From: Lactiplantibacillus pentosus
Lineage (GTDB): Bacteria > Bacillota > Bacilli > Lactobacillales > Lactobacillaceae
DNA length: 64,000 nucleotides
Assembly (NCBI RefSeq): GCF_003641185.1
Contig: NZ_CP032757.1
Span: 2,604,001-2,668,000, forward strand
Reading direction: 5' to 3'
Of the stretch, positions 1 to 64,000 are shown piece by piece. A program made the position numbers and the translations under genes. Each line of letters begins with the position of its first letter. The stretch's first letter is position 1. Under the pieces are notes generated by a model. That model did not search any database. It was not told where the DNA came from and saw nothing but the letters and a program-made list of their open reading frames with translations.

Positions 1-248
1 GACAAGGTGTGCTGATGAACCTGTTTGCCATCCGCGAAGGCGGCCGATCCGTTACAGAGCACATAGTCTCGTAATGCCAACGCTTCAATCACGGGACGCG
101 CCATCGCCAAATTACGACCAGTCGCAATCGCGACATGGATCTGTTGGTCCTTGAGTGCCTGAATACTGGCCACGGTACTCGGCAAAAGGGTCTTATTACT
201 TGCTAAAAGTGTATCATCGATATCAAAAACGGCTAATCTCGCTACCAT
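1..248 (-). CDS. HAD-superfamily (Cof-type) phosphatase, N-terminal part
   Basis: The gene runs off the left edge, so only about 82 N-terminal residues are visible. The protein opens MVARLAVFDIDDTLL, which carries the HAD motif I with its two catalytic aspartates. It continues into an IATGRN segment typical of Cof/YidA sugar-phosphate phosphatases. The ATG at 248 follows a GGAGG site at a normal distance. It starts 16 bp after the stop of the LacI-family gene and is probably co-transcribed with it, so it may dephosphorylate an intermediate of the sugar that regulator senses. The substrate cannot be read from the sequence. Confidence 0.85.
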   Translation of the reverse strand, partial: MVARLAVFDIDDTLLASNKTLLPSTVASIQALKDQQIHVAIATGRNLAMARPVIEALALRDYVLCNGSAAFADGKQVHQHTL

Positions 249-264
249 ATTAAGTGCCTCCAAA

Positions 265-1206
265 TTATCGCTCAATAAACTCTGATTTTATTAATTCATG
301 CGTCCGGGTCTTGCCCATCGCTAATCGAAATGCAGACTGGCCTAACGATTCCAAATGGTGATCGATCGTCGAAAACTTCAGCAATCGACTCGTCAATAGG
401 TTCTCCTGACCAATGATCGGCATTGGGGGCAACTGGTGATCAATAAAGTATTGATAAACGCCCGCTCCAATGTCGTCGCCATTCGCAAAGACCGCCGCCA
501 CTTGTGGTGACTGCGCCGCAAAATACTCGCCAGCCCGGTAACCATCTTCGTAAGTTGCCGCACCGATAAACAGGTGAGCGTCATCCAACGGCCCATAGAC
601 CTGCTGATACGCCCGTTTGGTCACCCGCGTGCTAGCACTGATGACGTTGTTGCGACTCAAAATGACGCCCATCGTCTCATAACCGCGCTGTTTGGCCCAT
701 TTTAAGGCCGTCACGTACGACGCCATCCGGTCAGTATACGCCGCCGCCAGTTCACGGTCGTCGCCAGGATCTTCACAACACACGATTTGACCGTATTTGC
801 GATAATTTTCGAGCGTTTCTAACGAACTACTACGTGAGGTAAAAATTAACGCATCATAGGCTTTGCTTCGAAGTTCTTCCAAGTAGTGTCGTTCAATCGT
901 CCGGTCATAGTTAGTGGGCAGTAGCGTAATCTTGTAACCGGCAGCAAACCCCGCCCCCACGATGCCGTCCACAATCCGGGCAAAGTACGGATGATTGGCG
1001 TACGGTAGGACCACGCCAATGGTTTTGGTCTGGCCCCGGCTCAAATCCCGTGCGACCCGGTTGGGCACGTAATCGAGTTCCTGCATAATCGCTTCGACTT
1101 TCGCCCGCTTATCGTCTGCCACGTACTTTTGGTGGTTGATCACCCGTGAGACAGTTGAAACGGAATAGCCTGACAGTCGGGCAATATCATGAATATTCGT
1201 CATCAC
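265..1206 (-). CDS. LacI/GalR-family transcriptional regulator
   Basis: A 313-residue protein of usual family length. Residues 1-25 (NIHDIARLSGYSVSTVSRVIN) form the LacI-type helix-turn-helix with the hinge helix just after it, followed by a periplasmic-binding-protein-like sensor domain starting at IGVVLPYANHPYF. The start is a GTG at 1206 or the adjoining ATG at 1203; both follow an AGAGGAAG ribosome site. It is divergent from the RpiR-family gene, and the shared 160-bp control region holds a LacI-type operator and a long dyad. It likely represses itself and the downstream HAD gene in response to a sugar or sugar phosphate. The effector is unknown. Confidence 0.9.
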   Translation of the reverse strand: MMTNIHDIARLSGYSVSTVSRVINHQKYVADDKRAKVEAIMQELDYVPNRVARDLSRGQTKTIGVVLPYANHPYFARIVDGIVGAGFAAGYKITLLPTNYDRTIERHYLEELRSKAYDALIFTSRSSSLETLENYRKYGQIVCCEDPGDDRELAAAYTDRMASYVTALKWAKQRGYETMGVILSRNNVISASTRVTKRAYQQVYGPLDDAHLFIGAATYEDGYRAGEYFAAQSPQVAAVFANGDDIGAGVYQYFIDHQLPPMPIIGQENLLTSRLLKFSTIDHHLESLGQSAFRLAMGKTRTHELIKSEFIER

Positions 1207-1239
1207 AGAACTTCCTCTCTAACTTGATGATACCACGAT

Positions 1240-1277
1240 GTTTCATATAATTACCATAATTTATGAAACCGGTACCA
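1240..1277. promoter_or_regulatory. operator region: 8-bp-arm dyad overlapping a LacI/cre-type box
   Basis: GTTTCATA (1240-1247) is repeated inverted as TATGAAAC (1262-1269). Overlapping the right arm, TGAAACCGGTACCA (1264-1277) fits the cre/LacI-family consensus with its central CG. It lies between the divergent LacI and RpiR genes, so it could serve autoregulation by either protein or CcpA control. Confidence 0.5.
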
Positions 1278-1366
1278 GGTCAAGCCGTTTATTTTCAATT
1301 TTCTGATAATAATCGCAATTTTGGGGAATTACTCGTATGATATTAATGATTGGAGGAAATCATGAC

Positions 1367-2236
1367 ATGTCAATTTTAATCAGCTTACAACACCCGACCG
1401 ACTTCACAAGTACTGAAAAACGCATCAGCGCCTACATCTTAGCTCATTTGAATCAGATGCCCACGTTGCGAATCAAAGACCTGGCCGCCAAAACGTACAC
1501 CTCGCATTCAACGATCGTCCGTCTGACCCAGAAGCTGGGTTACCATGGCTTTCGCGATTTTCAGCAGGCGTTGACAGCTGAGATTGCCACACAGCAACAC
1601 CAATCGACTACCGTGGATGCCAACTTTCCTTTTTCGGATAACGATTCTGTCCAAACCATCAGCGCCAAGATGGCGACGTTGACCATCAACGCCATCCAAA
1701 CCGCGCAGCAGCAACTGGATGCGGCACAGCTCGCCCAAGCCGCGAACCTGTTGATGCAAGCGAACCGAATTTTCATTTTTGCCCAGGGTGATTCCCAATT
1801 ACGCGCACGGAGCTTTCAAAACAAACTCGTTAAAATCAACCGCTTTGCGATTATTGCCGACGAGTATGCAGATGAGGCTTGGAAAGCCGCTAATTTGACG
1901 ACAGAAGACTGTGCCTTCATCATCTCATATGCCGGCACAACCAGTGTGCACCAGCAATTTGCCACGTACTTCGCCGACCATCAAACTCCATTACTCGTGC
2001 TGACGGGCAACCCACAATCGCCGCTATTGGCACAAGCAACGACGCAATTGCTGACCGTCCAAAGCGAATATAATTTTGCCAAGATCGGCACCTTTGCCTC
2101 ACAAGCGGCCTTCGAATACGTCCTCGATAGCCTCTTTGCCACGATGTACGCGCAAGATTTCCACGCCAACTTGCAAAACTTACAGGCCAAGCAACAGTTG
2201 CTGCAAGCTGGTCCGCTGACGACCAAGGAGCGCTAA
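1367..2236 (+). CDS. RpiR/MurR-family transcriptional regulator with SIS domain
   Basis: A 289-residue protein. An N-terminal HTH_6 region (residues about 1-75) contains IKDLAAKTYTSHSTIVRLTQ followed by KLGYHGFRDFQ, the family signature. The C-terminal SIS domain (about 115-250) contains IFIFAQGDSQLRA and an ISYAGTT loop that would bind a phosphosugar. ATG 1367 is preferred over upstream in-frame starts because GGAGG (1352-1356) sits 10 nt before it. No sugar-catabolic operon follows directly; the downstream genes are on the other strand. Its targets are not evident beyond the shared control region with the LacI gene. Confidence 0.88.
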   Translation: MSILISLQHPTDFTSTEKRISAYILAHLNQMPTLRIKDLAAKTYTSHSTIVRLTQKLGYHGFRDFQQALTAEIATQQHQSTTVDANFPFSDNDSVQTISAKMATLTINAIQTAQQQLDAAQLAQAANLLMQANRIFIFAQGDSQLRARSFQNKLVKINRFAIIADEYADEAWKAANLTTEDCAFIISYAGTTSVHQQFATYFADHQTPLLVLTGNPQSPLLAQATTQLLTVQSEYNFAKIGTFASQAAFEYVLDSLFATMYAQDFHANLQNLQAKQQLLQAGPLTTKER

Positions 2237-2559
2237 TGCGGTGAGGTTGCAATTGGGAGGCGGTAGCGACAAGTGAAAACCAACGCAACGACGGCACCCC
2301 GCAGCAACAGATGTTATGCCAACTGATGCGACGTCCCCTGCTGGATTATCGAGTTGCCGGTCGCCATCGGGTCTAGTTGGTCCGCAATCCGCAATTAAGT
2401 TACTCCTAGTCTGGAAGCGTGCGAGGCCTGGCCGTCGTACCATTTGTCAGTCAACTTGGGTTTCACACTTGCTAAGTGCCGACACAAAAAGGCGCCCACC
2501 ACGCCAAATCACTAACGCTCGTGAGCACCTAATCGTTGATGACCTGTGGATAACTGTGC
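2237..2559. other. intergenic stretch, no gene recognised
   Basis: About 320 bp between the convergent RpiR and oxidoreductase genes. A 98-codon open frame overlaps the neighbouring gene but has low-complexity, Pro/Arg-rich content and no homology I recognise. A GGGAGG followed by a GTG at 2273 opens only a short frame. No strong terminator stem was found. Confidence 0.4.
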
Positions 2560-3537
2560 TTAACCCAGTTTCAATCCCGCACTCGCCACCGCCTGGCCGA
2601 CCACGGCCATGACGGTTTCTGAATGGGCCAATTGCTGCTTGACCGTTGCCATATCGTGCTCGGCAACGATTCGTTCAAACGCGACAAATTCGGCATGCAT
2701 CCGGTGTGCGGCCTGATTAAGCGCATAATCAGTCGCCGTCCCATCATGCGCAATTTCCGTGAAACTTTCGACGGTATTGGTTGGACCGTTCAAAACGATT
2801 GACCCATCAGTCCCTTGAATCGTTGACCGCACTGGTGAGGTACAATCCTTGGCACCGATGCAGACGACTTTGACGTCTGGATAAGTCAGCACCAAGATGC
2901 CCGATGTATCGATATTTCGCTCAACGTTTGCCAGATATTGTACATGGGTCGGCGCGCCTAACAGACCAACAACAAAGTGGATGTTGTAGATATTCAAATC
3001 CATCAAAGCCCCGCCACCCAGTTTGGGGTCAAAGGCTGGTAAGACGGTCCCTGCTTTGAACTGGTCATAGCGTGAGGAATATTGCGAATAGTTGCATTCA
3101 ATAATCTTCAATTTTCCTAAATCCGGTAGGTCCCGCCGAATGGCTTGATAGTTCTCCAGATACTGGTTGGTGATGGCTTCGATCAGGACTAAGTCGCGGC
3201 TCAAAGCGAGGTCTTTTAACTCCGCCAACTGCTCAGCCACCAGGGTAAACGGCTTCTCACAAATCACGTTTTTACCCGCCAATAAGGCTTGTTTGGCATA
3301 CTGATAATGTAGCGAATTCGGCAGCGCCACGTACACCGTGTCAATCGCCGCATCCGCCAATAACGTCGCATAATCCGTATAAACAGTCGCAATCTGGTAC
3401 TGTTGCTGCAAGTCGTGTGCCCGTTCAACGCTTCGGGGCGTCGACAATAAGCCCACGAGTTCAATTGATGGAATCGTCTTGACCATCGGCAAAAATTCTT
3501 GAACAATTTTTCCAGTTCCTAAAATTCCTAATCGCAT
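2560..3537 (-). CDS. Gfo/Idh/MocA-family NAD(P)-dependent oxidoreductase (first of pair)
   Basis: A 325-residue protein starting MRLGILGTGKIVQEF, a Rossmann fold with GxGxxx nucleotide-binding loop. ICEKPFTL near residue 90 is the family's E-K-P motif, and the C-terminal part is the GFO_IDH_MocA_C-type sheet domain with GGGALMDLNIYNIH. ATG 3537 is chosen because a GAGGAGG site lies just before it; the 13 residues upstream in frame do not look like this family. It is the downstream member of a two-gene operon with a paralogue, 26 bp apart. Such enzymes oxidise or reduce sugars, inositols or related polyols. The substrate is not predictable here. Confidence 0.88.
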   Translation of the reverse strand: MRLGILGTGKIVQEFLPMVKTIPSIELVGLLSTPRSVERAHDLQQQYQIATVYTDYATLLADAAIDTVYVALPNSLHYQYAKQALLAGKNVICEKPFTLVAEQLAELKDLALSRDLVLIEAITNQYLENYQAIRRDLPDLGKLKIIECNYSQYSSRYDQFKAGTVLPAFDPKLGGGALMDLNIYNIHFVVGLLGAPTHVQYLANVERNIDTSGILVLTYPDVKVVCIGAKDCTSPVRSTIQGTDGSIVLNGPTNTVESFTEIAHDGTATDYALNQAAHRMHAEFVAFERIVAEHDMATVKQQLAHSETVMAVVGQAVASAGLKLG

Positions 3538-3563
3538 GTGTCTTCCTCCTCGTCTAATGACAA

Positions 3564-4583
3564 TTACCGGCGGCACTGTTGGATGCCTTGCTCCAATAGT
3601 TTGATTTGTAACAGGGTCTCCTCGTCCTTCACAAGCTTCGGGGCCCCGTTAACGAGCGTCTCATACACACCATCATAAACGCGGCTGTAATCACCGACCT
3701 CTGAGACGACCTTCTCTTCATGATAGCGACCGGCGTCGTCAACGTACGTCAGCGTCCCGTAGTTTTCCGGTTGGTCAATACCGAAGTCTGCATGGTCTGG
3801 CATGTAGAAGTGTTTTAAATCATATTCCTGCTGATCCTTATCCGCCTTCACGAACATCCCCTGCTTGCCATACAATACAAAACTTGGCCGTGGTTTGATA
3901 CGGAAGTAGCTGGACTTCACGGAAACTTTCAGCGCGCCATAATACATATCGATATCAAAATAATCATTCATCCGGTTTGCGCCCAACAGCTGCCGAACAT
4001 CAAAGTGCACGTCGTCTGGTTCCCCAAAATAGGCGATGACTTGATCCAAAGTATGACAAGCGTGGCCATATAAGTAACTCGTATCTAACGAGAATTCTTT
4101 AACACTGGTCGGAACTTCCGGTCGAAAGTAGTCAAAATGCATCTCGACTTCCAGTAAATCTCCCAGTACGCCACTTTCAATCACTTTTTGGGCCGTGAGA
4201 TAATCCGAGTCAAAACGGCGATTCTGATAGCACTGAATGAACAGCTGCTTCTCTTTGGCTAACGCGAACAATTCTTGAGCTTCCGCCGACGTTTCGGTAA
4301 ACGGCTTTTCGACCAGTACGTTCTTCCCATGCAACAAGACATCCTTGGCTACAGCGTAATGGGTATGGCTAGGCGTTGAAACGACCACTAAATCAATCGC
4401 CGGGTCTTGATAAATATCATCCAGGTCAGTTGTGTAATGGACCCCCGCAATCGGTTGCCACGTTTGTCGTCCTGAGCGTGAATAAATCGTCTTAACGTTA
4501 ATTTTATCCTTTAGTTTCAAGGCAAACGGTAGGTGGTAGCGATTCGCACTCTTCCCATTTCCAATATAAGCAATCGTTAGCAT
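3564..4583 (-). CDS. Gfo/Idh/MocA-family NAD(P)-dependent oxidoreductase (second of pair)
   Basis: A 339-residue protein opening MLTIAYIGNGKSANRYHLPF with a Rossmann GxGxxx loop. VLVEKPFTET near residue 90 is the E-K-P motif, and the C-terminal substrate domain contains LYGHACHTLDQ, where the His pair lies at the position of family active-site residues. It resembles the YhhX/YvaA branch. ATG 4583 follows TTTGGAGGAAG. It is transcribed first in the operon, from a promoter immediately upstream. It is clearly diverged from its neighbour, so the two probably act on different steps or substrates rather than being a recent duplication. Confidence 0.87.
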   Translation of the reverse strand: MLTIAYIGNGKSANRYHLPFALKLKDKINVKTIYSRSGRQTWQPIAGVHYTTDLDDIYQDPAIDLVVVSTPSHTHYAVAKDVLLHGKNVLVEKPFTETSAEAQELFALAKEKQLFIQCYQNRRFDSDYLTAQKVIESGVLGDLLEVEMHFDYFRPEVPTSVKEFSLDTSYLYGHACHTLDQVIAYFGEPDDVHFDVRQLLGANRMNDYFDIDMYYGALKVSVKSSYFRIKPRPSFVLYGKQGMFVKADKDQQEYDLKHFYMPDHADFGIDQPENYGTLTYVDDAGRYHEEKVVSEVGDYSRVYDGVYETLVNGAPKLVKDEETLLQIKLLEQGIQQCRR

Positions 4584-4614
4584 GTTGACTTCCTCCAAAT
4601 TGGTTGATAGCTTC

Positions 4615-4642
4615 ATTATACCGACTTAATTGCCGGAACCAA
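4615..4642 (-). promoter_or_regulatory. promoter of the oxidoreductase operon
   Basis: On the minus strand TTGGTT (4642-4637) and TATAAT (4620-4615) are separated by 16 bp, about 30 nt upstream of the chosen start codon. Confidence 0.6.
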
Positions 4643-4745
4643 GCTAAAGACTGACTTTCGGTCAAAACGTTCAATAATTAAGCGTGGTCGCCAAGATTTT
4701 GGACATTTTGTCCAATGTTTTTTCTGACACCTTGCCGAACAAAAA

Positions 4746-4785
4746 AGCCGCAGCCAAGCCCTTCATCAGGTGTCTGGCTGCGGCT
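4746..4785 (-). terminator. rho-independent terminator of the DXS-like gene
   Basis: AGCCGCAGCCA pairs with TGGCTGCGGCT, followed on the minus strand by a run of six T. It lies about 50 bp after the stop codon. Confidence 0.85.
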
Positions 4786-4837
4786 AAGCGATTGCTTTAA
4801 CGCAGTGGTGCTAAAAAATATGACGACCGCCGCTCAA

Positions 4838-6589
4838 TTACTTTTGTGCCAATTGGGCTGTGATGGCAGTCACGATTTGTTCAGGCGTCAACTGAAATTC
4901 GTGCTTCAATTCCGTCGTCGTTTCCCGATCATTGAACCGTTTTGCGGCCCCGAAGTTCAAGACCCGCATCTCACTGTCACCATAGTACCGGCTGACTTTC
5001 TCACCAAAACCGCCACTAAGACTGGCTTCTTCAATCGTCACCACGAGTTGGTGCCCGTTCTTGAGTTGGGCCAAAGTGGCCGTGTCAGGGTCTGAAATAT
5101 CACGTGGGTCAATCAACGTGGCATCAATACCGTGCGCAGCTAATTGCTGTTGAACCGTAGCAGCTAATGGGAAAATGCTGCCGACACCCATTAAGGCCAC
5201 TTGGCGACCCGTGTGTACCGTGTGCATCTTCAAGGCATCAAAGTCTTGCAGTGGTGCAGACTGAACGTCATTACTTGGGACCCGGATTGCGACCGGACCG
5301 TTGTTTTGGTGCAATGCCCAGTGCATCATCGCACGCAATTCTTCCTTAGTCGTTGGTGCCAAATACGTCAGGTTCGGAATGTTGCTCAACATCGCAACGT
5401 CAAAAATACCTTGATGGGTCGGGTCGCCCGCATTGATGCGCCCGCCGGCAACCATAATCGTGACCGGCAATTTGTTGATGCCTAGGTCGTGCGATAACTG
5501 GTCATATGCCCGTTGGAGGAACGTGCCAGAATGAAAGACGATTGGCCGTAGCCCTTGTTGCGCCTGACCGGCAGCGAACGTAATCGATTCTTGTTCAGCA
5601 ATGCCAACGTCGAAGTAACGGTGCGGATGTTTACGACCAAACCGTTTCAAATCATAAGTTCCCGGAACAGCCGCCGTAATCGCAGTAATTGGCGTCTCTG
5701 CGGCTAATTCATCTTCCAAGGTCGCGTGAATGACATCCGTATAAGTCTCCCCGGTATTTGGATGCAAGGTTGCACCACTAGCCAAGTCAAACGGCACATG
5801 CCAGTGAAAGGCCTCTTTATTGTCAATCGCGGGCTGATAGCCATGACCCTTCTCGGTGTGAACGTGCAAAACGATTGGGTGGTCGATATCCTTAACCGCC
5901 TTAAAGGCTGTTAGCATCGTTTCCAAGTCATTCCCGTTTTCCACGTATCGATAGTCCAGGCCGAAGTCTTTAAACAAGTTATGGCTGCTCGTCCCGTTCG
6001 ATTCACGGAGTTCCCGTAGATTTTGATAAATACCGCCATGGTCCTCCGCAATCGCCATCCCGTTATCATTGACTAAAATAATCAGGTTCGACTTCAAGGT
6101 CGCCGCAATGTTCAGGCCTTCCAGCGCTAAGCCACCGGACAAGGACCCATCACCAATGACGGCCATCACGTTACCCGTTTTACCTTCAATATCACGTGCA
6201 ACCGCCATCCCAGTCGCGAGTGCGATTGACGTCGAAGTGTGACCGATATTGAAATAGTCGTGCGGACTTTCTTCAGGTGCCGTATAGCCACTAACATCGT
6301 CATAGTGGGCGGGATCTAACCATGCTTGCTTACGCCCAGTCAAAATTTTGTGCGTATAGGCTTGATGTGAAACGTCCCAGACGACTTTATCGACGGGCGA
6401 ATCAAAAATCGTGTGAAAGGCAATCGTCAATTCAACAACGCCCAAGTTTGGCCCCACGTGGCCTCCAGTCTGACTGACTTTATTCAATAACACGTGTCGC
6501 AGCTCGTCAGCTAGCTGTGTCAGTTCCGGCAATGATCGTCTTTTAAGGTCTGCCGGTTGATCAATTGTTGCCAAAATAGGCGTTTCCAT
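4838..6589 (-). CDS. dxs: DXS-like thiamine-diphosphate enzyme (annotated 1-deoxyxylulose-5-phosphate synthase family)
   Basis: A 583-residue protein, shorter than canonical DXS (about 620). Visible signatures are WDVSHQAYTHKILTGR (residues about 70-85), GHTSTS, the ThDP/Mg motif GDGSLSGG...NDN, and the catalytic-Glu segment GIAEQESITFAAG. It therefore has the DXS domain order: ThDP, pyrimidine-binding and transketolase C-terminal domains. The usual DRAGLVGxDG substrate loop is replaced by AGGRINAGDPTHQG. Lactobacilli make isoprenoids by the mevalonate route, so a canonical MEP role is doubtful; thiamine or pyridoxal precursor supply, or another acyloin synthesis, is possible. ATG 6589 has an AGTGAGCG-type ribosome site. 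It appears monocistronic. Confidence 0.8.
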   Translation of the reverse strand: METPILATIDQPADLKRRSLPELTQLADELRHVLLNKVSQTGGHVGPNLGVVELTIAFHTIFDSPVDKVVWDVSHQAYTHKILTGRKQAWLDPAHYDDVSGYTAPEESPHDYFNIGHTSTSIALATGMAVARDIEGKTGNVMAVIGDGSLSGGLALEGLNIAATLKSNLIILVNDNGMAIAEDHGGIYQNLRELRESNGTSSHNLFKDFGLDYRYVENGNDLETMLTAFKAVKDIDHPIVLHVHTEKGHGYQPAIDNKEAFHWHVPFDLASGATLHPNTGETYTDVIHATLEDELAAETPITAITAAVPGTYDLKRFGRKHPHRYFDVGIAEQESITFAAGQAQQGLRPIVFHSGTFLQRAYDQLSHDLGINKLPVTIMVAGGRINAGDPTHQGIFDVAMLSNIPNLTYLAPTTKEELRAMMHWALHQNNGPVAIRVPSNDVQSAPLQDFDALKMHTVHTGRQVALMGVGSIFPLAATVQQQLAAHGIDATLIDPRDISDPDTATLAQLKNGHQLVVTIEEASLSGGFGEKVSRYYGDSEMRVLNFGAAKRFNDRETTTELKHEFQLTPEQIVTAITAQLAQK

Positions 6590-6636
6590 GTTTATCGCTC
6601 ACTTTCTAATTCATAAGTCTGTTCATAGATTAGCAC

Positions 6637-6653
6637 CTTAGAGCCACTCTAAG
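6637..6653. promoter_or_regulatory. perfect 7+3+7 dyad in the DXS-like gene leader
   Basis: CTTAGAG-CCA-CTCTAAG lies between the promoter and the start codon, about 48 bp from the ATG. It may be an operator or a short leader hairpin. Confidence 0.45.
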
Positions 6654-6684
6654 ACAAGCATTTTGTTCAAATTTTATGATTAAA

Positions 6685-6690
6685 ATTATA
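6685..6690 (-). promoter_or_regulatory. -10 element (extended) for the DXS-like gene
   Basis: TATAAT preceded by TGG on the minus strand, about 95 nt upstream of the start codon and about 40 bp from the edge of the structured element. No convincing -35 was seen. Confidence 0.5.
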
Positions 6691-6729
6691 CCAGCATCAA
6701 CCTAGCGACAATATGCCGTACGACTACGC

Positions 6730-7700
6730 ACGTTGCGCTAGTTATGATTTGGTATTAAAAATGGTTGAAAGGTGCTGGTTCTCAAGTTCAAAAGCAGCCA
6801 GCTGAGAACCGCTGGAAACAAAACAAGTTAGCGTAAACCTGTCGTGTTGTTCGTCCTACACCGGCTTCCAGGTATTTCTGACAACGCTGGAACGCGATGG
6901 ACACAGATTTAAGCCGAAAGCCCACGTCTTAAATACTGGTCTTCCACTAACCAAGCAAAGGACGCTTGCTAAGTGGAATTTCATCGCTGAGCATTGTCAG
7001 AAACACCTTCCAGCCTGGGTTGTATTCGAAAGGCAGACATGTGTGGACCCAACTTTTTATTGGATTAGTCTTTGATTCCTTGGTACACGGGAATTTTGAT
7101 ATTGAACTTTCAGATTGGTTTCTAACAATCGCTAAACGTTCTTAACCAGGTTTTAGCTTTTCGAATCAGCGACTCCACACAACTTGTCAGAACTTTTCCT
7201 AGTTATCTGAGATAGCAAAATCTTGAATTCTCAATGAAGATAATCTTATCGACTAAATCCAAGACCAGTTGCTATTGAAGTTGGTGGCATGATGAGTGAA
7301 TAATATTTGCTAATCTTCTCAGCAATTAAATGCCATAAGTCATTATCGATACTGATTAAGAGCTTTCCTGAAGGACCAGCCACCTAATATTCAGTGATCA
7401 ATTGTACCCAGATAGGTGGCCGTTCATCCGCCATTCGAACGGCTTCCCGACTGTAGGGGCCGGCTGACAATGCTCAAGGGCGAAATTCTTCTTGTCCGGG
7501 TGGGTTTCCCGGGCTAGAAGAAGACTCGTATTTGAAATTGCGCAGTGGGTTTCTGCGTGAGTTCAAATCGATGTCCGCCCTGTTCCAGCGTTGTCAGCCG
7601 GCCCCGGAAGTCGGATTAGGACGCATCTTTGGCTGACGAACAGAAATCCAACCAGCACCTTTCAACCATGATTCATGCCACATCAATGAGTACAATGCGT
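6730..7700. repeat. large non-coding structured element, copy 1
   Basis: This 971-bp stretch has no plausible ORF and is repeated at 55143-56048. Its ends are complementary: ATGGTTGAAAGGTGCTGGTT (6761-6780) is perfectly inverted at 7650-7669, and an outer ACGTTGCGCTAGTTA relates to the TTGTGCTAGTTA termini of the other copies. Inside are two roughly 200-nt modules in inverted orientation (6854-7050 plus; 7415-7621 minus). They share CTGACAACGCTGGAAC, a GATTTxAA stem and a GAGCATTGTCAG closing strand. Outer module stems are 6875-6888 with 6990-7003, and 7456-7474 with 7587-7605. The central part (about 7070-7380) is poorly conserved. It may be a large RNA or a foldback mobile element; no described family is recognised. 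Confidence 0.75.
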
Positions 7701-7733
7701 GACTAAGATATCAAATTATGCGCATCATAAAAA

Positions 7734-7767
7734 TGACCGCTTCAAGCCATCAGGCTTAAAGCGGTCA
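7734..7767 (-). terminator. terminator of the antiporter gene
   Basis: TGACCGCTTCAAGCC and GGCTTAAAGCGGTCA form a long stem followed by TTTTT on the minus strand. It lies 160 bp after the antiporter stop and just before the structured element. Confidence 0.8.
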
Positions 7768-7927
7768 TCGTTATTCCCAGACGTCATGCATAACTTACAG
7801 TTTGGGGGCGGACGGATTGACATAGCAATGCGTCAATGCGACTCTTGGGATACTTTGATTGTACCTGAGCCGCGCCCGCAATGATACTCGTCACAGTTGG
7901 TCCTATCGTTGACGTTACTAAGTGTAA

Positions 7928-9931
7928 CTAATCGGTATTCACCGATTGTAAGTAAACTAACTGGTCAGTTGAGATTTGTTCATATAACTGATTGCCCAGT
8001 TCAGCGCTATACGTCTTATTGGCCAACTGGGTCTGAATAAAGTTGTATTCCAGCTGAAAGGCTTCAATTAATAATTCATTTTGAACATCTTGCAAGTCCC
8101 GTTCTCCCGACAAGCGTCGATGCCGTTCATCGTAGGCTCGACGGACGATACCGATAGCTTGCTGGTTTTCGGCAGTGATCGTCTTTGAGAGATAGGCCAG
8201 CACTGCAGCATATGGTTGTTGTTCAATCGCACGCATCTGTTGCCACATTTCGCGATGACGCGACATCAATTCTGAGCGTTCTTGACCATGGCGCGCATGG
8301 TACTGACGGAAGGCTTTACGGCGAGCCCGGGCCTTCTTGGTTAGCGACCATTTGACCATTGCAAACCGGAAAAATAATTTAAACCGCTTGAAAAAGGTTT
8401 GCTGATTCTGGAGCCGTGTCTGACTCGCCAAGCGCATGTATTTATCTGCCGCTTGAGGCGTAATTTCATCGCGGTCGACCATTTGATTGATGGTCTGCTG
8501 TTCAACATCAAACGTGGCATCGAAGAGCTGCGACAATTCTGACCGTTTTGGCCGGCCATCCAGCGTCCGCTGCCCAGATAGGATTTCAATCACCTTACCC
8601 GTACCGACGTTATTGCCGTGGCGCGCCTGCATCAGTTGAATCGCATGAGTGACCATCTCCGCTTTGGCTGATGCTAACTCTTCTTCCGTCACTTTAACGG
8701 TTTGCTTCGGTAGCGTCAGCGGTAACAAGATCGTCGGTACCAGCAGGCTGGTCAAAATAACGACGGCGGCAACGAAAATAATGTCATTGCGGTATGGAAA
8801 CGCACTGCCGTTGAGTGTTAGTGGCAATGAGAAGGCCATCGCCAGTGTAATCGTCCCGTGCACCCCACTGAGCCCCATCACAAACGCATTACGGGTCTTT
8901 TCGTGCGTATCCCAAGCACGAATACGGGCCAAATCAAACCGTGTCCAGAAGAACCGCACCAGGGTCATCACTAGATATAGTAGAACTCCTAAGCCGATTA
9001 ATACGGCCACTGACCCGGTATCACGCTGTTGTAAATGTTTGATAACGCTCGGCAGCGACACGCCTAACAATACGAACACGATTCCGTTTAAAATACTAGC
9101 GACAATCGACCAGGTCGTCGACATCACGATTTGAAGTCGCGAAGTCGTCAGCCGTAACCGATCCGATTGCACGCCATGAATCAAACCAGTCGCCACCACG
9201 GCCAAGATGCCAGAAACGCCGAGAGATTCAGCTAAGAAGTAGACGACAAATGGTGTCAGTAACGTGTAAGGCACAATGACCGACGGCGTGTCCACACGCA
9301 TATTGATCAACATGATTCGGATGGCGACGATGACGTATCCCAATACCAAGCCAACGATAATTCCGCCAACAAAGACGTATAAAAAATTCGTAATTCCGTG
9401 CCAGACGGAAAATTGGCCCGTCACAATGGCGGCAATCGCCAGATTAAAGGCCACGATACCGGAAGCATCGTTAAAGAGCGACTCATTTTCCAGCGTCGTC
9501 ATGACTTCATCAGGAATCGCCACCTTAGTCGTAATCGATGAAACGGCCACGGCATCGGTCGGCGTAATAATTGCACCCAAGGCTAACGCCAGTGCTAATG
9601 AAAACTCTGGAATCAGTTGGTGCGTCAGTATCCCGACAATGAAAATCGTGACGATCGCCAACACGACCGCTAACGACAAGGTCGTCCCAAATTGGTGACT
9701 CAACTTACGGACGTTCGTATTTTGCCCGTCATTGAACATGAGAATCGAAATAATCACAAATAAGAATATTTCCGGTTCCAGCTCGAAGTCTTGATATAAC
9801 GGAATTAATGACAAAATTAATCCGGCCCCAATTTGCAAAAAGGCGACCGGGACTTGATTAAAGCGTGCATAGACGGCATTTGCCACGACGACAGCCGCGA
9901 CGAGGAGTAGCACTAAGAAAACAGTTTGCAC
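7928..9931 (-). CDS. CPA1-family Na+(K+)/H+ antiporter
   Basis: A 667-residue protein. Roughly residues 1-410 are twelve or so hydrophobic segments of the Na_H_Exchanger domain. The core shows AIITPTDAVAV and ESLFNDASGI, whose aspartates and asparagine form the ion site of NhaP/CPA1 carriers. Residues about 415-667 are a long, charged, probably cytoplasmic helical tail that may regulate transport. The start is GTG 9931 with AAGGAGG 7 nt upstream. It would exchange Na+ or K+ for protons, aiding pH and salt tolerance in an acid-producing bacterium. A second, more distant paralogue lies at 60488-62080, with a shorter tail. Confidence 0.92.
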   Translation of the reverse strand: MQTVFLVLLLVAAVVVANAVYARFNQVPVAFLQIGAGLILSLIPLYQDFELEPEIFLFVIISILMFNDGQNTNVRKLSHQFGTTLSLAVVLAIVTIFIVGILTHQLIPEFSLALALALGAIITPTDAVAVSSITTKVAIPDEVMTTLENESLFNDASGIVAFNLAIAAIVTGQFSVWHGITNFLYVFVGGIIVGLVLGYVIVAIRIMLINMRVDTPSVIVPYTLLTPFVVYFLAESLGVSGILAVVATGLIHGVQSDRLRLTTSRLQIVMSTTWSIVASILNGIVFVLLGVSLPSVIKHLQQRDTGSVAVLIGLGVLLYLVMTLVRFFWTRFDLARIRAWDTHEKTRNAFVMGLSGVHGTITLAMAFSLPLTLNGSAFPYRNDIIFVAAVVILTSLLVPTILLPLTLPKQTVKVTEEELASAKAEMVTHAIQLMQARHGNNVGTGKVIEILSGQRTLDGRPKRSELSQLFDATFDVEQQTINQMVDRDEITPQAADKYMRLASQTRLQNQQTFFKRFKLFFRFAMVKWSLTKKARARRKAFRQYHARHGQERSELMSRHREMWQQMRAIEQQPYAAVLAYLSKTITAENQQAIGIVRRAYDERHRRLSGERDLQDVQNELLIEAFQLEYNFIQTQLANKTYSAELGNQLYEQISTDQLVYLQSVNTD

Positions 9932-10372
9932 ACCAAAAATCCTCCTTGATTTAGTTGTTCTTTAATTTTAACGCAACTCGCCAGATAAACACACATTGTG
10001 ACTTTGATTTACGACACTGATTTCTCACCGGTAGTCGAGCATCTACACTGCGTTGGGGTATCTGTATCGGGTGGCTAACAGTCGTGCAATCGGGAATCCG
10101 TTGATTTGCTCGTGGCCTGCTGTTGCCCGTACCGGTATCACTCACCCTTTAGCCTAAGCAGTTTACGACCACGCCAACGAATTCCCCCAACCATTGACAA
10201 TATAATTATCGATAAAATTATATTGGCGACCAGCCAACTCGCTGCCTTGCTTACTGTAAATATCTAACCAACATTAATTCACTTATGACGCGTTTGCTCC
10301 CCCACCCTTAATGATTGACAGGCCCCGTGAAGTTGTTTAGAGTAAAGCCATCTTAAGGGAGGTAATCGTGAA
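9932..10372. promoter_or_regulatory. divergent control region, antiporter / nicotinamidase
   Basis: About 440 bp. It holds a 28-bp palindromic site (10198-10225: CAATATAATT, centre ATCGATAA, AATTATATTG), which overlaps a TTGACA at 10195-10200. A second promoter, TTGACA (10315-10320) with a 17-bp spacer and TAGAGT (10338-10343), serves the nicotinamidase gene. A 64-codon open frame on the minus strand at 9951-10145 is not convincing as a gene. Confidence 0.55.
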
Positions 10373-10927
10373 ATGGCAACCAATCAAGCGTTACTCATTA
10401 TTGATTATACCAACGACTTTGTGGCCGACGACGGGGCCTTAACTTGTGGCAAACCGGGACAGGCGCTCGCGCCGACCATTGTTCAACTTGCTGAAACAAT
10501 GGCCAACAATGGTGACTGGGTGTTGCTCCCAACCGACGTCCACACGCCTAACGACCCGTACCATCCGGAAAGTCGCCTCTTTCCACCGCATAACGTTCGC
10601 AACACCTGGGGTCGTGAACTGTATGGCCCCTTGAAGACTTGGTTCGATAAGCATCAAGCCGATGATCAAGTCTGGCAATTCGACAAGACCCGTTATAGCT
10701 CGTTTGCTGGGACCGATTTGGACTTACGATTGCGCGAACGCCACGTCGATACGCTGCACTTAGTTGGTGTCTGCACCGATATTTGCGTGCTACACACTGC
10801 CGTCGATGCTTACAATTTAGGCTATCAGCTCGTGATTCATCAAGACGCTGTCGCTAGTTTTGATGCGGATGGACACGAATGGGCCTTACGTCACTTTAAA
10901 AACAGTCTGGGCGCCAAAGTTGTTTAG
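10373..10927 (+). CDS. pncA: nicotinamidase/pyrazinamidase (isochorismatase fold)
   Basis: A 184-residue protein of usual PncA length. It shows ALLIIDYTNDF with the catalytic Asp11, DVHTPNDPYHPES in the metal-binding region (D, H, H type ligands), FDKTRYSSF with the catalytic Lys, and GVCTDICV with the nucleophile Cys138. It hydrolyses nicotinamide to nicotinate and ammonia in NAD salvage. ATG 10373 follows AAGGGAGG at about 9 nt. It is monocistronic, with a promoter 30 nt upstream and a bidirectional terminator downstream. Confidence 0.93.
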   Translation: MATNQALLIIDYTNDFVADDGALTCGKPGQALAPTIVQLAETMANNGDWVLLPTDVHTPNDPYHPESRLFPPHNVRNTWGRELYGPLKTWFDKHQADDQVWQFDKTRYSSFAGTDLDLRLRERHVDTLHLVGVCTDICVLHTAVDAYNLGYQLVIHQDAVASFDADGHEWALRHFKNSLGAKVV

Positions 10928-10990
10928 ACGCTTTTAATCGCAAGTCAGTCGGTCACGTTAATTTCAGACTGATTGACCAGTCCAAAAAAA

Positions 10991-11032
10991 CCACTGCGAA
11001 TCCAACCGCGTGATGCGGTCAGTTCGCAGTGG
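10991..11032. terminator. bidirectional terminator
   Basis: CCACTGCGAA pairs with TTCGCAGTGG, with T-runs on both strands. It separates the converging nicotinamidase and ABC permease genes. Confidence 0.85.
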
Positions 11033-11052
11033 CTTTTGCGGTTCGTTTTCAG

Positions 11053-11826
11053 TTAGTTCAGCGTTGGTTCAACCCATTTGTGTTGCATAAAGACATTAAT
11101 CGCGCCTTCAACCAGAATGACGATCAGCATAATCAAGCTGCCAACCCATAGGGAATCGACCTGCCCCTGATTGACCAATTGACTCGATAAATAACTAATC
11201 ATATTCATGAGGAGACTGGCTAAGCGGAAGGCCACGTAAATAACGACGACCGTAATAATCACATTGACAAACTGCTGACGGAATTTCGGTAAGAAGCCCT
11301 TTGCCGCGTTAGTAATAAAGTGGCAAGTCGCAATCGTACTCCAAATCAACAAGGTGACGAGCACAAGGACTAATAACGTTCCGAGGACGAACTTCGTCAC
11401 ACCGCTGGCACTAAATTGACTGAACAGAATTGAAGTTGTCGTTAGCCCACCCATCAAGTCCTGCCAACCGATACCAATGGTGATTGCCATCAGAACCACT
11501 TGCAAGAGCCAAACATAAATAATATTGGCAAGTGACGCCACCAAGTTAATCGTATACATCTTCCAATCACTGACGGGCAATAACTGGAAGGTCCCTGACC
11601 GAAACGTCTTCTCATTAGCGACTGCCAACAAAATAAACCCGACGGCCAGTGGCAAAATCATCCAGGCACTTAAATTATAAAATAACGTTGCACCCGAAAA
11701 ATTTCCTTTGATTGCGGTCCAGAGACTCGTGACCAAGACTGCAATGATTTCAACACCCACCAGGAGATTCATTTGTTTGAACCGTGGCCAGCTGAGTGCC
11801 TTAAAAAGTGACCAACTATTTGTCAT
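11053..11826 (-). CDS. ABC transporter permease subunit
   Basis: A 257-residue hydrophobic protein with about six membrane segments and no signal peptide, matching ABC-2-type permeases that accompany YtrB-like ATPases. ATG 11826 is preferred because GGGAGGTG precedes it; it overlaps the end of the ATPase gene by 11 bp, indicating translational coupling. The cargo is unknown. In related systems under YtrA-type regulators, the target is cell-envelope stress or antibiotics acting on lipid II, but that is inference here. Confidence 0.8.
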   Translation of the reverse strand: MTNSWSLFKALSWPRFKQMNLLVGVEIIAVLVTSLWTAIKGNFSGATLFYNLSAWMILPLAVGFILLAVANEKTFRSGTFQLLPVSDWKMYTINLVASLANIIYVWLLQVVLMAITIGIGWQDLMGGLTTTSILFSQFSASGVTKFVLGTLLVLVLVTLLIWSTIATCHFITNAAKGFLPKFRQQFVNVIITVVVIYVAFRLASLLMNMISYLSSQLVNQGQVDSLWVGSLIMLIVILVEGAINVFMQHKWVEPTLN

Positions 11827-12526
11827 CCGTCGCACCTCCCGTATACAACTGTTCATAATAGTCTTCTAATTCGATGCCATACCGATCACGAATTTCATCA
11901 GTCGCCTGATGCAACGTGATCGTTTGGTCTTTGACGACCACGATTTCGTCTAAGATCGGCGCAATTTCACTGACATAGTGGTCGCTGATGAGCAGAATGG
12001 CTTCATCAGGGGTCCACTTAATAATACTGTTGATGATTTTCTTACGACTCATGCTGTCGATACCACTGAATGGCTCGTCCAGTAAATAAACGGCCGCCTG
12101 ACGACTCAGCGTCAGCGCAATAATCAGCTTTTCTCGGGTCCCCTTGGACAACTCGCCTAATTTCTGTTGAGCGTCGAGTTCCAAGAACGCCACCATTTCC
12201 TGATACCGAGTTGTATCGAAGTCTGGATAAACACTGGCATAAAATTTCGCAATCTGTTCTAATTTCATGCCGGTACTAAATCCGCTGAGGTGGTCCGTAA
12301 AACTGATGTGTTGTTTACGGGCAACCACGCCAGCTTCACCGTTGACCCGAATCTCACCGCGGCCTTTCGCCGTTCCCATGATGAGCCGCATCAGAGTCGT
12401 CTTCCCAGCACCGTTTTCACCTAACAAGCCGACGATTTTTCCTGCTGAAAGTACTAATTGTACATCTTGTAAAATCTGCCGTTGATTGTGCTTGTACGCG
12501 ACATTTTTAAGCGTCAATGTTGCCAT
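11816..12526 (-). CDS. ABC transporter ATP-binding protein
   Basis: A 236-residue nucleotide-binding protein. Walker A is GENGAGKTTL (residues about 35-44). The signature region is degenerate (LGELSKGTREK, where LSGGQ-like would be expected) and Walker B is VYLLDEPFSGID, followed by the switch His in LLISDHYV. ATG 12526 is chosen because GGGAGG lies 9 nt upstream. It overlaps the preceding GntR gene by 20 bp. With the permease it forms a small ABC-2-type transporter, probably an exporter. Confidence 0.9.
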   Translation of the reverse strand: MATLTLKNVAYKHNQRQILQDVQLVLSAGKIVGLLGENGAGKTTLMRLIMGTAKGRGEIRVNGEAGVVARKQHISFTDHLSGFSTGMKLEQIAKFYASVYPDFDTTRYQEMVAFLELDAQQKLGELSKGTREKLIIALTLSRQAAVYLLDEPFSGIDSMSRKKIINSIIKWTPDEAILLISDHYVSEIAPILDEIVVVKDQTITLHQATDEIRDRYGIELEDYYEQLYTGGATDDK

Positions 12527-12896
12527 TTGCGTCATCCTCCCGCTGTTCAATATATCGTTGCATGCGCTGAATGATGTCGGCATCATTCAAATTCAAAGCA
12601 TGCAACTGCTGATAAGCTAGTGCTAACTGCTCGGTCACTAATTCCGATTGTAATCGGGCAATCTTCTCTGGGTCATCCGTCACAAAATTACCTTTACCAC
12701 GCTGTGACGTCAGCGTTCCCTCTGCAATCATCTCACTGAGGGCCCGTTGAACCGTATTGACATTAACGGTCAAATCTACCGCCAATTGCCGAACCGCAGG
12801 CAACTTAGCCCCCGGTGGCAATGACCCGTCAATCATTTCATGATACATGTGTTGCTTGATTTGATAGTAAATCGGCACCTTGTCATCGAATTTCAA
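12507..12896 (-). CDS. GntR-family regulator, YtrA subfamily
   Basis: A 129-residue protein. Residues 1-75 are a winged helix (VPIYYQIKQHMYHEMIDG, LPAVRQLAVDLTVNVNTVQRAL). The short C-terminal helical tail lacks an effector domain, as usual for YtrA. The start is TTG 12896 with AGGGAGG about 8 nt upstream. It is the first gene of a three-gene overlapping operon and should repress it. The small dyad upstream is a candidate operator. Confidence 0.9.
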   Translation of the reverse strand: MKFDDKVPIYYQIKQHMYHEMIDGSLPPGAKLPAVRQLAVDLTVNVNTVQRALSEMIAEGTLTSQRGKGNFVTDDPEKIARLQSELVTEQLALAYQQLHALNLNDADIIQRMQRYIEQREDDANGNIDA

Positions 12897-12921
12897 CTGA
12901 TCGGCCTCCCTAGTGTTCCAT

Positions 12922-12934
12922 TTGTCTATTACAA
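12922..12934. promoter_or_regulatory. candidate GntR operator
   Basis: TTGTCTATTACAA has inverted TTGT/ACAA ends and lies 26 bp upstream of the GntR start codon, overlapping the expected minus-strand promoter. Confidence 0.4.
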
Positions 12935-13003
12935 TATAACACGTTGGCTCATTAAATGCAATCCGACACTGCCATTACGTGTGATAGCGGTTACATTTTC
13001 AAC

Positions 13004-13031
13004 TTGAAACTCACCTCAGTAGCGCTATACT
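13004..13031 (+). promoter_or_regulatory. promoter of the small immunity-like gene
   Basis: TTGAAA (13004-13009), 16-bp spacer, TATACT (13026-13031). Confidence 0.6.
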
Positions 13032-13085
13032 TAAGTTAGCAGTAGACCACAATTGGTCATCATAACGCGAAAGGGATGGGGAAAC

Positions 13086-13370
13086 ATGTTAAAAAATGAA
13101 AATGCCATCGCTTTGACTCGGGCAATCGACGTGGCGTACAGTGATCCTGAAGTACGTGCAATTCCTGAATTATCTGAAGCCTTAGCTAAAGCCGCACAGG
13201 ATTTGGATTGCGTGATGGATCATCATCAAGTTGCCAGCCGGTTGAACCACTTATTAACCACCTGGGGCAGCAATCATTCTCGGGGACCCGCTGTCTTAGA
13301 CCAGCTCTACCTTGTCACCTTACAAGATGGCGTCGATGTCCCATGTCAAGTGCCATACCAGCGGGGCTAA
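13086..13370 (+). CDS. small helical protein, possible EntA-type bacteriocin immunity protein
   Basis: A 94-residue soluble protein, predicted mostly helical and without signal peptide or membrane segment. The pattern of helices, including the stretch LTRAIDVAYSDPEVRAIPELSEALAK, resembles enterocin-A-type immunity proteins, which protect from class IIa bacteriocins at the membrane. No bacteriocin precursor or transporter lies beside it. ATG 13086 follows a GGGATGGGG site; an upstream in-frame TTG has no ribosome site. The gene has its own promoter and terminator. The family call is from pattern only. Confidence 0.5.
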   Translation: MLKNENAIALTRAIDVAYSDPEVRAIPELSEALAKAAQDLDCVMDHHQVASRLNHLLTTWGSNHSRGPAVLDQLYLVTLQDGVDVPCQVPYQRG

Positions 13371-13394
13371 TCAGTCCGTTTTAATGACATCCAT

Positions 13395-13436
13395 AAAAGC
13401 AATCAGCCGGCAAGATTTTGCGGGCTGATTGCTTTT
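13395..13436 (+). terminator. rho-independent terminator
   Basis: AAGCAATCAGCC pairs with GGCTGATTGCTT, followed by TTTTATT. Confidence 0.85.
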
Positions 13437-13576
13437 TATTATATATAAATTATTTTTTTTGCTTTAATTTAATCTTATTTTAATTTAAAATGGAATCATA
13501 ACCTACTAATACTTCAATCCGGATTGAAATGGTATTACATGAACACAACCACTGTCGATTTGAAAGGTGGACTAAT

Positions 13577-14035
13577 ATGGTTATTGTTAAAATTATCTTA
13601 GCGGCCTATTTACGCGGCGGACTCTTTTTCATTGCCGTGTACTATTTGATCACTGCTGACCCAGATGGCACACTGCAGCTCCATTGGACATGGCTTAATC
13701 TGTATTGGACGACTTCATTTCTGATTGCTTATCCATTACTGATTATCATCCGACCCCAAATCGGCCACCCGCATTTCAAAACCAAGTCGCTTCGTTCCAA
13801 GTCTGCTGCAATAGAACGTCAACAGCCCTCAAACTTAGCCGATACCTACCATGACGCGACTAATCCAGTTAAAAGCCGACTGGCAATCGACGCTGCTAAT
13901 CAACAGCGGGATGCTGACATCAGTTTGATTGCTGATATTTTTTATTGTGGGATACTAATTATCATTGCGTTACCGGCACTCATCCTAGTTGGCTTGTCTC
14001 ACCTGATTCACCATCGACCAAATAAAAAAGTTTAG
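13577..14035 (+). CDS. small membrane protein, paralogue of the gene at 21643
   Basis: A 152-residue protein of unknown function. Two hydrophobic segments in residues 1-60, a polar middle (about 65-120), and a third hydrophobic segment near 122-145. The segment YYLITADPDGTLQL...FLIAYPLL closely parallels YYAITAKPTGEWQL...YLISYPLL of the gene at 21643-22059, showing the two are paralogues. ATG 13577 follows GAAAGGTGG. The upstream region is very AT-rich with runs of T and A. Confidence 0.7.
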   Translation: MVIVKIILAAYLRGGLFFIAVYYLITADPDGTLQLHWTWLNLYWTTSFLIAYPLLIIIRPQIGHPHFKTKSLRSKSAAIERQQPSNLADTYHDATNPVKSRLAIDAANQQRDADISLIADIFYCGILIIIALPALILVGLSHLIHHRPNKKV

Positions 14036-14300
14036 TCATTTTATTAACATCCAGTTTAAGAGCAATTGTCAGTATTAGTCTAGTTCAAACAGCCGCACAT
14101 GCCGCAACGACCAACGAATCGGCCACCACAGTGACTCAGCCAACATGACGGATGCCGCTCGAAGTCAGTGCTGGCAGTGGTTATCGCAATACTGATTGGC
14201 AGGACATGCGATAGACTGTCTTCAACATGATTGGTGATTTAGTAGTCACGCGCTCATTGTGCAATCCTCGTGTCTGCGTATCCATCATAATGACAATAAT
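14036..14300. other. intergenic stretch, nothing recognised
   Basis: About 265 bp without a credible gene; it precedes the bidirectional terminator at 14301-14342. Confidence 0.4.
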
Positions 14301-14342
14301 AACCTTTCGATTCAGGCCTGCGATGCAACTGAATCGAAAGGT
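14301..14342. terminator. terminator between convergent genes
   Basis: AACCTTTCGATTCAG pairs with CTGAATCGAAAGGTT with T-rich sequence on both sides. Confidence 0.75.
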
Positions 14343-14351
14343 TATTTTATT

Positions 14352-15275
14352 TCAATCGACATATTGTGCTAAGAAACTAGCGATGTGACGCTTATACCGT
14401 TGATAATTCTGAGTAATCGCAGTCGTGTGCCCTGCGCCTTTGACAAGCCAGAGTCGCTTGGGCTGATGCGCGTTGCGATACAGTTGTTTACCCATGCGGG
14501 TCGGCACAAAATCATCCTTCGTGCCACTGATAATCATAATCGGCAACCGGTTCTTACGAATTTGTGCGACCGCGTCCGCTTCTTTGAAACTATAGCCCGC
14601 GCGTAATTTGGTAATCAGACTCGTCACGTTGACCAATGGAAATGCCGGCAAGTGATACAACTGGCCCGCTTGATAGCTGATAATGGCATCCGCACTGGTA
14701 AACGGACTATCCACCACGTACGCTTTGATCTGTGGAATCTGCCGCTCACCACTCGCCATGGTCATTCCAGCTGCGCCCATACTAATTCCACTCATCACGA
14801 TTTGCTTGGTTGCCGTCCGTTTGACGACGGTTCGGGCCCATTGCAAATCATCTCGCCGCTCGAGCCAACCATAGCCGACCGCTTGCCCCTGACTGGCACC
14901 GCTCGCACGTGAATCGGGAACTAGGACATTATAGCCGAGCTCATGATACATCCCTGCCCAAGCACCCATCAATGATTTATTACCGGCAAATCCGTGTGCC
15001 AGCACCACCGTTTTGGTCGATTTTTTGGCGGGAATGTACCACGCGACTAATCGCAAATGATTATGCGATTCAATTGTCCACGTTTGTTTCGCCGTATGTA
15101 AATACCAATATTTTTCATGATAGACCTGACTCTTTTTCGATAATTTCGTACTCTGAGTCACGAACGATTTGTCGCCCCTGGCAATCGCAACGTGATAAAA
15201 ATAACTCCCCGCACCAATTAAGCCACCAGCAACTAACACCACCAGCACAGCTAGCGTTATCCACCACTTTTTCAC
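14352..15275 (-). CDS. membrane-anchored alpha/beta hydrolase
   Basis: A 307-residue protein. Residues about 5-28 form a single N-terminal membrane segment, so the catalytic domain is probably extracellular. The hydrolase fold shows VVLAHGFAGNKS (oxyanion loop), SGISMGAAG with the nucleophile Ser, GTKDDFVP with the acid, and GAGHTT with the His. It resembles YqkD-type hydrolases. The GTG at 15275 is chosen because GAGGAG lies about 9 nt upstream; an extended in-frame start lacks this. The substrate is unknown. Monocistronic. Confidence 0.82.
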   Translation of the reverse strand: MKKWWITLAVLVVLVAGGLIGAGSYFYHVAIARGDKSFVTQSTKLSKKSQVYHEKYWYLHTAKQTWTIESHNHLRLVAWYIPAKKSTKTVVLAHGFAGNKSLMGAWAGMYHELGYNVLVPDSRASGASQGQAVGYGWLERRDDLQWARTVVKRTATKQIVMSGISMGAAGMTMASGERQIPQIKAYVVDSPFTSADAIISYQAGQLYHLPAFPLVNVTSLITKLRAGYSFKEADAVAQIRKNRLPIMIISGTKDDFVPTRMGKQLYRNAHQPKRLWLVKGAGHTTAITQNYQRYKRHIASFLAQYVD

Positions 15276-15461
15276 ACCTAACCACTCCTCGTATCTTGGC
15301 ACTTCAAGACGGCCCAAATCTGCGTCGTACAGCACCAAATTCCATAAATAACGGCCAAAACAATCGACAATTCAACACAGGCTTAAAAAACGAGATGCCT
15401 AGCCATCGTCAAAAATCCGCCCAAAGCGGGAAAATTTTGCCACTACTTCCATAATAACCGT

Positions 15462-15467
15462 TATAAT
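15462..15467 (+). promoter_or_regulatory. -10 element of pepF
   Basis: TATAAT about 39 bp upstream of the start codon; a TTGCCA lies 19 bp before it. Confidence 0.45.
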
Positions 15468-15505
15468 TAAAGATAACTAGACCAGATTGAGGAGGCCAAT
15501 ATTCT

Positions 15506-17305
15506 ATGCACTATTCAGAAACGTGGGATCTAGACAGCATTTTTGCCGGTGGCATCGATTCACCCGCATTAGCTGAAAAGATGACTACGATCAAACAACA
15601 ATTAACCACGACTGCCGACGTTCTCGTTCATTGGCGGGCCGCAGCCGATACGCCGGATGCGGATTGGTTCACCCAACTCGTCAACAACTTGCAAGCGATT
15701 CAAGCCGGCATTGACCAAGCCACGGTCTTCGTTGTCGCCTACCAGTCTGCACACGCTGACGATACCAAGGCAGCGCCCCGACTGAATCAACTCTACCAAC
15801 TCGACAATCAGCTGGATAATCTCTTGACACGCTTCAAAAAACAACTCGTGAAGTTGGATGCCAACACCTTTAAAGCACTCATCAAACAGCCGGCCCTAGC
15901 ACCACTGGCTTTCAATCTCACTGAAATGCGCCAGCAAGGGTTAGCACTTTTAGATGACGATACAGAAGCCTTGATCAACAGCTTGGCCTTAGATGGTTTT
16001 CAAGGTTGGAGCGACCACTACGACACGCTGGTCAGTGCGATCAAGGTACCTTATACGGATGAAACTGGTCAGACGACGCAACTTTCAGCCGGGCAGGCCC
16101 AAAATATGTTAGCCGCTGCCATGCCAAACGAACAGCGCGCGCAATTGATGCGTAATTGGGAAGCGGCTTGGCAAGCGCACGCGGCCCCGTTTGCCGACAC
16201 CCTGAACCACTTAGCAGGCTTTCGTCTGGCAAATTATCGCGCACACGGTACCGATGACTTTTTGAAAAAGCCACTCGAATTAAACCGCATGAGCCGTGCG
16301 ACGCTGGATACGATGTACCAAGTCGTCGCCGACAGCAAGCACCTGTTACTCAGCTACTTGCAACGTAAAGCGCAACTCTTAGGCAAGTCACAATTGGACT
16401 GGCAAGATATCGAAGCCCCGCTCGCCTTAGGGGAAGTACCAAGTCAGACTTATGACCAAGCTGCCGACTTCGTGATTAAGAATTTCCAGCAGTTCAGCCC
16501 TAAGATGGGAGCGCTCGCTAAACACGCCCTAGAAAATCGGTGGGTCGAAGCCGAGAATCGGCCGAACAAGCGTCCCGGCGGCTACATGGAAAACTTGCCT
16601 GAAACTCACGAATCCCGCATCTTCATGACGTTCACTGGCTCGCCCAACGACACGGCAACGCTCGCGCACGAACTTGGACACGCCTTTCATGGTAGCGTGA
16701 TTCAGGATTTACCACTCTGGCGTCAGGATTATGCGATGAACGTCGCAGAGACGGCCTCAACTTTTGCAGAACTAATCGTTGCCGACGCGAGCGTTAAAGC
16801 CGCGGATGACACCAAAGCCAAGTTGACCTTGCTCGATGCTAAAATGCAAAACCCGCTTGCGATGTTCTTGGATATTCGCGCTCGATACTTGTTCGAGACC
16901 CGCTTCTATGAAGCCCGGCAACACGGCATCGTCACGCCAGACGAACTCTCACAGTTGATGCTGAACGCACAACAAGAAGCGTACGGCAACGCTTTGAGTA
17001 CTTATCATCCAATGTTTTGGGCCAGCAAGTTACATTTCTACATCGACGACGTCCCGTTTTATAATTTTCCTTATACCTTTGGCTACCTCTTCAGCCTTGG
17101 AATTTACGCACAGGCGAAGACCCAACCGGACTTTGAAGACCGCTACATCGCTCTACTACGGGATACGGCCAACATGTCGACCGAGGACTTAGCTGCCAAG
17201 CACCTCAATGTGGACTTGACTAAGCCCGCGTTCTGGCAAGCTGGCGTCGCCCTAATCAAACGGGATATTGATGAATTTATGGCCCTATCTGCACCGCTAA
17301 TCTAA
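15506..17305 (+). CDS. pepF: oligoendopeptidase F (M3 family)
   Basis: A 599-residue cytoplasmic metalloprotease of usual PepF length. TLAHELGHAFHG carries the zinc motif H388-E389-x-x-H392; a downstream ETASTFAE segment gives the third ligand. The N-terminal half is helical, as in the family, and the C-terminal FPYTFGYLFSLGIY segment is typical. It cleaves oligopeptides of about 7-17 residues, acting after peptide uptake. ATG 15506 follows GAGGAGG. It is followed 18 bp later by the XRE regulator gene and may be co-transcribed with it. Confidence 0.95.
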   Translation: MHYSETWDLDSIFAGGIDSPALAEKMTTIKQQLTTTADVLVHWRAAADTPDADWFTQLVNNLQAIQAGIDQATVFVVAYQSAHADDTKAAPRLNQLYQLDNQLDNLLTRFKKQLVKLDANTFKALIKQPALAPLAFNLTEMRQQGLALLDDDTEALINSLALDGFQGWSDHYDTLVSAIKVPYTDETGQTTQLSAGQAQNMLAAAMPNEQRAQLMRNWEAAWQAHAAPFADTLNHLAGFRLANYRAHGTDDFLKKPLELNRMSRATLDTMYQVVADSKHLLLSYLQRKAQLLGKSQLDWQDIEAPLALGEVPSQTYDQAADFVIKNFQQFSPKMGALAKHALENRWVEAENRPNKRPGGYMENLPETHESRIFMTFTGSPNDTATLAHELGHAFHGSVIQDLPLWRQDYAMNVAETASTFAELIVADASVKAADDTKAKLTLLDAKMQNPLAMFLDIRARYLFETRFYEARQHGIVTPDELSQLMLNAQQEAYGNALSTYHPMFWASKLHFYIDDVPFYNFPYTFGYLFSLGIYAQAKTQPDFEDRYIALLRDTANMSTEDLAAKHLNVDLTKPAFWQAGVALIKRDIDEFMALSAPLI

Positions 17306-17323
17306 CAGAATGGAAGTGAGCAT

Positions 17324-17740
17324 ATGTTTCCAGAACGTTTACGCGCCCTTCGACGAGGGCAAAAAATGACCCTGGCCCAACTCGCGACCGCGCTCAATCA
17401 GATGCCCGCCGCCGAACAGACGACCCGCAAAAATACCGCAGCTCAAATCGGCAACTGGGAACGTAATTTACGGACCCCTTCCTACCTAGAAGTTCGTAAA
17501 TTAGCCGAGTTTTTTAACGTCACCACTGACTATCTATCAGGAAAATCGGACCAAGAAGAATACGACCTCGGACGAATCTTTTTATCTGGCAAACCACTGA
17601 CGTTCAACCAGGAACAACTGTCCAGTGAAGACCGTTACGAATTATTTCAACTGATGGACGGCTACTTACATGGCCGTCAACACCGGGCCACGACGGACGT
17701 GGTCGGTCAGGAAGAATTAGATCTACATTTCGATGACTAG
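17324..17740 (+). CDS. XRE-family DNA-binding protein
   Basis: A 138-residue protein. Residues 1-72 form a Cro/CI-type helix-turn-helix, with an insertion between helices (MPAAEQTTRKNTAAQIGNWE) that lengthens the usual domain. The segment VRKLAEFFNVTTDYLSGKS ends it. The remaining tail is acidic and has no known domain. It lies 18 bp after pepF and 8 bp before the methyltransferase-fold gene, so the three may form one unit. The regulatory target is unknown. Confidence 0.85.
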   Translation: MFPERLRALRRGQKMTLAQLATALNQMPAAEQTTRKNTAAQIGNWERNLRTPSYLEVRKLAEFFNVTTDYLSGKSDQEEYDLGRIFLSGKPLTFNQEQLSSEDRYELFQLMDGYLHGRQHRATTDVVGQEELDLHFDD

Positions 17741-17748
17741 GAGTTATT

Positions 17749-18600
17749 ATGAATCCCAAGAAATTAAAACAACTCAAAAAACGGGCGAAACAACAAGCCG
17801 TAACCCCCTACATTCAACAAATGACGCGTTACCGCACATTGTTTAAAGACGACCCACAAATCCTCGTGCTGATCAATAACGTGCTAGAAGCAGACCGGCT
17901 ATTGGCCGCTGGACTGGCACCGCAACAACTACCGGTCTTAGAAGTGCCAGATGACTTTCAGGATCAGCTGTTTGCACGCATTAATCAACAGTACCCAATG
18001 GGCGACCCGGCTGGTGATGCCGCGTGGAACCAATTGTCAGCGGCCCTGCCAAAGGTCGACAAATTGTTGCGCGATTTCCGGGATTATTTGGAAATGCAAT
18101 ACGGGATGTGGGCCTACATCAGCGCCCCATTTCTCAAAGACTTAGCTGATTTCACCGGCAATAACCCAGTGTTAGAAGTCATGGCCGGCAACGGCTACAT
18201 TTCAAAGGGGCTCAAGCGGCTGCATCCCAGTCAGCCAATCTACACGACCGATTCTAAGGATTGGACGCACGAGACTGGTAATCAAACGGGACGTCACCCG
18301 GTCACATCGATTGAAGCACTGGATGCTGTCAGTGCCTTTAAGCAATACGCAGGGTCCATCAAGTACGTTATCATGGCCTGGTCACCCGACAAATTGACCA
18401 TCGATTGGGACCTCTTACAGGCAATGCGCCAAGATGAGCACGATATTCCACTGATTGTCATTGGTGAAAAGTACGGTGCAACTGGTTCCAAACAATTCTG
18501 GGACGAAGCGACCTATCAAACTGACGATGCGGTGACTAAGTTAAACGCCCATTTTCGGCCATTTGATCTGATTCACGATCAGGTCTACGTCGTCCGCTAA
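17749..18600 (+). CDS. methyltransferase-fold protein (putative SAM-dependent)
   Basis: A 283-residue protein. PVLEVMAGNGYISKGL (about residues 142-157) resembles the SAM-binding motif I (hh[D/E]hxxGxG), followed by an acidic residue at the end of strand 2 (YTTDSKDW). The N-terminal 130 residues are helical and basic at the start (KKLKQLKKRAKQQ). The later catalytic motifs are not clear, so it could be an inactive or substrate-diverged member. ATG 17749 follows GGAG 8 bp after the XRE stop. Target unknown. Confidence 0.65.
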   Translation: MNPKKLKQLKKRAKQQAVTPYIQQMTRYRTLFKDDPQILVLINNVLEADRLLAAGLAPQQLPVLEVPDDFQDQLFARINQQYPMGDPAGDAAWNQLSAALPKVDKLLRDFRDYLEMQYGMWAYISAPFLKDLADFTGNNPVLEVMAGNGYISKGLKRLHPSQPIYTTDSKDWTHETGNQTGRHPVTSIEALDAVSAFKQYAGSIKYVIMAWSPDKLTIDWDLLQAMRQDEHDIPLIVIGEKYGATGSKQFWDEATYQTDDAVTKLNAHFRPFDLIHDQVYVVR

Positions 18601-18630
18601 CGCCCTCATTACTAATGCGCTAAATTAATC

Positions 18631-18670
18631 AAAACGAGCTTTCGGAATTTTTTCTGAAAGCTCGTTTTTT
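18631..18670 (+). terminator. terminator of the pepF-XRE-methyltransferase unit
   Basis: AAAACGAGCTTTC pairs with GAAAGCTCGTTTT, followed by T-run. Confidence 0.85.
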
Positions 18671-18742
18671 GCAGCTTATTTCATATTGTGTGTTGACAAA
18701 AGCAGCGTCGCTTCCGCTCCCATCAGTTGTCAGTATTCTGGA

Positions 18743-19099
18743 TTATAAATCTAACTGCTTCAACTGTGCTAATCCCGCTACCAGTGACGCCCGCGATATT
18801 CCCCCGCTGGCGAGGTTCTGGTCATCAAATCGGTTGAGTGTCGCGTAGAACCAGATGCCTAACTTCAAGAATTCTGAGGCCATCATGGCGTATTGTAACA
18901 CTAGCAACCGGTCTGCGGCTTGCGCATAGGCGTGCTTGTCGATTAATTGTGTCAGTTCGACTTGGTGCGGTAACGGTTTATCTTGTAACTCTGGAAAGAC
19001 GACTTGGGTCTCACCACCCTTACGACGACTCAAAGTGTATCCCAGCCCCGTCGCAAATGCGCGCAACTGCCGCATCAACCAATCACTTTCATCTTGCAT
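18743..19099 (-). CDS. conserved hypothetical protein
   Basis: A 118-residue soluble, mainly helical protein of no family I can name with confidence. It starts MQDESDWLMRQLRAFATGLGYTL. The ATG at 19099 follows GGGGGAGACCACC. It lies 12 bp after the stop of the small membrane protein gene, so the two form an operon. No catalytic motif was found. Confidence 0.7.
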   Translation of the reverse strand: MQDESDWLMRQLRAFATGLGYTLSRRKGGETQVVFPELQDKPLPHQVELTQLIDKHAYAQAADRLLVLQYAMMASEFLKLGIWFYATLNRFDDQNLASGGISRASLVAGLAQLKQLDL

Positions 19100-19111
19100 G
19101 GTGGTCTCCCC

Positions 19112-19399
19112 CTAATTATGCGCCATCCAGTATATCGCTGTGATCGTTAAAATCACGGATAACGTACACATATAGCCGTAAAAGTGTTTTTCAGCCTTCG
19201 TCCGCGCGTGGTTTCCCTGGTACGCATCCGCCAAGCTGGTGATGAACGTTGCCAGAATCGTGTACAGAATCAGCCCTGTAAACGCGTAGGCACTCCAAGC
19301 ACCACCAATTCCGCTGTGGGCCCGTTGTAGGCCGTAACCAATCAACCAAACCAGGCCTAAAATAAACGTCGGTCCGGCAATTAATCGTCGATGAATCAT
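19112..19399 (-). CDS. small membrane protein of unknown function
   Basis: A 95-residue protein with three hydrophobic segments (about residues 5-22, 34-53, 74-92). The loop contains ADAYQGNHARTKAEKHFYGY, a charged cytoplasmic-type stretch. ATG 19399 is chosen for the GGGGGAG site; an extended in-frame start is less likely. It is the first gene of the two-gene operon with the 18743 gene. Confidence 0.68.
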   Translation of the reverse strand: MIHRRLIAGPTFILGLVWLIGYGLQRAHSGIGGAWSAYAFTGLILYTILATFITSLADAYQGNHARTKAEKHFYGYMCTLSVILTITAIYWMAHN

Positions 19400-19584
19400 C
19401 GTGTACTCCCCCTTTGTTGGTACCAATCGTCCTCAAGCATCGTGTTGACTGCTACTAAGATTCAAGCGGCAGCATTCACGAATACCGGTCTCCCCATTTG
19501 ACCGGCTATCACATCTATCATTAAATCGTATGCTCATTATCCACCTTTTTACAGGTATATACCACTAGAACGACGCGTAAAAAA

Positions 19585-19621
19585 ATTGGCAGCTCTTCCA
19601 CAATGGAAGAACTGCCAATTC
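19585..19621 (-). terminator. terminator of pox
   Basis: AATTGGCAG...CTGCCAATT stem with inner CTTCC/GGAAG; seven T follow on the minus strand. Confidence 0.85.
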
Positions 19622-19653
19622 GTGATTCCAATCTCAACGATTAATCGTGAGGT

Positions 19654-21411
19654 TTATTGTACCTTAAATTCTTTGAAGTAACTGGATAATGGTTTCAATT
19701 CATTAGCATCGTACTTTTCTTTAAATGCGCTGACCGAAGCATCGGATGTCTTGGCTGGATCGACATCCAGAATTTCAACTGGTAAGCCCCGTTTGTCAGT
19801 AATCTTAGCATCAATCAAGACTGGACGACCCGCTTTTAATTCGGCCATGGCCGTTTCAAAGGCATCATGTAATTGGGCAAAGTGGTCGACACGAATCCCT
19901 TTGACGCCCATCCCTTCAGCGATTTTTGCAAAGTCGGCATCGAGCAAATCAATCCCATAGTATGGTTGCGGCACGTCCTCTTGTTCAGACTTAATAAAGT
20001 TCAACGTTTGGTTAGACGTGACAATATTGAAGATTGGCAAGTGGTACTTTACTTCGGTCAACAAGTCTTGCATGACCATTGAGAAGGCCCCATCACCGGC
20101 AATATTGAAGGCTTGACGGTCAGGATAGCTCATCTTGGCAGCAATTGCCCCGGGAACGCCGGCACCCATCGTCGCAAATAGTGCGGAGGTCAATAGTTTT
20201 TGCTTAGGGTTCATCTTTAAGAACCGGAAACTGTTGATGGTGTTGTCACCGACATCCATTGAGAAGACGGCATTGTCTTCTGCGACCCGGTTGATTTCTT
20301 GATAAACTTGTTCATATTCCAGTGGATCAGTCGTCCGTTCACTTAACTTCTTCAAGTACTGCTTCCAATCAGCCATGTCGGCCTTGGCAGCTTGATAGTA
20401 TGGTGATGGTGTAGCCTGTTCACTCAAGGCTAAGGCCCGTTTGATGAACACCTTGGCATCGCCATTGACACCGAAGTCTAAATGGTGATGACGACCAAAT
20501 TTACCAGGATCTAATTCAATTTGAACATACTTGAAATCATGGGTCGTGTACATAATTTGGGCGAATGAATAGTCCGCACCGACTGAGACAACTAAGTCCG
20601 TAATCCCCATGAGTTCATCCGCAGCCTTGGAAGCAGCCCGGTAAGCACTGCCCATGTTGCCATCGAAACTATCTGGAATGACCCCTTTGGCTAAACCAGT
20701 GATGATGATTGGCACTTGTAACCGTTCAGCTAAAGCCATCATATCTTCGGTCGCGCCACGAGTCCCTTGACCAACGTGGAAGACGGGGTACTTGGCAGCT
20801 TTGATCATGTCTAAGACGGTCTTGACTTGGTCATCCTCGATTTCAGGAACGCCCCGTAACTTGGCAGGAACACTCGCTGAATCATAGTTTTCATCCGGAA
20901 TTTCAACATACCCAAAGTCATTTGGAATCGTGACGACGGCAACGCCATTTTCCCGGTAAGCGGTCCGGATTGCCTTATCGACAACGTATGGTAAGCTTTC
21001 AGGCGTCATTACAGTCCGGTTGAAGACGGCGACGTCACTAAAAATTGGCTCTTCTGCAAATTCTTGGAAATAATCATAGTTCATATTGGTATGGGCAACT
21101 TGACCCACTAAGGCAAGTACGGGAACGTGGTCTTCCTTCGCATCGTACAGTCCGTTCAGCAAGTTAACGGCACCAGGACCTGCAGAACCAAATGCGACAC
21201 CGATCTTCCCAGTTAACTTCGCATCAGCCGCGGCAGCTAGTGCACCAACTTGTTCATGACGCACTTGTACGTATTGGAGCCGATTTTTCTCGACGTCCAA
21301 CGCGTGCATGGTTGAATTAAACGACCCACCGGCATAGCCGTAAATCTGCTTAATATCCCAAGCTTCTAACACTTTCAACATTGCGACGGATGCTTCAATC
21401 ATCTTTGCCAT
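19654..21411 (-). CDS. pox: pyruvate oxidase
   Basis: A 585-residue ThDP- and FAD-dependent enzyme that oxidises pyruvate with phosphate and O2 to acetyl phosphate, CO2 and H2O2. The catalytic Glu lies in VRHEQVGALAAAAD (about residue 56), and the ThDP motif is GDGAFSMVMQDLL...N near 440-470. Domain order (pyrimidine-binding, FAD, ThDP) and length fit the L. plantarum Pox family. ATG 21411 follows GAAGG; an in-frame start 14 codons upstream has a poor site. Expression likely falls under glucose through the cre box between promoter and gene. Several paralogues exist in this species, so the exact paralogue number is not assigned. Confidence 0.93.
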   Translation of the reverse strand: MAKMIEASVAMLKVLEAWDIKQIYGYAGGSFNSTMHALDVEKNRLQYVQVRHEQVGALAAAADAKLTGKIGVAFGSAGPGAVNLLNGLYDAKEDHVPVLALVGQVAHTNMNYDYFQEFAEEPIFSDVAVFNRTVMTPESLPYVVDKAIRTAYRENGVAVVTIPNDFGYVEIPDENYDSASVPAKLRGVPEIEDDQVKTVLDMIKAAKYPVFHVGQGTRGATEDMMALAERLQVPIIITGLAKGVIPDSFDGNMGSAYRAASKAADELMGITDLVVSVGADYSFAQIMYTTHDFKYVQIELDPGKFGRHHHLDFGVNGDAKVFIKRALALSEQATPSPYYQAAKADMADWKQYLKKLSERTTDPLEYEQVYQEINRVAEDNAVFSMDVGDNTINSFRFLKMNPKQKLLTSALFATMGAGVPGAIAAKMSYPDRQAFNIAGDGAFSMVMQDLLTEVKYHLPIFNIVTSNQTLNFIKSEQEDVPQPYYGIDLLDADFAKIAEGMGVKGIRVDHFAQLHDAFETAMAELKAGRPVLIDAKITDKRGLPVEILDVDPAKTSDASVSAFKEKYDANELKPLSSYFKEFKVQ

Positions 21412-21438
21412 AGTAAATGCCTTCTTTTTTAAATTTGT

Positions 21439-21452
21439 TGTATACGTTTTCA
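21439..21452. promoter_or_regulatory. cre-type CcpA site in the pox leader
   Basis: TGTATACGTTTTCA matches the WTGNAANCGNWNNCW cre consensus with one mismatch. It lies downstream of the -10, where CcpA could block elongation. Confidence 0.6.
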
Positions 21453-21464
21453 TTTACGATTATT

Positions 21465-21493
21465 AGCATACATCTAAATTGTTCAAAATTCAA
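21465..21493 (-). promoter_or_regulatory. pox promoter
   Basis: Minus strand TTGAAT (21493-21488), 17-bp spacer, TATGCT (21470-21465), about 55 nt upstream of the start codon. Confidence 0.6.
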
Positions 21494-21642
21494 TTGTAAA
21501 CAATCATTATTTTAAAAATATTGGCTTAACTAACCAAATCGTCACGTCAGCTCCCCCGTCAAAGCAGTGCTATAATGCGGATTATTTTGATTTCAACCAG
21601 TTCGTTCAGCGCGTAATTATGGTTCGGTTTCGAGGCGAAATA

Positions 21643-22059
21643 ATGAGAACTCATCAATTAATTAATATATTGACCGCCGAATTGTCAGCGCTACCGGTAC
21701 TCATTGTCGCGTATTACGCCATCACGGCCAAGCCCACTGGTGAGTGGCAATTGGTCCTTAATCTACCGGTGTGCTGGCTAATTAGCTCGTATCTGATCAG
21801 TTATCCACTGCTCCTGTCAGCCATCCCGATGCTACGTCGCAACCCCTTCAAAATGCAGTCAATCTCGGTGCAGGCCAGTTTAAAGTATCACTCTCATTTG
21901 AACGAACGGGCTGCCCGTTGGGATGATGAAATGAATCTCGCCATTTTTATATTGGAGCGCGGGGTCTTGATGCTGCTGTCGGAACCGGTGGGACTGCTGT
22001 TACTTCTGTATTTTGGGATCCGGCGACTTCAGCACGATGCCAAACGAAAAACGCTCTAG
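21643..22059 (+). CDS. small membrane protein, paralogue of the gene at 13577
   Basis: A 138-residue protein with two N-terminal hydrophobic segments, a polar middle and a hydrophobic C-terminal segment. The YYAITAKPTGEWQL...YLISYPLLL stretch aligns with the 13577 gene, so both belong to one lineage-specific family. ATG 21643 follows GAGGCG; the in-frame start at 21619 has no ribosome site. Function unknown. Confidence 0.65.
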   Translation: MRTHQLINILTAELSALPVLIVAYYAITAKPTGEWQLVLNLPVCWLISSYLISYPLLLSAIPMLRRNPFKMQSISVQASLKYHSHLNERAARWDDEMNLAIFILERGVLMLLSEPVGLLLLLYFGIRRLQHDAKRKTL

Positions 22060-22096
22060 CTGTTTGCAAATCTGAACAGCTAGGACGTTTCGTTTT
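22042..22096 (+). terminator. terminator overlapping the gene end
   Basis: AACGAAAAACG...CTAGCTGTT stem pairs with AACAGCTAG...CGTTTCGTT, followed by TTT. The left arm overlaps the last codons of the membrane protein gene. Confidence 0.75.
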
Positions 22097-22166
22097 ATGG
22101 ATTAGTTTCAAAGCATTTAGTTAGTAGCCGACGCACTGTTAACAATCACTATCAATCGTCGTTGCC

Positions 22167-22952
22167 TTACTTCAAAATATTAGCCGCTAAAAAGTCGACC
22201 GCAGCTTCCTGAATCTTGTGTGGCACGTGATGAACGCCACCCTCAGCACGTTTGAAGACCGTTGCACTCAGGGCTGGGGTATCTTTGAAACGGTGCTTGA
22301 AATCGCGCACATATTGATATGGCACCATCTGGTCGGCCGTTCCGTTAAAGAAGAACATTGGACGCCCAGCCAGCGCTTCTGGATGTTCTGATAAGTCAAA
22401 CTTGGCCAACTGTTGATACGTTTTGGTAATCAGTTCGTCCGGTAGTTTGGCTTGTAAGGCTGCTGGTAGCTGCGCAACTTGGTCCTTGGCGAATGCGACC
22501 GGTTCAGGTGACCCAATCAGTGACACGCCGGCAACAACTTGCGGCTGCGTGGCCATCACACCTGCAGCGGTAATACCACCCATGGAAGTCCCCATCACGC
22601 CGATCTTGTCCGCATCAGTGATTCCAGCCGCAACTAAACTATCCACTAATTGTGGAAATTCAGCCACCGAATGGCCGACGATCGACCAAAAGTGTTCCGG
22701 ATGGCGGTCTAAGTCAGTGCCATCATTGCGGCTACCATGCAAATAAGCAGTTGGTAAAATGACCCGAAAACCAGCGCGAACTAGTTGATAGGCCGCGGAT
22801 AGTTCTGTTGCCGTTTGGTTCGTCCAACCATGATAATCGATAATCGTTGGTAACTTCGTCTGTGCTTGACTCGCTGCAAACACGTGTAAGACGGGCAAAT
22901 CGCCCAATTTGGTCGTACGGACTACCACGTCTTCAAATAAATTCGTTGTCAT
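22167..22952 (-). CDS. alpha/beta hydrolase (esterase-like, YitV type)
   Basis: A 261-residue soluble protein. It shows IIDYHGWTNQ (oxyanion region), GTSMGGITA with the nucleophile Ser, GTADQMVP with the Asp, and a C-terminal GVHHVPH with the His. Such enzymes in L. plantarum hydrolyse short-chain esters. ATG 22952 follows GGTGAT; the upstream in-frame TTG is adjacent to no ribosome site. It lies 159 bp after the thioredoxin-like gene, with a dyad between them, so it may be separately expressed. Confidence 0.82.
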   Translation of the reverse strand: MTTNLFEDVVVRTTKLGDLPVLHVFAASQAQTKLPTIIDYHGWTNQTATELSAAYQLVRAGFRVILPTAYLHGSRNDGTDLDRHPEHFWSIVGHSVAEFPQLVDSLVAAGITDADKIGVMGTSMGGITAAGVMATQPQVVAGVSLIGSPEPVAFAKDQVAQLPAALQAKLPDELITKTYQQLAKFDLSEHPEALAGRPMFFFNGTADQMVPYQYVRDFKHRFKDTPALSATVFKRAEGGVHHVPHKIQEAAVDFLAANILK

Positions 22953-23030
22953 TTTTATCACCGTTTCCAAAATTAATAGTTAATAGTGTAGCAGAAGCCC
23001 AAACGAAAGCCAACCCAAACGCGCCCATCG

Positions 23031-23047
23031 TGGTTAAAGCTTAACCA
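23031..23047. promoter_or_regulatory. perfect dyad between the hydrolase and thioredoxin-like genes
   Basis: TGGTTAA-AGC-TTAACCA, extended on both sides by CG..CG pairs. It has no T-run, so it is more likely an operator than a terminator. Confidence 0.4.
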
Positions 23048-23111
23048 TCACGGACACATCTGAGTTGGCAATTAAGTCGACTAGCCACTACTGACCAGTG
23101 TAATAAATAAA

Positions 23112-23432
23112 TTACTTTTCAAGTGTATCTAAGAAATCTTCAACTTGTTTTTGCGTCTTACGGAACTTGTCGACATAGCGGCCAATTTCTTGACCATCTT
23201 CAATACCAACGAAACTAGGAATACCCATTACACCCATGTCTTGAGCGATTTCAATGTTCGCGTCACGGTCAACCGTAATCCAATCGTATTGGTCGTACTT
23301 GGCTTCGATTTGGGGCATTACTGGTTTAATAAACGCGCAATCCGGGCACCAGTCCGCCGTAAAGAATAACATATGCTTACCCGTCTTGATTCGGTCGCGA
23401 ATTTCTTCGTCGCTTAAAGTTGCAGTTGCCAT
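23112..23432 (-). CDS. thioredoxin-like protein
   Basis: A 106-residue thioredoxin fold. The redox motif is WCPDC (about residues 29-33) in FFTADWCPDCAFIKP, with MGIPSF as the cis-Pro loop. This is the CPDC-type variant, not the classical CGPC. ATG 23432 follows GGAGG. It starts 72 bp after the trans-sulfuration gene and may be read from the same T-box-controlled transcript. It probably reduces disulfides in the cytoplasm; its partner is unknown. Confidence 0.85.
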   Translation of the reverse strand: MATATLSDEEIRDRIKTGKHMLFFTADWCPDCAFIKPVMPQIEAKYDQYDWITVDRDANIEIAQDMGVMGIPSFVGIEDGQEIGRYVDKFRKTQKQVEDFLDTLEK

Positions 23433-23504
23433 AAAAAATGCCTCCAATATTCTTGATGATACCTATAGTTTAACACATACTAAAAGTAAGTAAAGGACTT
23501 TGCG

Positions 23505-24650
<1,146 letters not shown>

Positions 24651-24691
24651 TTATGCCATTAATCGTAATCTCATCCTAAAAATGAAAACAC

Positions 24692-24935
24692 AAAAAAACC
24701 GCCATCTATCAGGGACGCCGGTCGCGTGTTACCACCCAAGTTCAATTGCGGGTCACCCCACAACACTCATCAAGTTGATTTCAACTCACTAGGATAACGG
24801 CCAGTCCCGCCAGCACAGCCTTGTGACCGCTACTGGGCATTCCGAGTTCATCTTCATTAGGCCGCCACCTTGCCGCTTTGCACTCACTACGGCTCCCTGT
24901 TAAAGGCGCAGACTAACTACTCTTCTCATCAACAT
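24692..24935 (-). ncRNA. T-box leader, probably methionine-specific
   Basis: The minus strand between promoter and gene has a stem I region with the AGTAGTTAGTC motif, AGGGAGCC, and a GCGGCAAGGTGG distal loop. It then has GAAGATGAACTC, in which AUG sits in the specifier position, then the T-box core GGGTGGTAACACG (24737-24725), and a terminator stem with seven T (24698-24692). Uncharged tRNA-Met would stabilise the antiterminator and allow transcription of the trans-sulfuration gene. The specifier assignment is by pattern and less certain than the T-box itself. Confidence 0.85.
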
Positions 24936-24945
24936 GTCATTTAAT

Positions 24946-24980
24946 GATATTTTCATCTTACTCTCATGATGGGGTGAGTG
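24946..24980 (-). promoter_or_regulatory. promoter of the T-box transcript
   Basis: Minus strand TTGCAC, 17-bp spacer, TAAGAT just upstream of the leader. Positions are approximate. Confidence 0.5.
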
Positions 24981-25305
24981 CAAGGCTAATTTTGCGCCAG
25001 CCGGCCTATGAAACGCGTGCGGAATCGCCCAAAAACTTGACGTCATGTGGGTGGAGCGACTGGTCGGCGTGCTCAAATTTTTGGCGCACCGATCGTATTG
25101 GGTAGCTTCCAGCGAGTTTAACCCAATTCGAGCCGCAGCTGCTGCTGAGAATTATCATCATTAAGTTAACAACCTAACTACATCGTTCCGAAAATCGTTA
25201 ACTTTGAGTGCAACAATATCACAAAAAAGGAACCACCAGCATCGGCAGTTCCTGACATGATTTACATTTTATATACTGACTTCTGAGCTAAAAACGTTCG
25301 CCGAC
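24981..25305. other. intergenic stretch, nothing recognised
   Basis: About 325 bp without a gene. A weak stem GGAACCACC/GGCAGTTCC at about 25229-25250 precedes the end of the next gene and may be its terminator. Confidence 0.35.
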
Positions 25306-25617
25306 TTATCCAAATAGCTTTGAAACAATCACAAAATAAATCAAAATCAAAACGGCTAGCCCCAACGTCTTCAACAACGCGAGCCACTGTCCCCCGGCTG
25401 TCCGCCCCTTTGGTCCCAAGCAGAGCACTAAGCCACCACAAATCACGGCTAATGTTCCGAGCTCGCGACCCCAGTCAGCATTCCACACATAAACAAACGG
25501 CCCAATCAGACCACTCACCACGGCGACAATCCCCATAATTTTAAGAATCAGGCGTCCAAGCCGCTTATCCTTTTCATCATAAATCTCATGTTTCTCTTTT
25601 GCCAACTTATCCACCAA
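25306..25617 (-). CDS. small membrane protein of unknown function
   Basis: A 103-residue protein with an acidic/basic N-terminal 20 residues and three hydrophobic segments (about residues 24-45, 52-70, 78-100). It may start at TTG 25617 or the adjoining GTG 25614; AGGGAGG lies about 9 nt upstream. No family recognised. Confidence 0.65.
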   Translation of the reverse strand: MVDKLAKEKHEIYDEKDKRLGRLILKIMGIVAVVSGLIGPFVYVWNADWGRELGTLAVICGGLVLCLGPKGRTAGGQWLALLKTLGLAVLILIYFVIVSKLFG

Positions 25618-25757
25618 CCTTTATAACCTCCCTCTAGTATGCCGTATTTTGAATGTGAGGGCAAGAAGGCGGTTACACGTGGTGCTGTAGCCATAGTGTG
25701 AGTAGAACGCTGGTCAAGCCATATCTGCGTCAACCATCTGGCCATGAAAAAAGTCCA

Positions 25758-25795
25758 TACAAAAAGACTCCTCCAGAATCATTTTCTGAAGGAAT
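25758..25795 (-). terminator. terminator of the Ser/Thr-rich anchored protein gene
   Basis: GATTCCTTCAGAA pairs with TTCTGGAGGAGTC on the minus strand, followed by TTTTT. Confidence 0.7.
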
Positions 25796-25832
25796 CTCCT
25801 TGACCGTTGTTAGCCTACTTCAGTCGAACGGC

Positions 25833-26477
25833 TTAAGGTTGTGTCGAAACGACTTGCCAGACATCCCCTTGGGCAAGTTGTTGCTGCTCAAGTTGACCCT
25901 TGGCATTAACCCGGAACCGGCCTGCTAAGTGCGCGACATCGGCGTTTTGATTTTCATAAACTTCAACATAGACGAGTCCGCCCTGTTGATACTGATTAAA
26001 GACAAAGTTCTGCTTGTTAGCAGTTGTCCCTTGATACTGGGCTGACACTTGATGCCAAGCCCAATCGTTGATCTGACTAGTCGTTAAATGTTGCGTTGCA
26101 ACGGTACTACTAGTCGCTGATGAGGACGATTGCTTGCTAGTCCCCGTGGTTGCAGAACTAGCTGCTTGACTGCTGGTCGTCGTGGAATCCGTTGATGACT
26201 GTGCATCCGTCCCAGTCGTTGATGCACTGGAACTATCAGAAGTCGCATTTGTTGACGAGTCATCAGATGTCGAAGACGATTTTGTTGCGGTTGACTTCTC
26301 GGTCTTAGCATCTGACGAAGACGCAGACTTGCTCGACTTTTCAGCCTTCTTTGACACGACCGTCTTCGTTTCACTAACACGTTGTTGACTAGTTTGGTGG
26401 TCGGCCTCCAAATAATAGCCACCCCCAAGCGCTGCAATTGCGGCGATTACTGCGGTACTAACTAACACTTTTTTCAA
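25833..26477 (-). CDS. membrane-anchored extracellular protein with Ser/Thr-rich stalk
   Basis: A 214-residue protein. Residues 1-22 are a hydrophobic signal-anchor (MKKVLVSTAVIAAIAALGG), about 30-130 a Ser/Thr/Ala-rich low-complexity stalk, and about 135-214 a small globular domain beginning LTTSQINDWAW. TTG 26477 is chosen because GGGGAG lies 9 nt upstream; the extended TTG at 26486 abuts it. No Cys lipobox. Such stalks in this species are often O-glycosylated; whether this one is cannot be told. The C-terminal domain is of a type seen in lactobacillar surface proteins with no known role. Confidence 0.7.
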   Translation of the reverse strand: MKKVLVSTAVIAAIAALGGGYYLEADHQTSQQRVSETKTVVSKKAEKSSKSASSSDAKTEKSTATKSSSTSDDSSTNATSDSSSASTTGTDAQSSTDSTTTSSQAASSATTGTSKQSSSSATSSTVATQHLTTSQINDWAWHQVSAQYQGTTANKQNFVFNQYQQGGLVYVEVYENQNADVAHLAGRFRVNAKGQLEQQQLAQGDVWQVVSTQP

Positions 26478-26740
26478 GATAATCAACTCCCCAAAGATTA
26501 ATTGTCTGATACTACCTAAAGCATACGCTATGTTGACTCACTTTACCAACGTTTACCTGTTTTAGATGCAAATTTAATGTTTCGATAAGAATTGGGGGTT
26601 ACCTTGAGAATTCAGGTTTAGAAAATGCCGCCGCTTATAGCAAAAATGTGCAATTAACGAAACCAGCAAACGCACAATTGACTTGCATCCCACAACAGAT
26701 CTCACAAACGCACGGTATCAATGAGTACCCTAATTATCCC

Positions 26741-28513
26741 CTAACGTTTATTGCGCCGATTCTTTTTGGGCCGCTTACGCTTCTTCTTTTTTCGGAATGC
26801 CGGTGTCGCATCCATCCCCAGCCTCTTGTGCAAGCGCAGTTTCTCATCTCTGACAACTTGTCGCAGAGCTTGTGCACGCTGCTTTGGAAGCGTTGCATAC
26901 ATTTCTAGCATATCCACCATGACAATCAATTTATCCATATCATCGAGCTTTATTCGTTGTACAACCCTTTGTTGTTCAGCACCATCAACCACTGAACCAG
27001 GCCCGTATTCAAGCGACATGGTCTCTTCAAGCGCTTCCGTAGTCAATTCTTCAGGCTGTAGAAGGTTGCAGTCGTATGCACGGCCAAGGTAAAACTCAAA
27101 AGACTCCACATAATCAGAAACGCGGGCTGTATTTTCAGGATGCTTTTGCTGTTGATCTAAATAGGCCCTAAACCCCAGTTCAACAGCAAAGCGGTGGGCC
27201 TTAATCGCATCCTTACGATGCCAAGACCGACCCTCGAAAGTCTCAACATGCGCATCCGGATTCAGGTAATCCCTTGCCTGATCAGGGCTGTAAAAGTCAA
27301 TCAACTTGGCCAGTTGCTCTGGATCATCAAATACTGCCGCCGTGATTGGAAAGCCATTCTCATATTCACTACTGATGTCATTCTTGTGGTCAGTCACATA
27401 ATTGTTGATACTGTCGTCATCATTCAAGTCAACACCAGCCGCTTGAATTTTCAGGATCATCTTCTTGTCTACCGAATAATTGTTGGGATCCTTAGCTGCT
27501 TCAACCATTTTTGCAGCAGCCTCATGAATATACCGTTGGAGTTGAGCGACCTTATTTGGTTTCATCATCTGCTCGGAACCTACGATACTAATCAAACCAG
27601 TTAACATTGGACCAATCGCCGCATATTCTTCTTGACTATAAAGACGATCCGCAACAAAATCACCCGTCAGAATCTCAACCAACACATGCTTGGTCCAACT
27701 TCGCGGCAATTTACGATAACGGTTATACCCAATCACCAATAATGTTTCAACAACATTTTGCATAAAGTCGGCTGTGACCACCTCGGGACGGTTCTGCCAT
27801 TCTGGACGCTCTTGGTAGATTTTCATTAATCTCGAATACTGAAGATTCACTCTCAATAATCGGCTAGGTTGCCACATTGGCAACTTTGGATCCCGATTAA
27901 CTCGGGTACTAGGATCATCATCAAAGTCATCTTCAGTCATGGATGACCCATCCTGGCCCAAATCAACACTCGGCACAAAGTCATCATCGGAATCAAGGTC
28001 GGGGTTATCCCAAAAGTCAACATCGTCGAAATCATCATCATCGAAGTCGTCGTCATCATCCATAAATCCTTCAGTCTCAACTGGTGTCGAAAATAATGCC
28101 AATAAAAACTTCGGAAGACTGCCAGCTTCAGGATTCTCTTTTTTAATTTCCGCCATCACCTTCGAAATGTCAGCGGGCTTCGCATTAATTTGTTTCGTTC
28201 GTGCTAAGTAAGTACAGTACGGTTCACCGATGACGACCGGTCCTTCCACCAAGAACTGCGTGCCGTCGATGTCGTCATCATGCTTGACTTGAGTCAAATA
28301 AGCGCCAATGGATGCTGCTGTCCAATCAGCATGGGACTTGCCGATATAACCAGAAAGATCTGCATCTAGCTGACTGCCCACCATTTCACTTAAATTATCC
28401 CAACTCAATCCGATGATATCAGAGACACCATCCATCTGATCATATTGTGTCTTAAGTGGCTGGTATTCCGGGGATGCTTTAAACCCAGCCCAAATTGATT
28501 TAAATGTTGCCAT
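26741..28513 (-). CDS. large acidic protein of unknown function
   Basis: A 590-residue protein I do not recognise. It has no signal peptide or membrane segment. An extreme acidic run (MDDDDDFDDDDFDDVDFWD, near residue 150-170, then DDDFVPSVDLGQD and DDFDDDP) divides an N-terminal globular part from a helical C-terminal part. It ends in a basic tail (RKKKKRKRPKKNRRNKR). ATG 28513 is chosen for GAGGGG upstream; the 24 in-frame residues before it look artificial. Acidic and basic stretches suggest contact with nucleic acid or a basic partner. It is monocistronic with its own promoter. Confidence 0.75.
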   Translation of the reverse strand: MATFKSIWAGFKASPEYQPLKTQYDQMDGVSDIIGLSWDNLSEMVGSQLDADLSGYIGKSHADWTAASIGAYLTQVKHDDDIDGTQFLVEGPVVIGEPYCTYLARTKQINAKPADISKVMAEIKKENPEAGSLPKFLLALFSTPVETEGFMDDDDDFDDDDFDDVDFWDNPDLDSDDDFVPSVDLGQDGSSMTEDDFDDDPSTRVNRDPKLPMWQPSRLLRVNLQYSRLMKIYQERPEWQNRPEVVTADFMQNVVETLLVIGYNRYRKLPRSWTKHVLVEILTGDFVADRLYSQEEYAAIGPMLTGLISIVGSEQMMKPNKVAQLQRYIHEAAAKMVEAAKDPNNYSVDKKMILKIQAAGVDLNDDDSINNYVTDHKNDISSEYENGFPITAAVFDDPEQLAKLIDFYSPDQARDYLNPDAHVETFEGRSWHRKDAIKAHRFAVELGFRAYLDQQQKHPENTARVSDYVESFEFYLGRAYDCNLLQPEELTTEALEETMSLEYGPGSVVDGAEQQRVVQRIKLDDMDKLIVMVDMLEMYATLPKQRAQALRQVVRDEKLRLHKRLGMDATPAFRKKKKRKRPKKNRRNKR

Positions 28514-28635
28514 GTTACCCCTCGTTTCATTATCTTTTGATCTTTTGATTCCAAAAACTGAGCCCACGCCATCACTAACACTCACCAGGCTTGACTGATG
28601 GCTGCGTGGTCACGACGCATTCATTTAATAGTTCT

Positions 28636-28641
28636 ATTATA
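28636..28641 (-). promoter_or_regulatory. -10 element of the acidic protein gene
   Basis: Minus-strand TATAAT about 125 nt upstream of the start codon. No clear -35. Confidence 0.4.
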
Positions 28642-28770
28642 CCGTACAGTCCTAATTAGTACTTAATGAGACCAAGTATCTGTCACTAAATCCGTTTTTC
28701 TGCTTACAAAATGTAACCGGTTCATAATTTGTCATCAAATTGTTACTTATGTGAAGCCCAGTTTGCATGC

Positions 28771-28776
28771 TATAGT
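28771..28776 (+). promoter_or_regulatory. extended -10 of the DUF2798-like gene
   Basis: TATAGT preceded by TGC, 38 bp before the start codon. Confidence 0.45.
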
Positions 28777-28813
28777 AATCAACCGATACTAAAATTAGGA
28801 GTGTGTCAATAGA

Positions 28814-29320
28814 ATGCCACGTAATTTAAAAGAAGAAGTTGTTTTCACTGCCATCATGGCTGGCTTAATGGTCTTTGTCATGACCGCCTACAACGTTACC
28901 CTCGCTCAAGGCTTTAGTAGCGGCTTGGTAATGGCAATCCTTAGTGGCTACCCACTCGGTTTATTCGTTGCGATCCTGTTAGACTTATTGGTCGTGGGAC
29001 CAATTGCCAAACGATTAGCTTTCAAATATATCATTAATGATTACATGCGTAAAAAGGTCGTCTTAATCGGAATTACGATTTCCGTCTTGATGGTGCTGGG
29101 CATGGTGACTTGCATGTCCTTCTTCGGCATCGCAGTCGAAGGTGAATTGGCTGGCGGTCACGTCTTAGCGACTTATGGTCATACTTGGATCTTTAACTTG
29201 ATTGTTGCCCTTCCACTCCAACTGCTCATCGTTGGCCCAATCGCCCGCGCTGTGCTTGGAAAGATGCAACAAGCAACGGCGAACACTGAGTCCGCAGCTA
29301 CGGTAGAAGAAGAAGATTAA
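28814..29320 (+). CDS. DUF2798-type membrane protein
   Basis: A 168-residue integral membrane protein with four hydrophobic segments arranged as two similar halves: FTAIMAGLMVFVMTAYNV...VAILLDLLVVGPIAKRLAF and ITISVLMVLGMVTCMSFFG...LPLQLLIVGPIARAVL. The repeated LLxVGPIAxxxx motif is typical of tandem DUF2798 domains. ATG 28814 follows AGGAGTG. It has its own promoter and terminator. Its function is unknown in the family. Confidence 0.82.
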   Translation: MPRNLKEEVVFTAIMAGLMVFVMTAYNVTLAQGFSSGLVMAILSGYPLGLFVAILLDLLVVGPIAKRLAFKYIINDYMRKKVVLIGITISVLMVLGMVTCMSFFGIAVEGELAGGHVLATYGHTWIFNLIVALPLQLLIVGPIARAVLGKMQQATANTESAATVEEED

Positions 29321-29340
29321 TCGTCACATTTAATACTTGA

Positions 29341-29380
29341 ACGCGTGCCTGACTGGGGTAAATCCTCGTTGGGCACGCGT
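29341..29380 (+). terminator. rho-independent terminator
   Basis: ACGCGTGCC pairs with GGCACGCGT, followed by seven T. Confidence 0.88.
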
Positions 29381-29390
29381 TTTTTTAATT

Positions 29391-29731
29391 GGACGTCCAA
29401 TCCATGCAGCGCCCTCGCCCGTCTAGCATGACGGTTCAACAAGGCGTCTCACAGGTATGACCGTGTTTTAGACATCTCACAGCTACTGTGACAAGTTTTC
29501 ACTGCCAATGCCGGGATACAACCATCTTTTAAATACTTCAGAAGCAACCTGCTAACAATGTCCAAGCCCCTCTTAACAATCCCACTGACAAATTCAGGAT
29601 GCCCGACTGACTTCACGATAATTTATTCGGCAGTCATACCAGCCACCACACCGTCCACCCCCAACAGCTTAACTTTCTTAACCGCAATCCATGCTATGCT
29701 AATTGAATGAACTTAATTGGGGTGAAACATA
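29391..29731. other. intergenic stretch, only a weak promoter seen
   Basis: About 340 bp. A TATGCT at about 29692-29697 may be the -10 of the Tim44-like gene; no gene is evident. Confidence 0.35.
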
Positions 29732-30454
29732 TTGAAAAAATGGTTAAGCTTTGGGGGCTTATTCCTATGCTTATTAATGGCACCAATCAACGTCCAAGCA
29801 CGTGCAGGTGGCAATTACGGCGGTGGCGGCGGCAGTGATTCGACGTCTACTTGGAATCGGTCGAGCAGCGACGAATATTATGATGACCGCCGCGAATTTG
29901 ACCGTCCCAGGATAATAACTGGTTGGCGGCACAATGCAACTGGTGGCGGTTTCGGCTTACTAGTCGCTGTTATCGCTATTAAACGCTTATTACAACGTCG
30001 ACGCCAGAACTTACTCGCCAATCAAACGGACCTGCCGCCGACCCTAGCAGCGGCCTTTGAAACGCTGTTCTATGAGGTGGAAGCCGCCTGGACGCGTAAT
30101 GATTTGACGTCGCTACACCGCTTGATGGGACCAGGATATTATCAATATCAACGCTGCATCATTATCGGTTTTATGATCCAGCGCAAGTTCAACGAGCTTG
30201 ACTCACTGCACCTGATTTCACTCCGCCAGCTCGACAATGGTCCGGGTCGCGCTATCAACATCTTAGTCACCGCGCAGGCCCGCGACTACTTCCGATATGC
30301 CAATAAAAGTGCCACGTTCAACCAACAGGCCAAGGATTCAGCTTACATTGAACGCTTTCAAGAAATTTGGACGGTCAAATGGGATGCCCAGCATCAACTG
30401 CGGTGTCACCAAATTACGGCGGTTCAGCCAGATACAGACGACAACGTGCGCTAA
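29732..30454 (+). CDS. secreted/anchored TIM44-like domain protein
   Basis: A 240-residue protein. Residues 1-24 are a signal peptide (KKWLSFGGLFLCLLMAPINVQARA), 25-70 are Gly/Ser-rich, 70-88 a hydrophobic segment, and about 100-235 a Tim44-like domain (FYEVEAAWTRNDLTSLHRLMGPGYYQYQ). TTG 29732 follows GGGGTG. Tim44-like domains bind membranes or lipids; in bacteria the role is not established. A terminator follows. Confidence 0.72.
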   Translation: MKKWLSFGGLFLCLLMAPINVQARAGGNYGGGGGSDSTSTWNRSSSDEYYDDRREFDRPRIITGWRHNATGGGFGLLVAVIAIKRLLQRRRQNLLANQTDLPPTLAAAFETLFYEVEAAWTRNDLTSLHRLMGPGYYQYQRCIIIGFMIQRKFNELDSLHLISLRQLDNGPGRAINILVTAQARDYFRYANKSATFNQQAKDSAYIERFQEIWTVKWDAQHQLRCHQITAVQPDTDDNVR

Positions 30455-30566
30455 GGCTCAAGTACTATGCGTTGATTTTAAGCCATACGCTGTGAACAGA
30501 AGCGCGACACTCCTTATGCAAGTTGCCTGCAGTGCCGCAACTAATTTTTAATGATTAACCACAAAT

Positions 30567-30605
30567 CGCCCCGACCAGCAGTCAAATTTTCTGCTGATTG
30601 GGGCG
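30567..30605 (+). terminator. rho-independent terminator
   Basis: CGCCCCGACCAGCAG pairs with CTGCTGATTGGGGCG. Confidence 0.7.
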
Positions 30606-30719
30606 TCTTGCGTTTCAAGTTGTCATCATGTAATTCAGGGATAATTTGAAACTAAATCGCCCCCAATTTCCCGTACATCATGGTATGGTAATGATAACGA
30701 TTAAGGAGGTATCACGAGG

Positions 30720-31208
30720 GTGAAAACATACGGAATTGGTGCGGTGGCTGAGCGCATGGGACTTTCAGTTGCGACGATTAGATATTATGACGAGATGGGA
30801 TTACTGCCATTCGTCAAACGCGACCAGGCTGGCCGGCGCCGGTTTACCGACGATAATATTCAGCTATTACAAATGATTTTGGACTTAAAACGAGCCGGCG
30901 TTGCCATAAAGGATATTGCGCACTTCGTCTCCTGGCGCTTAGACGGCGACGATTCATTGCACGAGCGCTATCAATTCTTGGCGAAACATGAACAGACGCT
31001 CGAAGACGAGATCAGCCAACTCGAAAATTCGCTGGCCTACTTGCGTTTTAAGAAATGGTACTATCGAACTGCCGAAGAAGCTGGTACAGAGAAGATTCAT
31101 CTACGGCCTGGTTCCAAACAAGTCGACCCGCAAACTTATCGTGAGTATCAAGAATTACTTCAAGCAGGTCAGACCGCTCAGGAACTTGGGAACGGTTCCA
31201 AAAATTAA
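30720..31208 (+). CDS. MerR-family transcriptional regulator
   Basis: A 162-residue protein. Residues 1-70 form the MerR winged helix (YGIGAVAERMGLSVATIRYYDEMGLLPF), followed by a coiled coil (about 80-120, LEDEISQLENSLAYLRFKKWYY). The C-terminal effector part is short with no metal-binding Cys. GTG 30720 follows AAGGAGG. Its operator-like palindrome lies in the promoter of the downstream exporter gene, so it probably activates that gene by remodelling a long spacer. Confidence 0.9.
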   Translation: MKTYGIGAVAERMGLSVATIRYYDEMGLLPFVKRDQAGRRRFTDDNIQLLQMILDLKRAGVAIKDIAHFVSWRLDGDDSLHERYQFLAKHEQTLEDEISQLENSLAYLRFKKWYYRTAEEAGTEKIHLRPGSKQVDPQTYREYQELLQAGQTAQELGNGSKN

Positions 31209-31222
31209 TTTAGGCTTTAGAC

Positions 31223-31253
31223 TTGACCTCAAGTTTACTTGAGCTAGTAAGCT
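31223..31253 (+). promoter_or_regulatory. MerR-type promoter/operator
   Basis: TTGACC (31223-31228) overlaps the perfect palindrome CTCAAG-TTTA-CTTGAG (31228-31243). A TAAGCT (31248-31253) sits 19 bp from the -35, the spacing typical of MerR-controlled promoters, although it matches the -10 consensus poorly. Confidence 0.65.
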
Positions 31254-31285
31254 ATGATTCATCAACTGTTATAGGAGTGTGATGA

Positions 31286-32215
31286 ATGATGTTCTTACTA
31301 GCTTTAATTCCAATTTTAATGGGCGGTGGTCTGGCCATGCAGACCGCGGTCAATGCCAAATTACGCCAATTTGTGGGGTCTCCCTATTTAGCTTCAGCGG
31401 TCTCCTTTAGCGTCGGTGCGCTATTCTTGATCGTACTCACTTTACTGAGTGGCGTCTCACCGTTCGTCTCACTGACGACAATTGCGACCAACCCGTGGTG
31501 GATCTGGCTTGGTGGCCTTTTAGGCGTCATTGGTCTAACGGTCAACTTGCTACTCTTCCCACGACTTGGTAGCATTCAAACGGCGGTACTACCGATTTTT
31601 GGCCAAATTGTGATGGGTATTCTTATTGACCAATTTGGCTGGTTTGCTTCACCGCGCGAACCGCTCACGATTGTTAAAGTCATCGGATTAGTATTAGTCA
31701 CCTTGGGCATGCTGGTCGCCACCGTCCGCTTTAATCATGCGACCGCTGAACATCCGGTCAAAGGGCTCTGGCTGTGGCGGTTACTTGGCATCGGTGCTGG
31801 GATGCTAATTGCAACTCAGGCAGCCATCAATGGTCATCTAGGCATGATTCTCCAGTCATCCGTCCACGCCGCAATGGTTTCGTTTACCGTCGGCGCAGTG
31901 CTCTTACTGTTACTGATTGCCGTCTTACGGGTACCCACTAAGCCACTCCAAACTGCCCTTCAAGCTGGTCGAAGTTACTGGTGGATGTGGATTGGTGGCT
32001 TCTTAGGTGCAGCCTATGTTTTCGGTAGTGCCTGGTTAGTCCCTCAGATTGGGACGGGTCAAGTGGTCGTGATTGCATTATTTGGCCAATTGCTGTTCAG
32101 TGCCATCATTGAACAATTCGGTTGGTTCGAAGCCCAGGCACAACGGGTCAAACTTCCCCGCTTAGTCGGCCTATTGCTGATGTTAGTAGGCGTGATTGGA
32201 ATTCATTTCTTATAA
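31286..32215 (+). CDS. DMT-superfamily transporter, tandem DUF606 (YdcZ) type
   Basis: A 309-residue protein with about ten membrane segments in two homologous halves. Each half has the pattern GGxLAMQTAVNAKL / GAGMLIATQAAINGHL, then WWIWLGGLLG / WWMWIGGFLG, then IFGQIVMGILIDQFGWF / LFGQLLFSAIIEQFGWF. This is an internal duplication of DUF606 units that are usually separate proteins. ATG 31286 (or the following ATG) follows AGGAGTG. It probably exports a small molecule sensed by the adjacent MerR regulator. Substrate unknown. Confidence 0.85.
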   Translation: MMFLLALIPILMGGGLAMQTAVNAKLRQFVGSPYLASAVSFSVGALFLIVLTLLSGVSPFVSLTTIATNPWWIWLGGLLGVIGLTVNLLLFPRLGSIQTAVLPIFGQIVMGILIDQFGWFASPREPLTIVKVIGLVLVTLGMLVATVRFNHATAEHPVKGLWLWRLLGIGAGMLIATQAAINGHLGMILQSSVHAAMVSFTVGAVLLLLLIAVLRVPTKPLQTALQAGRSYWWMWIGGFLGAAYVFGSAWLVPQIGTGQVVVIALFGQLLFSAIIEQFGWFEAQAQRVKLPRLVGLLLMLVGVIGIHFL

Positions 32216-32233
32216 ATCTTTCCATTATCATTG

Positions 32234-32263
32234 ACGGATCTATCTCAAAGTGAGATAGATCCG
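32234..32263 (+). terminator. rho-independent terminator
   Basis: ACGGATCTATCTCA pairs with TGAGATAGATCCGT, followed by TTTTTG. Confidence 0.9.
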
Positions 32264-32631
32264 TTTTTGTATAAAAACAATGCTGCGATATTGACAAGTC
32301 AATGAGAGAATCCCCTCATAATGCCTAGCAATTTTGCTACAATCACTCATCGCTTTAGCCGTGATTCACAAGGACAAAAAAAGGCGCGTATCAGCCATCC
32401 GAAAATGGTCAACACGCGTCTATTCACGGCACTGGCAAAGCCAGCGGGGGTGACACTCCACAATGTCAGTGACCCAAGCACTCTGAAATACGTCAGAGAA
32501 ACGTGCCCCGCTATCAATATTAGTCACTAGCCGCTCGCGCGGAACCGTTATTACTAACGATCTGACTCTATCGACTCATCGCAAGAACAACCATAACATC
32601 CTAATCTCTAAAATGCAAGGTAGCCGCAAAA
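32264..32631. other. intergenic stretch, nothing recognised
   Basis: About 370 bp between two terminators. A 69-codon frame at 32321-32530 lacks a ribosome site and recognisable homology. Confidence 0.4.
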
Positions 32632-32670
32632 AAACGGTGGTGCAATTGACTAGCAATCGACGCCACCGTT
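32632..32670 (-). terminator. terminator of the gene at 32766
   Basis: AACGGTGGTGC/GCCACCGTT-type stem with seven T on the minus strand. Confidence 0.8.
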
Positions 32671-32765
32671 CCCATTGGTATTTTGATTTTGGCTTGGCTC
32701 CAATATCAATTTTAACAATACCACATGTTTGTAAACATTCAGTAACTGGCAGGTAAAGATTGTGT

Positions 32766-33215
32766 TTAATCTTCAACCGCCGTGATCTGATTCAAACGGT
32801 CGACTTGCGCTGACAACCAGTCCGTCAACAACTTTTCGGCGTTGGCCTGATCAGCCAGCACATCATCAACTGAGCCTAATTCATCGATCCGCAAGCCGGA
32901 TTGGAGCGCTTCGGATTCGGCAATCATATAGACATTGATTGGCATCGTGTCGTCTGCGACCGTCACCTTGCCAATTTCAGTTAAGTTTGCGAGTGGCAGG
33001 TTAATGACACTCGTCTCAAGCCGAAAGCTAATCGCGGGCTCGTGAGTCGTCGTCAAGGTGATTTGGGCCAGCTGGTCTTGCTTCACCGCTGCGACCAACT
33101 TTGCTAACCACGGTTGAACTTGCGCCGTTAATTGGTCATAGGTCCCCGTTAAACTGGCCTGGGTCACCTTTTCGGCCGTGACATCATCGATAAAAGTTTG
33201 TACGTTTCGTTGCAT
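32766..33215 (-). CDS. hypothetical soluble protein
   Basis: A 149-residue acidic protein with no signal peptide, membrane segment or recognised motif. It starts MQRNVQTFIDDVTAEKV. ATG 33215 follows GAGGGATC; the 32 residues upstream in frame are unlikely to be translated. It lies 34 bp after the small membrane protein gene, so it is probably the last gene of the lplA operon. Confidence 0.65.
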   Translation of the reverse strand: MQRNVQTFIDDVTAEKVTQASLTGTYDQLTAQVQPWLAKLVAAVKQDQLAQITLTTTHEPAISFRLETSVINLPLANLTEIGKVTVADDTMPINVYMIAESEALQSGLRIDELGSVDDVLADQANAEKLLTDWLSAQVDRLNQITAVED

Positions 33216-33249
33216 AAAACTCGATCCCTCATTTATTTTGTCAATTTCG

Positions 33250-33630
33250 TTAATTTGTTCGTCGCCAACGTGTGAGTAGCACCAACGTGTAGAAGTTGAT
33301 TCCGAGTCCAATCACACCCATAATCTCTAGCAAAAGCTTGATTTCCATTCCAGCCGTACTTTGATAGCCAGACATCAGCGCACTGATGAGTCCAAGACTG
33401 TATATCAGCACCACTAGTCCGAGCACGTAGAAGCCCAACATCCGGTTAATATAAACCGCCAGGACGCCTAAAAAGTACAACACGAGCGCAATCAGTAAGC
33501 CCTGCCACATTTCTGCGACCGAGATATGCTTGGCTTGCAAGTGAAAATGGCTGGTCGACATCATCCAATTGACGATACCGTAACAAAAAAAGGACACAAA
33601 CGCAAATGCAACTAAGCGAGTCAGTTTCAA
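33250..33630 (-). CDS. small membrane protein of unknown function
   Basis: A 126-residue protein with four hydrophobic segments (about residues 4-22, 38-58, 62-85, 100-118). The start is taken as the TTG at 33630, 7 nt after AGGAG. It starts 13 bp after lplA and is followed by the 32766 gene, so all three genes look co-transcribed. Confidence 0.65.
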   Translation of the reverse strand: MKLTRLVAFAFVSFFCYGIVNWMMSTSHFHLQAKHISVAEMWQGLLIALVLYFLGVLAVYINRMLGFYVLGLVVLIYSLGLISALMSGYQSTAGMEIKLLLEIMGVIGLGINFYTLVLLTRWRRTN

Positions 33631-33643
33631 CAAATCACTCCTA

Positions 33644-34657
33644 TTACTGGGCAATTAAGTCGATGATAGCAGTCCGTTCAATTCCAGTGAAATACTGGTT
33701 TAAGTCGATATCAGCTAAAGCGTCCGCAATGGCTTCATGGTCATAACGCACCCCGTTCAGCGCTGCTTCGATATCTTGGACGTTACCGCTACCAAAGAAA
33801 TCACCGTAAAATTTAATATTATTGATCAAGCCGTCATCCACTTTGATCCGGGCATCAATGGTTCCCATATCAAAATGTTGCCGCCGTTTAACTGAGAATT
33901 CAGGCGATTTGCCGTAAACCCAATCCCAATTAGCATAATAGTCTTCGTAAATTTTATCAATAGCTTTTTGTTGTTCAGGCGTTACGTGGTATTCCTTATC
34001 GGCGATTTGGTCGAGTGAATCAACGTGGAATAATTCCTTCAATAACGCGTCTTGGAATTCTGGCACCGTGATATTTTGATACTCTGGTGCCAGGTATGGC
34101 CGTAAGTTCGTGACCCGACTCCGGACCGACTTGATGCCCTTGGATGCAATCTTATCAGTTGGAACGGTTAATGCTTGTGGCACGACGTTTAAGTCGACAT
34201 TCAGCATCAACGTCCCATGTGAGAAAGTCTTGCCATTCCGCGAATACATGGCATTACCAGAAAACTTCTTGCCATCAACGAGTAAGTCGTTACGACCACT
34301 GACCGTTGCCGTCGTTGCCCCCATATCGTGCAGTGCATCGATAATTGGCTTGGTAAACGTCTTAAAGTCACCAAATTCTTGGCTATCACTGTCGACCACA
34401 AAGCTGAAACAGAGATTGCCTAAGTCCTGATAAACAGCGCCACCACCAGATAACCGACGAGTGACGGTAATATTATGTTCACGAACATAATCTGCATTGA
34501 TTTCTTCAAGCGTATTTTGATTACGCCCAACGATAATGCAAGGTTCCTCATAATAGAACAAGACCAATGGTTCATCAAAATCTACATTGTTCATTAAATA
34601 CTGTTCTGTTGCCAGGTTGCGGCCAATTTCATGATCTTTCATTGCGACATAGTACAT
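33644..34657 (-). CDS. lplA: lipoate-protein ligase
   Basis: A 337-residue protein of usual LplA length. It has RNQNTLEEINADYVREHNI, then TRRLSGGGAVYQDLGNLCFSF with the RRxxGGGxV lipoyl-adenylate loop, and GRNDLLVDGKKFSGNA with the catalytic Lys. The C-terminal accessory domain is present. It activates lipoate with ATP and attaches it to lipoyl domains of 2-oxoacid dehydrogenases, such as pyruvate dehydrogenase, in an organism with no evident lipoate synthesis here. ATG 34657 follows AAGGAG. A cre-bearing promoter and an attenuator-like stem lie far upstream. Confidence 0.93.
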   Translation of the reverse strand: MYYVAMKDHEIGRNLATEQYLMNNVDFDEPLVLFYYEEPCIIVGRNQNTLEEINADYVREHNITVTRRLSGGGAVYQDLGNLCFSFVVDSDSQEFGDFKTFTKPIIDALHDMGATTATVSGRNDLLVDGKKFSGNAMYSRNGKTFSHGTLMLNVDLNVVPQALTVPTDKIASKGIKSVRSRVTNLRPYLAPEYQNITVPEFQDALLKELFHVDSLDQIADKEYHVTPEQQKAIDKIYEDYYANWDWVYGKSPEFSVKRRQHFDMGTIDARIKVDDGLINNIKFYGDFFGSGNVQDIEAALNGVRYDHEAIADALADIDLNQYFTGIERTAIIDLIAQ

Positions 34658-34707
34658 GGTTTAAAATCTCCTTCAGCTTTAGGTTACTTTAATCATACAG
34701 CAAGATG

Positions 34708-35029
34708 AAAAAAGGACCCACAATGTGAGCCCATTTTTTGGAAGAATCATACAAAAAAGTTTAGCGTGGCGTTCTTCACACCACAAGATGACTGATTCAC
34801 TATCCACATCCATGAACGTTTGATTGGCGGCAATCCGTTCTCCGTGGAGCTAACCGTGCCATCAATAGATGGAGGTTGGGTCAGTCAGTTATCCGAAATT
34901 AGCGGAAACGCTGCTATACTGCACTAGCTATCACTTGACGGGTTTGTTACAACAATTGGGTAACGGTTTGATACTGACCTGTGATTCTTCCGATGAATCC
35001 AATATAGCATAGAATGTAAGCGATTGCAA
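34708..35029 (-). promoter_or_regulatory. cre-bearing promoter with long leader ending in a terminator-like stem, upstream of lplA
   Basis: Minus strand TTGCAA (35029-35024), 17-bp spacer, TATATT (35006-35001). TGTAAGCGATTGCA (35015-35028) matches the cre consensus fully and overlaps the -35. The transcript would start near 34994. After several short hairpins (CCATC-TATT-GATGG; GATTG-CCGC-CAATC) it meets GGGCTCACA/TGTGGGTCC (34732-34714) followed by six T. It is either an attenuated leader or a separate RNA of about 285 nt. Confidence 0.55.
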
Positions 35030-35079
35030 ACCGGGTATATAAATGTATCTCCGTCTACCGGTCTTGAAATCCAAAAAAA

Positions 35080-35109
35080 CGACCTAGTCAGCCGAAGCCA
35101 ACTAGGTCG
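35080..35109 (-). terminator. terminator of acm2
   Basis: CGACCTAGT pairs with ACTAGGTCG, followed by seven T on the minus strand. Confidence 0.85.
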
Positions 35110-35193
35110 CCGAAACTTAATAGCGGCCGTGGTCGCTATTCATTTCACTAACACTATTATAGAACCTCATGAAAGCAGTTACAACTTAAATGC

Positions 35194-37569
35194 TTAATTC
35201 TTGATCATTGCGACATAGTGGGTCGCACCGGAGCGACTAAGGTACCGTAACCAAGTATAGCCTTCTGCTTGTACCGTCCCGTTATAGTAGACCGTTTCAC
35301 CTGGATTATATTGTCCAACGATCCCTGCACGAGTTGTTGGCGCCGTCCGAATATTCGTCGTCGTGACAAATCGGAACGCACCGGTGGTATTAGTTGGCGT
35401 GCTCGTCGTGTTCGATGACGATGATGCCCCACTAATGGCAACGTAGTGTTGGGCACCAGAATAGGACAAGTACCGCAACCAAGTTTGGCCATCAGCGGTT
35501 ACTTTGGCGTTATAGTACACCGTCTCGCCAGCATTGTAAGTGCCAACATTGGCAGCATTACCCGCTGGGGCGTTCTTAATCGCTGTCGTCTGGTTGAACC
35601 GGTAACTACCGCTTTGTGGTGTCACTTGTGGCTTTGAAACACTATTGCCACCGGTATTACCACTGATTTGAACGTAGTGTTGTGCACCAGAATAAGATAA
35701 GTAACGTAACCAAGTCTCACCGTTAGTCGTCACCTTACCATTATAGTAAACAGTGTCGCCAGCGTTATACGTCCCCACCGTGGCCGCATTATTGGCCGGC
35801 GCATTCTTGATGGCCGTCGTATTTGTGAAACGATAAGCCCCACTGGTTGCAACGACGTTAGGCTTGTTGACTGGCGCAACTTCATCGCCACTCGTGGCCA
35901 CGTAATGTTGGGCCCCAGAGTAGGACAGGTACCGCAGCCAAGTCGTACCGCCAGTAGTTACCTTGCCGTTGTAGTAAACCGTCTCACCGGCATTGTAAGT
36001 GCCAACGACCGTGGCCGACTTGCTAGCTGCGGAGCGAATATTGGTTTTGACCGTGAACTTATAACTACCACTAGCTGGTGTGACCGTAGCTTGATTCTCA
36101 TGGTTGTTGTTATTGTTATTGGTTGCTTGACTAATCATGACATACCGTGAGACCCCTGAGTAGGATTGGTAACGTAGCCAAGTGGCATTATTGACCGTCA
36201 ATTTACCATTATAGTTGACAGTTTCACCGGCATAATACGTGCCAACTGACGCACTATTTTGGTCAGGTGAATTGTGAATCGTCGTGGTCTTGGTGAACTT
36301 ATGTGTACCACTCGTTACCGTCACATTTTCGTCAGGTAGCGTCTGAGTATTATTGTTATTACCAGTATTCGTCTGACCATTTAAAACTTCTTGATCCCAC
36401 TGGTGTAACTGGTTATATTCAATGATGCTGATCAGTGAGCTAGCATAGGTTGGCGCGGTTGCGTAACCATCTTGTTGTAAGAGGCTCGCAACGCGGCGAT
36501 AGTCCGTGACACCCAGTAAATTACTGTAACGTGGGTTCTCCACTAAGAAGGCGCCGTGGTCTTCAACACTAGCTGACCAGTTCGGATATTTCCGGAACGC
36601 ATCTTGAATCGTGATGTATTGTGAACCGTTCCATTCCTGAGTCGGGAAGTAAATCGATTGTCCTTGATAACTCCCCTTGATACCAAATAAATTATTACCG
36701 GCAGTGGCCAATTGTGACCGGCCCCAACCACTTTCGAGAATGGCTTGGGCGGCGGTTACGGATGGCAAGACTTGATACTTATTCCAACCAGAGACCGCAC
36801 CCGCTTTAATCTGACTTAAGAAGATTTCTTGGCTGGTAAGTGCCCGCGTTGCCCGTGCTGCCACAGCTGGCGATTGAATCGTAGCCGCAACTTTGGCCGT
36901 CTCAACTTGTGGCGTGGCTTTTGGCGTCGCCTGTTCAGCCGCTGGTTTGGTTTCTGCGGACTTAGACTCTGCCGACTTCGCTTCTGCTGACTTGGCTTCA
37001 GAATCCGCCGAAGCAGCCGATTTAGCAGCTGAACTGGTCACTGCCGAATTGGCGTGGTCGCTTGTCGCTTGGCTATCTTGGCTGGTTGCCGCACTTGCTT
37101 TAGCCGTTTCATCTAACTTGTCGACCGCACTCGTTGTTGAAGCAGCCGTTGCACTGGCCGCAGTTTCATCCTGCTTAGCTGCTTCCGATGACGAGCTTTG
37201 CTGGTCTGTACTGTCAGCTTTAGCGGACTGACTGGTTGCTGCACCTGCCGCCCGCACAGTTACCCGGCTGGTCGCGCTGGTAGCCGCTGCATCCGACTTC
37301 GATGCTGCTGAAGTCGTTGTCGTACTTTCAGTGGCCTGGCTGGCAGTGGATGCTGATTGCGTCTCACTACTCGTCGCTGCCGTATCCGTCTGGCTCCCCG
37401 CGCTCAGCGTCACTTGCTTGCTGGCAGTGGAAGTCGCACCACTCTCCTTGGTTGCAGAAGATGGCTTGGTGGCCGTCGCTGTCGTATCCGCCTTACCACT
37501 TAACATTGGTAATAAAGCGGTACTCAATAATAATGAGGTTACTACTTTTTTCGTCATTCCTATTTTCAA
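35194..37569 (-). CDS. acm2: major N-acetylglucosaminidase (autolysin) Acm2
   Basis: A 791-residue secreted peptidoglycan hydrolase. Residues 1-28 are a signal peptide. Residues 29 to about 240 are an Ala/Ser/Thr-rich arm with repeats like SAEAKSAESKSAETK. About 246-395 is a GH73 glucosaminidase domain with the catalytic Glu in AILESGWGRSQL (about E279). From about 415 follow five SH3b repeats with the TVYYNGKVT...TWLRYLSYSGAQHYV pattern, which bind cell wall. It cleaves glucosamine-MurNAc bonds during cell separation. The start is TTG 37569 with GGGGA upstream; ATG 37557 abuts AGGA. Acm2 of L. plantarum is known to be O-glycosylated on this arm. Confidence 0.95.
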   Translation of the reverse strand: MKIGMTKKVVTSLLLSTALLPMLSGKADTTATATKPSSATKESGATSTASKQVTLSAGSQTDTAATSSETQSASTASQATESTTTTSAASKSDAAATSATSRVTVRAAGAATSQSAKADSTDQQSSSSEAAKQDETAASATAASTTSAVDKLDETAKASAATSQDSQATSDHANSAVTSSAAKSAASADSEAKSAEAKSAESKSAETKPAAEQATPKATPQVETAKVAATIQSPAVAARATRALTSQEIFLSQIKAGAVSGWNKYQVLPSVTAAQAILESGWGRSQLATAGNNLFGIKGSYQGQSIYFPTQEWNGSQYITIQDAFRKYPNWSASVEDHGAFLVENPRYSNLLGVTDYRRVASLLQQDGYATAPTYASSLISIIEYNQLHQWDQEVLNGQTNTGNNNNTQTLPDENVTVTSGTHKFTKTTTIHNSPDQNSASVGTYYAGETVNYNGKLTVNNATWLRYQSYSGVSRYVMISQATNNNNNNHENQATVTPASGSYKFTVKTNIRSAASKSATVVGTYNAGETVYYNGKVTTGGTTWLRYLSYSGAQHYVATSGDEVAPVNKPNVVATSGAYRFTNTTAIKNAPANNAATVGTYNAGDTVYYNGKVTTNGETWLRYLSYSGAQHYVQISGNTGGNSVSKPQVTPQSGSYRFNQTTAIKNAPAGNAANVGTYNAGETVYYNAKVTADGQTWLRYLSYSGAQHYVAISGASSSSNTTSTPTNTTGAFRFVTTTNIRTAPTTRAGIVGQYNPGETVYYNGTVQAEGYTWLRYLSRSGATHYVAMIKN

Positions 37570-37649
37570 TTTGATTTCCCCGAACTTTCCGTGAGTTAGT
37601 CGTCAATACAACTGAATGTATCCCCGTTGATACCTGCTGTTACAAAGTA

Positions 37650-37678
37650 ATATTAGCATGTCGACCAGTCACTTTCAA
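37650..37678 (-). promoter_or_regulatory. acm2 promoter
   Basis: Minus strand TTGAAA (37678-37673), 17-bp spacer, TAATAT (37655-37650). A cre-like TGATACCGTTATCA with one mismatch lies 40 bp further upstream (37718-37731). Confidence 0.65.
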
Positions 37679-37986
37679 ACAAGTTTGCTTTCAATTATTT
37701 TATTAATAGCAAACCATTGATACCGTTATCATTTTGAAACGGGAACTAGTTAACTTTCGCTTACCATTGAGTCAATCAACAATCTGCTGAAACTATTGCC
37801 AATACTGCATTTTAGCCGTACCCCAGCATCGAAATTTATCAGCAGTCCCTGATTATGCCATTAAACAGACTGCAAACGAGTTTGAATTTAAAATTGTTGC
37901 GTCGTGAAAAAATTTGCCGTTTTCCAGATCTATTAATATAATTATCCTTACTAACTGAAATCGAGGCATTAATCAATCGATTTAAA

Positions 37987-38015
37987 TTGCTTACATGTAT
38001 CAAATTTAATGATAA
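37987..38015 (+). promoter_or_regulatory. promoter of the universal stress protein gene
   Basis: TTGCTT (37987-37992), 17-bp spacer, TGATAA (38010-38015). Confidence 0.5.
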
Positions 38016-38057
38016 AATGTAGTTATTAACTAGCCATATCAAACGGGGGTAACCATT

Positions 38058-38516
38058 ATGTTACAACAATATCAAAATATCTTGGTACCAGTTGATGGCT
38101 CCAAGGCTACCGATGAAGTTCTTCGTCGGGGCATCGAAGTCGCTAAGCGTAACAAGACGCATCTCGACATTTTAAATGTGTTGGAAGTTAACCAATTCAG
38201 TGATACGTACGGCGGTGCGGTCAGTGGTGACGTCATCTACAAGCTATCTGAAGACGTTCAAAAGCGTTTGGAAGAACTCAAGCAACAGACGATTGACGCT
38301 GGTGTGACGGACGTTGACATCCACGTTCGTTTTGGTAATCCGAAGACGGTTATCGCACGCGAATTTCCAGCTGACCATCACAATGAATTGATCATGATTG
38401 GTTCGACAGGGCTTTCTGCGGTTGAACGGTTAATGGTTGGATCGGTAACGACTTACGTTAGCCGGAACGCGATCTGCGACGTTTTAATCGTTAAACCAAC
38501 GGACACCGAAGAATAA
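38058..38516 (+). CDS. universal stress protein, ATP-binding type
   Basis: A 152-residue single Usp domain. It starts YQNILVPVDGSKATDEVL and ends with IGSTGLSAVERLMVGSVT, the G-2x-G-9x-G(S/T) ATP-binding signature. It likely binds ATP as a dimer and responds to stress. ATG 38058 follows GGGGGT. Monocistronic, with promoter and terminator. Confidence 0.93.
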   Translation: MLQQYQNILVPVDGSKATDEVLRRGIEVAKRNKTHLDILNVLEVNQFSDTYGGAVSGDVIYKLSEDVQKRLEELKQQTIDAGVTDVDIHVRFGNPKTVIAREFPADHHNELIMIGSTGLSAVERLMVGSVTTYVSRNAICDVLIVKPTDTEE

Positions 38517-38525
38517 AGCAATATA

Positions 38526-38552
38526 AAAAGTCTGGATGCGCTCCAGACTTTT
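38526..38552 (+). terminator. rho-independent terminator
   Basis: AAAAGTCTGGA/TCCAGACTTTTT stem with T-run. Confidence 0.88.
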
Positions 38553-38610
38553 TATTTGCCCCTAATTTTCCCGACGCCAATCACTTTTAAAGAACAGGAG
38601 TAGACGACCT

Positions 38611-39513
38611 TTGACGTGGACTTATGATCTCAGCATTCCGCCAATTTTAAATCAACAAACGATCCGTACCTGTCTGCGGTCGTGGCTCATTCCTAAGCGT
38701 ATTCAGGGCCAACTACGGCAAACCCGCCGCATTCAACTCAATGGTCAGCCCACCACAATTGCCAAAACCGTGCAAACTGGGGACCAGCTCACGTTGACGT
38801 TTATTCCCAGCGACTTCCGGACACCAACGTCTAACTATCTGGCGGTTGCGACTAACCCTGTCGATATCTTATATCAGTCAACTGATTTATTGGTCGTCAA
38901 TAAAGCCGCGGGCATCAAGTCGCATCCGAATCAGCCTGGTGAGACCGGCTCGGTTTTAAACGACCTAGCCGCCGCACTCCAGCCCACTCAGCAAGCACCA
39001 TACATGGTTCACCGATTAGATCAAATGACCTCTGGCGCAATGCTAGTCGCCTTGAATCCCGTCGTGGTTCCGATCCTGGACCGGCTCATCAGTGAAAAAC
39101 AAATTCGACGGAAGTATTATGCCTGGGTTCGTGGTCATTTTGCCACAACAACTGGTCAATTCACGGCCCCAATCGGACATGATATCACTGACAAACGTAA
39201 GCGGTGGGTCAATACTGACGACGCCCAACCCGCGCTCACCGATTATGAAGTACGTGAGACAACAGCCCACCAGAGCTTAGTCAAGCTGACCTTGCATACT
39301 GGCCGCACCCATCAGCTACGGGTTCACCTGGCCGCAAGTGGCCACCCCATTATCGGAGATCCGCTTTATGATTCACAGGCTGAATCAGCGCCCCGTTTGA
39401 TGCTGCACGCACAATTACTGGATTTGCAACTGCCATTTAGTACCACGCGGGTGCTAGTACCGGCACCATTGCCCGAATTATTTGAGCAACCACGTTTGAT
39501 TGACCGTTATTAA
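38611..39513 (+). CDS. RluA-family pseudouridine synthase
   Basis: A 300-residue protein. An S4-like N-terminal segment (residues about 30-70, RRIQLNGQPTTIAKTVQTGDQLTL) precedes the catalytic domain with YMVHRLDQMTSGAML, where the HRLD Asp is the nucleophile. Other conserved segments are VVNKAAGIKSHP and LHTGRTHQLRVHLAASGHPIIGDPLY. It isomerises uridines in rRNA or tRNA; the site is not predictable. TTG 38611 follows AGGAG. Confidence 0.9.
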   Translation: MTWTYDLSIPPILNQQTIRTCLRSWLIPKRIQGQLRQTRRIQLNGQPTTIAKTVQTGDQLTLTFIPSDFRTPTSNYLAVATNPVDILYQSTDLLVVNKAAGIKSHPNQPGETGSVLNDLAAALQPTQQAPYMVHRLDQMTSGAMLVALNPVVVPILDRLISEKQIRRKYYAWVRGHFATTTGQFTAPIGHDITDKRKRWVNTDDAQPALTDYEVRETTAHQSLVKLTLHTGRTHQLRVHLAASGHPIIGDPLYDSQAESAPRLMLHAQLLDLQLPFSTTRVLVPAPLPELFEQPRLIDRY

Positions 39514-39590
39514 CTACTTGGATTCGGGCTCAGTCAAATTACTGTGGCTAGTTTGGCTGACAATCTTCATAAAAATATTTATTTCAAATC

Positions 39591-39628
39591 AAAAAAGGAA
39601 GCCCGAGCTTCCTTTTTTGATGGTTCAG
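39591..39628. terminator. bidirectional terminator
   Basis: AAAAAAGGAAGC/GCTTCCTTTTTT stem between the convergent pseudouridine synthase and lipoprotein genes. Confidence 0.85.
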
Positions 39629-39663
39629 TATTATTCACGTTAACCACGCTAGCATATAACCAA

Positions 39664-40833
39664 TTAATTCACGCGATAATAAATCTTATTGTTCGAAACA
39701 TTTTTCGGCTCATTCTGCGTTGCAAACGCCGCAATGCGGTCCCGACTACCATCACCATTGTTTAAATCAGCATTTTCCCCGGCTGGCATGAATACCACAT
39801 CATAAAGGCCACCTGATGAACCTGAAACTGAAAAGTAGCTTCCAAGCATGCTGACACCCTGTTCCGTTTTTTGCGTTAGTTGTTGGTGATATTTCAATCC
39901 ATCAACCAACTTGGGACTTCCTTTGGAATCATTTAGTGACGGCACATCCATTTTGAGCTTCGTAATCGTCCCCGGAGTTGCACGATGCATCAGTCCAAAG
40001 TCGCTGAATTTCATCTGCTGATTGTGAACCTTGATTTGATTGCCTTGTCCGTTCTGCCAGGTCCCGTTAAGGCTGGAATAATCACCAGTTTTAATCCGGT
40101 TAAGCGCCATCGTTGATTTAAGATGCCCTGCATCCGTAGCAGTCGTTTGTCGTTCAAAAACTTTTACATAAGAATTATTACTTGTGCGCGTTATGATTCG
40201 CTCAGTATCCGTCTTAATGGTGGCAGGAGCGTTATCCCCCCAGCCACTGAGTGCGACTCCCTTAGGATAAAACCAGTACGTGACGGCAGCTGCATCTATA
40301 TCACCATCAATACCCAGTGCGCCATGTTCCTGCCTCCCAGCGTTAGTATTATACGCCTCTTGGTCACCACGTGGATCTTCAAACTGACCACGTACCAAAG
40401 CCATTTCACCATCACTGATTTTCGTATCTGTCACCGTCAATTTTGCATCTGACCTTGGCCCTTCCCAGACATTACCCTTGCCGTTATGTTTATTGACACT
40501 AGTCGCAACTTCTTTCCATTCACCCAGTAAACTGCCATAAAACCCCTGACGAATTTCACTGAGATTCATCGTGGTATTCACACGCGGCTGAGATCTCGCT
40601 GAACCGGATTTCACTGATGAACGCGTACTAGCACTTGCTGACGTACTCGTCGCATGTTTTGTCTCACTGGTTTTCGATGTCTTATCAGTGAATACCTTAG
40701 ACTTGACTCTTACGACACTAATGCTGCTTTTCTTCGCCGACTTTGATGCTTTCGTGGTCTGCTGTGAATTACCACAGCCACTCATGAATAACAGTAACAT
40801 GACACCAATACTGATTGTTGCCCTTTTTTTCAC
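39664..40833 (-). CDS. lipoprotein with two DUF6287-type domains
   Basis: A 389-residue protein. A lipobox is visible in VMLLLFMSGC (Cys about residue 20), so it is anchored by lipid outside the membrane. A Lys/Ser/Thr-rich linker (21-90) follows. Two similar segments, MNLSEIRQGFYGSLLGEWK and MALNRIKTGDYSSLNGTWQ, mark two domains of the DUF6287 type, with a variable domain between. GTG 40833 follows AGGGGG at 9 nt. It is the third gene of a cluster with two zinc-ribbon proteins, about 96 bp after the second. Confidence 0.78.
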   Translation of the reverse strand: MKKRATISIGVMLLLFMSGCGNSQQTTKASKSAKKSSISVVRVKSKVFTDKTSKTSETKHATSTSASASTRSSVKSGSARSQPRVNTTMNLSEIRQGFYGSLLGEWKEVATSVNKHNGKGNVWEGPRSDAKLTVTDTKISDGEMALVRGQFEDPRGDQEAYNTNAGRQEHGALGIDGDIDAAAVTYWFYPKGVALSGWGDNAPATIKTDTERIITRTSNNSYVKVFERQTTATDAGHLKSTMALNRIKTGDYSSLNGTWQNGQGNQIKVHNQQMKFSDFGLMHRATPGTITKLKMDVPSLNDSKGSPKLVDGLKYHQQLTQKTEQGVSMLGSYFSVSGSSGGLYDVVFMPAGENADLNNGDGSRDRIAAFATQNEPKNVSNNKIYYRVN

Positions 40834-40929
40834 GACCGGTTGCCCCCTTTTACGCCTCTCCAATAATATCGTCTAACCATCTCCTGCAACGCTTAGACGA
40901 GCTAACGCCATGTTAATATAATCTTCCAC

Positions 40930-41802
40930 TTACGAAAATAGTGATGATAATTGTGAAAAAATCATATTTCCACCTAAAACAGCTAATATCATGACATAAA
41001 TCGTCAACGAAAACCCTAATGCGATTTCGGCAATGATTAGCGCATAAAATTTGTCGATATGAGGCTTCACGACGTTATTAATGATGATATAAATAAATGC
41101 GAGATTCATAATTCCAATCGTTGGAATCATAAAGAAGAATAGGCCGGTCATGCCTGAAAAATTGCTCGTTCCAGTGAGAATCGTCAAAAGCAACGTAATC
41201 ACATTAAAGACAAGAATCAGATTCGTAATTGCTGCAAATTGATTAATAAAGTCATGCAATTGCATTGAGTCGGTATTAACAACCCTACGAAAAGCATAAG
41301 CAATTCCAATATAAACTGCATACACACCAAGAACAATCAAGAACACTAGCACACTTGTTTTCAGGATAAAGCTACCTGCGTGAATGGCATTATTAGTACT
41401 ACCGGTGAGAGAATTGGTAAAATCATTGGCAACATTTTCGGCTTTACGTAAAATTGACGCAATTGACAAAGCCAATAAGAGTGCTTCGAGCCCAACTGAA
41501 GTCAGTCCAAAATACCGATTAGTCGGGTCAATCGTGCGGCCAGGATGACGCATCGTCATCTTAAACCACGAGAAATAATTTCCAGAATACTTTCTGACGT
41601 GCTGGACGGTATCTGTGGTCAAAATCTTGCTGACAGTTGTGTCACCAATGTTCTCAGCAACATCATCATTCTGAGAAATTGACTGATTCTGATTGGTAAC
41701 TTGCTGTGTCGGGGCAATTGCCGCGCCACATTTCGGGCAAAACTTCGCTCCGGTTTTTAATTGGTTGCCACACTGCGAGCAAAAAAGCGCTTGTTTATTC
41801 AT
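40930..41802 (-). CDS. zinc-ribbon multi-pass membrane protein
   Basis: A 290-residue protein. Residues 7-26 (FCSQCGNQLKTGAKFCPKCG) are a CxxC...CxxC zinc ribbon. After a polar linker, residues about 95-290 carry five to six membrane segments, of the type often found with DUF6574/Yip1-like proteins. ATG 41802 follows GAGGAG. It lies 34 bp after the TcaA-like gene, so the two are co-transcribed. The zinc ribbon may link the membrane part to a cytoplasmic partner. Function unknown. Confidence 0.75.
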   Translation of the reverse strand: MNKQALFCSQCGNQLKTGAKFCPKCGAAIAPTQQVTNQNQSISQNDDVAENIGDTTVSKILTTDTVQHVRKYSGNYFSWFKMTMRHPGRTIDPTNRYFGLTSVGLEALLLALSIASILRKAENVANDFTNSLTGSTNNAIHAGSFILKTSVLVFLIVLGVYAVYIGIAYAFRRVVNTDSMQLHDFINQFAAITNLILVFNVITLLLTILTGTSNFSGMTGLFFFMIPTIGIMNLAFIYIIINNVVKPHIDKFYALIIAEIALGFSLTIYVMILAVLGGNMIFSQLSSLFS

Positions 41803-41836
41803 TTAAAACTCCTCCGATATCATCATTAACTTAGTA

Positions 41837-42970
41837 TCACTCATTCGTATCAACCGTTTCAAACTTTCCAGTGTCTGAATTGTAAAGTGCTAAAATACCA
41901 TGAACGTCATCATATCGATAAGTATCTACTAAATCACTGGTGCCACTCGTATAGCACTTAATTTCATACACATCCGTATATGGCTCACTCTCTGTGTAGT
42001 CATAATCGTTGACGTCACTATCAGTAGTCGCTGCAATTTTCGACACGGCTGTCTGAGCAGAGCTAGACAAATCATCATAGGTGCTTCCGGTACCACTTTG
42101 CGTACCACTTTGCGTATCACTTTCAGTACTATTTTCAGTATCCAGCGCACTTGAGTCCGAATCAGTATCGGTCGTGGTATCAGCGTTCGCCGTTGTCGCC
42201 GTCGAAGACTTTTCATTTGCAACTAGTGAGATTAATTCATGCGTATTTTTACGTCCCATCAGATTAACCTTGTGTGTGATTGTCCGGTCGGAATTACTTA
42301 ATTTAAAGCGATAGGTTCCCGGGCACAGTGGTCCAACTTTATAAGTCGCATGGGCATTTTTAGTTTCCACTAAGTCAGTCCCATTTGCTTCAAGTGTGGC
42401 ATTCTTGAGATTTGTTGAAATCAGCGGTTCCATCGTTGTGACTCGTAATTTAAACGTTGGAAATAGCGTCCACTTCGTCCCAACTTGCTTAACCACAAAC
42501 GTATAATCACTGGAATGGCCATTATGTTGCAGGTCCATTTTCAAATCTCGTGCATATTGTGGATGTTTTTGAATATAGGTCAATAGTGGCTGAACTGATT
42601 GTTTGCTAATCTTAAAGTCAGCATTATCACTTACTAAGTTCTCCACTAATTTAGTTTGCTTCTGACCTGTCATCGATTTAACCACAGCTGCAATCTGCTG
42701 GTCTTTACCTGCATGATATTGATGATAGCCAAAGCCAATCACTGCAATCAGAATAATCACAAGCACACTACCACCAATTTTTAGCCGGCTGAACCGGTGA
42801 TTATCAGCTCGCGAATAACCTTGATTTTGCCTAGATTCTCCATGTACCTTGCCTGTTTTACGAGCTTGAGCGTGTTGCTGACTAACAACCTGGCTCAAAT
42901 CAGCCCCACAGTTTTCACAAAAATCATTACTCGCTTCATTCACGTGCTGACAATTTGGACATATTTTCAT
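41837..42970 (-). CDS. TcaA/YvbJ-like zinc-ribbon, single-pass membrane protein
   Basis: A 377-residue protein. Residues 4-23 (CPNCQHVNEASNDFCENCG) are a zinc ribbon, residues about 64-82 one membrane segment, and about 90-255 extracellular domains like those of TcaA of Staphylococcus. A Thr/Ser/Asp-rich linker (about 255-310) precedes a final small domain. TcaA-type proteins affect cell-wall antibiotic sensitivity; transfer of that role to this protein is inference. ATG 42970 follows GGAGGGG. It is the first gene of the three-gene cluster. Confidence 0.78.
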   Translation of the reverse strand: MKICPNCQHVNEASNDFCENCGADLSQVVSQQHAQARKTGKVHGESRQNQGYSRADNHRFSRLKIGGSVLVIILIAVIGFGYHQYHAGKDQQIAAVVKSMTGQKQTKLVENLVSDNADFKISKQSVQPLLTYIQKHPQYARDLKMDLQHNGHSSDYTFVVKQVGTKWTLFPTFKLRVTTMEPLISTNLKNATLEANGTDLVETKNAHATYKVGPLCPGTYRFKLSNSDRTITHKVNLMGRKNTHELISLVANEKSSTATTANADTTTDTDSDSSALDTENSTESDTQSGTQSGTGSTYDDLSSSAQTAVSKIAATTDSDVNDYDYTESEPYTDVYEIKCYTSGTSDLVDTYRYDDVHGILALYNSDTGKFETVDTNE

Positions 42971-43356
42971 GACTGTTACACCCCTCCATTTTTACGATAA
43001 CTTCTATAAAATAATGTCCTCCTATCCCCTTTATTCTGCTTTGACGTGTATTAACGGTTTAACAGCGCCATAACACAGCTTTAATAACATTATATATGAC
43101 ATAAAGAGGTATTTAAAGACTTTTATAGTATGTTGAGATTATATCGTCAGCATTGGGTTAGTGCGGTTAACACTGAAATTAACCCACCACTCATTTATTA
43201 CAATGGAAGAAAGGCAAATTGCACGTATTCAACACGAGTTAAAGAAGCTTTAATGACTTTATAATTAGAGATTTAAGGTATTTACAGCTCTGTTTCAAGC
43301 ATGGTGAAACCTCTAAAATTAATTCTAAGACGCTTTATGGATTAAGGAGGATTTCC
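42971..43356. other. divergent control region, TcaA-like operon / XRE gene
   Basis: About 385 bp. It contains a GGGTTA...TAACCC dyad around 43155-43185 and a 16-codon frame from 43203 without a ribosome site. No other feature recognised. Confidence 0.4.
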
Positions 43357-43674
43357 ATGTTACCCGAGATAGGCAAAATCATTCGGCAACGCCGACAACA
43401 ACAAGGCATCACCATCGAGCAATTGGCCGAACAATCAAATGTTTCGATCTCGCTAATTTCTCGACTCGAACGTGGTAAAGTCAATAATATAAAAATACAA
43501 AGTTTGAGCGCCATCGCTGAAACCTTGAACCTAAAACTAGCGGACTTCTTTCGCGATCCACTCCTTCAATCGACTAATGTTGTCGCATTACTTGATTACT
43601 TGAGCGACTTGCCTGCCAACCAGCGTGAAGAACTGGCAGGAGTACTGCTCAAACTGCTACACCTTGCGAAATGA
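43357..43674 (+). CDS. XRE-family regulator
   Basis: A 105-residue protein. Residues 5-62 form a helix-turn-helix (IGKIIRQRRQQQGITIEQLAEQSNVSISLISRLERG), and the rest is a short helical dimerisation tail. ATG 43357 follows AAGGAGG. It is divergent from the TcaA-like operon and may control it. Confidence 0.88.
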   Translation: MLPEIGKIIRQRRQQQGITIEQLAEQSNVSISLISRLERGKVNNIKIQSLSAIAETLNLKLADFFRDPLLQSTNVVALLDYLSDLPANQREELAGVLLKLLHLAK

Positions 43675-43730
43675 TCGTTATTTGTTCAACATTTTACCCG
43701 ACTAATTAATTTGCTAATAATAATCACCAT

Positions 43731-43772
43731 AAAAAAGATTCACCTTCCCACAATCAGAAGGTGAATCTTTTT
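43731..43772. terminator. bidirectional terminator
   Basis: AAAAAAGATTCACCTTC pairs with GAAGGTGAATCTTTTTT. Confidence 0.88.
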
Positions 43773-43827
43773 TATGCTGCTAGTTTCATCTTGCTCATTC
43801 CACGGTCGATACAGTGGTTAAAAACGC

Positions 43828-44028
43828 TCATCGATGCGTCGTTCTCACCAACAACCCACTCATGACGGCCAACAACACACCGACTGCCATCCCTTTGAGT
43901 GGTTCCCGCGTCAACGGGGTCGCCGTGAGTGCTTCGACCATCGCACCACCTAGATAGGTTACGACCAGGCCTAATACTGCGCCCCAAAAGATTGTGACTA
44001 GTAAACTAGCCAGCCACGTCGTCTTCAT
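43828..44028 (-). CDS. small two-segment membrane protein (DUF2929/YjzD-like)
   Basis: A 66-residue protein. TIFWGAVLGLVVTYLGGAM (about residues 12-30) and a second hydrophobic segment near 48-63 fit the short DUF2929 family found in many Firmicutes. The ATG at 44028 follows GGAGGAG, which decides it over the longer in-frame start at 44130. It sits between an XRE terminator and a glycosyltransferase gene. Function unknown. Confidence 0.65.
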   Translation of the reverse strand: MKTTWLASLLVTIFWGAVLGLVVTYLGGAMVEALTATPLTREPLKGMAVGVLLAVMSGLLVRTTHR

Positions 44029-44158
44029 CAGCTGCTCCTCCACATCTTGCCAGGTTGTCCTGACGATTAGTTCGAGTGTATCAGAGCCCGTGGCGCTTTG
44101 CAAATCCGTTATGATTTCAATTAATCCCATCTAATTGATTAATCAGTCAAAACTATCA

Positions 44159-45307
44159 CTAGTTTTCACCAACACCCCGTTGCAGGTCCCAATCCATATC
44201 CAGTGTCGATTGCGGGACGTATTGCCGGTTGAGCAATGCTAGCCACTGGCGCACGATTTTACTTAGGGTAAAGTCATGACTGCGGCGGCGGGCACGTTCA
44301 GCATAGTCTTGCCGGGTTTCTAAATCATGCAATAACGGCAACAACCCCTTCACAAAACCGTTCACATCGCGGGCTGGCGTCAAGACGCCATGCTGGCCTG
44401 CTTGTAAGTACTCTGCCGAACCGGTATTCCACATTGAGACGATTGGTAGCCCCATTGCCATGGCCTCACCCATCACTAGGGGCATTCCTTCCCAACGCGA
44501 GGTCATCATGAACACACTGGCCTTCTCGTAGTGTTGCCGTAACTCGGTATCCTTTAAAGCCCCGCGATAAATGATGCGTTCACGAACGTTCAACTCATCC
44601 ATCAACCGTTGGAAGGTCGCTAGTTGGTCATCAGGCCCGGAGCCCGCAACGGCGATTTGCCAGTCATCCGGGAGTGCGCGCGCCACCGCTAGCAGGTAGT
44701 CTAATCCTTTATGTTGTAAATCGATCCGTCCGGTATACGCAATCACATGCTGATTAAGGTCGGCTTGGTGGCCCTTAGGTTGCATGGTCGGCGGATTGTA
44801 GATCTTGACCGTATGTGAATTAAACCGTGAGTAGCCTTCCCAATCAGAATCGGTCAAGGTGACCACCGTATCAGCTGCCAGTAAGCCAGCAACTAATTCA
44901 TCGCGCATCTGCGCGTAATATTGATTCAAATAAATATCGACGTTGTTATGCATCCACGCAATCACGTTGACCCGCGGCAGCGCCCGCTTGATTGCCGGTG
45001 CAAAGCTCGTTAAGAGCCCGCCTGGTAAAATGACCGCATCATAGTGGCCCTCTTCTAAGGTCGCAACCAAGTCCGTGATTTGGGCCTCGTAGACTTGTAG
45101 CGGGGCCGCGCCAAAGTAATTTAACACAGTGGCACTAGCCGGCCGCCGAGCGGTAATCAGTGGCGCGGCGAGTTCATAAAAAGACCGTGGTTGCGCTAAA
45201 GAATAAAAGGTCACATCTGCTTGTGACGTCAATGCATTTCCGAGGACGGTCGTCGCACGTTTGACACCATCCATCACTAAATTTTCGACTGTAAGTAAGA
45301 TTTTCAT
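44159..45307 (-). CDS. GT4-type glycosyltransferase
   Basis: A 382-residue protein. It has the GT-B fold with IAYTGRIDLQHKGLDYLL, a YRGALKD segment, and SRWEGMPLVMGEAMAMGLPIVSMWNTGSAEYL, whose E-x7-E residues contact the nucleotide sugar. No membrane segment, so it acts in the cytoplasm. The ribosome site is weak; ATG 45307 or 45313 is possible. It could glycosylate a cell-wall polymer, lipid or protein. Neighbours do not reveal the acceptor. Confidence 0.85.
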   Translation of the reverse strand: MKILLTVENLVMDGVKRATTVLGNALTSQADVTFYSLAQPRSFYELAAPLITARRPASATVLNYFGAAPLQVYEAQITDLVATLEEGHYDAVILPGGLLTSFAPAIKRALPRVNVIAWMHNNVDIYLNQYYAQMRDELVAGLLAADTVVTLTDSDWEGYSRFNSHTVKIYNPPTMQPKGHQADLNQHVIAYTGRIDLQHKGLDYLLAVARALPDDWQIAVAGSGPDDQLATFQRLMDELNVRERIIYRGALKDTELRQHYEKASVFMMTSRWEGMPLVMGEAMAMGLPIVSMWNTGSAEYLQAGQHGVLTPARDVNGFVKGLLPLLHDLETRQDYAERARRRSHDFTLSKIVRQWLALLNRQYVPQSTLDMDWDLQRGVGEN

Positions 45308-45313
45308 CCGCAT

Positions 45314-45660
45314 CGTTGGCTAGTCCCAAATGACTAACCGCTCCTTTCCACTTATGCTTGGTTCATGGAACCGGAATTGGCGACGTTGAGGAATTAATTG
45401 GTCACACTCAATTCTTCATTAAATTCCCTTTGACATGCCAGCTAATATCAGTTTGGTTAGCTTATTATAACAGGTGTAATTAAAAAATAATTAGAATATG
45501 CTCTGAACACTTTCGACAGCTGATGGTTTACACAGCAAATTGTTAGTTTTCAGTGTCGTCAGTCATCTCCGGATATCAGAATAAAACGAACATCGGCAGC
45601 CAAGCAATGAGCCAGCGTCAGTCTTACTGCCACTAGAAGCTTCAGGATCTGTTTCAACGC
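45314..45660. other. intergenic stretch, nothing recognised
   Basis: About 350 bp between the glycosyltransferase gene start and the xpk terminator, with no gene seen. Confidence 0.4.
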
Positions 45661-45666
45661 AAAAAA

Positions 45667-45706
45667 CCGCCGTGATACCGGAGGCACAAGCCGGTATCAC
45701 GGCGGT
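45667..45706 (-). terminator. terminator of xpk
   Basis: CCGCCGTGATACCGG pairs with CCGGTATCACGGCGG; six T follow on the minus strand. Confidence 0.92.
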
Positions 45707-45728
45707 TCAGTTATCTTAAATGACTAGG

Positions 45729-48095
45729 TTATTTCAAACCTTTCCATTGCCAGTCGTTAACTTCTGGCAAGTCGGTTCCGGCGTCACGGATGTATGCGTT
45801 GTGTTTTGCAAGCATGTTATCCATGTCTTGAACAAAGGCTGCACCGGTGTTTTCCATTGCTGGTTGCGCCGCAATTGCAGATTTTGCTAAGTCGAAACGG
45901 TCCATTTGGTTCATGACCCGGACATCGAATGGTGTCGTAATGTCACCATTTTCACGGTAGCCATGCACGTGTAAGTTGTGGTTGTGACGATCAAAGAAGA
46001 TGTCACGAACCAGGTCTTCGTAACCATGGAAGGCGAAGACAACTGGTTTGTCCTTAGTGAAGTAATGGTCAAATTCAGCATCTGACAAGCCACGAGGGTC
46101 CTTTTCAGGGCTACGTAACTTCAAGATGTCGACCACGTTCACGAAACGAATCTTCATGTCTGGGAAGCTATCATGGAGCAATTGGATTGCAGCCAACGTT
46201 TCAAGCGTTGGTTCCGTTCCGGCAGCAGCAAACACGATATCTGGTTCGCTACCTTGGTCCGTGCTTGCCCAGTCAATGATACCAAGACCGTTGTCAACTA
46301 ATTGCTTAGCTTCTTCAATGCTGAACCATTGTTGACGTGGGTGCTTCGACGTAACCACGTAGTTGATCTTTTCTTGGCTACGGAAGATGACGTCCCCAAC
46401 AGCTAACAAGGAGTTGGCGTCGGCTGGTAAATATTCGCGGATATATTCAGGCTTCTTTTCAGCCAAATGAGTCAAGGCACCTGGATCTTGGTGGGTGTAC
46501 CCATTATGGTCTTGTTGGAACACAGTTGAAGCCGCGATAATGTTGAGTGACGGGTACTTCTTCCGCCAGTCAAGTTCGTTGGCCTTACGTAACCACTTGA
46601 AGTGTTGCGTCAACATTGAGTCGACAACCCGTAAGAAGGCTTCGTAACTTGCAAACAAGCCATGACGACCAGTTAAGACGTAACCTTCTAACCAACCTTC
46701 AGCTTGGTGTTCAGATAATTGAGCATCCAAGACCCGGCCAGCAGGTGCTTCGTATTGGTCACTATCTGGGTGAATATCTTCCATCCATTGACGGTTAGTG
46801 GTTTCAAAGACACCATATAACCGGTTTGACATGGTTTCATCAGGGCCAAATAACCGGAAGTTATCTGGGTTCTTCTTGATAACATCACGCAAGTAGTCTG
46901 ACCAAACGATCATATCTTGCTTAACGTTGGCACCATGCTTAGACGTATCAACGGCGTAATCACGGAAGTTAGGTAAGTTCAAGGCCTTTGGATCAACCCC
47001 ACCATTAGTGATTGGGTTAGCGGCCATCCGTGCATCGCCAGTTGGGATAATTTCTTTGATATCATCCTTCAAAGAACCATCTTCATTGAAGAGTTCCTTT
47101 GGTTGATATGATTCCAACCAGTCAACTAACGCATCGGCATGTTCCATGTCGGTTTGGTCAACAGGAATTGGAATTTGGTGAGCTCGGAATGAACCTTCGA
47201 TCTTGTCGCCATCCCATGACTTAGGACCAGTCCAGCCCTTAGGTGCGCGGAAGACGATCATCGGCCATACTGGTAAAGTAGCGTCATCGTTTTCACGAGC
47301 GTTCTTTTGAATGGCTTTGATCTTTTCGACGGCTTCATCCATGGCCTTAGCTAAAGCTGGGTGAACCTTTTCAGGATCGTCACCTTCAACAAAGATTGGT
47401 TCCCAGTTCATGCTTTCGAAGTATTGCTTGATCTTTTCATCAGAAGTCCGACCAAAAATCGTTGGGTTAGAAATCTTAAAGCCGTTAAGGTTCAAGATTG
47501 GTAACACTGCCCCATCGTTGATTGGGTTGATGAACTTCGTTGATTGCCATGAAGTTGCTAATGGGCCGGTTTCGGATTCCCCATCACCAACAACGACTGC
47601 GGCGATTTCATCAGGGTTGTCAAGGATTGCCCCAACACCGTGTGAAATTGAGTAACCAAGTTCGCCACCTTCGTGGATTGAGCCTGGTGTTTCAGGAGCA
47701 GCATGGGAAGCCACGCCACCTGGGAATGAGAATTGCTTGAAGAGTTTTTGCATCCCTTCAACATCCTGCGTAATTTCAGGATAAATATCCGTGTAAGTCC
47801 CATCAAGGTATGAGTTGGAGACCATCACTTGGCCACCATGACCTGGACCTTCAACGTAGAACATCTTCAAACCGTACTTGTTGATGACCCGGTTAAGATG
47901 CGCATAGATGAAGTTTTGGCCGGCAATCGTGCCCCAGTGACCGATTGGGTGAACCTTAACGTCACTAGCCTTTAATGGCCGTTGTAATAAAGGATTATCT
48001 TTTAAATAAAGTTGACCAACTGATAAATAGTTGGCAGCACGCCAGTACTTATCAACTTTTTGCAAATATGCTGGTGATGAGTAATCTGTAGACAT
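45729..48095 (-). CDS. xpk1: xylulose-5-phosphate/fructose-6-phosphate phosphoketolase
   Basis: A 788-residue ThDP enzyme, the expected family length. It cleaves xylulose 5-phosphate with phosphate to acetyl phosphate and glyceraldehyde 3-phosphate, the key step of heterofermentative and pentose metabolism. It shows [18 protein letters not shown], the active-site [18 protein letters not shown] as the ThDP motif, and conserved His residues in HQIPI and [15 protein letters not shown] 48095 follows AAGGAGTG. The promoter holds a cre box and a palindrome shared with the neighbouring GntR regulator gene. Confidence 0.95.
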
Positions 48096-48145
48096 TTTCA
48101 AAACACTCCTTAATTTGCTTTTTGCTTGAACGTTAGCTGTTTAGC

Positions 48146-48159
48146 TGTTATCGTTTACA
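48146..48159. promoter_or_regulatory. cre (CcpA) site of xpk
   Basis: TGTTATCGTTTACA; its complement TGTAAACGATAACA matches the cre consensus fully. It lies just downstream of the -10. Confidence 0.75.
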
Positions 48160-48165
48160 AGTTCT

Positions 48166-48193
48166 ATTCTACCAAGTTATTTTTAAAAATCAA
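48166..48193 (-). promoter_or_regulatory. xpk promoter
   Basis: Minus strand TTGATT (48193-48188), 16-bp spacer, TAGAAT (48171-48166), about 70 nt upstream of the start codon. Confidence 0.6.
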
Positions 48194-48203
48194 CCTTTTT
48201 GTT

Positions 48204-48221
48204 AATTGGAACGGTCCAATT
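48204..48221. promoter_or_regulatory. palindromic operator upstream of the xpk promoter
   Basis: AATTGGAACGGTCCAATT is nearly perfectly palindromic. Related half-sites occur upstream of the GntR gene at 49132-49149 and 49154-49164. Confidence 0.6.
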
Positions 48222-48234
48222 TTTAAAAAATTCG

Positions 48235-48273
48235 CAAAAAATGAGGCGTATCCCTTGGGACGCCTCATTTTTT
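48235..48273. terminator. bidirectional terminator between GntR and xpk genes
   Basis: AAAATGAGGCGT/ACGCCTCATTTT stem with T-runs on both strands. Confidence 0.85.
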
Positions 48274-48343
48274 AATTCGTAAATTTTTTTGAACTTGATC
48301 ACTTATACGGCCTAAATGTGACCCAAATTGTCCCGGCCGCTAA

Positions 48344-49069
48344 TTAATTATTCGTCGAAACGAACGTCGTGTACTTCATATACTGATAATGCAGACGCAT
48401 GTTGGACACTTCAAACGGCGTCCCATCATCCAAGAAGAAAATCCCACTCATCAATCCGACCGGTTCGTTTGGCTTGAGGTGCAGCAATTCTTGGTCGTTG
48501 GCATTCGACGCATCCGCCGCAATCGACAAGAACGACTTGGTGACCGCAGCGTGCAACGTCTCCTGAACATAGTTAAAAATCGAGCCACTGACGACTTGCC
48601 GGTTCAACTGCGGCACGAGTTTGATTGGAATATAGCCACTCTCGATCATGAATGGTTGGTCATCCAGCAAACGTAAGCGCTTAATTTCATAAACAAATTC
48701 ATCTGCGGTTAAAAATAAGTCCTGTTGCAACTCTTGACTTGCAGGAATGACCCGAAAGTCTAATAATTGAATACTAGGCTTAGCACCTTCAGTGTTCAAA
48801 CTATCCGTAATTCCTAAATTTGTCCCTTCGTATTTAAATGAAGATTGATTTTTAAGATATAATGGATTAATGAACGTTCCCGAGCCGCGCTTCTTGAAAA
48901 TCAGGCCCTTATTCGCTAGCACATTTAAGGCCCGTTTAATTGAGCTCCGACTTACTTGGTACTGTTCGCTAAGACTACGTTCATCCGGTAGCTTTTTATC
49001 AACAAATTCATTCGCCATGATACGTTTATTCAAATCAGTAATGACTTGTTGATAGACTAAGTCAGCCAC
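48344..49069 (-). CDS. GntR/HutC-family regulator with UTRA domain, likely regulator of xpk
   Basis: A 241-residue protein. Residues about 1-70 form a winged helix (VYQQVITDLNKRIMANEF, LPDERSLSEQYQVSRSSIKRALNVLANKG), and about 85-240 a UTRA effector domain (FVYEIKRLRLLDDQPFMIESGYIP). GTG 49069 follows AAAGGAGGG at a normal distance. Sites related to the xpk operator lie upstream of it, so it probably controls itself and xpk. Effector may be a sugar phosphate. Confidence 0.85.
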   Translation of the reverse strand: MADLVYQQVITDLNKRIMANEFVDKKLPDERSLSEQYQVSRSSIKRALNVLANKGLIFKKRGSGTFINPLYLKNQSSFKYEGTNLGITDSLNTEGAKPSIQLLDFRVIPASQELQQDLFLTADEFVYEIKRLRLLDDQPFMIESGYIPIKLVPQLNRQVVSGSIFNYVQETLHAAVTKSFLSIAADASNANDQELLHLKPNEPVGLMSGIFFLDDGTPFEVSNMRLHYQYMKYTTFVSTNN

Positions 49070-49131
49070 GTTAATCCCTCCTTTGAGCTTATTTCGTAAC
49101 TCAAGTATAGCAGAATTAATTGGCTTTGGGT

Positions 49132-49164
49132 GAATTGTTCCGGTCCATTTTATAAATTGGACCG
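49132..49164. promoter_or_regulatory. two half-conserved copies of the GntR operator
   Basis: AATTGTTCCGGTCCATTT (49132-49149) and AATTGGACCGT (49154-49164) resemble the palindrome at 48204. They lie between the GntR gene and the divergent YbaK gene. Confidence 0.5.
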
Positions 49165-49192
49165 TATTTTTAATAAATGTGAGGTAAATAGT

Positions 49193-49696
49193 ATGTCTAA
49201 AAAGAAGAAAAAAGACCAATTAGGTAAGACGCTGGTTGAAAAAATTCTGGATAAAGCCAACATTAGTTATCAACAATACGAGTTTCCAACCGAAACTGAA
49301 GGCGACGTTCAACAATTACAAGTCGACCATCTCGGTGTCGATGAACATCATATTTACAAAACGCTGGCGTTGACTGGTAACAAGACTGGCCCGGTCGTTG
49401 GCGTGCTCCCCTTGGATGAGCATCTCAGCTACAAGAAACTCGCCAAGTTATCCGGTAACAAGAAGGTTGGCATGATTCCGCTCAAGGATTTGGAACGCAC
49501 GACTGGTTACCAACACGGCGCGAATACCCCTGTCGGCATCTGGGAGACTAAAAAGTTTCCGATTTACATCGATGAAGTCGCCAAGCAACAAGGCAAGATT
49601 TTGGTTTCATCAGGTAAGATCGGTCGTTCGATTGAAATTGACGCTGATGATTTACGCAAACTCGTCCATGGGACCTTTGGCGCAATAACGGAGTGA
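49193..49696 (+). CDS. ybaK: YbaK/EbsC-family aminoacyl-tRNA deacylase
   Basis: A 167-residue protein of usual length. It shows HHIYKTLALTGN with the catalytic Lys, VVGVLPLDEHLSYKKLAKLSGNKKVGM, and GIWETKKFPIYIDE near the C-terminus. It hydrolyses Cys-tRNA(Pro). A lysine-rich start (SKKKKKDQ) precedes the fold. ATG 49193 follows GTGAGG; a longer in-frame start at 49130 overlaps the operators and lacks a ribosome site. The membrane metalloprotease gene starts 4 bp after its stop. Confidence 0.9.
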   Translation: MSKKKKKDQLGKTLVEKILDKANISYQQYEFPTETEGDVQQLQVDHLGVDEHHIYKTLALTGNKTGPVVGVLPLDEHLSYKKLAKLSGNKKVGMIPLKDLERTTGYQHGANTPVGIWETKKFPIYIDEVAKQQGKILVSSGKIGRSIEIDADDLRKLVHGTFGAITE

Positions 49697-49700
49697 CCTT

Positions 49701-50480
49701 GTGGAAAACTTATTTAAAAATAACGGCCTGGCGCTACTGATTTTGATTGGCGTCCCCGGGGTGTTTGCTTGGCTGCTCACACTGGTCAATCGTCAGACCA
49801 AAGCTAACTTAGTCAACCACTACGGCATCAATAGTCAGGTCTACTGTGGCTTTCTCGGCATCATCATTCACGAGCTCAGCCATTTGATCGTCGCCCTGAT
49901 CTTTCGGCATGGCATCCACTCGGTACGCTTACTGAAGTTGCCACGCCTGCACCAAGTCGACGATTCCGATGAAGCAATGGCGTTAGGCTACGTCAATCAC
50001 ACTTGGAATCGGCACAGCCTCTATCAGGTCATCGGTAACCTGTTCATTGGCGTCGCACCCATCTTTGGTTGTACCGCGGCGTTGCTCGGATTGGACCGCC
50101 TACTTGCACCCGGGCTATTCCGCGCTGTCTTTTTAATCGCCGATACGCCTGAACAACCTCAGTGGACAGCCAGTCTGCACGCGCTCACCACGACGCCGGT
50201 CAGTTGGTGGCAAGCCCTGCTACTATTGTTTTTGACCCTGACGATCGTCATCGGGGGCTTCGACCTGAGCCCGGCGGATTATCAAAATAGCGCGATTGGG
50301 CTGTACAGTACGGTCGGACTGATTATTGTGATCACCAGTATTTTGACGCTCATTGGCATCACGGGGTGGTTACACCAGTTGGTCACCTGGGGATTATTGG
50401 TCGCCATGATTCTGAGCTACTCGCTCCTACTTTCACTGATTGTCATGGCAGTGACCCGTTTGCTCAGTAACCGGGCTTAA
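49701..50480 (+). CDS. M50-like membrane metalloprotease-type protein
   Basis: A 259-residue protein with about six membrane segments. H57-E-L-S-H61 in IIIHELSHLIVAL lies inside a membrane segment, as in site-2 proteases. A later segment has GNLFIGVAPIFG and FDLSPADYQNS, possible counterparts of the conserved Asn/Pro and Asp regions, though the classic LDG is not seen. GTG 49701 follows GGAGTG. It is coupled to ybaK (4 bp). Activity and substrate are unknown. Confidence 0.75.
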   Translation: MENLFKNNGLALLILIGVPGVFAWLLTLVNRQTKANLVNHYGINSQVYCGFLGIIIHELSHLIVALIFRHGIHSVRLLKLPRLHQVDDSDEAMALGYVNHTWNRHSLYQVIGNLFIGVAPIFGCTAALLGLDRLLAPGLFRAVFLIADTPEQPQWTASLHALTTTPVSWWQALLLLFLTLTIVIGGFDLSPADYQNSAIGLYSTVGLIIVITSILTLIGITGWLHQLVTWGLLVAMILSYSLLLSLIVMAVTRLLSNRA

Positions 50481-50496
50481 GTCTCATTTCGTATCT

Positions 50497-50546
50497 AAAA
50501 CGGGGTTCCTTGCAGCTTTTGAAATGCTTGCAAGGAACCCCGTTTT
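50497..50546 (+). terminator. strong rho-independent terminator
   Basis: AAAACGGGGTTCCTTGCA pairs with TGCAAGGAACCCCGTTTT. Confidence 0.92.
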
Positions 50547-50661
50547 AATTTTCGCCATTTACTGATTGTGCTGACTGTTAAATCGCATTGAACCAAACAC
50601 GGTTAGTCAGGTCGTTAGTCCCTAGTCTTCACAACCAAAGACTACGACCTGACCACGACGC

Positions 50662-51459
50662 TTATCTAATCGAATCACCTGTGGTATGGGCCCGTTGACT
50701 CGATTGCCAACGCCAAAGTCCCCAAATAGCCACAACAATCACCAACCCGATGACCGCTGCCCAGAAGACCTGAACATTAGTCACGATTCGCAACGGCGTC
50801 ATTATCTGCACGATCGACCAACAATTGTTCAGCATGTGAATCATAATTGGCACTAAGATCGATTTAGTCAACCAGTACGCCGTCGCCAGGACCCAACCCA
50901 TGCCGGCATAGACCAACCATTCATAGACAGTCTTCGTCTGGTGAATTAATCCAAATAACGCGCCACTAACTAGAATGGCCAGCCATCCGGCCCGGGGTTG
51001 AAAGAAATAATCCATCAAGACGCCCCGAAATGTCAATTCTTCCATGATGGGACCGACAATTCCCATCGTAAGTAGCCACAGTGGCAACGGGGCGCGTTTC
51101 AAGAGGCCTTCAATCGTTGCCTGGTTCTCAGTGATAGGTATCAGCAATCCAATCCCCACATTAACAATCAAAAACACTAACAGACCAACCAAGATTGCCA
51201 ACCAATGACGCTTCAATGACCATTGCTGCCGCTGAATCGGCCGACCACCGCGATAAATGTACCAGGCCGCACCGACCGTGATCAAGCTGATGATCAGCGC
51301 CGCCACAAATAAACCAGTCTGAAAGCCAACATCTCCGCTCCGATTCCGACTAAATTCCACGATGGTCATTGGAATATCAGTCAATTGAATCAATAGGTAG
51401 ATCATGACTAACTTAAAAATCGCAACTGGCAAGCCTTGTATTTTGAATATTTTCCCCAT
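50662..51459 (-). CDS. CPBP-family intramembrane metalloprotease (CAAX-type)
   Basis: A 265-residue protein with about eight membrane segments. Conserved motifs are EELTFRG (Glu-Glu...Arg), FGLIHQ (His) and HMLNN (His-x3-Asn), the three ligand groups of CPBP (Abi) proteases. In lactobacilli such proteins are linked to bacteriocin self-immunity; no bacteriocin gene is adjacent. ATG 51459 follows TGGAGGG. Confidence 0.9.
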   Translation of the reverse strand: MGKIFKIQGLPVAIFKLVMIYLLIQLTDIPMTIVEFSRNRSGDVGFQTGLFVAALIISLITVGAAWYIYRGGRPIQRQQWSLKRHWLAILVGLLVFLIVNVGIGLLIPITENQATIEGLLKRAPLPLWLLTMGIVGPIMEELTFRGVLMDYFFQPRAGWLAILVSGALFGLIHQTKTVYEWLVYAGMGWVLATAYWLTKSILVPIMIHMLNNCWSIVQIMTPLRIVTNVQVFWAAVIGLVIVVAIWGLWRWQSSQRAHTTGDSIR

Positions 51460-51768
51460 TTAACACCCTCCAAAACTTTGACCGGTTGGACTCACTGGCC
51501 CAGCATTAGTGCTGCCACCAGATGAGTCCCCCGTCAATTTTTAATTGATTGCGCTATCATTACGCCGCGTCTTAAACACTTTAGCGGTCAACAGCGGCAA
51601 TCACTTGCGTTAATTCCATTCTACCGAATAATGCAGATCAATAGGGATTATTTTTATTAACGTCCGCAAATGCCTGATTAACGTTCACAAAGCAACTACA
51701 TTTGAAGAACGCGTGATGCAGTCAAGCATGTTCTGATTAACCATTACACCACCAACCTCAAGCCACAC
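51460..51768. other. intergenic stretch, nothing recognised
   Basis: About 310 bp upstream of the CPBP gene. It should hold that gene's promoter, but none stood out clearly. Confidence 0.35.
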
Positions 51769-51805
51769 AAAAACGACCAAGGTTGCTGTGTTCCCTGGCC
51801 GTTTT
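51769..51805 (-). terminator. terminator of the HD-hydrolase gene
   Basis: AAAACGACCAAGG/CCTGGCCGTTTT stem before a T-run on the minus strand. Confidence 0.7.
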
Positions 51806-51858
51806 GACTTTAATATTCAGTTCAACGGAATCAACGCATGCTAACTGGCTCGCGCCAC

Positions 51859-52512
51859 TTATTCGTCATCCGCGGTCCATTCCGCCTTGAATTGGTCCAC
51901 AAACGCCCGCATGACGTCGGTCCGCCGCTTGGCTAACGCCTTGGCCGCCGGAGTGTTCATCATGTCAGCCAGCTTGAACAACTTCTCATAAAAATGATTG
52001 ATGGCCGTTCCTGGTTGTTGTCGATACTGTTCCTTAGTCAGGTGCTCGCGCGGTGCAATCGCCGGGTCATAAATTTTCTCACCGACGTGGCCCGAGTAAT
52101 ACAAAGCCCGCGCGATACCAATCGCACCAATCGCGTCTAATCGATCTGCATCTTGCACGATTTGACCTTCTAATGACAATTTTTGCGCGCCATTTAATGA
52201 CTTGCTAAATGACATGTGGTCGATAATATCAAAAATCGCCGTTTGATCAGCAGTCGAAACCCCAAGTTCACTCAACTGGTCAGCTAAGTCGTGGTGGGCC
52301 TGTTCAGGATCAGCCATCAACTTATCATCGATCACGTCATGGAGCCAGGCCGCAGCGAGGGTCAAATTCAAGTTGGCCTGTTCAGCTTGAGCCAAACGCC
52401 GTGCTAAGCGGTTGACCCGCTCCAGATGGTCGCTGCCGTGGCCACTATGATCCTGCGCCAACTTTTGTCGTGCGTAGGTTCGAATGGCCGTTAATTGTGT
52501 TTCGGTTATCAT
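51859..52512 (-). CDS. HD-domain phosphohydrolase (YedJ-like)
   Basis: A 217-residue protein. DHSGHGSDHLERVNRLA, AAAWLHDVIDDKL and IVQDADRLDAIGAIG give the H...HD...D pattern of metal-dependent HD hydrolases. The substrate is probably a nucleotide or phosphoester. ATG 52512 follows GGGTGAG. It starts 9 bp after the LytTR regulator gene and is co-transcribed with it. Confidence 0.88.
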   Translation of the reverse strand: MITETQLTAIRTYARQKLAQDHSGHGSDHLERVNRLARRLAQAEQANLNLTLAAAWLHDVIDDKLMADPEQAHHDLADQLSELGVSTADQTAIFDIIDHMSFSKSLNGAQKLSLEGQIVQDADRLDAIGAIGIARALYYSGHVGEKIYDPAIAPREHLTKEQYRQQPGTAINHFYEKLFKLADMMNTPAAKALAKRRTDVMRAFVDQFKAEWTADDE

Positions 52513-52521
52513 CCACTCACC

Positions 52522-53271
52522 CTATTCTTGTGTTTGATAGTACGCCTTTAATTTCTTGATCGTCCCACGGCTAAAGGTTAAGTGGTCTCGATTGTCCATA
52601 CTAATGACACCCTTGTTAAAGTCCACCGTAATCACGTGTTCAAGATTTAAGGCATAGCTTTGAAACTCGTTGAAGAATCGCATCGCCGTCAACTGCTGCT
52701 TAATCGTATTCAAATTCTTATGTACGACATAAGATTGTGAGGTCGTCACGATGCGGGTCGTCCGCAGACCATGGACCTTCTCACAATAAACGATATCTTT
52801 GAGTTTCAAGGTCAATAATAACGCGCCACTTCTTAAAGTTAAAGTCGGTTCTGCCGACCGCTCAAGCGTGACCAACCGCTTCTTGACCACTTCCAAGACT
52901 TGTTGGACTTGGGGCACAAATTTGGTTTCATCGAACATGTTCGCCTTTGAAATGAACCCGGTCGGCGTCGTCATCGCGCTCAACGTCTCTGGCATCATGT
53001 CATCTCGAATCGTGACATACACGACAAACCCATCTGGATCATAGTCGCGAATTTTTGAAGCAAGTTGAATCCCATTAATTTCACGCTGTAACACAATATC
53101 TAAAAAATAAAGATTTGGTCCGCCACCATTTTTGACCGCTGCCAACACATCAGCTGGCTGCCAAGCCGAAACGAGCTCATAATTAAAATGCAATGCATCT
53201 AGCTGTTTCGTAATGATGTCGTTTAACCAGAGACGTTGCTGTTCCTGATCGTCACTGATAAAAACCTTCAT
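52522..53271 (-). CDS. LytTR-type response regulator (AgrA/ComE-like), orphan
   Basis: A 249-residue protein. Residues 1-125 form a receiver domain (MKVFISDDQEQQ; phospho-acceptor Asp in LYFLDIVLQ; VYVTIRDD), and about 145-245 a LytTR DNA-binding domain (DIVYCEKVHGLRTTRIVT). These regulators usually pair with a membrane histidine kinase and peptide pheromone, but no kinase or pheromone gene is nearby. ATG 53271 follows GGGAAGAG. It is first in a two-gene operon with the HD hydrolase. Confidence 0.88.
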   Translation of the reverse strand: MKVFISDDQEQQRLWLNDIITKQLDALHFNYELVSAWQPADVLAAVKNGGGPNLYFLDIVLQREINGIQLASKIRDYDPDGFVVYVTIRDDMMPETLSAMTTPTGFISKANMFDETKFVPQVQQVLEVVKKRLVTLERSAEPTLTLRSGALLLTLKLKDIVYCEKVHGLRTTRIVTTSQSYVVHKNLNTIKQQLTAMRFFNEFQSYALNLEHVITVDFNKGVISMDNRDHLTFSRGTIKKLKAYYQTQE

Positions 53272-53455
53272 ATCAATCACTCTTCCCAATGTAAAGCAGA
53301 TTAACAAACTAACCACCCAATACTAAAATCTGCTCTACGCCCATTTAAATTGTTTACAATCAGCCTTTATCATACTAAAGCCCCGTCATTCCAGCAACTA
53401 AAAAAACGTCGGTCAGCTAAATAAAACTGTGAAATCAGCTCACCCACGTTAGATG

Positions 53456-53980
53456 CTACTTTTCAATTTGTTGCGGTTTAATTTGGGCTTGATTCAAGCG
53501 TAGTAACTCGTCTGTCCGCAATTTGTTGACGATCAGTTGTGCTGCGGCGGTCGTCAAACTGTGACTCAGATCTTGGTCTGAGATCGTAATGGGATCATCA
53601 GGATGATGCAGTTGATTCGTCAACGCCGTAATGAAGTTATCGTAAGCGCGCTTTGGATAACCGGTTGCTGTTACTTGATCAATCCCCTGCCGAATTTTAT
53701 CAAGCGGATAACTTGGTTTGAGTAAACTAATCACGATGATATCCGCCAACTGCATAATTTGATACTTTTTCTTAACGGGCGACAAAATCACCTTGTGTTT
53801 GAAATAATTGTTGATCATCGCGGCCGTCACCGGGTCAGCCCCCAGTGGTTGCAACGTTTCGTTGATCAACAGTAGGACCTGGTCCATGTAGAGGTCAAAA
53901 TTCGGAAGTTCGGTCCATTTTGGTAGGATGACCTTACTCATCCGTTGTTGCCAGTCGGCGTACGTCTCATTAGCTGCCAT
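53456..53980 (-). CDS. DUF1836-family protein
   Basis: A 174-residue helical protein. The pattern (LPNFDLYMDQVLLLI, AAMINNYFKHKVILSPVKKKYQIMQLADIIVISLLKPSYPLDKIRQGI) is that of DUF1836, possibly MerR-like DNA-binding. ATG 53980 follows GGAGGG. Function unknown; some members are linked to stress and sporulation-type regulation in other Firmicutes. Confidence 0.82.
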   Translation of the reverse strand: MAANETYADWQQRMSKVILPKWTELPNFDLYMDQVLLLINETLQPLGADPVTAAMINNYFKHKVILSPVKKKYQIMQLADIIVISLLKPSYPLDKIRQGIDQVTATGYPKRAYDNFITALTNQLHHPDDPITISDQDLSHSLTTAAAQLIVNKLRTDELLRLNQAQIKPQQIEK

Positions 53981-54145
53981 CAAAATCCCTCCTCAATTGC
54001 TGATTGATGTCCGTTTAAGTTATTTCTATTATACCTAGATTAACTAGTCTTGTAAACTAGATGACATTGTAAATCACATTAATTTCGGAATATGTTACCA
54101 TTGTATGAGTTAATCAAAATACAAATGAAAAGTAGGTTATCTGGT

Positions 54146-54529
54146 ATGTATGAAATGACCAAAAAACTGCGCGTCGGTGATGACGTCAAAGCATTGATTC
54201 CACAAGCTGTGATTGCAGGTCTCTGGGACCGGCTCAAAGCGATGCGCAAAGAAAAGTTACTAATCGATAGTACGATGGCCGTCATGTTTAGTGACGACTA
54301 TGAAGACGACAAAATCTTCTTCATGACACTTCAAAAATCCGGCTCATTCAACAATGAATACGAAATGGCTTATGACGGGCCCAAAAACTTTCTCGGTCAC
54401 GGGACCATCGTGATTATCAAGGACCGGCCGAAGACGATTCAAATGAGTATCTCGGCTGCCAACAAACAGGCGGATGAAGATAGTGAAGACAACGCGGATA
54501 AACCATCTGATTCTGAAACTACTGATTAA
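54146..54529 (+). CDS. small soluble protein of unknown function
   Basis: A 127-residue protein. A compact domain (residues about 5-105, including VMFSDDYEDDKIFFMTLQKSGSFNNEYEM) is followed by an acidic tail (ADEDSEDNADKPSDSE). It has no membrane segment. ATG 54146 is chosen for AAGTAGG upstream; the 54092 start lacks a site. The fold resembles short DUF960-type proteins, but this is uncertain. Confidence 0.6.
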   Translation: MYEMTKKLRVGDDVKALIPQAVIAGLWDRLKAMRKEKLLIDSTMAVMFSDDYEDDKIFFMTLQKSGSFNNEYEMAYDGPKNFLGHGTIVIIKDRPKTIQMSISAANKQADEDSEDNADKPSDSETTD

Positions 54530-54546
54530 TTGATCCAGTACTCAAT

Positions 54547-54587
54547 AAAACGGACGAGCAACCCAGTGATGATTGCTCGTCCGTTTT
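54547..54587 (+). terminator. rho-independent terminator
   Basis: AAAACGGACGAGCAA pairs with TTGCTCGTCCGTTTT, T-rich after. Confidence 0.88.
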
Positions 54588-54600
54588 ATTTTATCGTCAT

Positions 54601-54885
54601 TTACGCATTTGGATCATTCAGCCAATCAGCGACTTCTTGGGAATCTTTGAACGCGATTACTGGTATATCTTCAGTAGCCTTTAAAAAGCGTAAATTAGCT
54701 TTTTCTTCCTCACTTAAAGACACATCGAAAGGCAAAGCACCATTAGCAACGATCCGCTTGTAAAGCATGTTAATCGCCGTTGTTTGGTTTAGACCCAGTT
54801 CACTTAAAATTGCTTCAACATCATCAACCAAATCCTTCTCAATCTTAACTTGTACCCATCGCTTTTCCTGAGCTGCCATAATCAT
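54601..54885 (-). CDS. RelB/DinJ-family antitoxin, orphan
   Basis: A 94-residue protein. Residues about 5-45 form a ribbon-helix-helix (WVQVKIEKDLVDDVEAILSELGLNQTTAINMLYKRIV), followed by a tail with LPFDVSLSEEE typical of RelB/DinJ, and a C-terminal segment that would wrap a toxin. ATG 54885 follows GAGAGGG. No RelE/YafQ-type toxin gene is next to it; the flanks are an unrelated gene on the other strand and the structured element. Confidence 0.8.
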   Translation of the reverse strand: MIMAAQEKRWVQVKIEKDLVDDVEAILSELGLNQTTAINMLYKRIVANGALPFDVSLSEEEKANLRFLKATEDIPVIAFKDSQEVADWLNDPNA

Positions 54886-54937
54886 ATCGCCCTCTCGCTT
54901 ATTACCACTATTACACCACCTTTGGGGTACCACTTCA

Positions 54938-54943
54938 ATTATA
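54938..54943 (-). promoter_or_regulatory. -10 element of the antitoxin gene
   Basis: Minus-strand TATAAT about 53 nt upstream of the start codon; the -35 is weak. Confidence 0.4.
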
Positions 54944-55142
54944 TGAGCCTTTTAATATTGATTGTCCCTTTAGCGGTAACACCTAATATGCTCCCATGAA
55001 GACATCTGTAGACATGTTAGTACAATTTTTGTGGTCAGAATAATGCCATCGTATTTACTGGGACGTGTGGCACCAGAGGTTTAGTAAATGAACGGATACA
55101 ATTTTATGAAACCTGGCCAACAAACAGCAGGACAACCAATGG

Positions 55143-56048
55143 ACGCGTTGTGCTAGTTATTCTTTAGCCTTAAAGATGGTTAAATCATGACAATTTCTAA
55201 GTTCAAGTGCTGTCAGCTGAGACCCGCTGGAAAAAGTGCGACTTAGCGTAAACTTGCTGTTGTGGAGACGTCCTAGGCCGGCTTCCAGGCATTCTGGGCA
55301 ATGGCCGTGACGTGGTGGACACAGATTTAAGCCGAAGCCCACGTCTTAAATACTGGTCTTCCACTAACCAAGCCAAAAACGCTTGCTAAGTGGAATTTCA
55401 CCACTGGGTCTTGCCCCGAATACCTTCCAGCCTGGGATGGTATTCGAAAGGCGGACATGTGCGGACCCAACTTTAAATGAACTAGTCGTTGATATTTGGC
55501 ACACGCCATGTTGACATTCGGCTGTAAGACTGGCAAGTTTCTTGATTATCCTGTTGTATTTCAATTCTGCGAATCTTCAGTATTACTGAAGGTTGTATAG
55601 ATTTTGTCTACTCGCCTGAGGTAACAATATGCTAAGTGAAGCCAGGACTATCGACTAATTTCATGGCATTTTACCAACATTTAAATGCGACAAATCAGTG
55701 TAATTCAAAGTTTACTTGAAGTTACAGCAACTAAATATTCATTGGCCAATTGCACCAAGATAGGTGGCCGTTCATCTGCCATTCGAGCGGGTTCCCGACT
55801 GTAGGGGCTGGCTGACAATGCTCAAGGGCGAAATTCTTCTTGTCCGGGTGAATTTCCCGGGCTAGAAGAAGACTCGTATTTGAAATTGCGCAGTGGGTTT
55901 CTGCGTGAGTTCAAATCGATGTCCGCCCTGTTCCAGCGTTGTCAGCCAGCCCCGGAGGTCGGACTAAGGCGCGCATCGGCTGACGAACAGGACGCCAACT
56001 TGTCATGATTTAACCATGAATCATGACAAGTTAACTAGCACAATGCGT
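55143..56048. repeat. large non-coding structured element, copy 2
   Basis: This 906-bp copy has the same layout and orientation as 6730-7700. Outer ends ACGCGTTGTGCTAGTTA and TTAACTAGCACAATGCGT are inverted with one mismatch. Inner complementary ends are ATGGTTAAATCATGACAA (55176-55193) and its perfect inverse (56000-56017), different in sequence from copy 1 but equally paired. Modules lie at 55271-55468 (plus) and 55763-55969 (minus), with outer stems 55291-55301 with 55411-55421, and 55804-55822 with 55935-55953. By eye the right module is about 95% identical to copy 1, the left about 80%, and the centre is poorly alignable. A second hairpin, TTGTCATGATT/AATCATGACAA, at 56000-56029 competes with the end pairing. 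Confidence 0.75.
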
Positions 56049-56093
56049 AGACTATATATTTGGTAACCATTAAATGCAGTCGCCCATATTGAC

Positions 56094-56639
56094 TTACGAT
56101 GGGAGATGCTGAATCGCGTAGTCCGCCTGTTCGCTAGTGAACTGTTCACCATAATCAGAAGTCAATTGTTCCCGAATCGATTCAGTCGACATAGCCATGT
56201 TCTTCTGGTAACTTTTGGCCTTTGCCAGTGCATTGGCTTCCCAATCGATACCTTCAAGATGTTCCATCGCATAAGTAACCGCTTCGGGTGTGAAATTCTC
56301 GCCATAGGAAGAAGCTAGTTGTTCGCGCACGCCAGCCTCCGACATGTCCATGTGACGCGCATAACTCTGAGCTTTCTTCAAAGCCGCCTGATGTTCCATC
56401 GGCACCTTACTTTCCGACTTGGATGCCGCTGTCGTTTTGGCCGATTCTTCTGCTTCTGATTCTTTTGTCTCTGTTGTTTCTGATTCGTCTTCTGCTTCCG
56501 CTGTCTCAGATTCAGTCGTCCGTTCCTGCTGGGCAGTTGTCGATTGACTAGACTTTTCATTGTCTTTGCCACTGTTCAAACTAATCCCCACGATTAGTAC
56601 CAATGCAATGACCGCCCCATAAATTAACTTCTTTTTCAA
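56094..56639 (-). CDS. membrane-anchored Ltp-family protein (host cell surface-exposed lipoprotein domains)
   Basis: A 181-residue protein. Residues about 5-22 are a signal-anchor, 25-80 a Glu/Ser/Thr-rich linker, and 85-181 two similar repeats: ALKKAQSYARHMDMSEAGVREQLASSYGENFTPEAVTYAMEHL and AKSYQKNMAMSTESIREQLTSDYGEQFTSEQADYAIQHL. These match the Ltp domain, found in a phage-encoded superinfection-exclusion lipoprotein. There is no lipobox Cys here, so it is anchored by its membrane segment. The start is TTG 56639 after AAGGGGG. Confidence 0.8.
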   Translation of the reverse strand: MKKKLIYGAVIALVLIVGISLNSGKDNEKSSQSTTAQQERTTESETAEAEDESETTETKESEAEESAKTTAASKSESKVPMEHQAALKKAQSYARHMDMSEAGVREQLASSYGENFTPEAVTYAMEHLEGIDWEANALAKAKSYQKNMAMSTESIREQLTSDYGEQFTSEQADYAIQHLPS

Positions 56640-56966
56640 AATTATCCCCCTTGTTCAATTCACCTAACTAATGGTTTCAATAATAAAGAATTCTACAGAA
56701 GTCTGAGATGACCGTAAAGTTAAGGGATGAATCCCTTTATTTATGAAGTGATTGCGTCCCCCAGCGACCGATTAGGCCATCTCCCGCTTAAGAAACAAAA
56801 ATGTGCACGTCATGCCATTTTGACGTTTTGCAGAAAGTACCGCAGTTAGCTTCTTTCTGCAAAACGTATCGTATCAATAGCGAATTTGTGCTTAATCTCG
56901 CCCCCCTGCCCACAGATCCGCCCAGACACTGCAGTAGCGGACTCAACAGACCCGTGAGTGCAAAAA
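56640..56966. other. intergenic stretch, nothing recognised
   Basis: About 330 bp upstream of the Ltp-like gene without a credible gene. Confidence 0.35.
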
Positions 56967-57004
56967 AACTAGCTTCAGAAATTAATTCATTTCCAAAGCT
57001 AGTT
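56967..57004 (-). terminator. terminator of the hsp operon
   Basis: AACTAGCTT/AAGCTAGTT stem followed by a T-run on the minus strand. Confidence 0.75.
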
Positions 57005-57062
57005 CACGTTTAATCGTTAAACTGAGTGTCACACCATCAAGGCACAACATGAACTGATATTC

Positions 57063-57482
57063 TTATTGAACTTCAATCTTGCCCGCCGAATCGGCCACCT
57101 TTTTCGGTAGCGTCACCGTCAGTAGTCCTGCTTGGTAGTGGGCTTGAATTTGATCACGCACCACATCGGTAAGATGGAACTTCCGGGTGAAGTCTGCATC
57201 CATTCGTTCACGATGCAGGATCCGCCCATCATCGTTACGATCATCCTGTGAGCGATGCGCACGAATCGTTAACCATTCGTCAGCATAGTTCACCGTAATC
57301 GCCTGCTTATCAAAACCGGGTAATTCGGCTGTTACGGTGTAATCATCATCGTGTTCGACCACGTCAGTCTTCATGCCGACATGGGCATTCAAAACGTTCT
57401 CTGCCTCGCGGTGGGCACGTTTTAATAATCTTGCTGGGTAAAGCAAATCATCTAAGTGATGACCTAATAATTGCTGGCGCAT
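57063..57482 (-). CDS. hsp20: small heat-shock protein (Hsp20)
   Basis: A 139-residue protein. The alpha-crystallin domain (residues about 35-130) shows MKTDVVEHDDDYTVTAELPGFDKQAITVNY, and ends with YQAGLLTVTLPKK, the conserved GxLTVxxPK region. It is an ATP-independent holdase against aggregation. ATG 57482 follows GGAGGTT. It is 28 bp after a small gene of unknown function and probably shares its transcript. No CIRCE or sigma-B box was seen. Confidence 0.92.
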   Translation of the reverse strand: MRQQLLGHHLDDLLYPARLLKRAHREAENVLNAHVGMKTDVVEHDDDYTVTAELPGFDKQAITVNYADEWLTIRAHRSQDDRNDDGRILHRERMDADFTRKFHLTDVVRDQIQAHYQAGLLTVTLPKKVADSAGKIEVQ

Positions 57483-57510
57483 ATGAATAACCTCCGTCTC
57501 AAATCAAAGT

Positions 57511-57852
57511 TTAGTAAGCCTGTTGGTGAATGGCTTCAGCAAGTAAATCTAAGGCATGGTCACGTGTGCCGACTTGATCCATATCGAAAATAATTGAATC
57601 AATGTCGCCACCCTTGAAGTCAAATTGTTCGAAGTAGATATATGGGTCTTCGCCGTCGACCTTTAAGAAAGCGGCTTCAATCTTTTTCCCAAAACCTTGG
57701 GCCCAATCGGCATCGGCCATTTGACTAAAATCAGCACGGGTCACGTAACCATGGTCACGAATTAAATCCATCGCTTTGTTGACATCACTATCTTGATAAA
57801 CCAATTTCTTCGAATCCTCATGAATCTTAGTTTTCGTTTCTACTGGCATCAT
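57511..57852 (-). CDS. hypothetical protein upstream of hsp20
   Basis: A 113-residue soluble acidic protein with no motif I recognise. It starts MMPVETKTKIHEDSKKLVY. ATG 57852 follows AGGGAG. It is the first gene of the operon with hsp20, so a role in stress is possible by context only. Confidence 0.68.
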   Translation of the reverse strand: MMPVETKTKIHEDSKKLVYQDSDVNKAMDLIRDHGYVTRADFSQMADADWAQGFGKKIEAAFLKVDGEDPYIYFEQFDFKGGDIDSIIFDMDQVGTRDHALDLLAEAIHQQAY

Positions 57853-58090
57853 TGAAGATCTCCCTTTACTTGATATACCTTTAGTTTAGCACCAATTTTT
57901 GAAAACGTTAACTATCTTTCTCATTTCCAGTAAATTCGCTGATATTCGGCCTGACTTTTCCCTTTTCAAACTTGACTTACCAATTGCATCACTATCTCAA
58001 GGGCTGACAAAAACGGGGATAAGCCTTATAATATAAGCTACTTCGCGTTATAATCAAAGTAACTAATATTATGAAATGAGGAATGTTTCT

Positions 58091-59461
58091 TTGGACAGTG
58101 GCCAGATAATTGTTAATTTAGTCATTATTGTCATTACATTCTTCGTTGCGGCGTTCTTTGTGGCCTGTGAGTTTGCACTCGTTCAGACCCGACCCAGCGC
58201 CCTCGAAGAAGAACAAAAAAAGCGTGATAAACCGTCAAAACGGATTGCAACTTCACTTCACATGGTTCGTAATCTGAACGAGTACCTCTCAACAACTCAA
58301 GTCGGGGTCTCATTAGCCGGAATCATCTTAGGTTGGATTGGTGAACAAACCACTGAACACTTTGTTCTCGATTTCTTATCAATCTTCAACCTCTCCGTTT
58401 CAACGACTGTCCTCCGGGGAATCAGTATCGTAGTTGGGGTCTTCCTATTGACTTACTTGGAAGTCGTCTTGACCGAAATCGTACCGAAAAATATCGCGAT
58501 TGATATGCCGTTGAAAGTAATGGCGGTCATTACGACGCCATTACGGTGGTTCCACGTGGTCTTCTACCCATTCGTGTGGTTACTCAACGTTTCATCGGCT
58601 GGCGTGGTCAAAATGTTAGGGATTCCAGTGGCGAACGAAGACAACGACGTCTATTCGCAAGCTGAAATCCTGAACTTATCACGTAACGCCGTGACTGGCG
58701 GTGAGTTGGAACGTAACGATTATCTTTATATGGAACGGGCATTTGAATTCAACGACAAAATCGCCAAAGACATCATGATCGACCGGACGCAACTGGTCGT
58801 CATTGATATCAATGACACCGTCAAGCAAGCGATTCGCGTTTATTTACAGAAACGCTTCAGTCGCCTACCCGTCGTTGCCAATAACGATAAGGATAAGATT
58901 TTAGGTTACGTCTACAACTACGATTTGATTCGCCAAGGTGAAGTCGACGATGATATTCGCGTCAACAAGTTATTACGAAACATCATTACGATTCCAGAAA
59001 CGACACCGATTCAAGCGATCCTCCAGAAAATGATCGACAAACAAACCCCGATCGTGGTGGTTGTCGATGAGTATGGTGGGACCAGTGGTATCGTGACCGA
59101 TAAAGATATTTATGAAGAATTATTTGGAACGGTCAATGATGAAATCGATAATGTGTCGAACGAATACATCGAAAAGCAAGCCAATGGCACTTACCGCATT
59201 AGCGGAAAAATGACGATTTATGATTTTGAACGGTACTTCAAGACCGACTTACAAGAATTTGAGGATTCAGATGTCGTTACATTGACGGGTTACATTCTGG
59301 ACAACTTCCCGAAAATTCAAGCTGGTGATACCATTCAAATCGGCAACTTCAATTTCAAAGCGCTTGATTTTGAAAATGCCTACATCAACTGGTTTGAGGT
59401 CAGTTCAACCACGACCCCAGCCACTCCTGATGACAATGATGACCAAGAACAAGCTAACTAG
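58091..59461 (+). CDS. CNNM/CorC-type membrane protein (DUF21, CBS pair, CorC_HlyC domains)
   Basis: A 456-residue protein. Residues about 1-190 form the DUF21 (CNNM) domain with four hydrophobic segments and the ACEFALVQTRPSAL motif. About 205-330 is a CBS pair (MIDRTQLVVID; TPIVVVVDEYGGTSGIVTDKDIYEELFG). About 345-435 is the CorC_HlyC transporter-associated domain. Family members are linked to Mg2+ or Co2+ homeostasis. The start is TTG 58091 because GAGGAA lies 8-9 nt before; the ATG at 58076 has no site. Confidence 0.9.
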   Translation: MDSGQIIVNLVIIVITFFVAAFFVACEFALVQTRPSALEEEQKKRDKPSKRIATSLHMVRNLNEYLSTTQVGVSLAGIILGWIGEQTTEHFVLDFLSIFNLSVSTTVLRGISIVVGVFLLTYLEVVLTEIVPKNIAIDMPLKVMAVITTPLRWFHVVFYPFVWLLNVSSAGVVKMLGIPVANEDNDVYSQAEILNLSRNAVTGGELERNDYLYMERAFEFNDKIAKDIMIDRTQLVVIDINDTVKQAIRVYLQKRFSRLPVVANNDKDKILGYVYNYDLIRQGEVDDDIRVNKLLRNIITIPETTPIQAILQKMIDKQTPIVVVVDEYGGTSGIVTDKDIYEELFGTVNDEIDNVSNEYIEKQANGTYRISGKMTIYDFERYFKTDLQEFEDSDVVTLTGYILDNFPKIQAGDTIQIGNFNFKALDFENAYINWFEVSSTTTPATPDDNDDQEQAN

Positions 59462-59465
59462 ATAG

Positions 59466-59493
59466 AACCACTCAGCCACGTTGCTGGGTGGTT
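59466..59493 (+). terminator. rho-independent terminator
   Basis: AACCACTCAGC/GCTGGGTGGTT stem with T-run. Confidence 0.88.
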
Positions 59494-59722
59494 TTTTTGT
59501 GACATCAATGACTATCGAGACGGGTTGCAGGTCTGGCCTACTCACGTAAATTTCAGGGCGCTATTGGTGGACCCACGACTTTCTCATTTAATAAACTTTA
59601 AATTTCCCTTAAGCCGCCATTTATCCGCCTAAACTTAGGCGATTCGGAACCCGCGTCGTTTGCAATTAACTAGTGCCCAGCGTAAACTAAGACTAATGTA
59701 AAAACAGAAATGAGGAACGACT

Positions 59723-60208
59723 GTGAGTGAATCAACGATTAATATTATTTATATTTCCATCGAAGGAAACACCCGCTCATTTGTCACCGGTATGCAAGAC
59801 TACGCCAAGACCCAGCATGCCGCTGATGATAGCAATCCATTAGTTAATTTAAAGGAAATTACCGAACAATCTGAGTTCGAGATTGAGACTGAACCCTACT
59901 TTGCCTTCGTCCCAACTTACCTCGACGGTGGTAACGGCATTGACAACGGGGTCAAAGAATTAATGACCAACGTTCTCGGTGAATATTTGAACTATGACCA
60001 AAATTCACGCTACTGCTTAGGCGTTGTTGGCTCTGGTAACCGGAACTTCAACGAACAGTATTGCCTGACTGCTCGGCGCTACGCTGAACAACTTGATACC
60101 GATTTCATCGCCGACTATGAACTTCGTGGTACTTCGGTCGATACCGAACGCATCTACAATGTCATCAAGGAACGCTTAGCCGCTTACCGCGATAACCAAC
60201 CACTCTAA
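59723..60208 (+). CDS. nrdI: flavodoxin-like NrdI protein
   Basis: A 161-residue protein. IIYISIEGNTRSFVTGM is the FMN phosphate-binding loop, followed by FAFVPTYLDGGNGIDNGVKE and LGVVGSGNRNFNEQYC, all typical of NrdI. With NrdE/NrdF it helps generate the di-manganese tyrosyl cofactor of class Ib ribonucleotide reductase. GTG 59723 follows TGAGGA. The nrdE and nrdF genes are not in this window, so it is separate from its partners here. Confidence 0.9.
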   Translation: MSESTINIIYISIEGNTRSFVTGMQDYAKTQHAADDSNPLVNLKEITEQSEFEIETEPYFAFVPTYLDGGNGIDNGVKELMTNVLGEYLNYDQNSRYCLGVVGSGNRNFNEQYCLTARRYAEQLDTDFIADYELRGTSVDTERIYNVIKERLAAYRDNQPL

Positions 60209-60216
60209 CGATTTCA

Positions 60217-60265
60217 AAAAGGTCCTAGCAACCGCACGTCTAATGCGATTGCTAGGACCTTTTTT
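60217..60265 (+). terminator. terminator of nrdI
   Basis: AAAAAGGTCCTAGCAA pairs with TTGCTAGGACCTTTTT. Confidence 0.92.
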
Positions 60266-60279
60266 GTTTGTGCGACGAC

Positions 60280-60478
60280 TTATATGGCATTGATGTTGAT
60301 TTACCAATGACATGAAGCTCAAATTACCTAATGCTCGATAGCCAATTGCGCCAGAATAGGTCTCGTTCACTCGCCATTCCCACGGGTTCCCGACTGGACG
60401 ATCGTCGGCGAACGAATAATAAGACACATTATCGGCACTTTTAAATCAGAATCCGTGACGCATTAACTAGCACAATCG
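60280..60478. repeat. degraded third copy of the structured element (right end only)
   Basis: From about 60322 the sequence follows the inner flank of the right module of the other copies (GGGTTCCCGACTG at 60384-60396). It then jumps to the outer flank (CGAACGAAT), so the hairpin module is deleted. It continues to the terminus TTAACTAGCACAAT (60463-60476). Homology before 60322 is weaker. Orientation is the same as copies 1 and 2, and the terminus is 10 bp from the antiporter stop. Confidence 0.65.
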
Positions 60479-60487
60479 GCCTATGCC

Positions 60488-62080
60488 CTACTCGTTGGGC
60501 TTATCCTTATCAAAAATCGTTGGCCCGATGATCAGTGATTCAGCTAATAGTGTTTCGTTGTATAATTTGAACACGTATTTTTGATACTTAACTTCGCGCT
60601 GCGAAATCATGTCCAAATAGTCGCGTTCCCGTGCTAAGGCATTCATAAATGCGCGCATTTCCAGTTCTTTTTCCGCCCCCGTAAATTCAGGATGGCGGAC
60701 GACATCGAACCAGGCACGCGTAAAATCACGCGTTCGCGTCCGCTGCTTTTGCGTCATCAAATCAAAAATAACGGACTGTTTCACGTTCGCCGGCAAGTAC
60801 ATTTTTTGGACCGTATCAATGGCCTGATGCACCATTTCAACACGAATTTTATCTATTTCATTGGCTGCCTCATCATCCGTTACGGCGGGTTTTAAGAGCC
60901 ACCGAAAGATAATCGTTGGGACCACCATGCTCAGAATAATCAAGGTGCTAGCCGCCATCAGCACTAGATTAAAGTCCGTTCGCCCAACTGCCGTATCCGC
61001 TAAGGTGTAAGCCAACGCCAAGGTCACCGCCCCGTGTACACCACCTAGGGAAAAAATCCAAGCTGGGCGATTTTTGAAATTTAACCGTAACCGGCCGTAA
61101 ACATACCGGACCAAGACCGTGCTGACATACAGGACAACCCCAATCATCAAAAAGTTCAGGGAGCCATGTCCAAAGTGGTCGTTCACCAAAATTTGAATAA
61201 ACATAAAGCCCAGCACCACGAATACCATGCTGTTGAATATTTCGGTAATCATGCTGACTAAGTCGAAGGCAAAATGTACTTGCTGTGAATTGAGTAGTCG
61301 ACTCCGCTGGGCTTCCGCATTGTGTACCAACCCCGCAACGACCACGGCAATAATTCCAGACACGTGCAGGGCTTCGGCAGCATAATACAAAATAAAAGGC
61401 GTAATAATATAAATTAACAATGACGCATTCAAGGCATTGTACGAGGACCGAAGCCACACCTGGCGTGACAGCACCAGAATCCAGGCACTAACAAACCCGA
61501 ACAGCACGCCTCCGCCCGCTGAAATCATAAAATCCATCATCGTTTGGCCGTAATTGATATAACCGTTGGCATACCATAAGACAGCCATGTTCAATAAAAT
61601 AATGCCGGAAGCATCGTTGAATAGCGACTCCATTTTCAAGAAGGTGCCCTCAGTGGTCGGCATTTCTAGACCATTCGTCACGGATTCCATTGCCGTCGCA
61701 TCCGTCGGTGTACTGATTGCCGCGAGAATAAAGGCTAATGGCAAACTAACGACGCCCAGTGCGGCTAAACTAAAGCCCGCAACAATCATCGCCAGAATAA
61801 CTAAAACCACCGTTGTTTGAATAATGTGTTTGAATTCCTGCCCAACGACATTCAAGCGCGTTGCTTGACCTTCGAAAAATAGTAACGGTGCAACAATTAG
61901 GCCGATGAAAATCTCGGAATTGAATTTTTCAATGTGGTTCCCTAAGATGGGCACACAAAACAGGACCATTCCCACTAACAGGCTAAGATAGTTGACCGAG
62001 ATTTGTGGTATTACCCGGGAAATAAAGATACTCACAACAGCTGCGATGACTAAAATAAAGGTCGAAATCATTAAGTTCAC
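60488..62080 (-). CDS. CPA1-family Na+(K+)/H+ antiporter, second paralogue
   Basis: A 530-residue protein with about twelve membrane segments (residues 1-390). The ion site shows ISTPTDATAME and ESLFNDASGI, as in the antiporter at 7928-9931, and VHGAVTLALAY follows. The cytoplasmic tail (about 395-530) is shorter than in the other. GTG 62080 follows GGGGTGAG. Divergence is substantial, so the two likely differ in ion preference or regulation. Remnant of the structured element lies directly downstream. Confidence 0.92.
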   Translation of the reverse strand: MNLMISTFILVIAAVVSIFISRVIPQISVNYLSLLVGMVLFCVPILGNHIEKFNSEIFIGLIVAPLLFFEGQATRLNVVGQEFKHIIQTTVVLVILAMIVAGFSLAALGVVSLPLAFILAAISTPTDATAMESVTNGLEMPTTEGTFLKMESLFNDASGIILLNMAVLWYANGYINYGQTMMDFMISAGGGVLFGFVSAWILVLSRQVWLRSSYNALNASLLIYIITPFILYYAAEALHVSGIIAVVVAGLVHNAEAQRSRLLNSQQVHFAFDLVSMITEIFNSMVFVVLGFMFIQILVNDHFGHGSLNFLMIGVVLYVSTVLVRYVYGRLRLNFKNRPAWIFSLGGVHGAVTLALAYTLADTAVGRTDFNLVLMAASTLIILSMVVPTIIFRWLLKPAVTDDEAANEIDKIRVEMVHQAIDTVQKMYLPANVKQSVIFDLMTQKQRTRTRDFTRAWFDVVRHPEFTGAEKELEMRAFMNALARERDYLDMISQREVKYQKYVFKLYNETLLAESLIIGPTIFDKDKPNE

Positions 62081-62154
62081 GTACTCACCCCATTTTCAAT
62101 AATTAACTTAGATGCCCTTGCATAGCCTTATCTGTCTGGTCATCGAAGTAAAAA

Positions 62155-62183
62155 AGCTTCCAGAGTGACTGGCTCTGAAAGCT
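62155..62183 (-). terminator. terminator of the MFS gene
   Basis: AGCTTCCAGAG/CTCTGAAAGCT stem followed by T-run on the minus strand. Confidence 0.75.
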
Positions 62184-62206
62184 GATTTGCATTTTAATCG
62201 CACAAC

Positions 62207-63370
62207 CTAACCGTTTAATAAATGTTCACGGCGTGCGCGCCATAACACTAATGCCAAGCTTCCGAGCATCAAAACCGTCACCGTGATAAATAGCAACGAG
62301 TATGAGAATTGGGCCACCATCATCCCACCGAACAGTGGTCCCACGGCCCGGCCCAGCGATAATGCCATGTTATAGCGGCCCTGATACTTGCCGCGTTGAT
62401 CATCCGCCGCCATGTCGTCGACCCATGCTGGTGCGATTGGCAATCCAATCACTTCACCAATCGTCAAGACGACCATGATAATAATAAAATCAACATATTG
62501 GCGCGCAAAAACGAGTCCTAAGAACGACAACGCAAATAAGGTAATTCCAAAGCCAATCTGGGTGCCAATTTTGAACCGCTCGTTAAATAGCGACACGATT
62601 GGTTGACTGACGATAATCAGCAAGCCATTGATCGTCCAGACTTCACTATAGCGCCTGAACGGAATTCCTAAGTTGGTCATGTGTACGGACAAAATACTCT
62701 CCCACAGCGCATAACTGAGATAAATCGTAAAAATCATCAGGCAGATCATCCAGATCAATTGACGATGATTACTGGGAGTCGTATCCGCAGCCTTGGTTGT
62801 TGCCGTCGCTGTCCGGTGCGCCGGTGTCACGTTGAAGGTACTGATCGTTATCGCCATCAATCCCAGATAACAAATCGTCGTCACGATGAAGACCACACTA
62901 ATCCCTAGGTCTAGCAAGTAGCCGACGAGTAACGTCCCAATAACGACGCCGACGTTGAGGGCGAGGTACAACATATTGAAGACGTACCGATTAGACCTCG
63001 TCGTCACCGTGGCCGCATACGCATTCACGACCGTCATACTGATACCGTCACCAAAACCGACAATAATTAAACCGATCGCGTATGGCCATAAACTATGCCA
63101 GAATATCAGCGTTGCCAGCATGACGGTTGAAATCCCGCCACCCAGTAAAGCTGTAAAGTATGGCCGCCAATGGTCAAACAAGTGTCCACCTAAGTAGTTG
63201 CCGGCAATCATCGCCATCGACATCAAAAATAGCACAATGCCTGAAAAAGTCAGGCTCTGTTTCAAATAATTATGCATATAGATGGTTGTGAGTGGCCACA
63301 TGAAGGCCGCCCCCGCGTTGTTCAGCAAGTTAGCCAAAAAGAGCCACCGCAACCGAACTTCTTTTTGCAT
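62207..63370 (-). CDS. MFS transporter (DHA1-like)
   Basis: A 387-residue protein with twelve membrane segments in two halves. GGHLFDHWRP (loop 2-3) is the motif-A region in a degenerate form, and a basic linker (about 185-200) joins the halves. It most likely exports drugs or small metabolites. ATG 63370 follows GAGGTG. No regulator is adjacent. Confidence 0.88.
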   Translation of the reverse strand: MQKEVRLRWLFLANLLNNAGAAFMWPLTTIYMHNYLKQSLTFSGIVLFLMSMAMIAGNYLGGHLFDHWRPYFTALLGGGISTVMLATLIFWHSLWPYAIGLIIVGFGDGISMTVVNAYAATVTTRSNRYVFNMLYLALNVGVVIGTLLVGYLLDLGISVVFIVTTICYLGLMAITISTFNVTPAHRTATATTKAADTTPSNHRQLIWMICLMIFTIYLSYALWESILSVHMTNLGIPFRRYSEVWTINGLLIIVSQPIVSLFNERFKIGTQIGFGITLFALSFLGLVFARQYVDFIIIMVVLTIGEVIGLPIAPAWVDDMAADDQRGKYQGRYNMALSLGRAVGPLFGGMMVAQFSYSLLFITVTVLMLGSLALVLWRARREHLLNG

Positions 63371-63690
63371 CCGCTCACCTCAGTTCTAAATAATTTAGTT
63401 AACTCATTGTCAAAACTATCCCTAGCTAGTATACGCTACTCGGCCGGCTTTACCACCCATCAGCCTCAGCAGTCCCTCCATTCAGTTTTCCGATATAAAT
63501 CAGGACACCGCTGGATTGTTCAGCAGGCCGAACCAAGATTCATTTTGCGATAATAACTCGGATTTATCAAAAAAATTAAAATTGAAATGTCCGGTTTTTG
63601 AACCTGATTGTCGACTCATACCCCTAATGATTGCTATAATATAATAAACACTGCCAACAAGTGTAACTTACAAACAATTGAGGTGACAAC
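63371..63690. promoter_or_regulatory. divergent control region with an extended -10
   Basis: About 320 bp between the MFS and SdpI-like genes. TATAAT (63635-63640) preceded by TGC is the likely -10 of the plus-strand gene. Nothing else recognised. Confidence 0.45.
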
Positions 63691-64000
63691 ATGGCGAATA
63701 ATAGCTTTGGGTTAGCGTTAGGATTCTTCGTAATTCTGCTGCTTTGGATTTATCAACGCGTCCGTATGCCAAAAATGCGCTCACTGGCGGGCTACATGTC
63801 ACGACGCGCCATCCAAAATGAGAAGACGTGGCGGTTTGCACAGCGCTTTTATTCAATGGTTGGTATCGAAATTTTCTCCATTTTATTAATTGGCGCTCTG
63901 GCTGGCGGCTTATTCCAGATTGCCCTATTACAAAGCTTCAAGTTTCAGGCCATTGCCTTGGCAGTTGGCCTAATTGTTCAAAACATGGCCACCGAACACG
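63691..64000 (+). CDS. SdpI-family-like membrane protein, truncated by the window edge
   Basis: The first 103 residues are visible. A hydrophobic segment (residues 6-20) and a basic stretch precede NEKTWRFAQRFYSMVG, which resembles the conserved N-x-x-TW-x-x-A region of the SdpI family. Two more hydrophobic segments follow. SdpI-type proteins give immunity to cannibalism toxins in Bacillus; the role here is unknown. ATG 63691 follows GAGGTG. Confidence 0.65.
   Translation, partial: MANNSFGLALGFFVILLLWIYQRVRMPKMRSLAGYMSRRAIQNEKTWRFAQRFYSMVGIEIFSILLIGALAGGLFQIALLQSFKFQAIALAVGLIVQNMATEH

What the first reader, a model, noticed from the sequence alone, without database searches (positions are those of the whole stretch)
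6730..7700. A roughly 0.9-1.0 kb non-coding element present in two full copies
6730-7700 and 55143-56048 share ends, internal layout and long similar blocks, have no plausible ORF, and lie in the same orientation. By eye the right block is about 95% identical while the centre has diverged, which is unusual for a recent simple duplication. I do not recognise it as a known insertion sequence or RNA family. ROOL and GOLLD RNAs are comparably large and occur in Lactobacillales, so they must be excluded first.
Basis: partly seen in the sequence, partly recalled or inferred. Interest (0 to 1): 0.85.

Follow-up and report, generated by a model that had tools for sequence, protein, structure and literature searches.

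The report
Flipping, IS982-type mobile DNA repeat
The two non-coding stretches are copies of a jumping DNA element of about 0.95 kb that sits in about 80 places on this lactobacillus chromosome, has the ends of a known transposon family, turns its inside around in place, and carries a mirrored pair of branched DNA folds of unknown function that recur in many Lactobacillaceae.

Summary
Copies measure about 0.7-1.1 kb, carry no ORF of 70 aa or more in the window, and lie between 17-bp inverted ends (ACGCRTTGTGCTAGTTA). Two are missing at clean empty sites in a related genome. 15 of 61 copies keep a target duplication of 5 bp or more (1.2 expected), usually 8 bp. IS982-family insertion sequences in related genomes have the same ends, so the best reading is a non-autonomous, IS982-mobilised (MITE-like) element. 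No Rfam family matches. Three features are unusual. (1) The interior holds two inverted three-way-junction modules of about 140 bp, found in 119 of 397 Lactobacillaceae genomes (15 of 40 genera) and in no other family in the order and class samples. (2) Module stems covary strongly with almost no G-U pairs (32 cells, against 93 A-C and 3794 Watson-Crick), which argues for a DNA fold rather than an RNA. (3) At sites occupied in both members of two genome pairs, the interior is inverted in 12 of 20, the window's first copy included. Past mobility and inversion are well supported; transposition in trans is inferred; module function is unknown.

The parts
6728..7700 (+). Copy 1 of the element, end to end; strand = orientation of the interior
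   Evidence: Terminal repeats at both ends and alignment to 60 other copies
6728..6744 (+). Left 17-bp terminal inverted repeat of copy 1 (4 mismatches to ACGCATTGTGCTAGTTA)
6763..6780 (+). Inner inverted repeat, left arm (18 bp, exact complement of 7650-7667)
   Evidence: Sequence; crossover zone by comparison of other copies with their counterparts
6870..7010 (+). 5' three-way-junction module of copy 1
   Evidence: Covariance model R1, 150.7 bits; this copy helped to build the model
7454..7605 (-). 3' three-way-junction module of copy 1, inverted
   Evidence: Model R1, 137.9 bits
7650..7667 (-). Inner inverted repeat, right arm
   Evidence: Sequence
7684..7700 (-). Right terminal inverted repeat of copy 1 (4 mismatches); followed by GACTA, also found beside the left end (weak duplication trace)
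55143..56048 (+). Copy 2 of the element, end to end
   Evidence: Terminal repeats with 1 and 0 mismatches; no target duplication seen
55143..55159 (+). Left terminal inverted repeat of copy 2
55178..55193 (+). Inner inverted repeat, left arm (16 bp, exact complement of 56000-56015)
   Evidence: Sequence
55288..55427 (+). 5' three-way-junction module of copy 2
   Evidence: Model R1, 128.9 bits; part of this stretch helped to build the model
55802..55953 (-). 3' three-way-junction module of copy 2, inverted
   Evidence: Model R1, 139.4 bits; also in the model's alignment as L075
56000..56015 (-). Inner inverted repeat, right arm
   Evidence: Sequence
56032..56048 (-). Right terminal inverted repeat of copy 2

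Best explanation
A non-autonomous DNA transposon, i.e. an unusually large MITE. Shown by sequence: a 0.7-1.1-kb unit between 17-bp inverted ends, inserted between genes with a target duplication that is usually 8 bp, and with ends shared with IS982-family insertion sequences. Inferred: an IS982-type DDE transposase from such an insertion sequence moved it in trans. Shown: two three-way-junction modules in inverted orientation, with stems kept by Watson-Crick covariation, and an interior that is found in either orientation between the ends, the switch lying in a short inner inverted repeat. Inferred: arms and modules fold when the DNA is single-stranded or as a cruciform; strand switching or recombination in the arms inverts the interior and keeps the two arms of a copy alike; the conserved unpaired bases of the modules are read by a protein that helps the element spread or persist. 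That protein is not identified.
For: At least 81 copies. Duplications of 5 bp or more in 15 of 61 copies against 1.2 expected, and of 7 or more in 7 against 0.06. Clean empty sites at L062 and L084 and at one G003 site absent from G005. End repeat equals the published IS982 consensus AC(N)6T(N)5TT. IS982-type elements with paired ends of the same kind at 14 of 17 loci examined (one of them, L320, weak; L330 repeats L318), with clear 7-9-bp duplications at 4 of the 14. Covariation: 96.7% paired cells, 35 of 37 pairs with double changes, score 0.614 against 0.178 in shuffles. G-U 32, A-C 93, Watson-Crick 3794. Interior inverted at 12 of 20 sites occupied in both genomes compared; both end arrangements within the own genome (AB 22, BA 9).
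Against: Only a truncated piece of the partner transposase was found in the own genome, so present mobility there is not shown. 10 of 14 IS982-type loci show no clear duplication. Beyond the end repeat I saw no likeness between the element and six IS982 copies, so it is not a simple deletion product. At 0.95 kb it is larger than typical MITEs (<500 bp). Many inverted interiors are no closer to their counterpart than to other copies; only L059 and L065 (inverted) and L044, L046, L054 (same) are clear orthologous interiors, so exchange between copies contributes. In modules of low divergence at shared sites, single changes that make or break a pair (32) outnumber double changes (7), so selection in place is not shown. 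In the own 3' modules G-U exceeds A-C on the + strand (43 against 7).
Confidence: 0.85

Rival explanations
1. A large structured non-coding RNA family, spread by transposition; each module is an RNA domain.
For: Very strong covariation; slightly lower folding energy on the + strand (-419.8 against -407.8); G-U above A-C on the + strand in the own 3' modules (43 against 7).
Against: No Rfam match. G-U makes up 32 of about 3960 cells, against 21 of 328 stem pairs in tRNAs from the same DNA. The second module is the reverse complement of the first in its conserved unpaired bases, so no single transcript shows both alike. Interior orientation varies.
Confidence: 0.1
2. The Watson-Crick stems need no selection: template switching between arms copies one arm onto the other, which also gives inversions and double changes without G-U steps.
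For: The two inner arms of a copy change together between species, as at L038; 7 double changes in low-divergence modules, where independent change would give well under one (my estimate).
Against: Conserved unpaired bases and the same branched form in many genera need selection on something.
Confidence: 0.3
3. The inversions are assembly errors in draft genomes.
For: G016 has about 50 contigs and the interior is a repeat.
Against: The near-complete pair G003 (main contig 3.13 Mb) and G005 (3.24 Mb) also has 3 of 5 shared sites inverted. Both end arrangements occur within the own genome of 2 contigs. At L065 the inverted interior is 95.1% identical over 1039 bp.
Confidence: 0.04
4. A REPIN/BIME-like repeat moved by a Y1 (HUH) transposase, with the IS982 ends a later addition.
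For: Inverted pairs of structured units; other genera have module pairs without these ends.
Against: Ends and target duplications in Lactiplantibacillus are those of a DDE element. No RAYT search was made.
Confidence: 0.12

Closest known systems
IS982 family of insertion sequences, e.g. ISLpl4 of L. plantarum (985 bp, 8-bp duplication; PMC7335449 section 4)
   Same: End consensus AC(N)6T(N)5TT, length near 1 kb, duplications of mostly 7-9 bp
   Different: No transposase; interior unrelated in the six copies compared
Prokaryotic MITEs (PMC10969869, passages and section 2.1)
   Same: Non-coding, intergenic, terminal repeats, target duplications, probably moved in trans
   Different: About 0.95 kb instead of under 500 bp; conserved module pair inside, found beyond the genus
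Correia repeat enclosed elements of Neisseria (inversion mentioned in PMC10969869; original paper not read)
   Same: High-copy small transposon relatives that can invert in place
   Different: Unrelated ends and interior by recall; not compared here
REPIN/BIME repeats (recalled)
   Same: Inverted pairs of structured DNA units in extragenic space
   Different: Three-way junction of about 140 bp instead of a short hairpin; DDE-type ends and duplications
ROOL, GOLLD and other large RNAs
   Same: Size, complex predicted fold
   Different: No covariance-model match, few G-U pairs, mirrored modules

Membership tests
IS982-mobilised MITE | Terminal repeats of an IS982-family element | tested here: met
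   Same 17-bp repeat at IS982-type transposase genes, 0-3 mismatches at the best loci; fits the published consensus
IS982-mobilised MITE | Target duplication of the partner's length on insertion | tested here: met
   15 of 61 copies with 5 bp or more, 1.2 expected; two clean empty sites; partner duplications 7-9 bp at 4 of 14 loci
IS982-mobilised MITE | No transposase gene of its own | tested here: met
   No ORF of 70 aa or more in either window copy
IS982-mobilised MITE | Partner transposase in the same genome | tested here: inconclusive
   Own genome: only the last 79 residues on contig C2; relatives in 14 other genomes of 41 searched, several with stops
IS982-mobilised MITE | Interior derived from the partner by deletion | tested here: not met
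   No likeness beyond the end repeat by eye in six IS982 copies
IS982-mobilised MITE | Small size, typically under 500 bp | tested here: not met
   0.7-1.1 kb; typical size
IS982-mobilised MITE | Transposition in trans | not testable with these tools
   Needs an assay
ROOL/GOLLD and other Rfam RNAs | Covariance-model match | tested here: not met
Structured RNA | Pairs kept through G-U intermediates | tested here: not met
   G-U 32, A-C 93, Watson-Crick 3794; tRNA control 21 of 328 G-U. The alignment was fitted to the model
REPIN/BIME | Inverted pair of structured DNA units | tested here: met
   Convergent pairs in own copies and at many loci of other genera
REPIN/BIME | Cognate Y1 (RAYT) transposase | not tested
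   No search made

The most novel reading that the evidence does not exclude
The three-way-junction module pair is a new kind of DNA-level repeat of Lactobacillaceae, selected as a folded single strand or cruciform and read by an unknown protein. It has been packaged between different transposon ends in different genera, and its arms drive continual inversion at about 80 sites per chromosome in Lactiplantibacillus.
Probability: 0.35. Interest if true: 0.85.

Novelty: new variant of a known kind. Interest (0 to 1): 0.62.

Why it matters
It accounts for roughly 2% of this chromosome (81 copies of about 0.95 kb in 3.67 Mb, my estimate) and yields a covariance model that finds the repeat across many genera. 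It is a natural many-locus system in which DNA rather than RNA folding can be read from covariation and in-place inversion can be measured. Intergenic inversions could also change the surroundings of neighbouring genes between strains.

Tried and rejected
Known RNA families: rejected. A gene partner beside the copies: all-against-all comparison of ORFs in 61 loci gave one cluster spanning 9 loci, not identified or pursued, and otherwise clusters of two loci among those printed. Target-primed copying, suggested by the long duplications at L084 (16 bp) and L079 (17 bp, 8 bases away from the left end): set aside once exact ends gave a mode of 8 bp; L079 stays unexplained. Paired ends around an autonomous copy on the own chromosome: none convincing in the 100 places listed of 155; the spans that looked too long held only element fragments. 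Phage carriage: the module pattern has 0 matches in viral contigs, one exact pattern only. Target duplications at the Lapidilactobacillus ends: none clear. Plasmid search with the L030 type: no match.

Literature: ten searches. Judging by titles and abstract openings of the listed rows (20 of 142, 15 of 237), none describes this repeat; I did not open the other papers. Read: PMC7335449 (outline, passages, section 4) and PMC10969869 (passages and section 2.1). Subscription papers are not held, so absence from print is not shown.

Full report
WHAT IS THERE. They are two of at least 81 copies on the main contig of the genome: 61 aligned copies, a second copy in locus L081, 17 further ones of 336-1108 bp and two model hits outside any fetched locus. 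Two fragments (L291, L292) are not counted. The true number may be higher, because the genome searches score only part of their candidates. Searching for the 17-bp end ACGCRTTGTGCTAGTTA with up to 3 mismatches gives 155 places against 24 for the reversed pattern.

WHERE IT OCCURS. By plain DNA comparison it is found in 14 of 60 genomes, the own one included, all of one genus. A covariance model of its structural module (R1) finds it in 119 of 397 genomes of the family, own included, in 15 of 40 genera. In the order sample 24 of 395 genomes match, all of this family. In the class sample only the own genome of 299 matches. Large samples were scored with stricter filters, so weak matches may be missed. 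Of at least 120 stretches with an exact module pattern in named GTDB contigs (the scan stopped at its limit), the 80 listed are all Lactobacillaceae: Lactiplantibacillus, Levilactobacillus, Companilactobacillus, Lapidilactobacillus, Lacticaseibacillus, Liquorilactobacillus, Schleiferilactobacillus, Limosilactobacillus and an uncultured Lactobacillus. Viral contigs: none. Plasmids: 26 records, 19 Lactiplantibacillus and 7 Ligilactobacillus. A 273-bp stretch of the own small contig is identical in L. pentosus, L. plantarum and Pediococcus plasmids, so the species is not settled.

IT HAS MOVED. Flanks of 18 of the 61 copies could be placed in 0.8 Mb of the related genome G016. Four sites looked empty there. 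Two are clean, with a duplication in the occupied genome: TCTTATTA at L062, and 16 bp at L084, whose left end lacks a few outermost bases. The other two (L052, L087) keep scraps of an element. In all 61 copies, 15 have an exact duplication of at least 5 bp at the ends (1.2 expected from swapped pairings) and 7 have at least 7 bp (0.06 expected); the usual length is 8. Copy 1 of the window shows only a 5-base trace and copy 2 none. A G003 copy absent from G005 has the duplication GGTTCAGCG. The window's copy 1 is absent at the corresponding place in G005 and G003. At copy 2 the related G016 has lost the element except its right end, together with neighbouring DNA.

WHO MOVES IT. One end repeat, on the genome's 49-kb second contig, lies at the 3' end of a truncated transposase frame that stops inside the repeat. 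Relatives in L. plantarum plasmids are annotated as IS982-family transposases and match the Pfam model DDE_Tnp_1_3. Relatives of this protein occur in 15 of 41 genomes, the own remnant included. Of 17 loci examined, 14 distinct ones have paired ends of this type (L320 weakly; L330 repeats L318). Clear 7-9-bp duplications stand at 4 of the 14: L315, L318, L319 and L322; the other ten show none. L322, in G016, has ends with 0 and 1 mismatches and spans 977 bp. The published IS982 end consensus is AC(N)6T(N)5TT, mean length 996 bp, duplications 2-10 bp; ISLpl4 of L. plantarum has 8 bp (PMC7335449 section 4). ACGCATTGTGCTAGTTA fits. That such a transposase moved the element is inference. Beyond the end repeat I saw no likeness to six IS982 copies.

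WHAT IT CARRIES. Inside are two modules of about 140 bp, one on each strand, facing each other; each folds as a stem branching into two hairpins. In the own loci the model gives 119 matches over 61 sources, two counted twice because L075 repeats the window's second copy; some copies keep only one recognisable module. At loci of other genera convergent pairs are common, and tandem arrangements occur. In 111 modules, 96.7% of cells pair, 35 of 37 pairs have changes on both sides, and the covariation score is 0.614 against 0.178 for shuffles and at most 0.096 for slid structures. That alignment was fitted to the model. In the MAFFT alignment of 28 modules, not fitted to it, 25 of 37 pairs also show double changes. 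Leaving out one column pair that reads G-T in 107 of 110, there are 32 G-U cells, 93 A-C, 3794 Watson-Crick and 42 others. In 15 tRNAs from the fetched DNA, 21 of 328 stem pairs are G-U (that tool requires pairs, so only the G-U share compares). In the own terminal repeats G-U and A-C are equal (105 and 104), as in decaying DNA. In the own 5' modules they are 26 and 29. In the own 3' modules G-U exceeds A-C on the + strand (43 against 7), which does not fit a strand-blind DNA fold. On balance I read a DNA fold.

IT FLIPS. Of 14 sites occupied in both the own genome and G016, the interior is inverted between the ends at 8 (L038, L055, L059, L065, L072, L090, L093, L095) and in the same orientation at 4 (L044, L046, L054, L092); L083 is mixed and L064 does not align. 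The window's copy 1 is a fifteenth site and inverted. At L065 the inverted interior is 95.1% identical over 1039 bp. Only at L044, L046, L054 (same) and L059, L065 (inverted) is the counterpart the best match among own copies, disregarding L081, whose two copies add up; elsewhere other copies match as well or better. So exchange between copies accompanies inversion. In the near-complete genomes G003 and G005, 14 elements lie in 400 kb of G003; 12 sites could be placed, 5 are occupied in both, 3 inverted and 2 not. Together, 12 of 20 shared sites are inverted, 6 are not, 1 is mixed and 1 unalignable. The outer ends are of two types, A and B, and stay with the flanks. The switch lies in a short inner repeat whose sequence differs between copies but largely matches between the two arms of a copy. 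In the own genome the end types read AB 22, BA 9, BB 2, AA 1, unresolved 27 of 61. Inversion of Correia elements in Neisseria is a published parallel (named in PMC10969869).

CONSTRAINT. Between own copies the modules diverge less than the middle: medians 5.6% (3') and 13% (5') against 28%. At 13 shared sites, orientation corrected, totals are 10.2% (5'), 13.7% (3') and 24.6% (middle). In modules of low divergence 32 single changes make or break a pair and 7 pairs changed on both sides. Whether each copy is under selection in place is open.

HOW IT MAY WORK. Most likely a selfish element moved by IS982-type transposases. Arms and modules fold in single-stranded DNA; recombination or strand switching in the arms flips the interior and keeps the arms alike. 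The conserved unpaired bases suggest a reader protein; none was found, nor searched for directly. In Lapidilactobacillus bayanensis the module pairs have other shared ends (CTARAACTGTTATGTTG-like), so the module pair is either older than its present vehicle or has been re-packaged.

GENE CONTEXT. By a simple ORF call, 40 copies lie between co-directional, 15 between convergent and 6 between divergent neighbours; the genome's own proportions were not measured.

VERDICT. A real, high-copy, invertible transposon-like DNA repeat: a new variant of a known kind (IS982-type MITE) with an unusual structural cargo of unknown function that recurs across the family.

Noticed in passing
window 32453-32583, - strand: A match to the Rfam family Ref68 (Lacto-3 RNA), 96.3 bits; the only Rfam match at gathering score in the window.
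   Followed up: no
Lapidilactobacillus bayanensis loci L182-L241: Module pairs there sit between other shared terminal repeats (CTARAACTGTTATGTTG-like), without clear target duplications.
   Followed up: partly
L106 4000-4710 (L. plantarum plasmid) and L032 (G016): Copies that lack the 5' module cleanly, apparently by deletion between two TTCCAG repeats at its foot.
   Followed up: no
L079 (own genome, near C1:524353-525292): A 17-bp direct repeat flanks the element, but its left copy stands 8 bases away from the end.
   Followed up: no
L046, L054 against G016: The 3' module differs by 14-17% at sites whose other parts are orthologous, as if one module type had replaced another.
   Followed up: no
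L108 (Ligilactobacillus salivarius plasmid pR2): The 3' half of the element, 90% identical to the window copy, lies on a plasmid of another genus, beside a short transposase-like frame.
   Followed up: partly
window 54601-54933, - strand: A 110-aa frame next to copy 2 lies in the stretch missing from G016 together with most of that copy.
   Followed up: no
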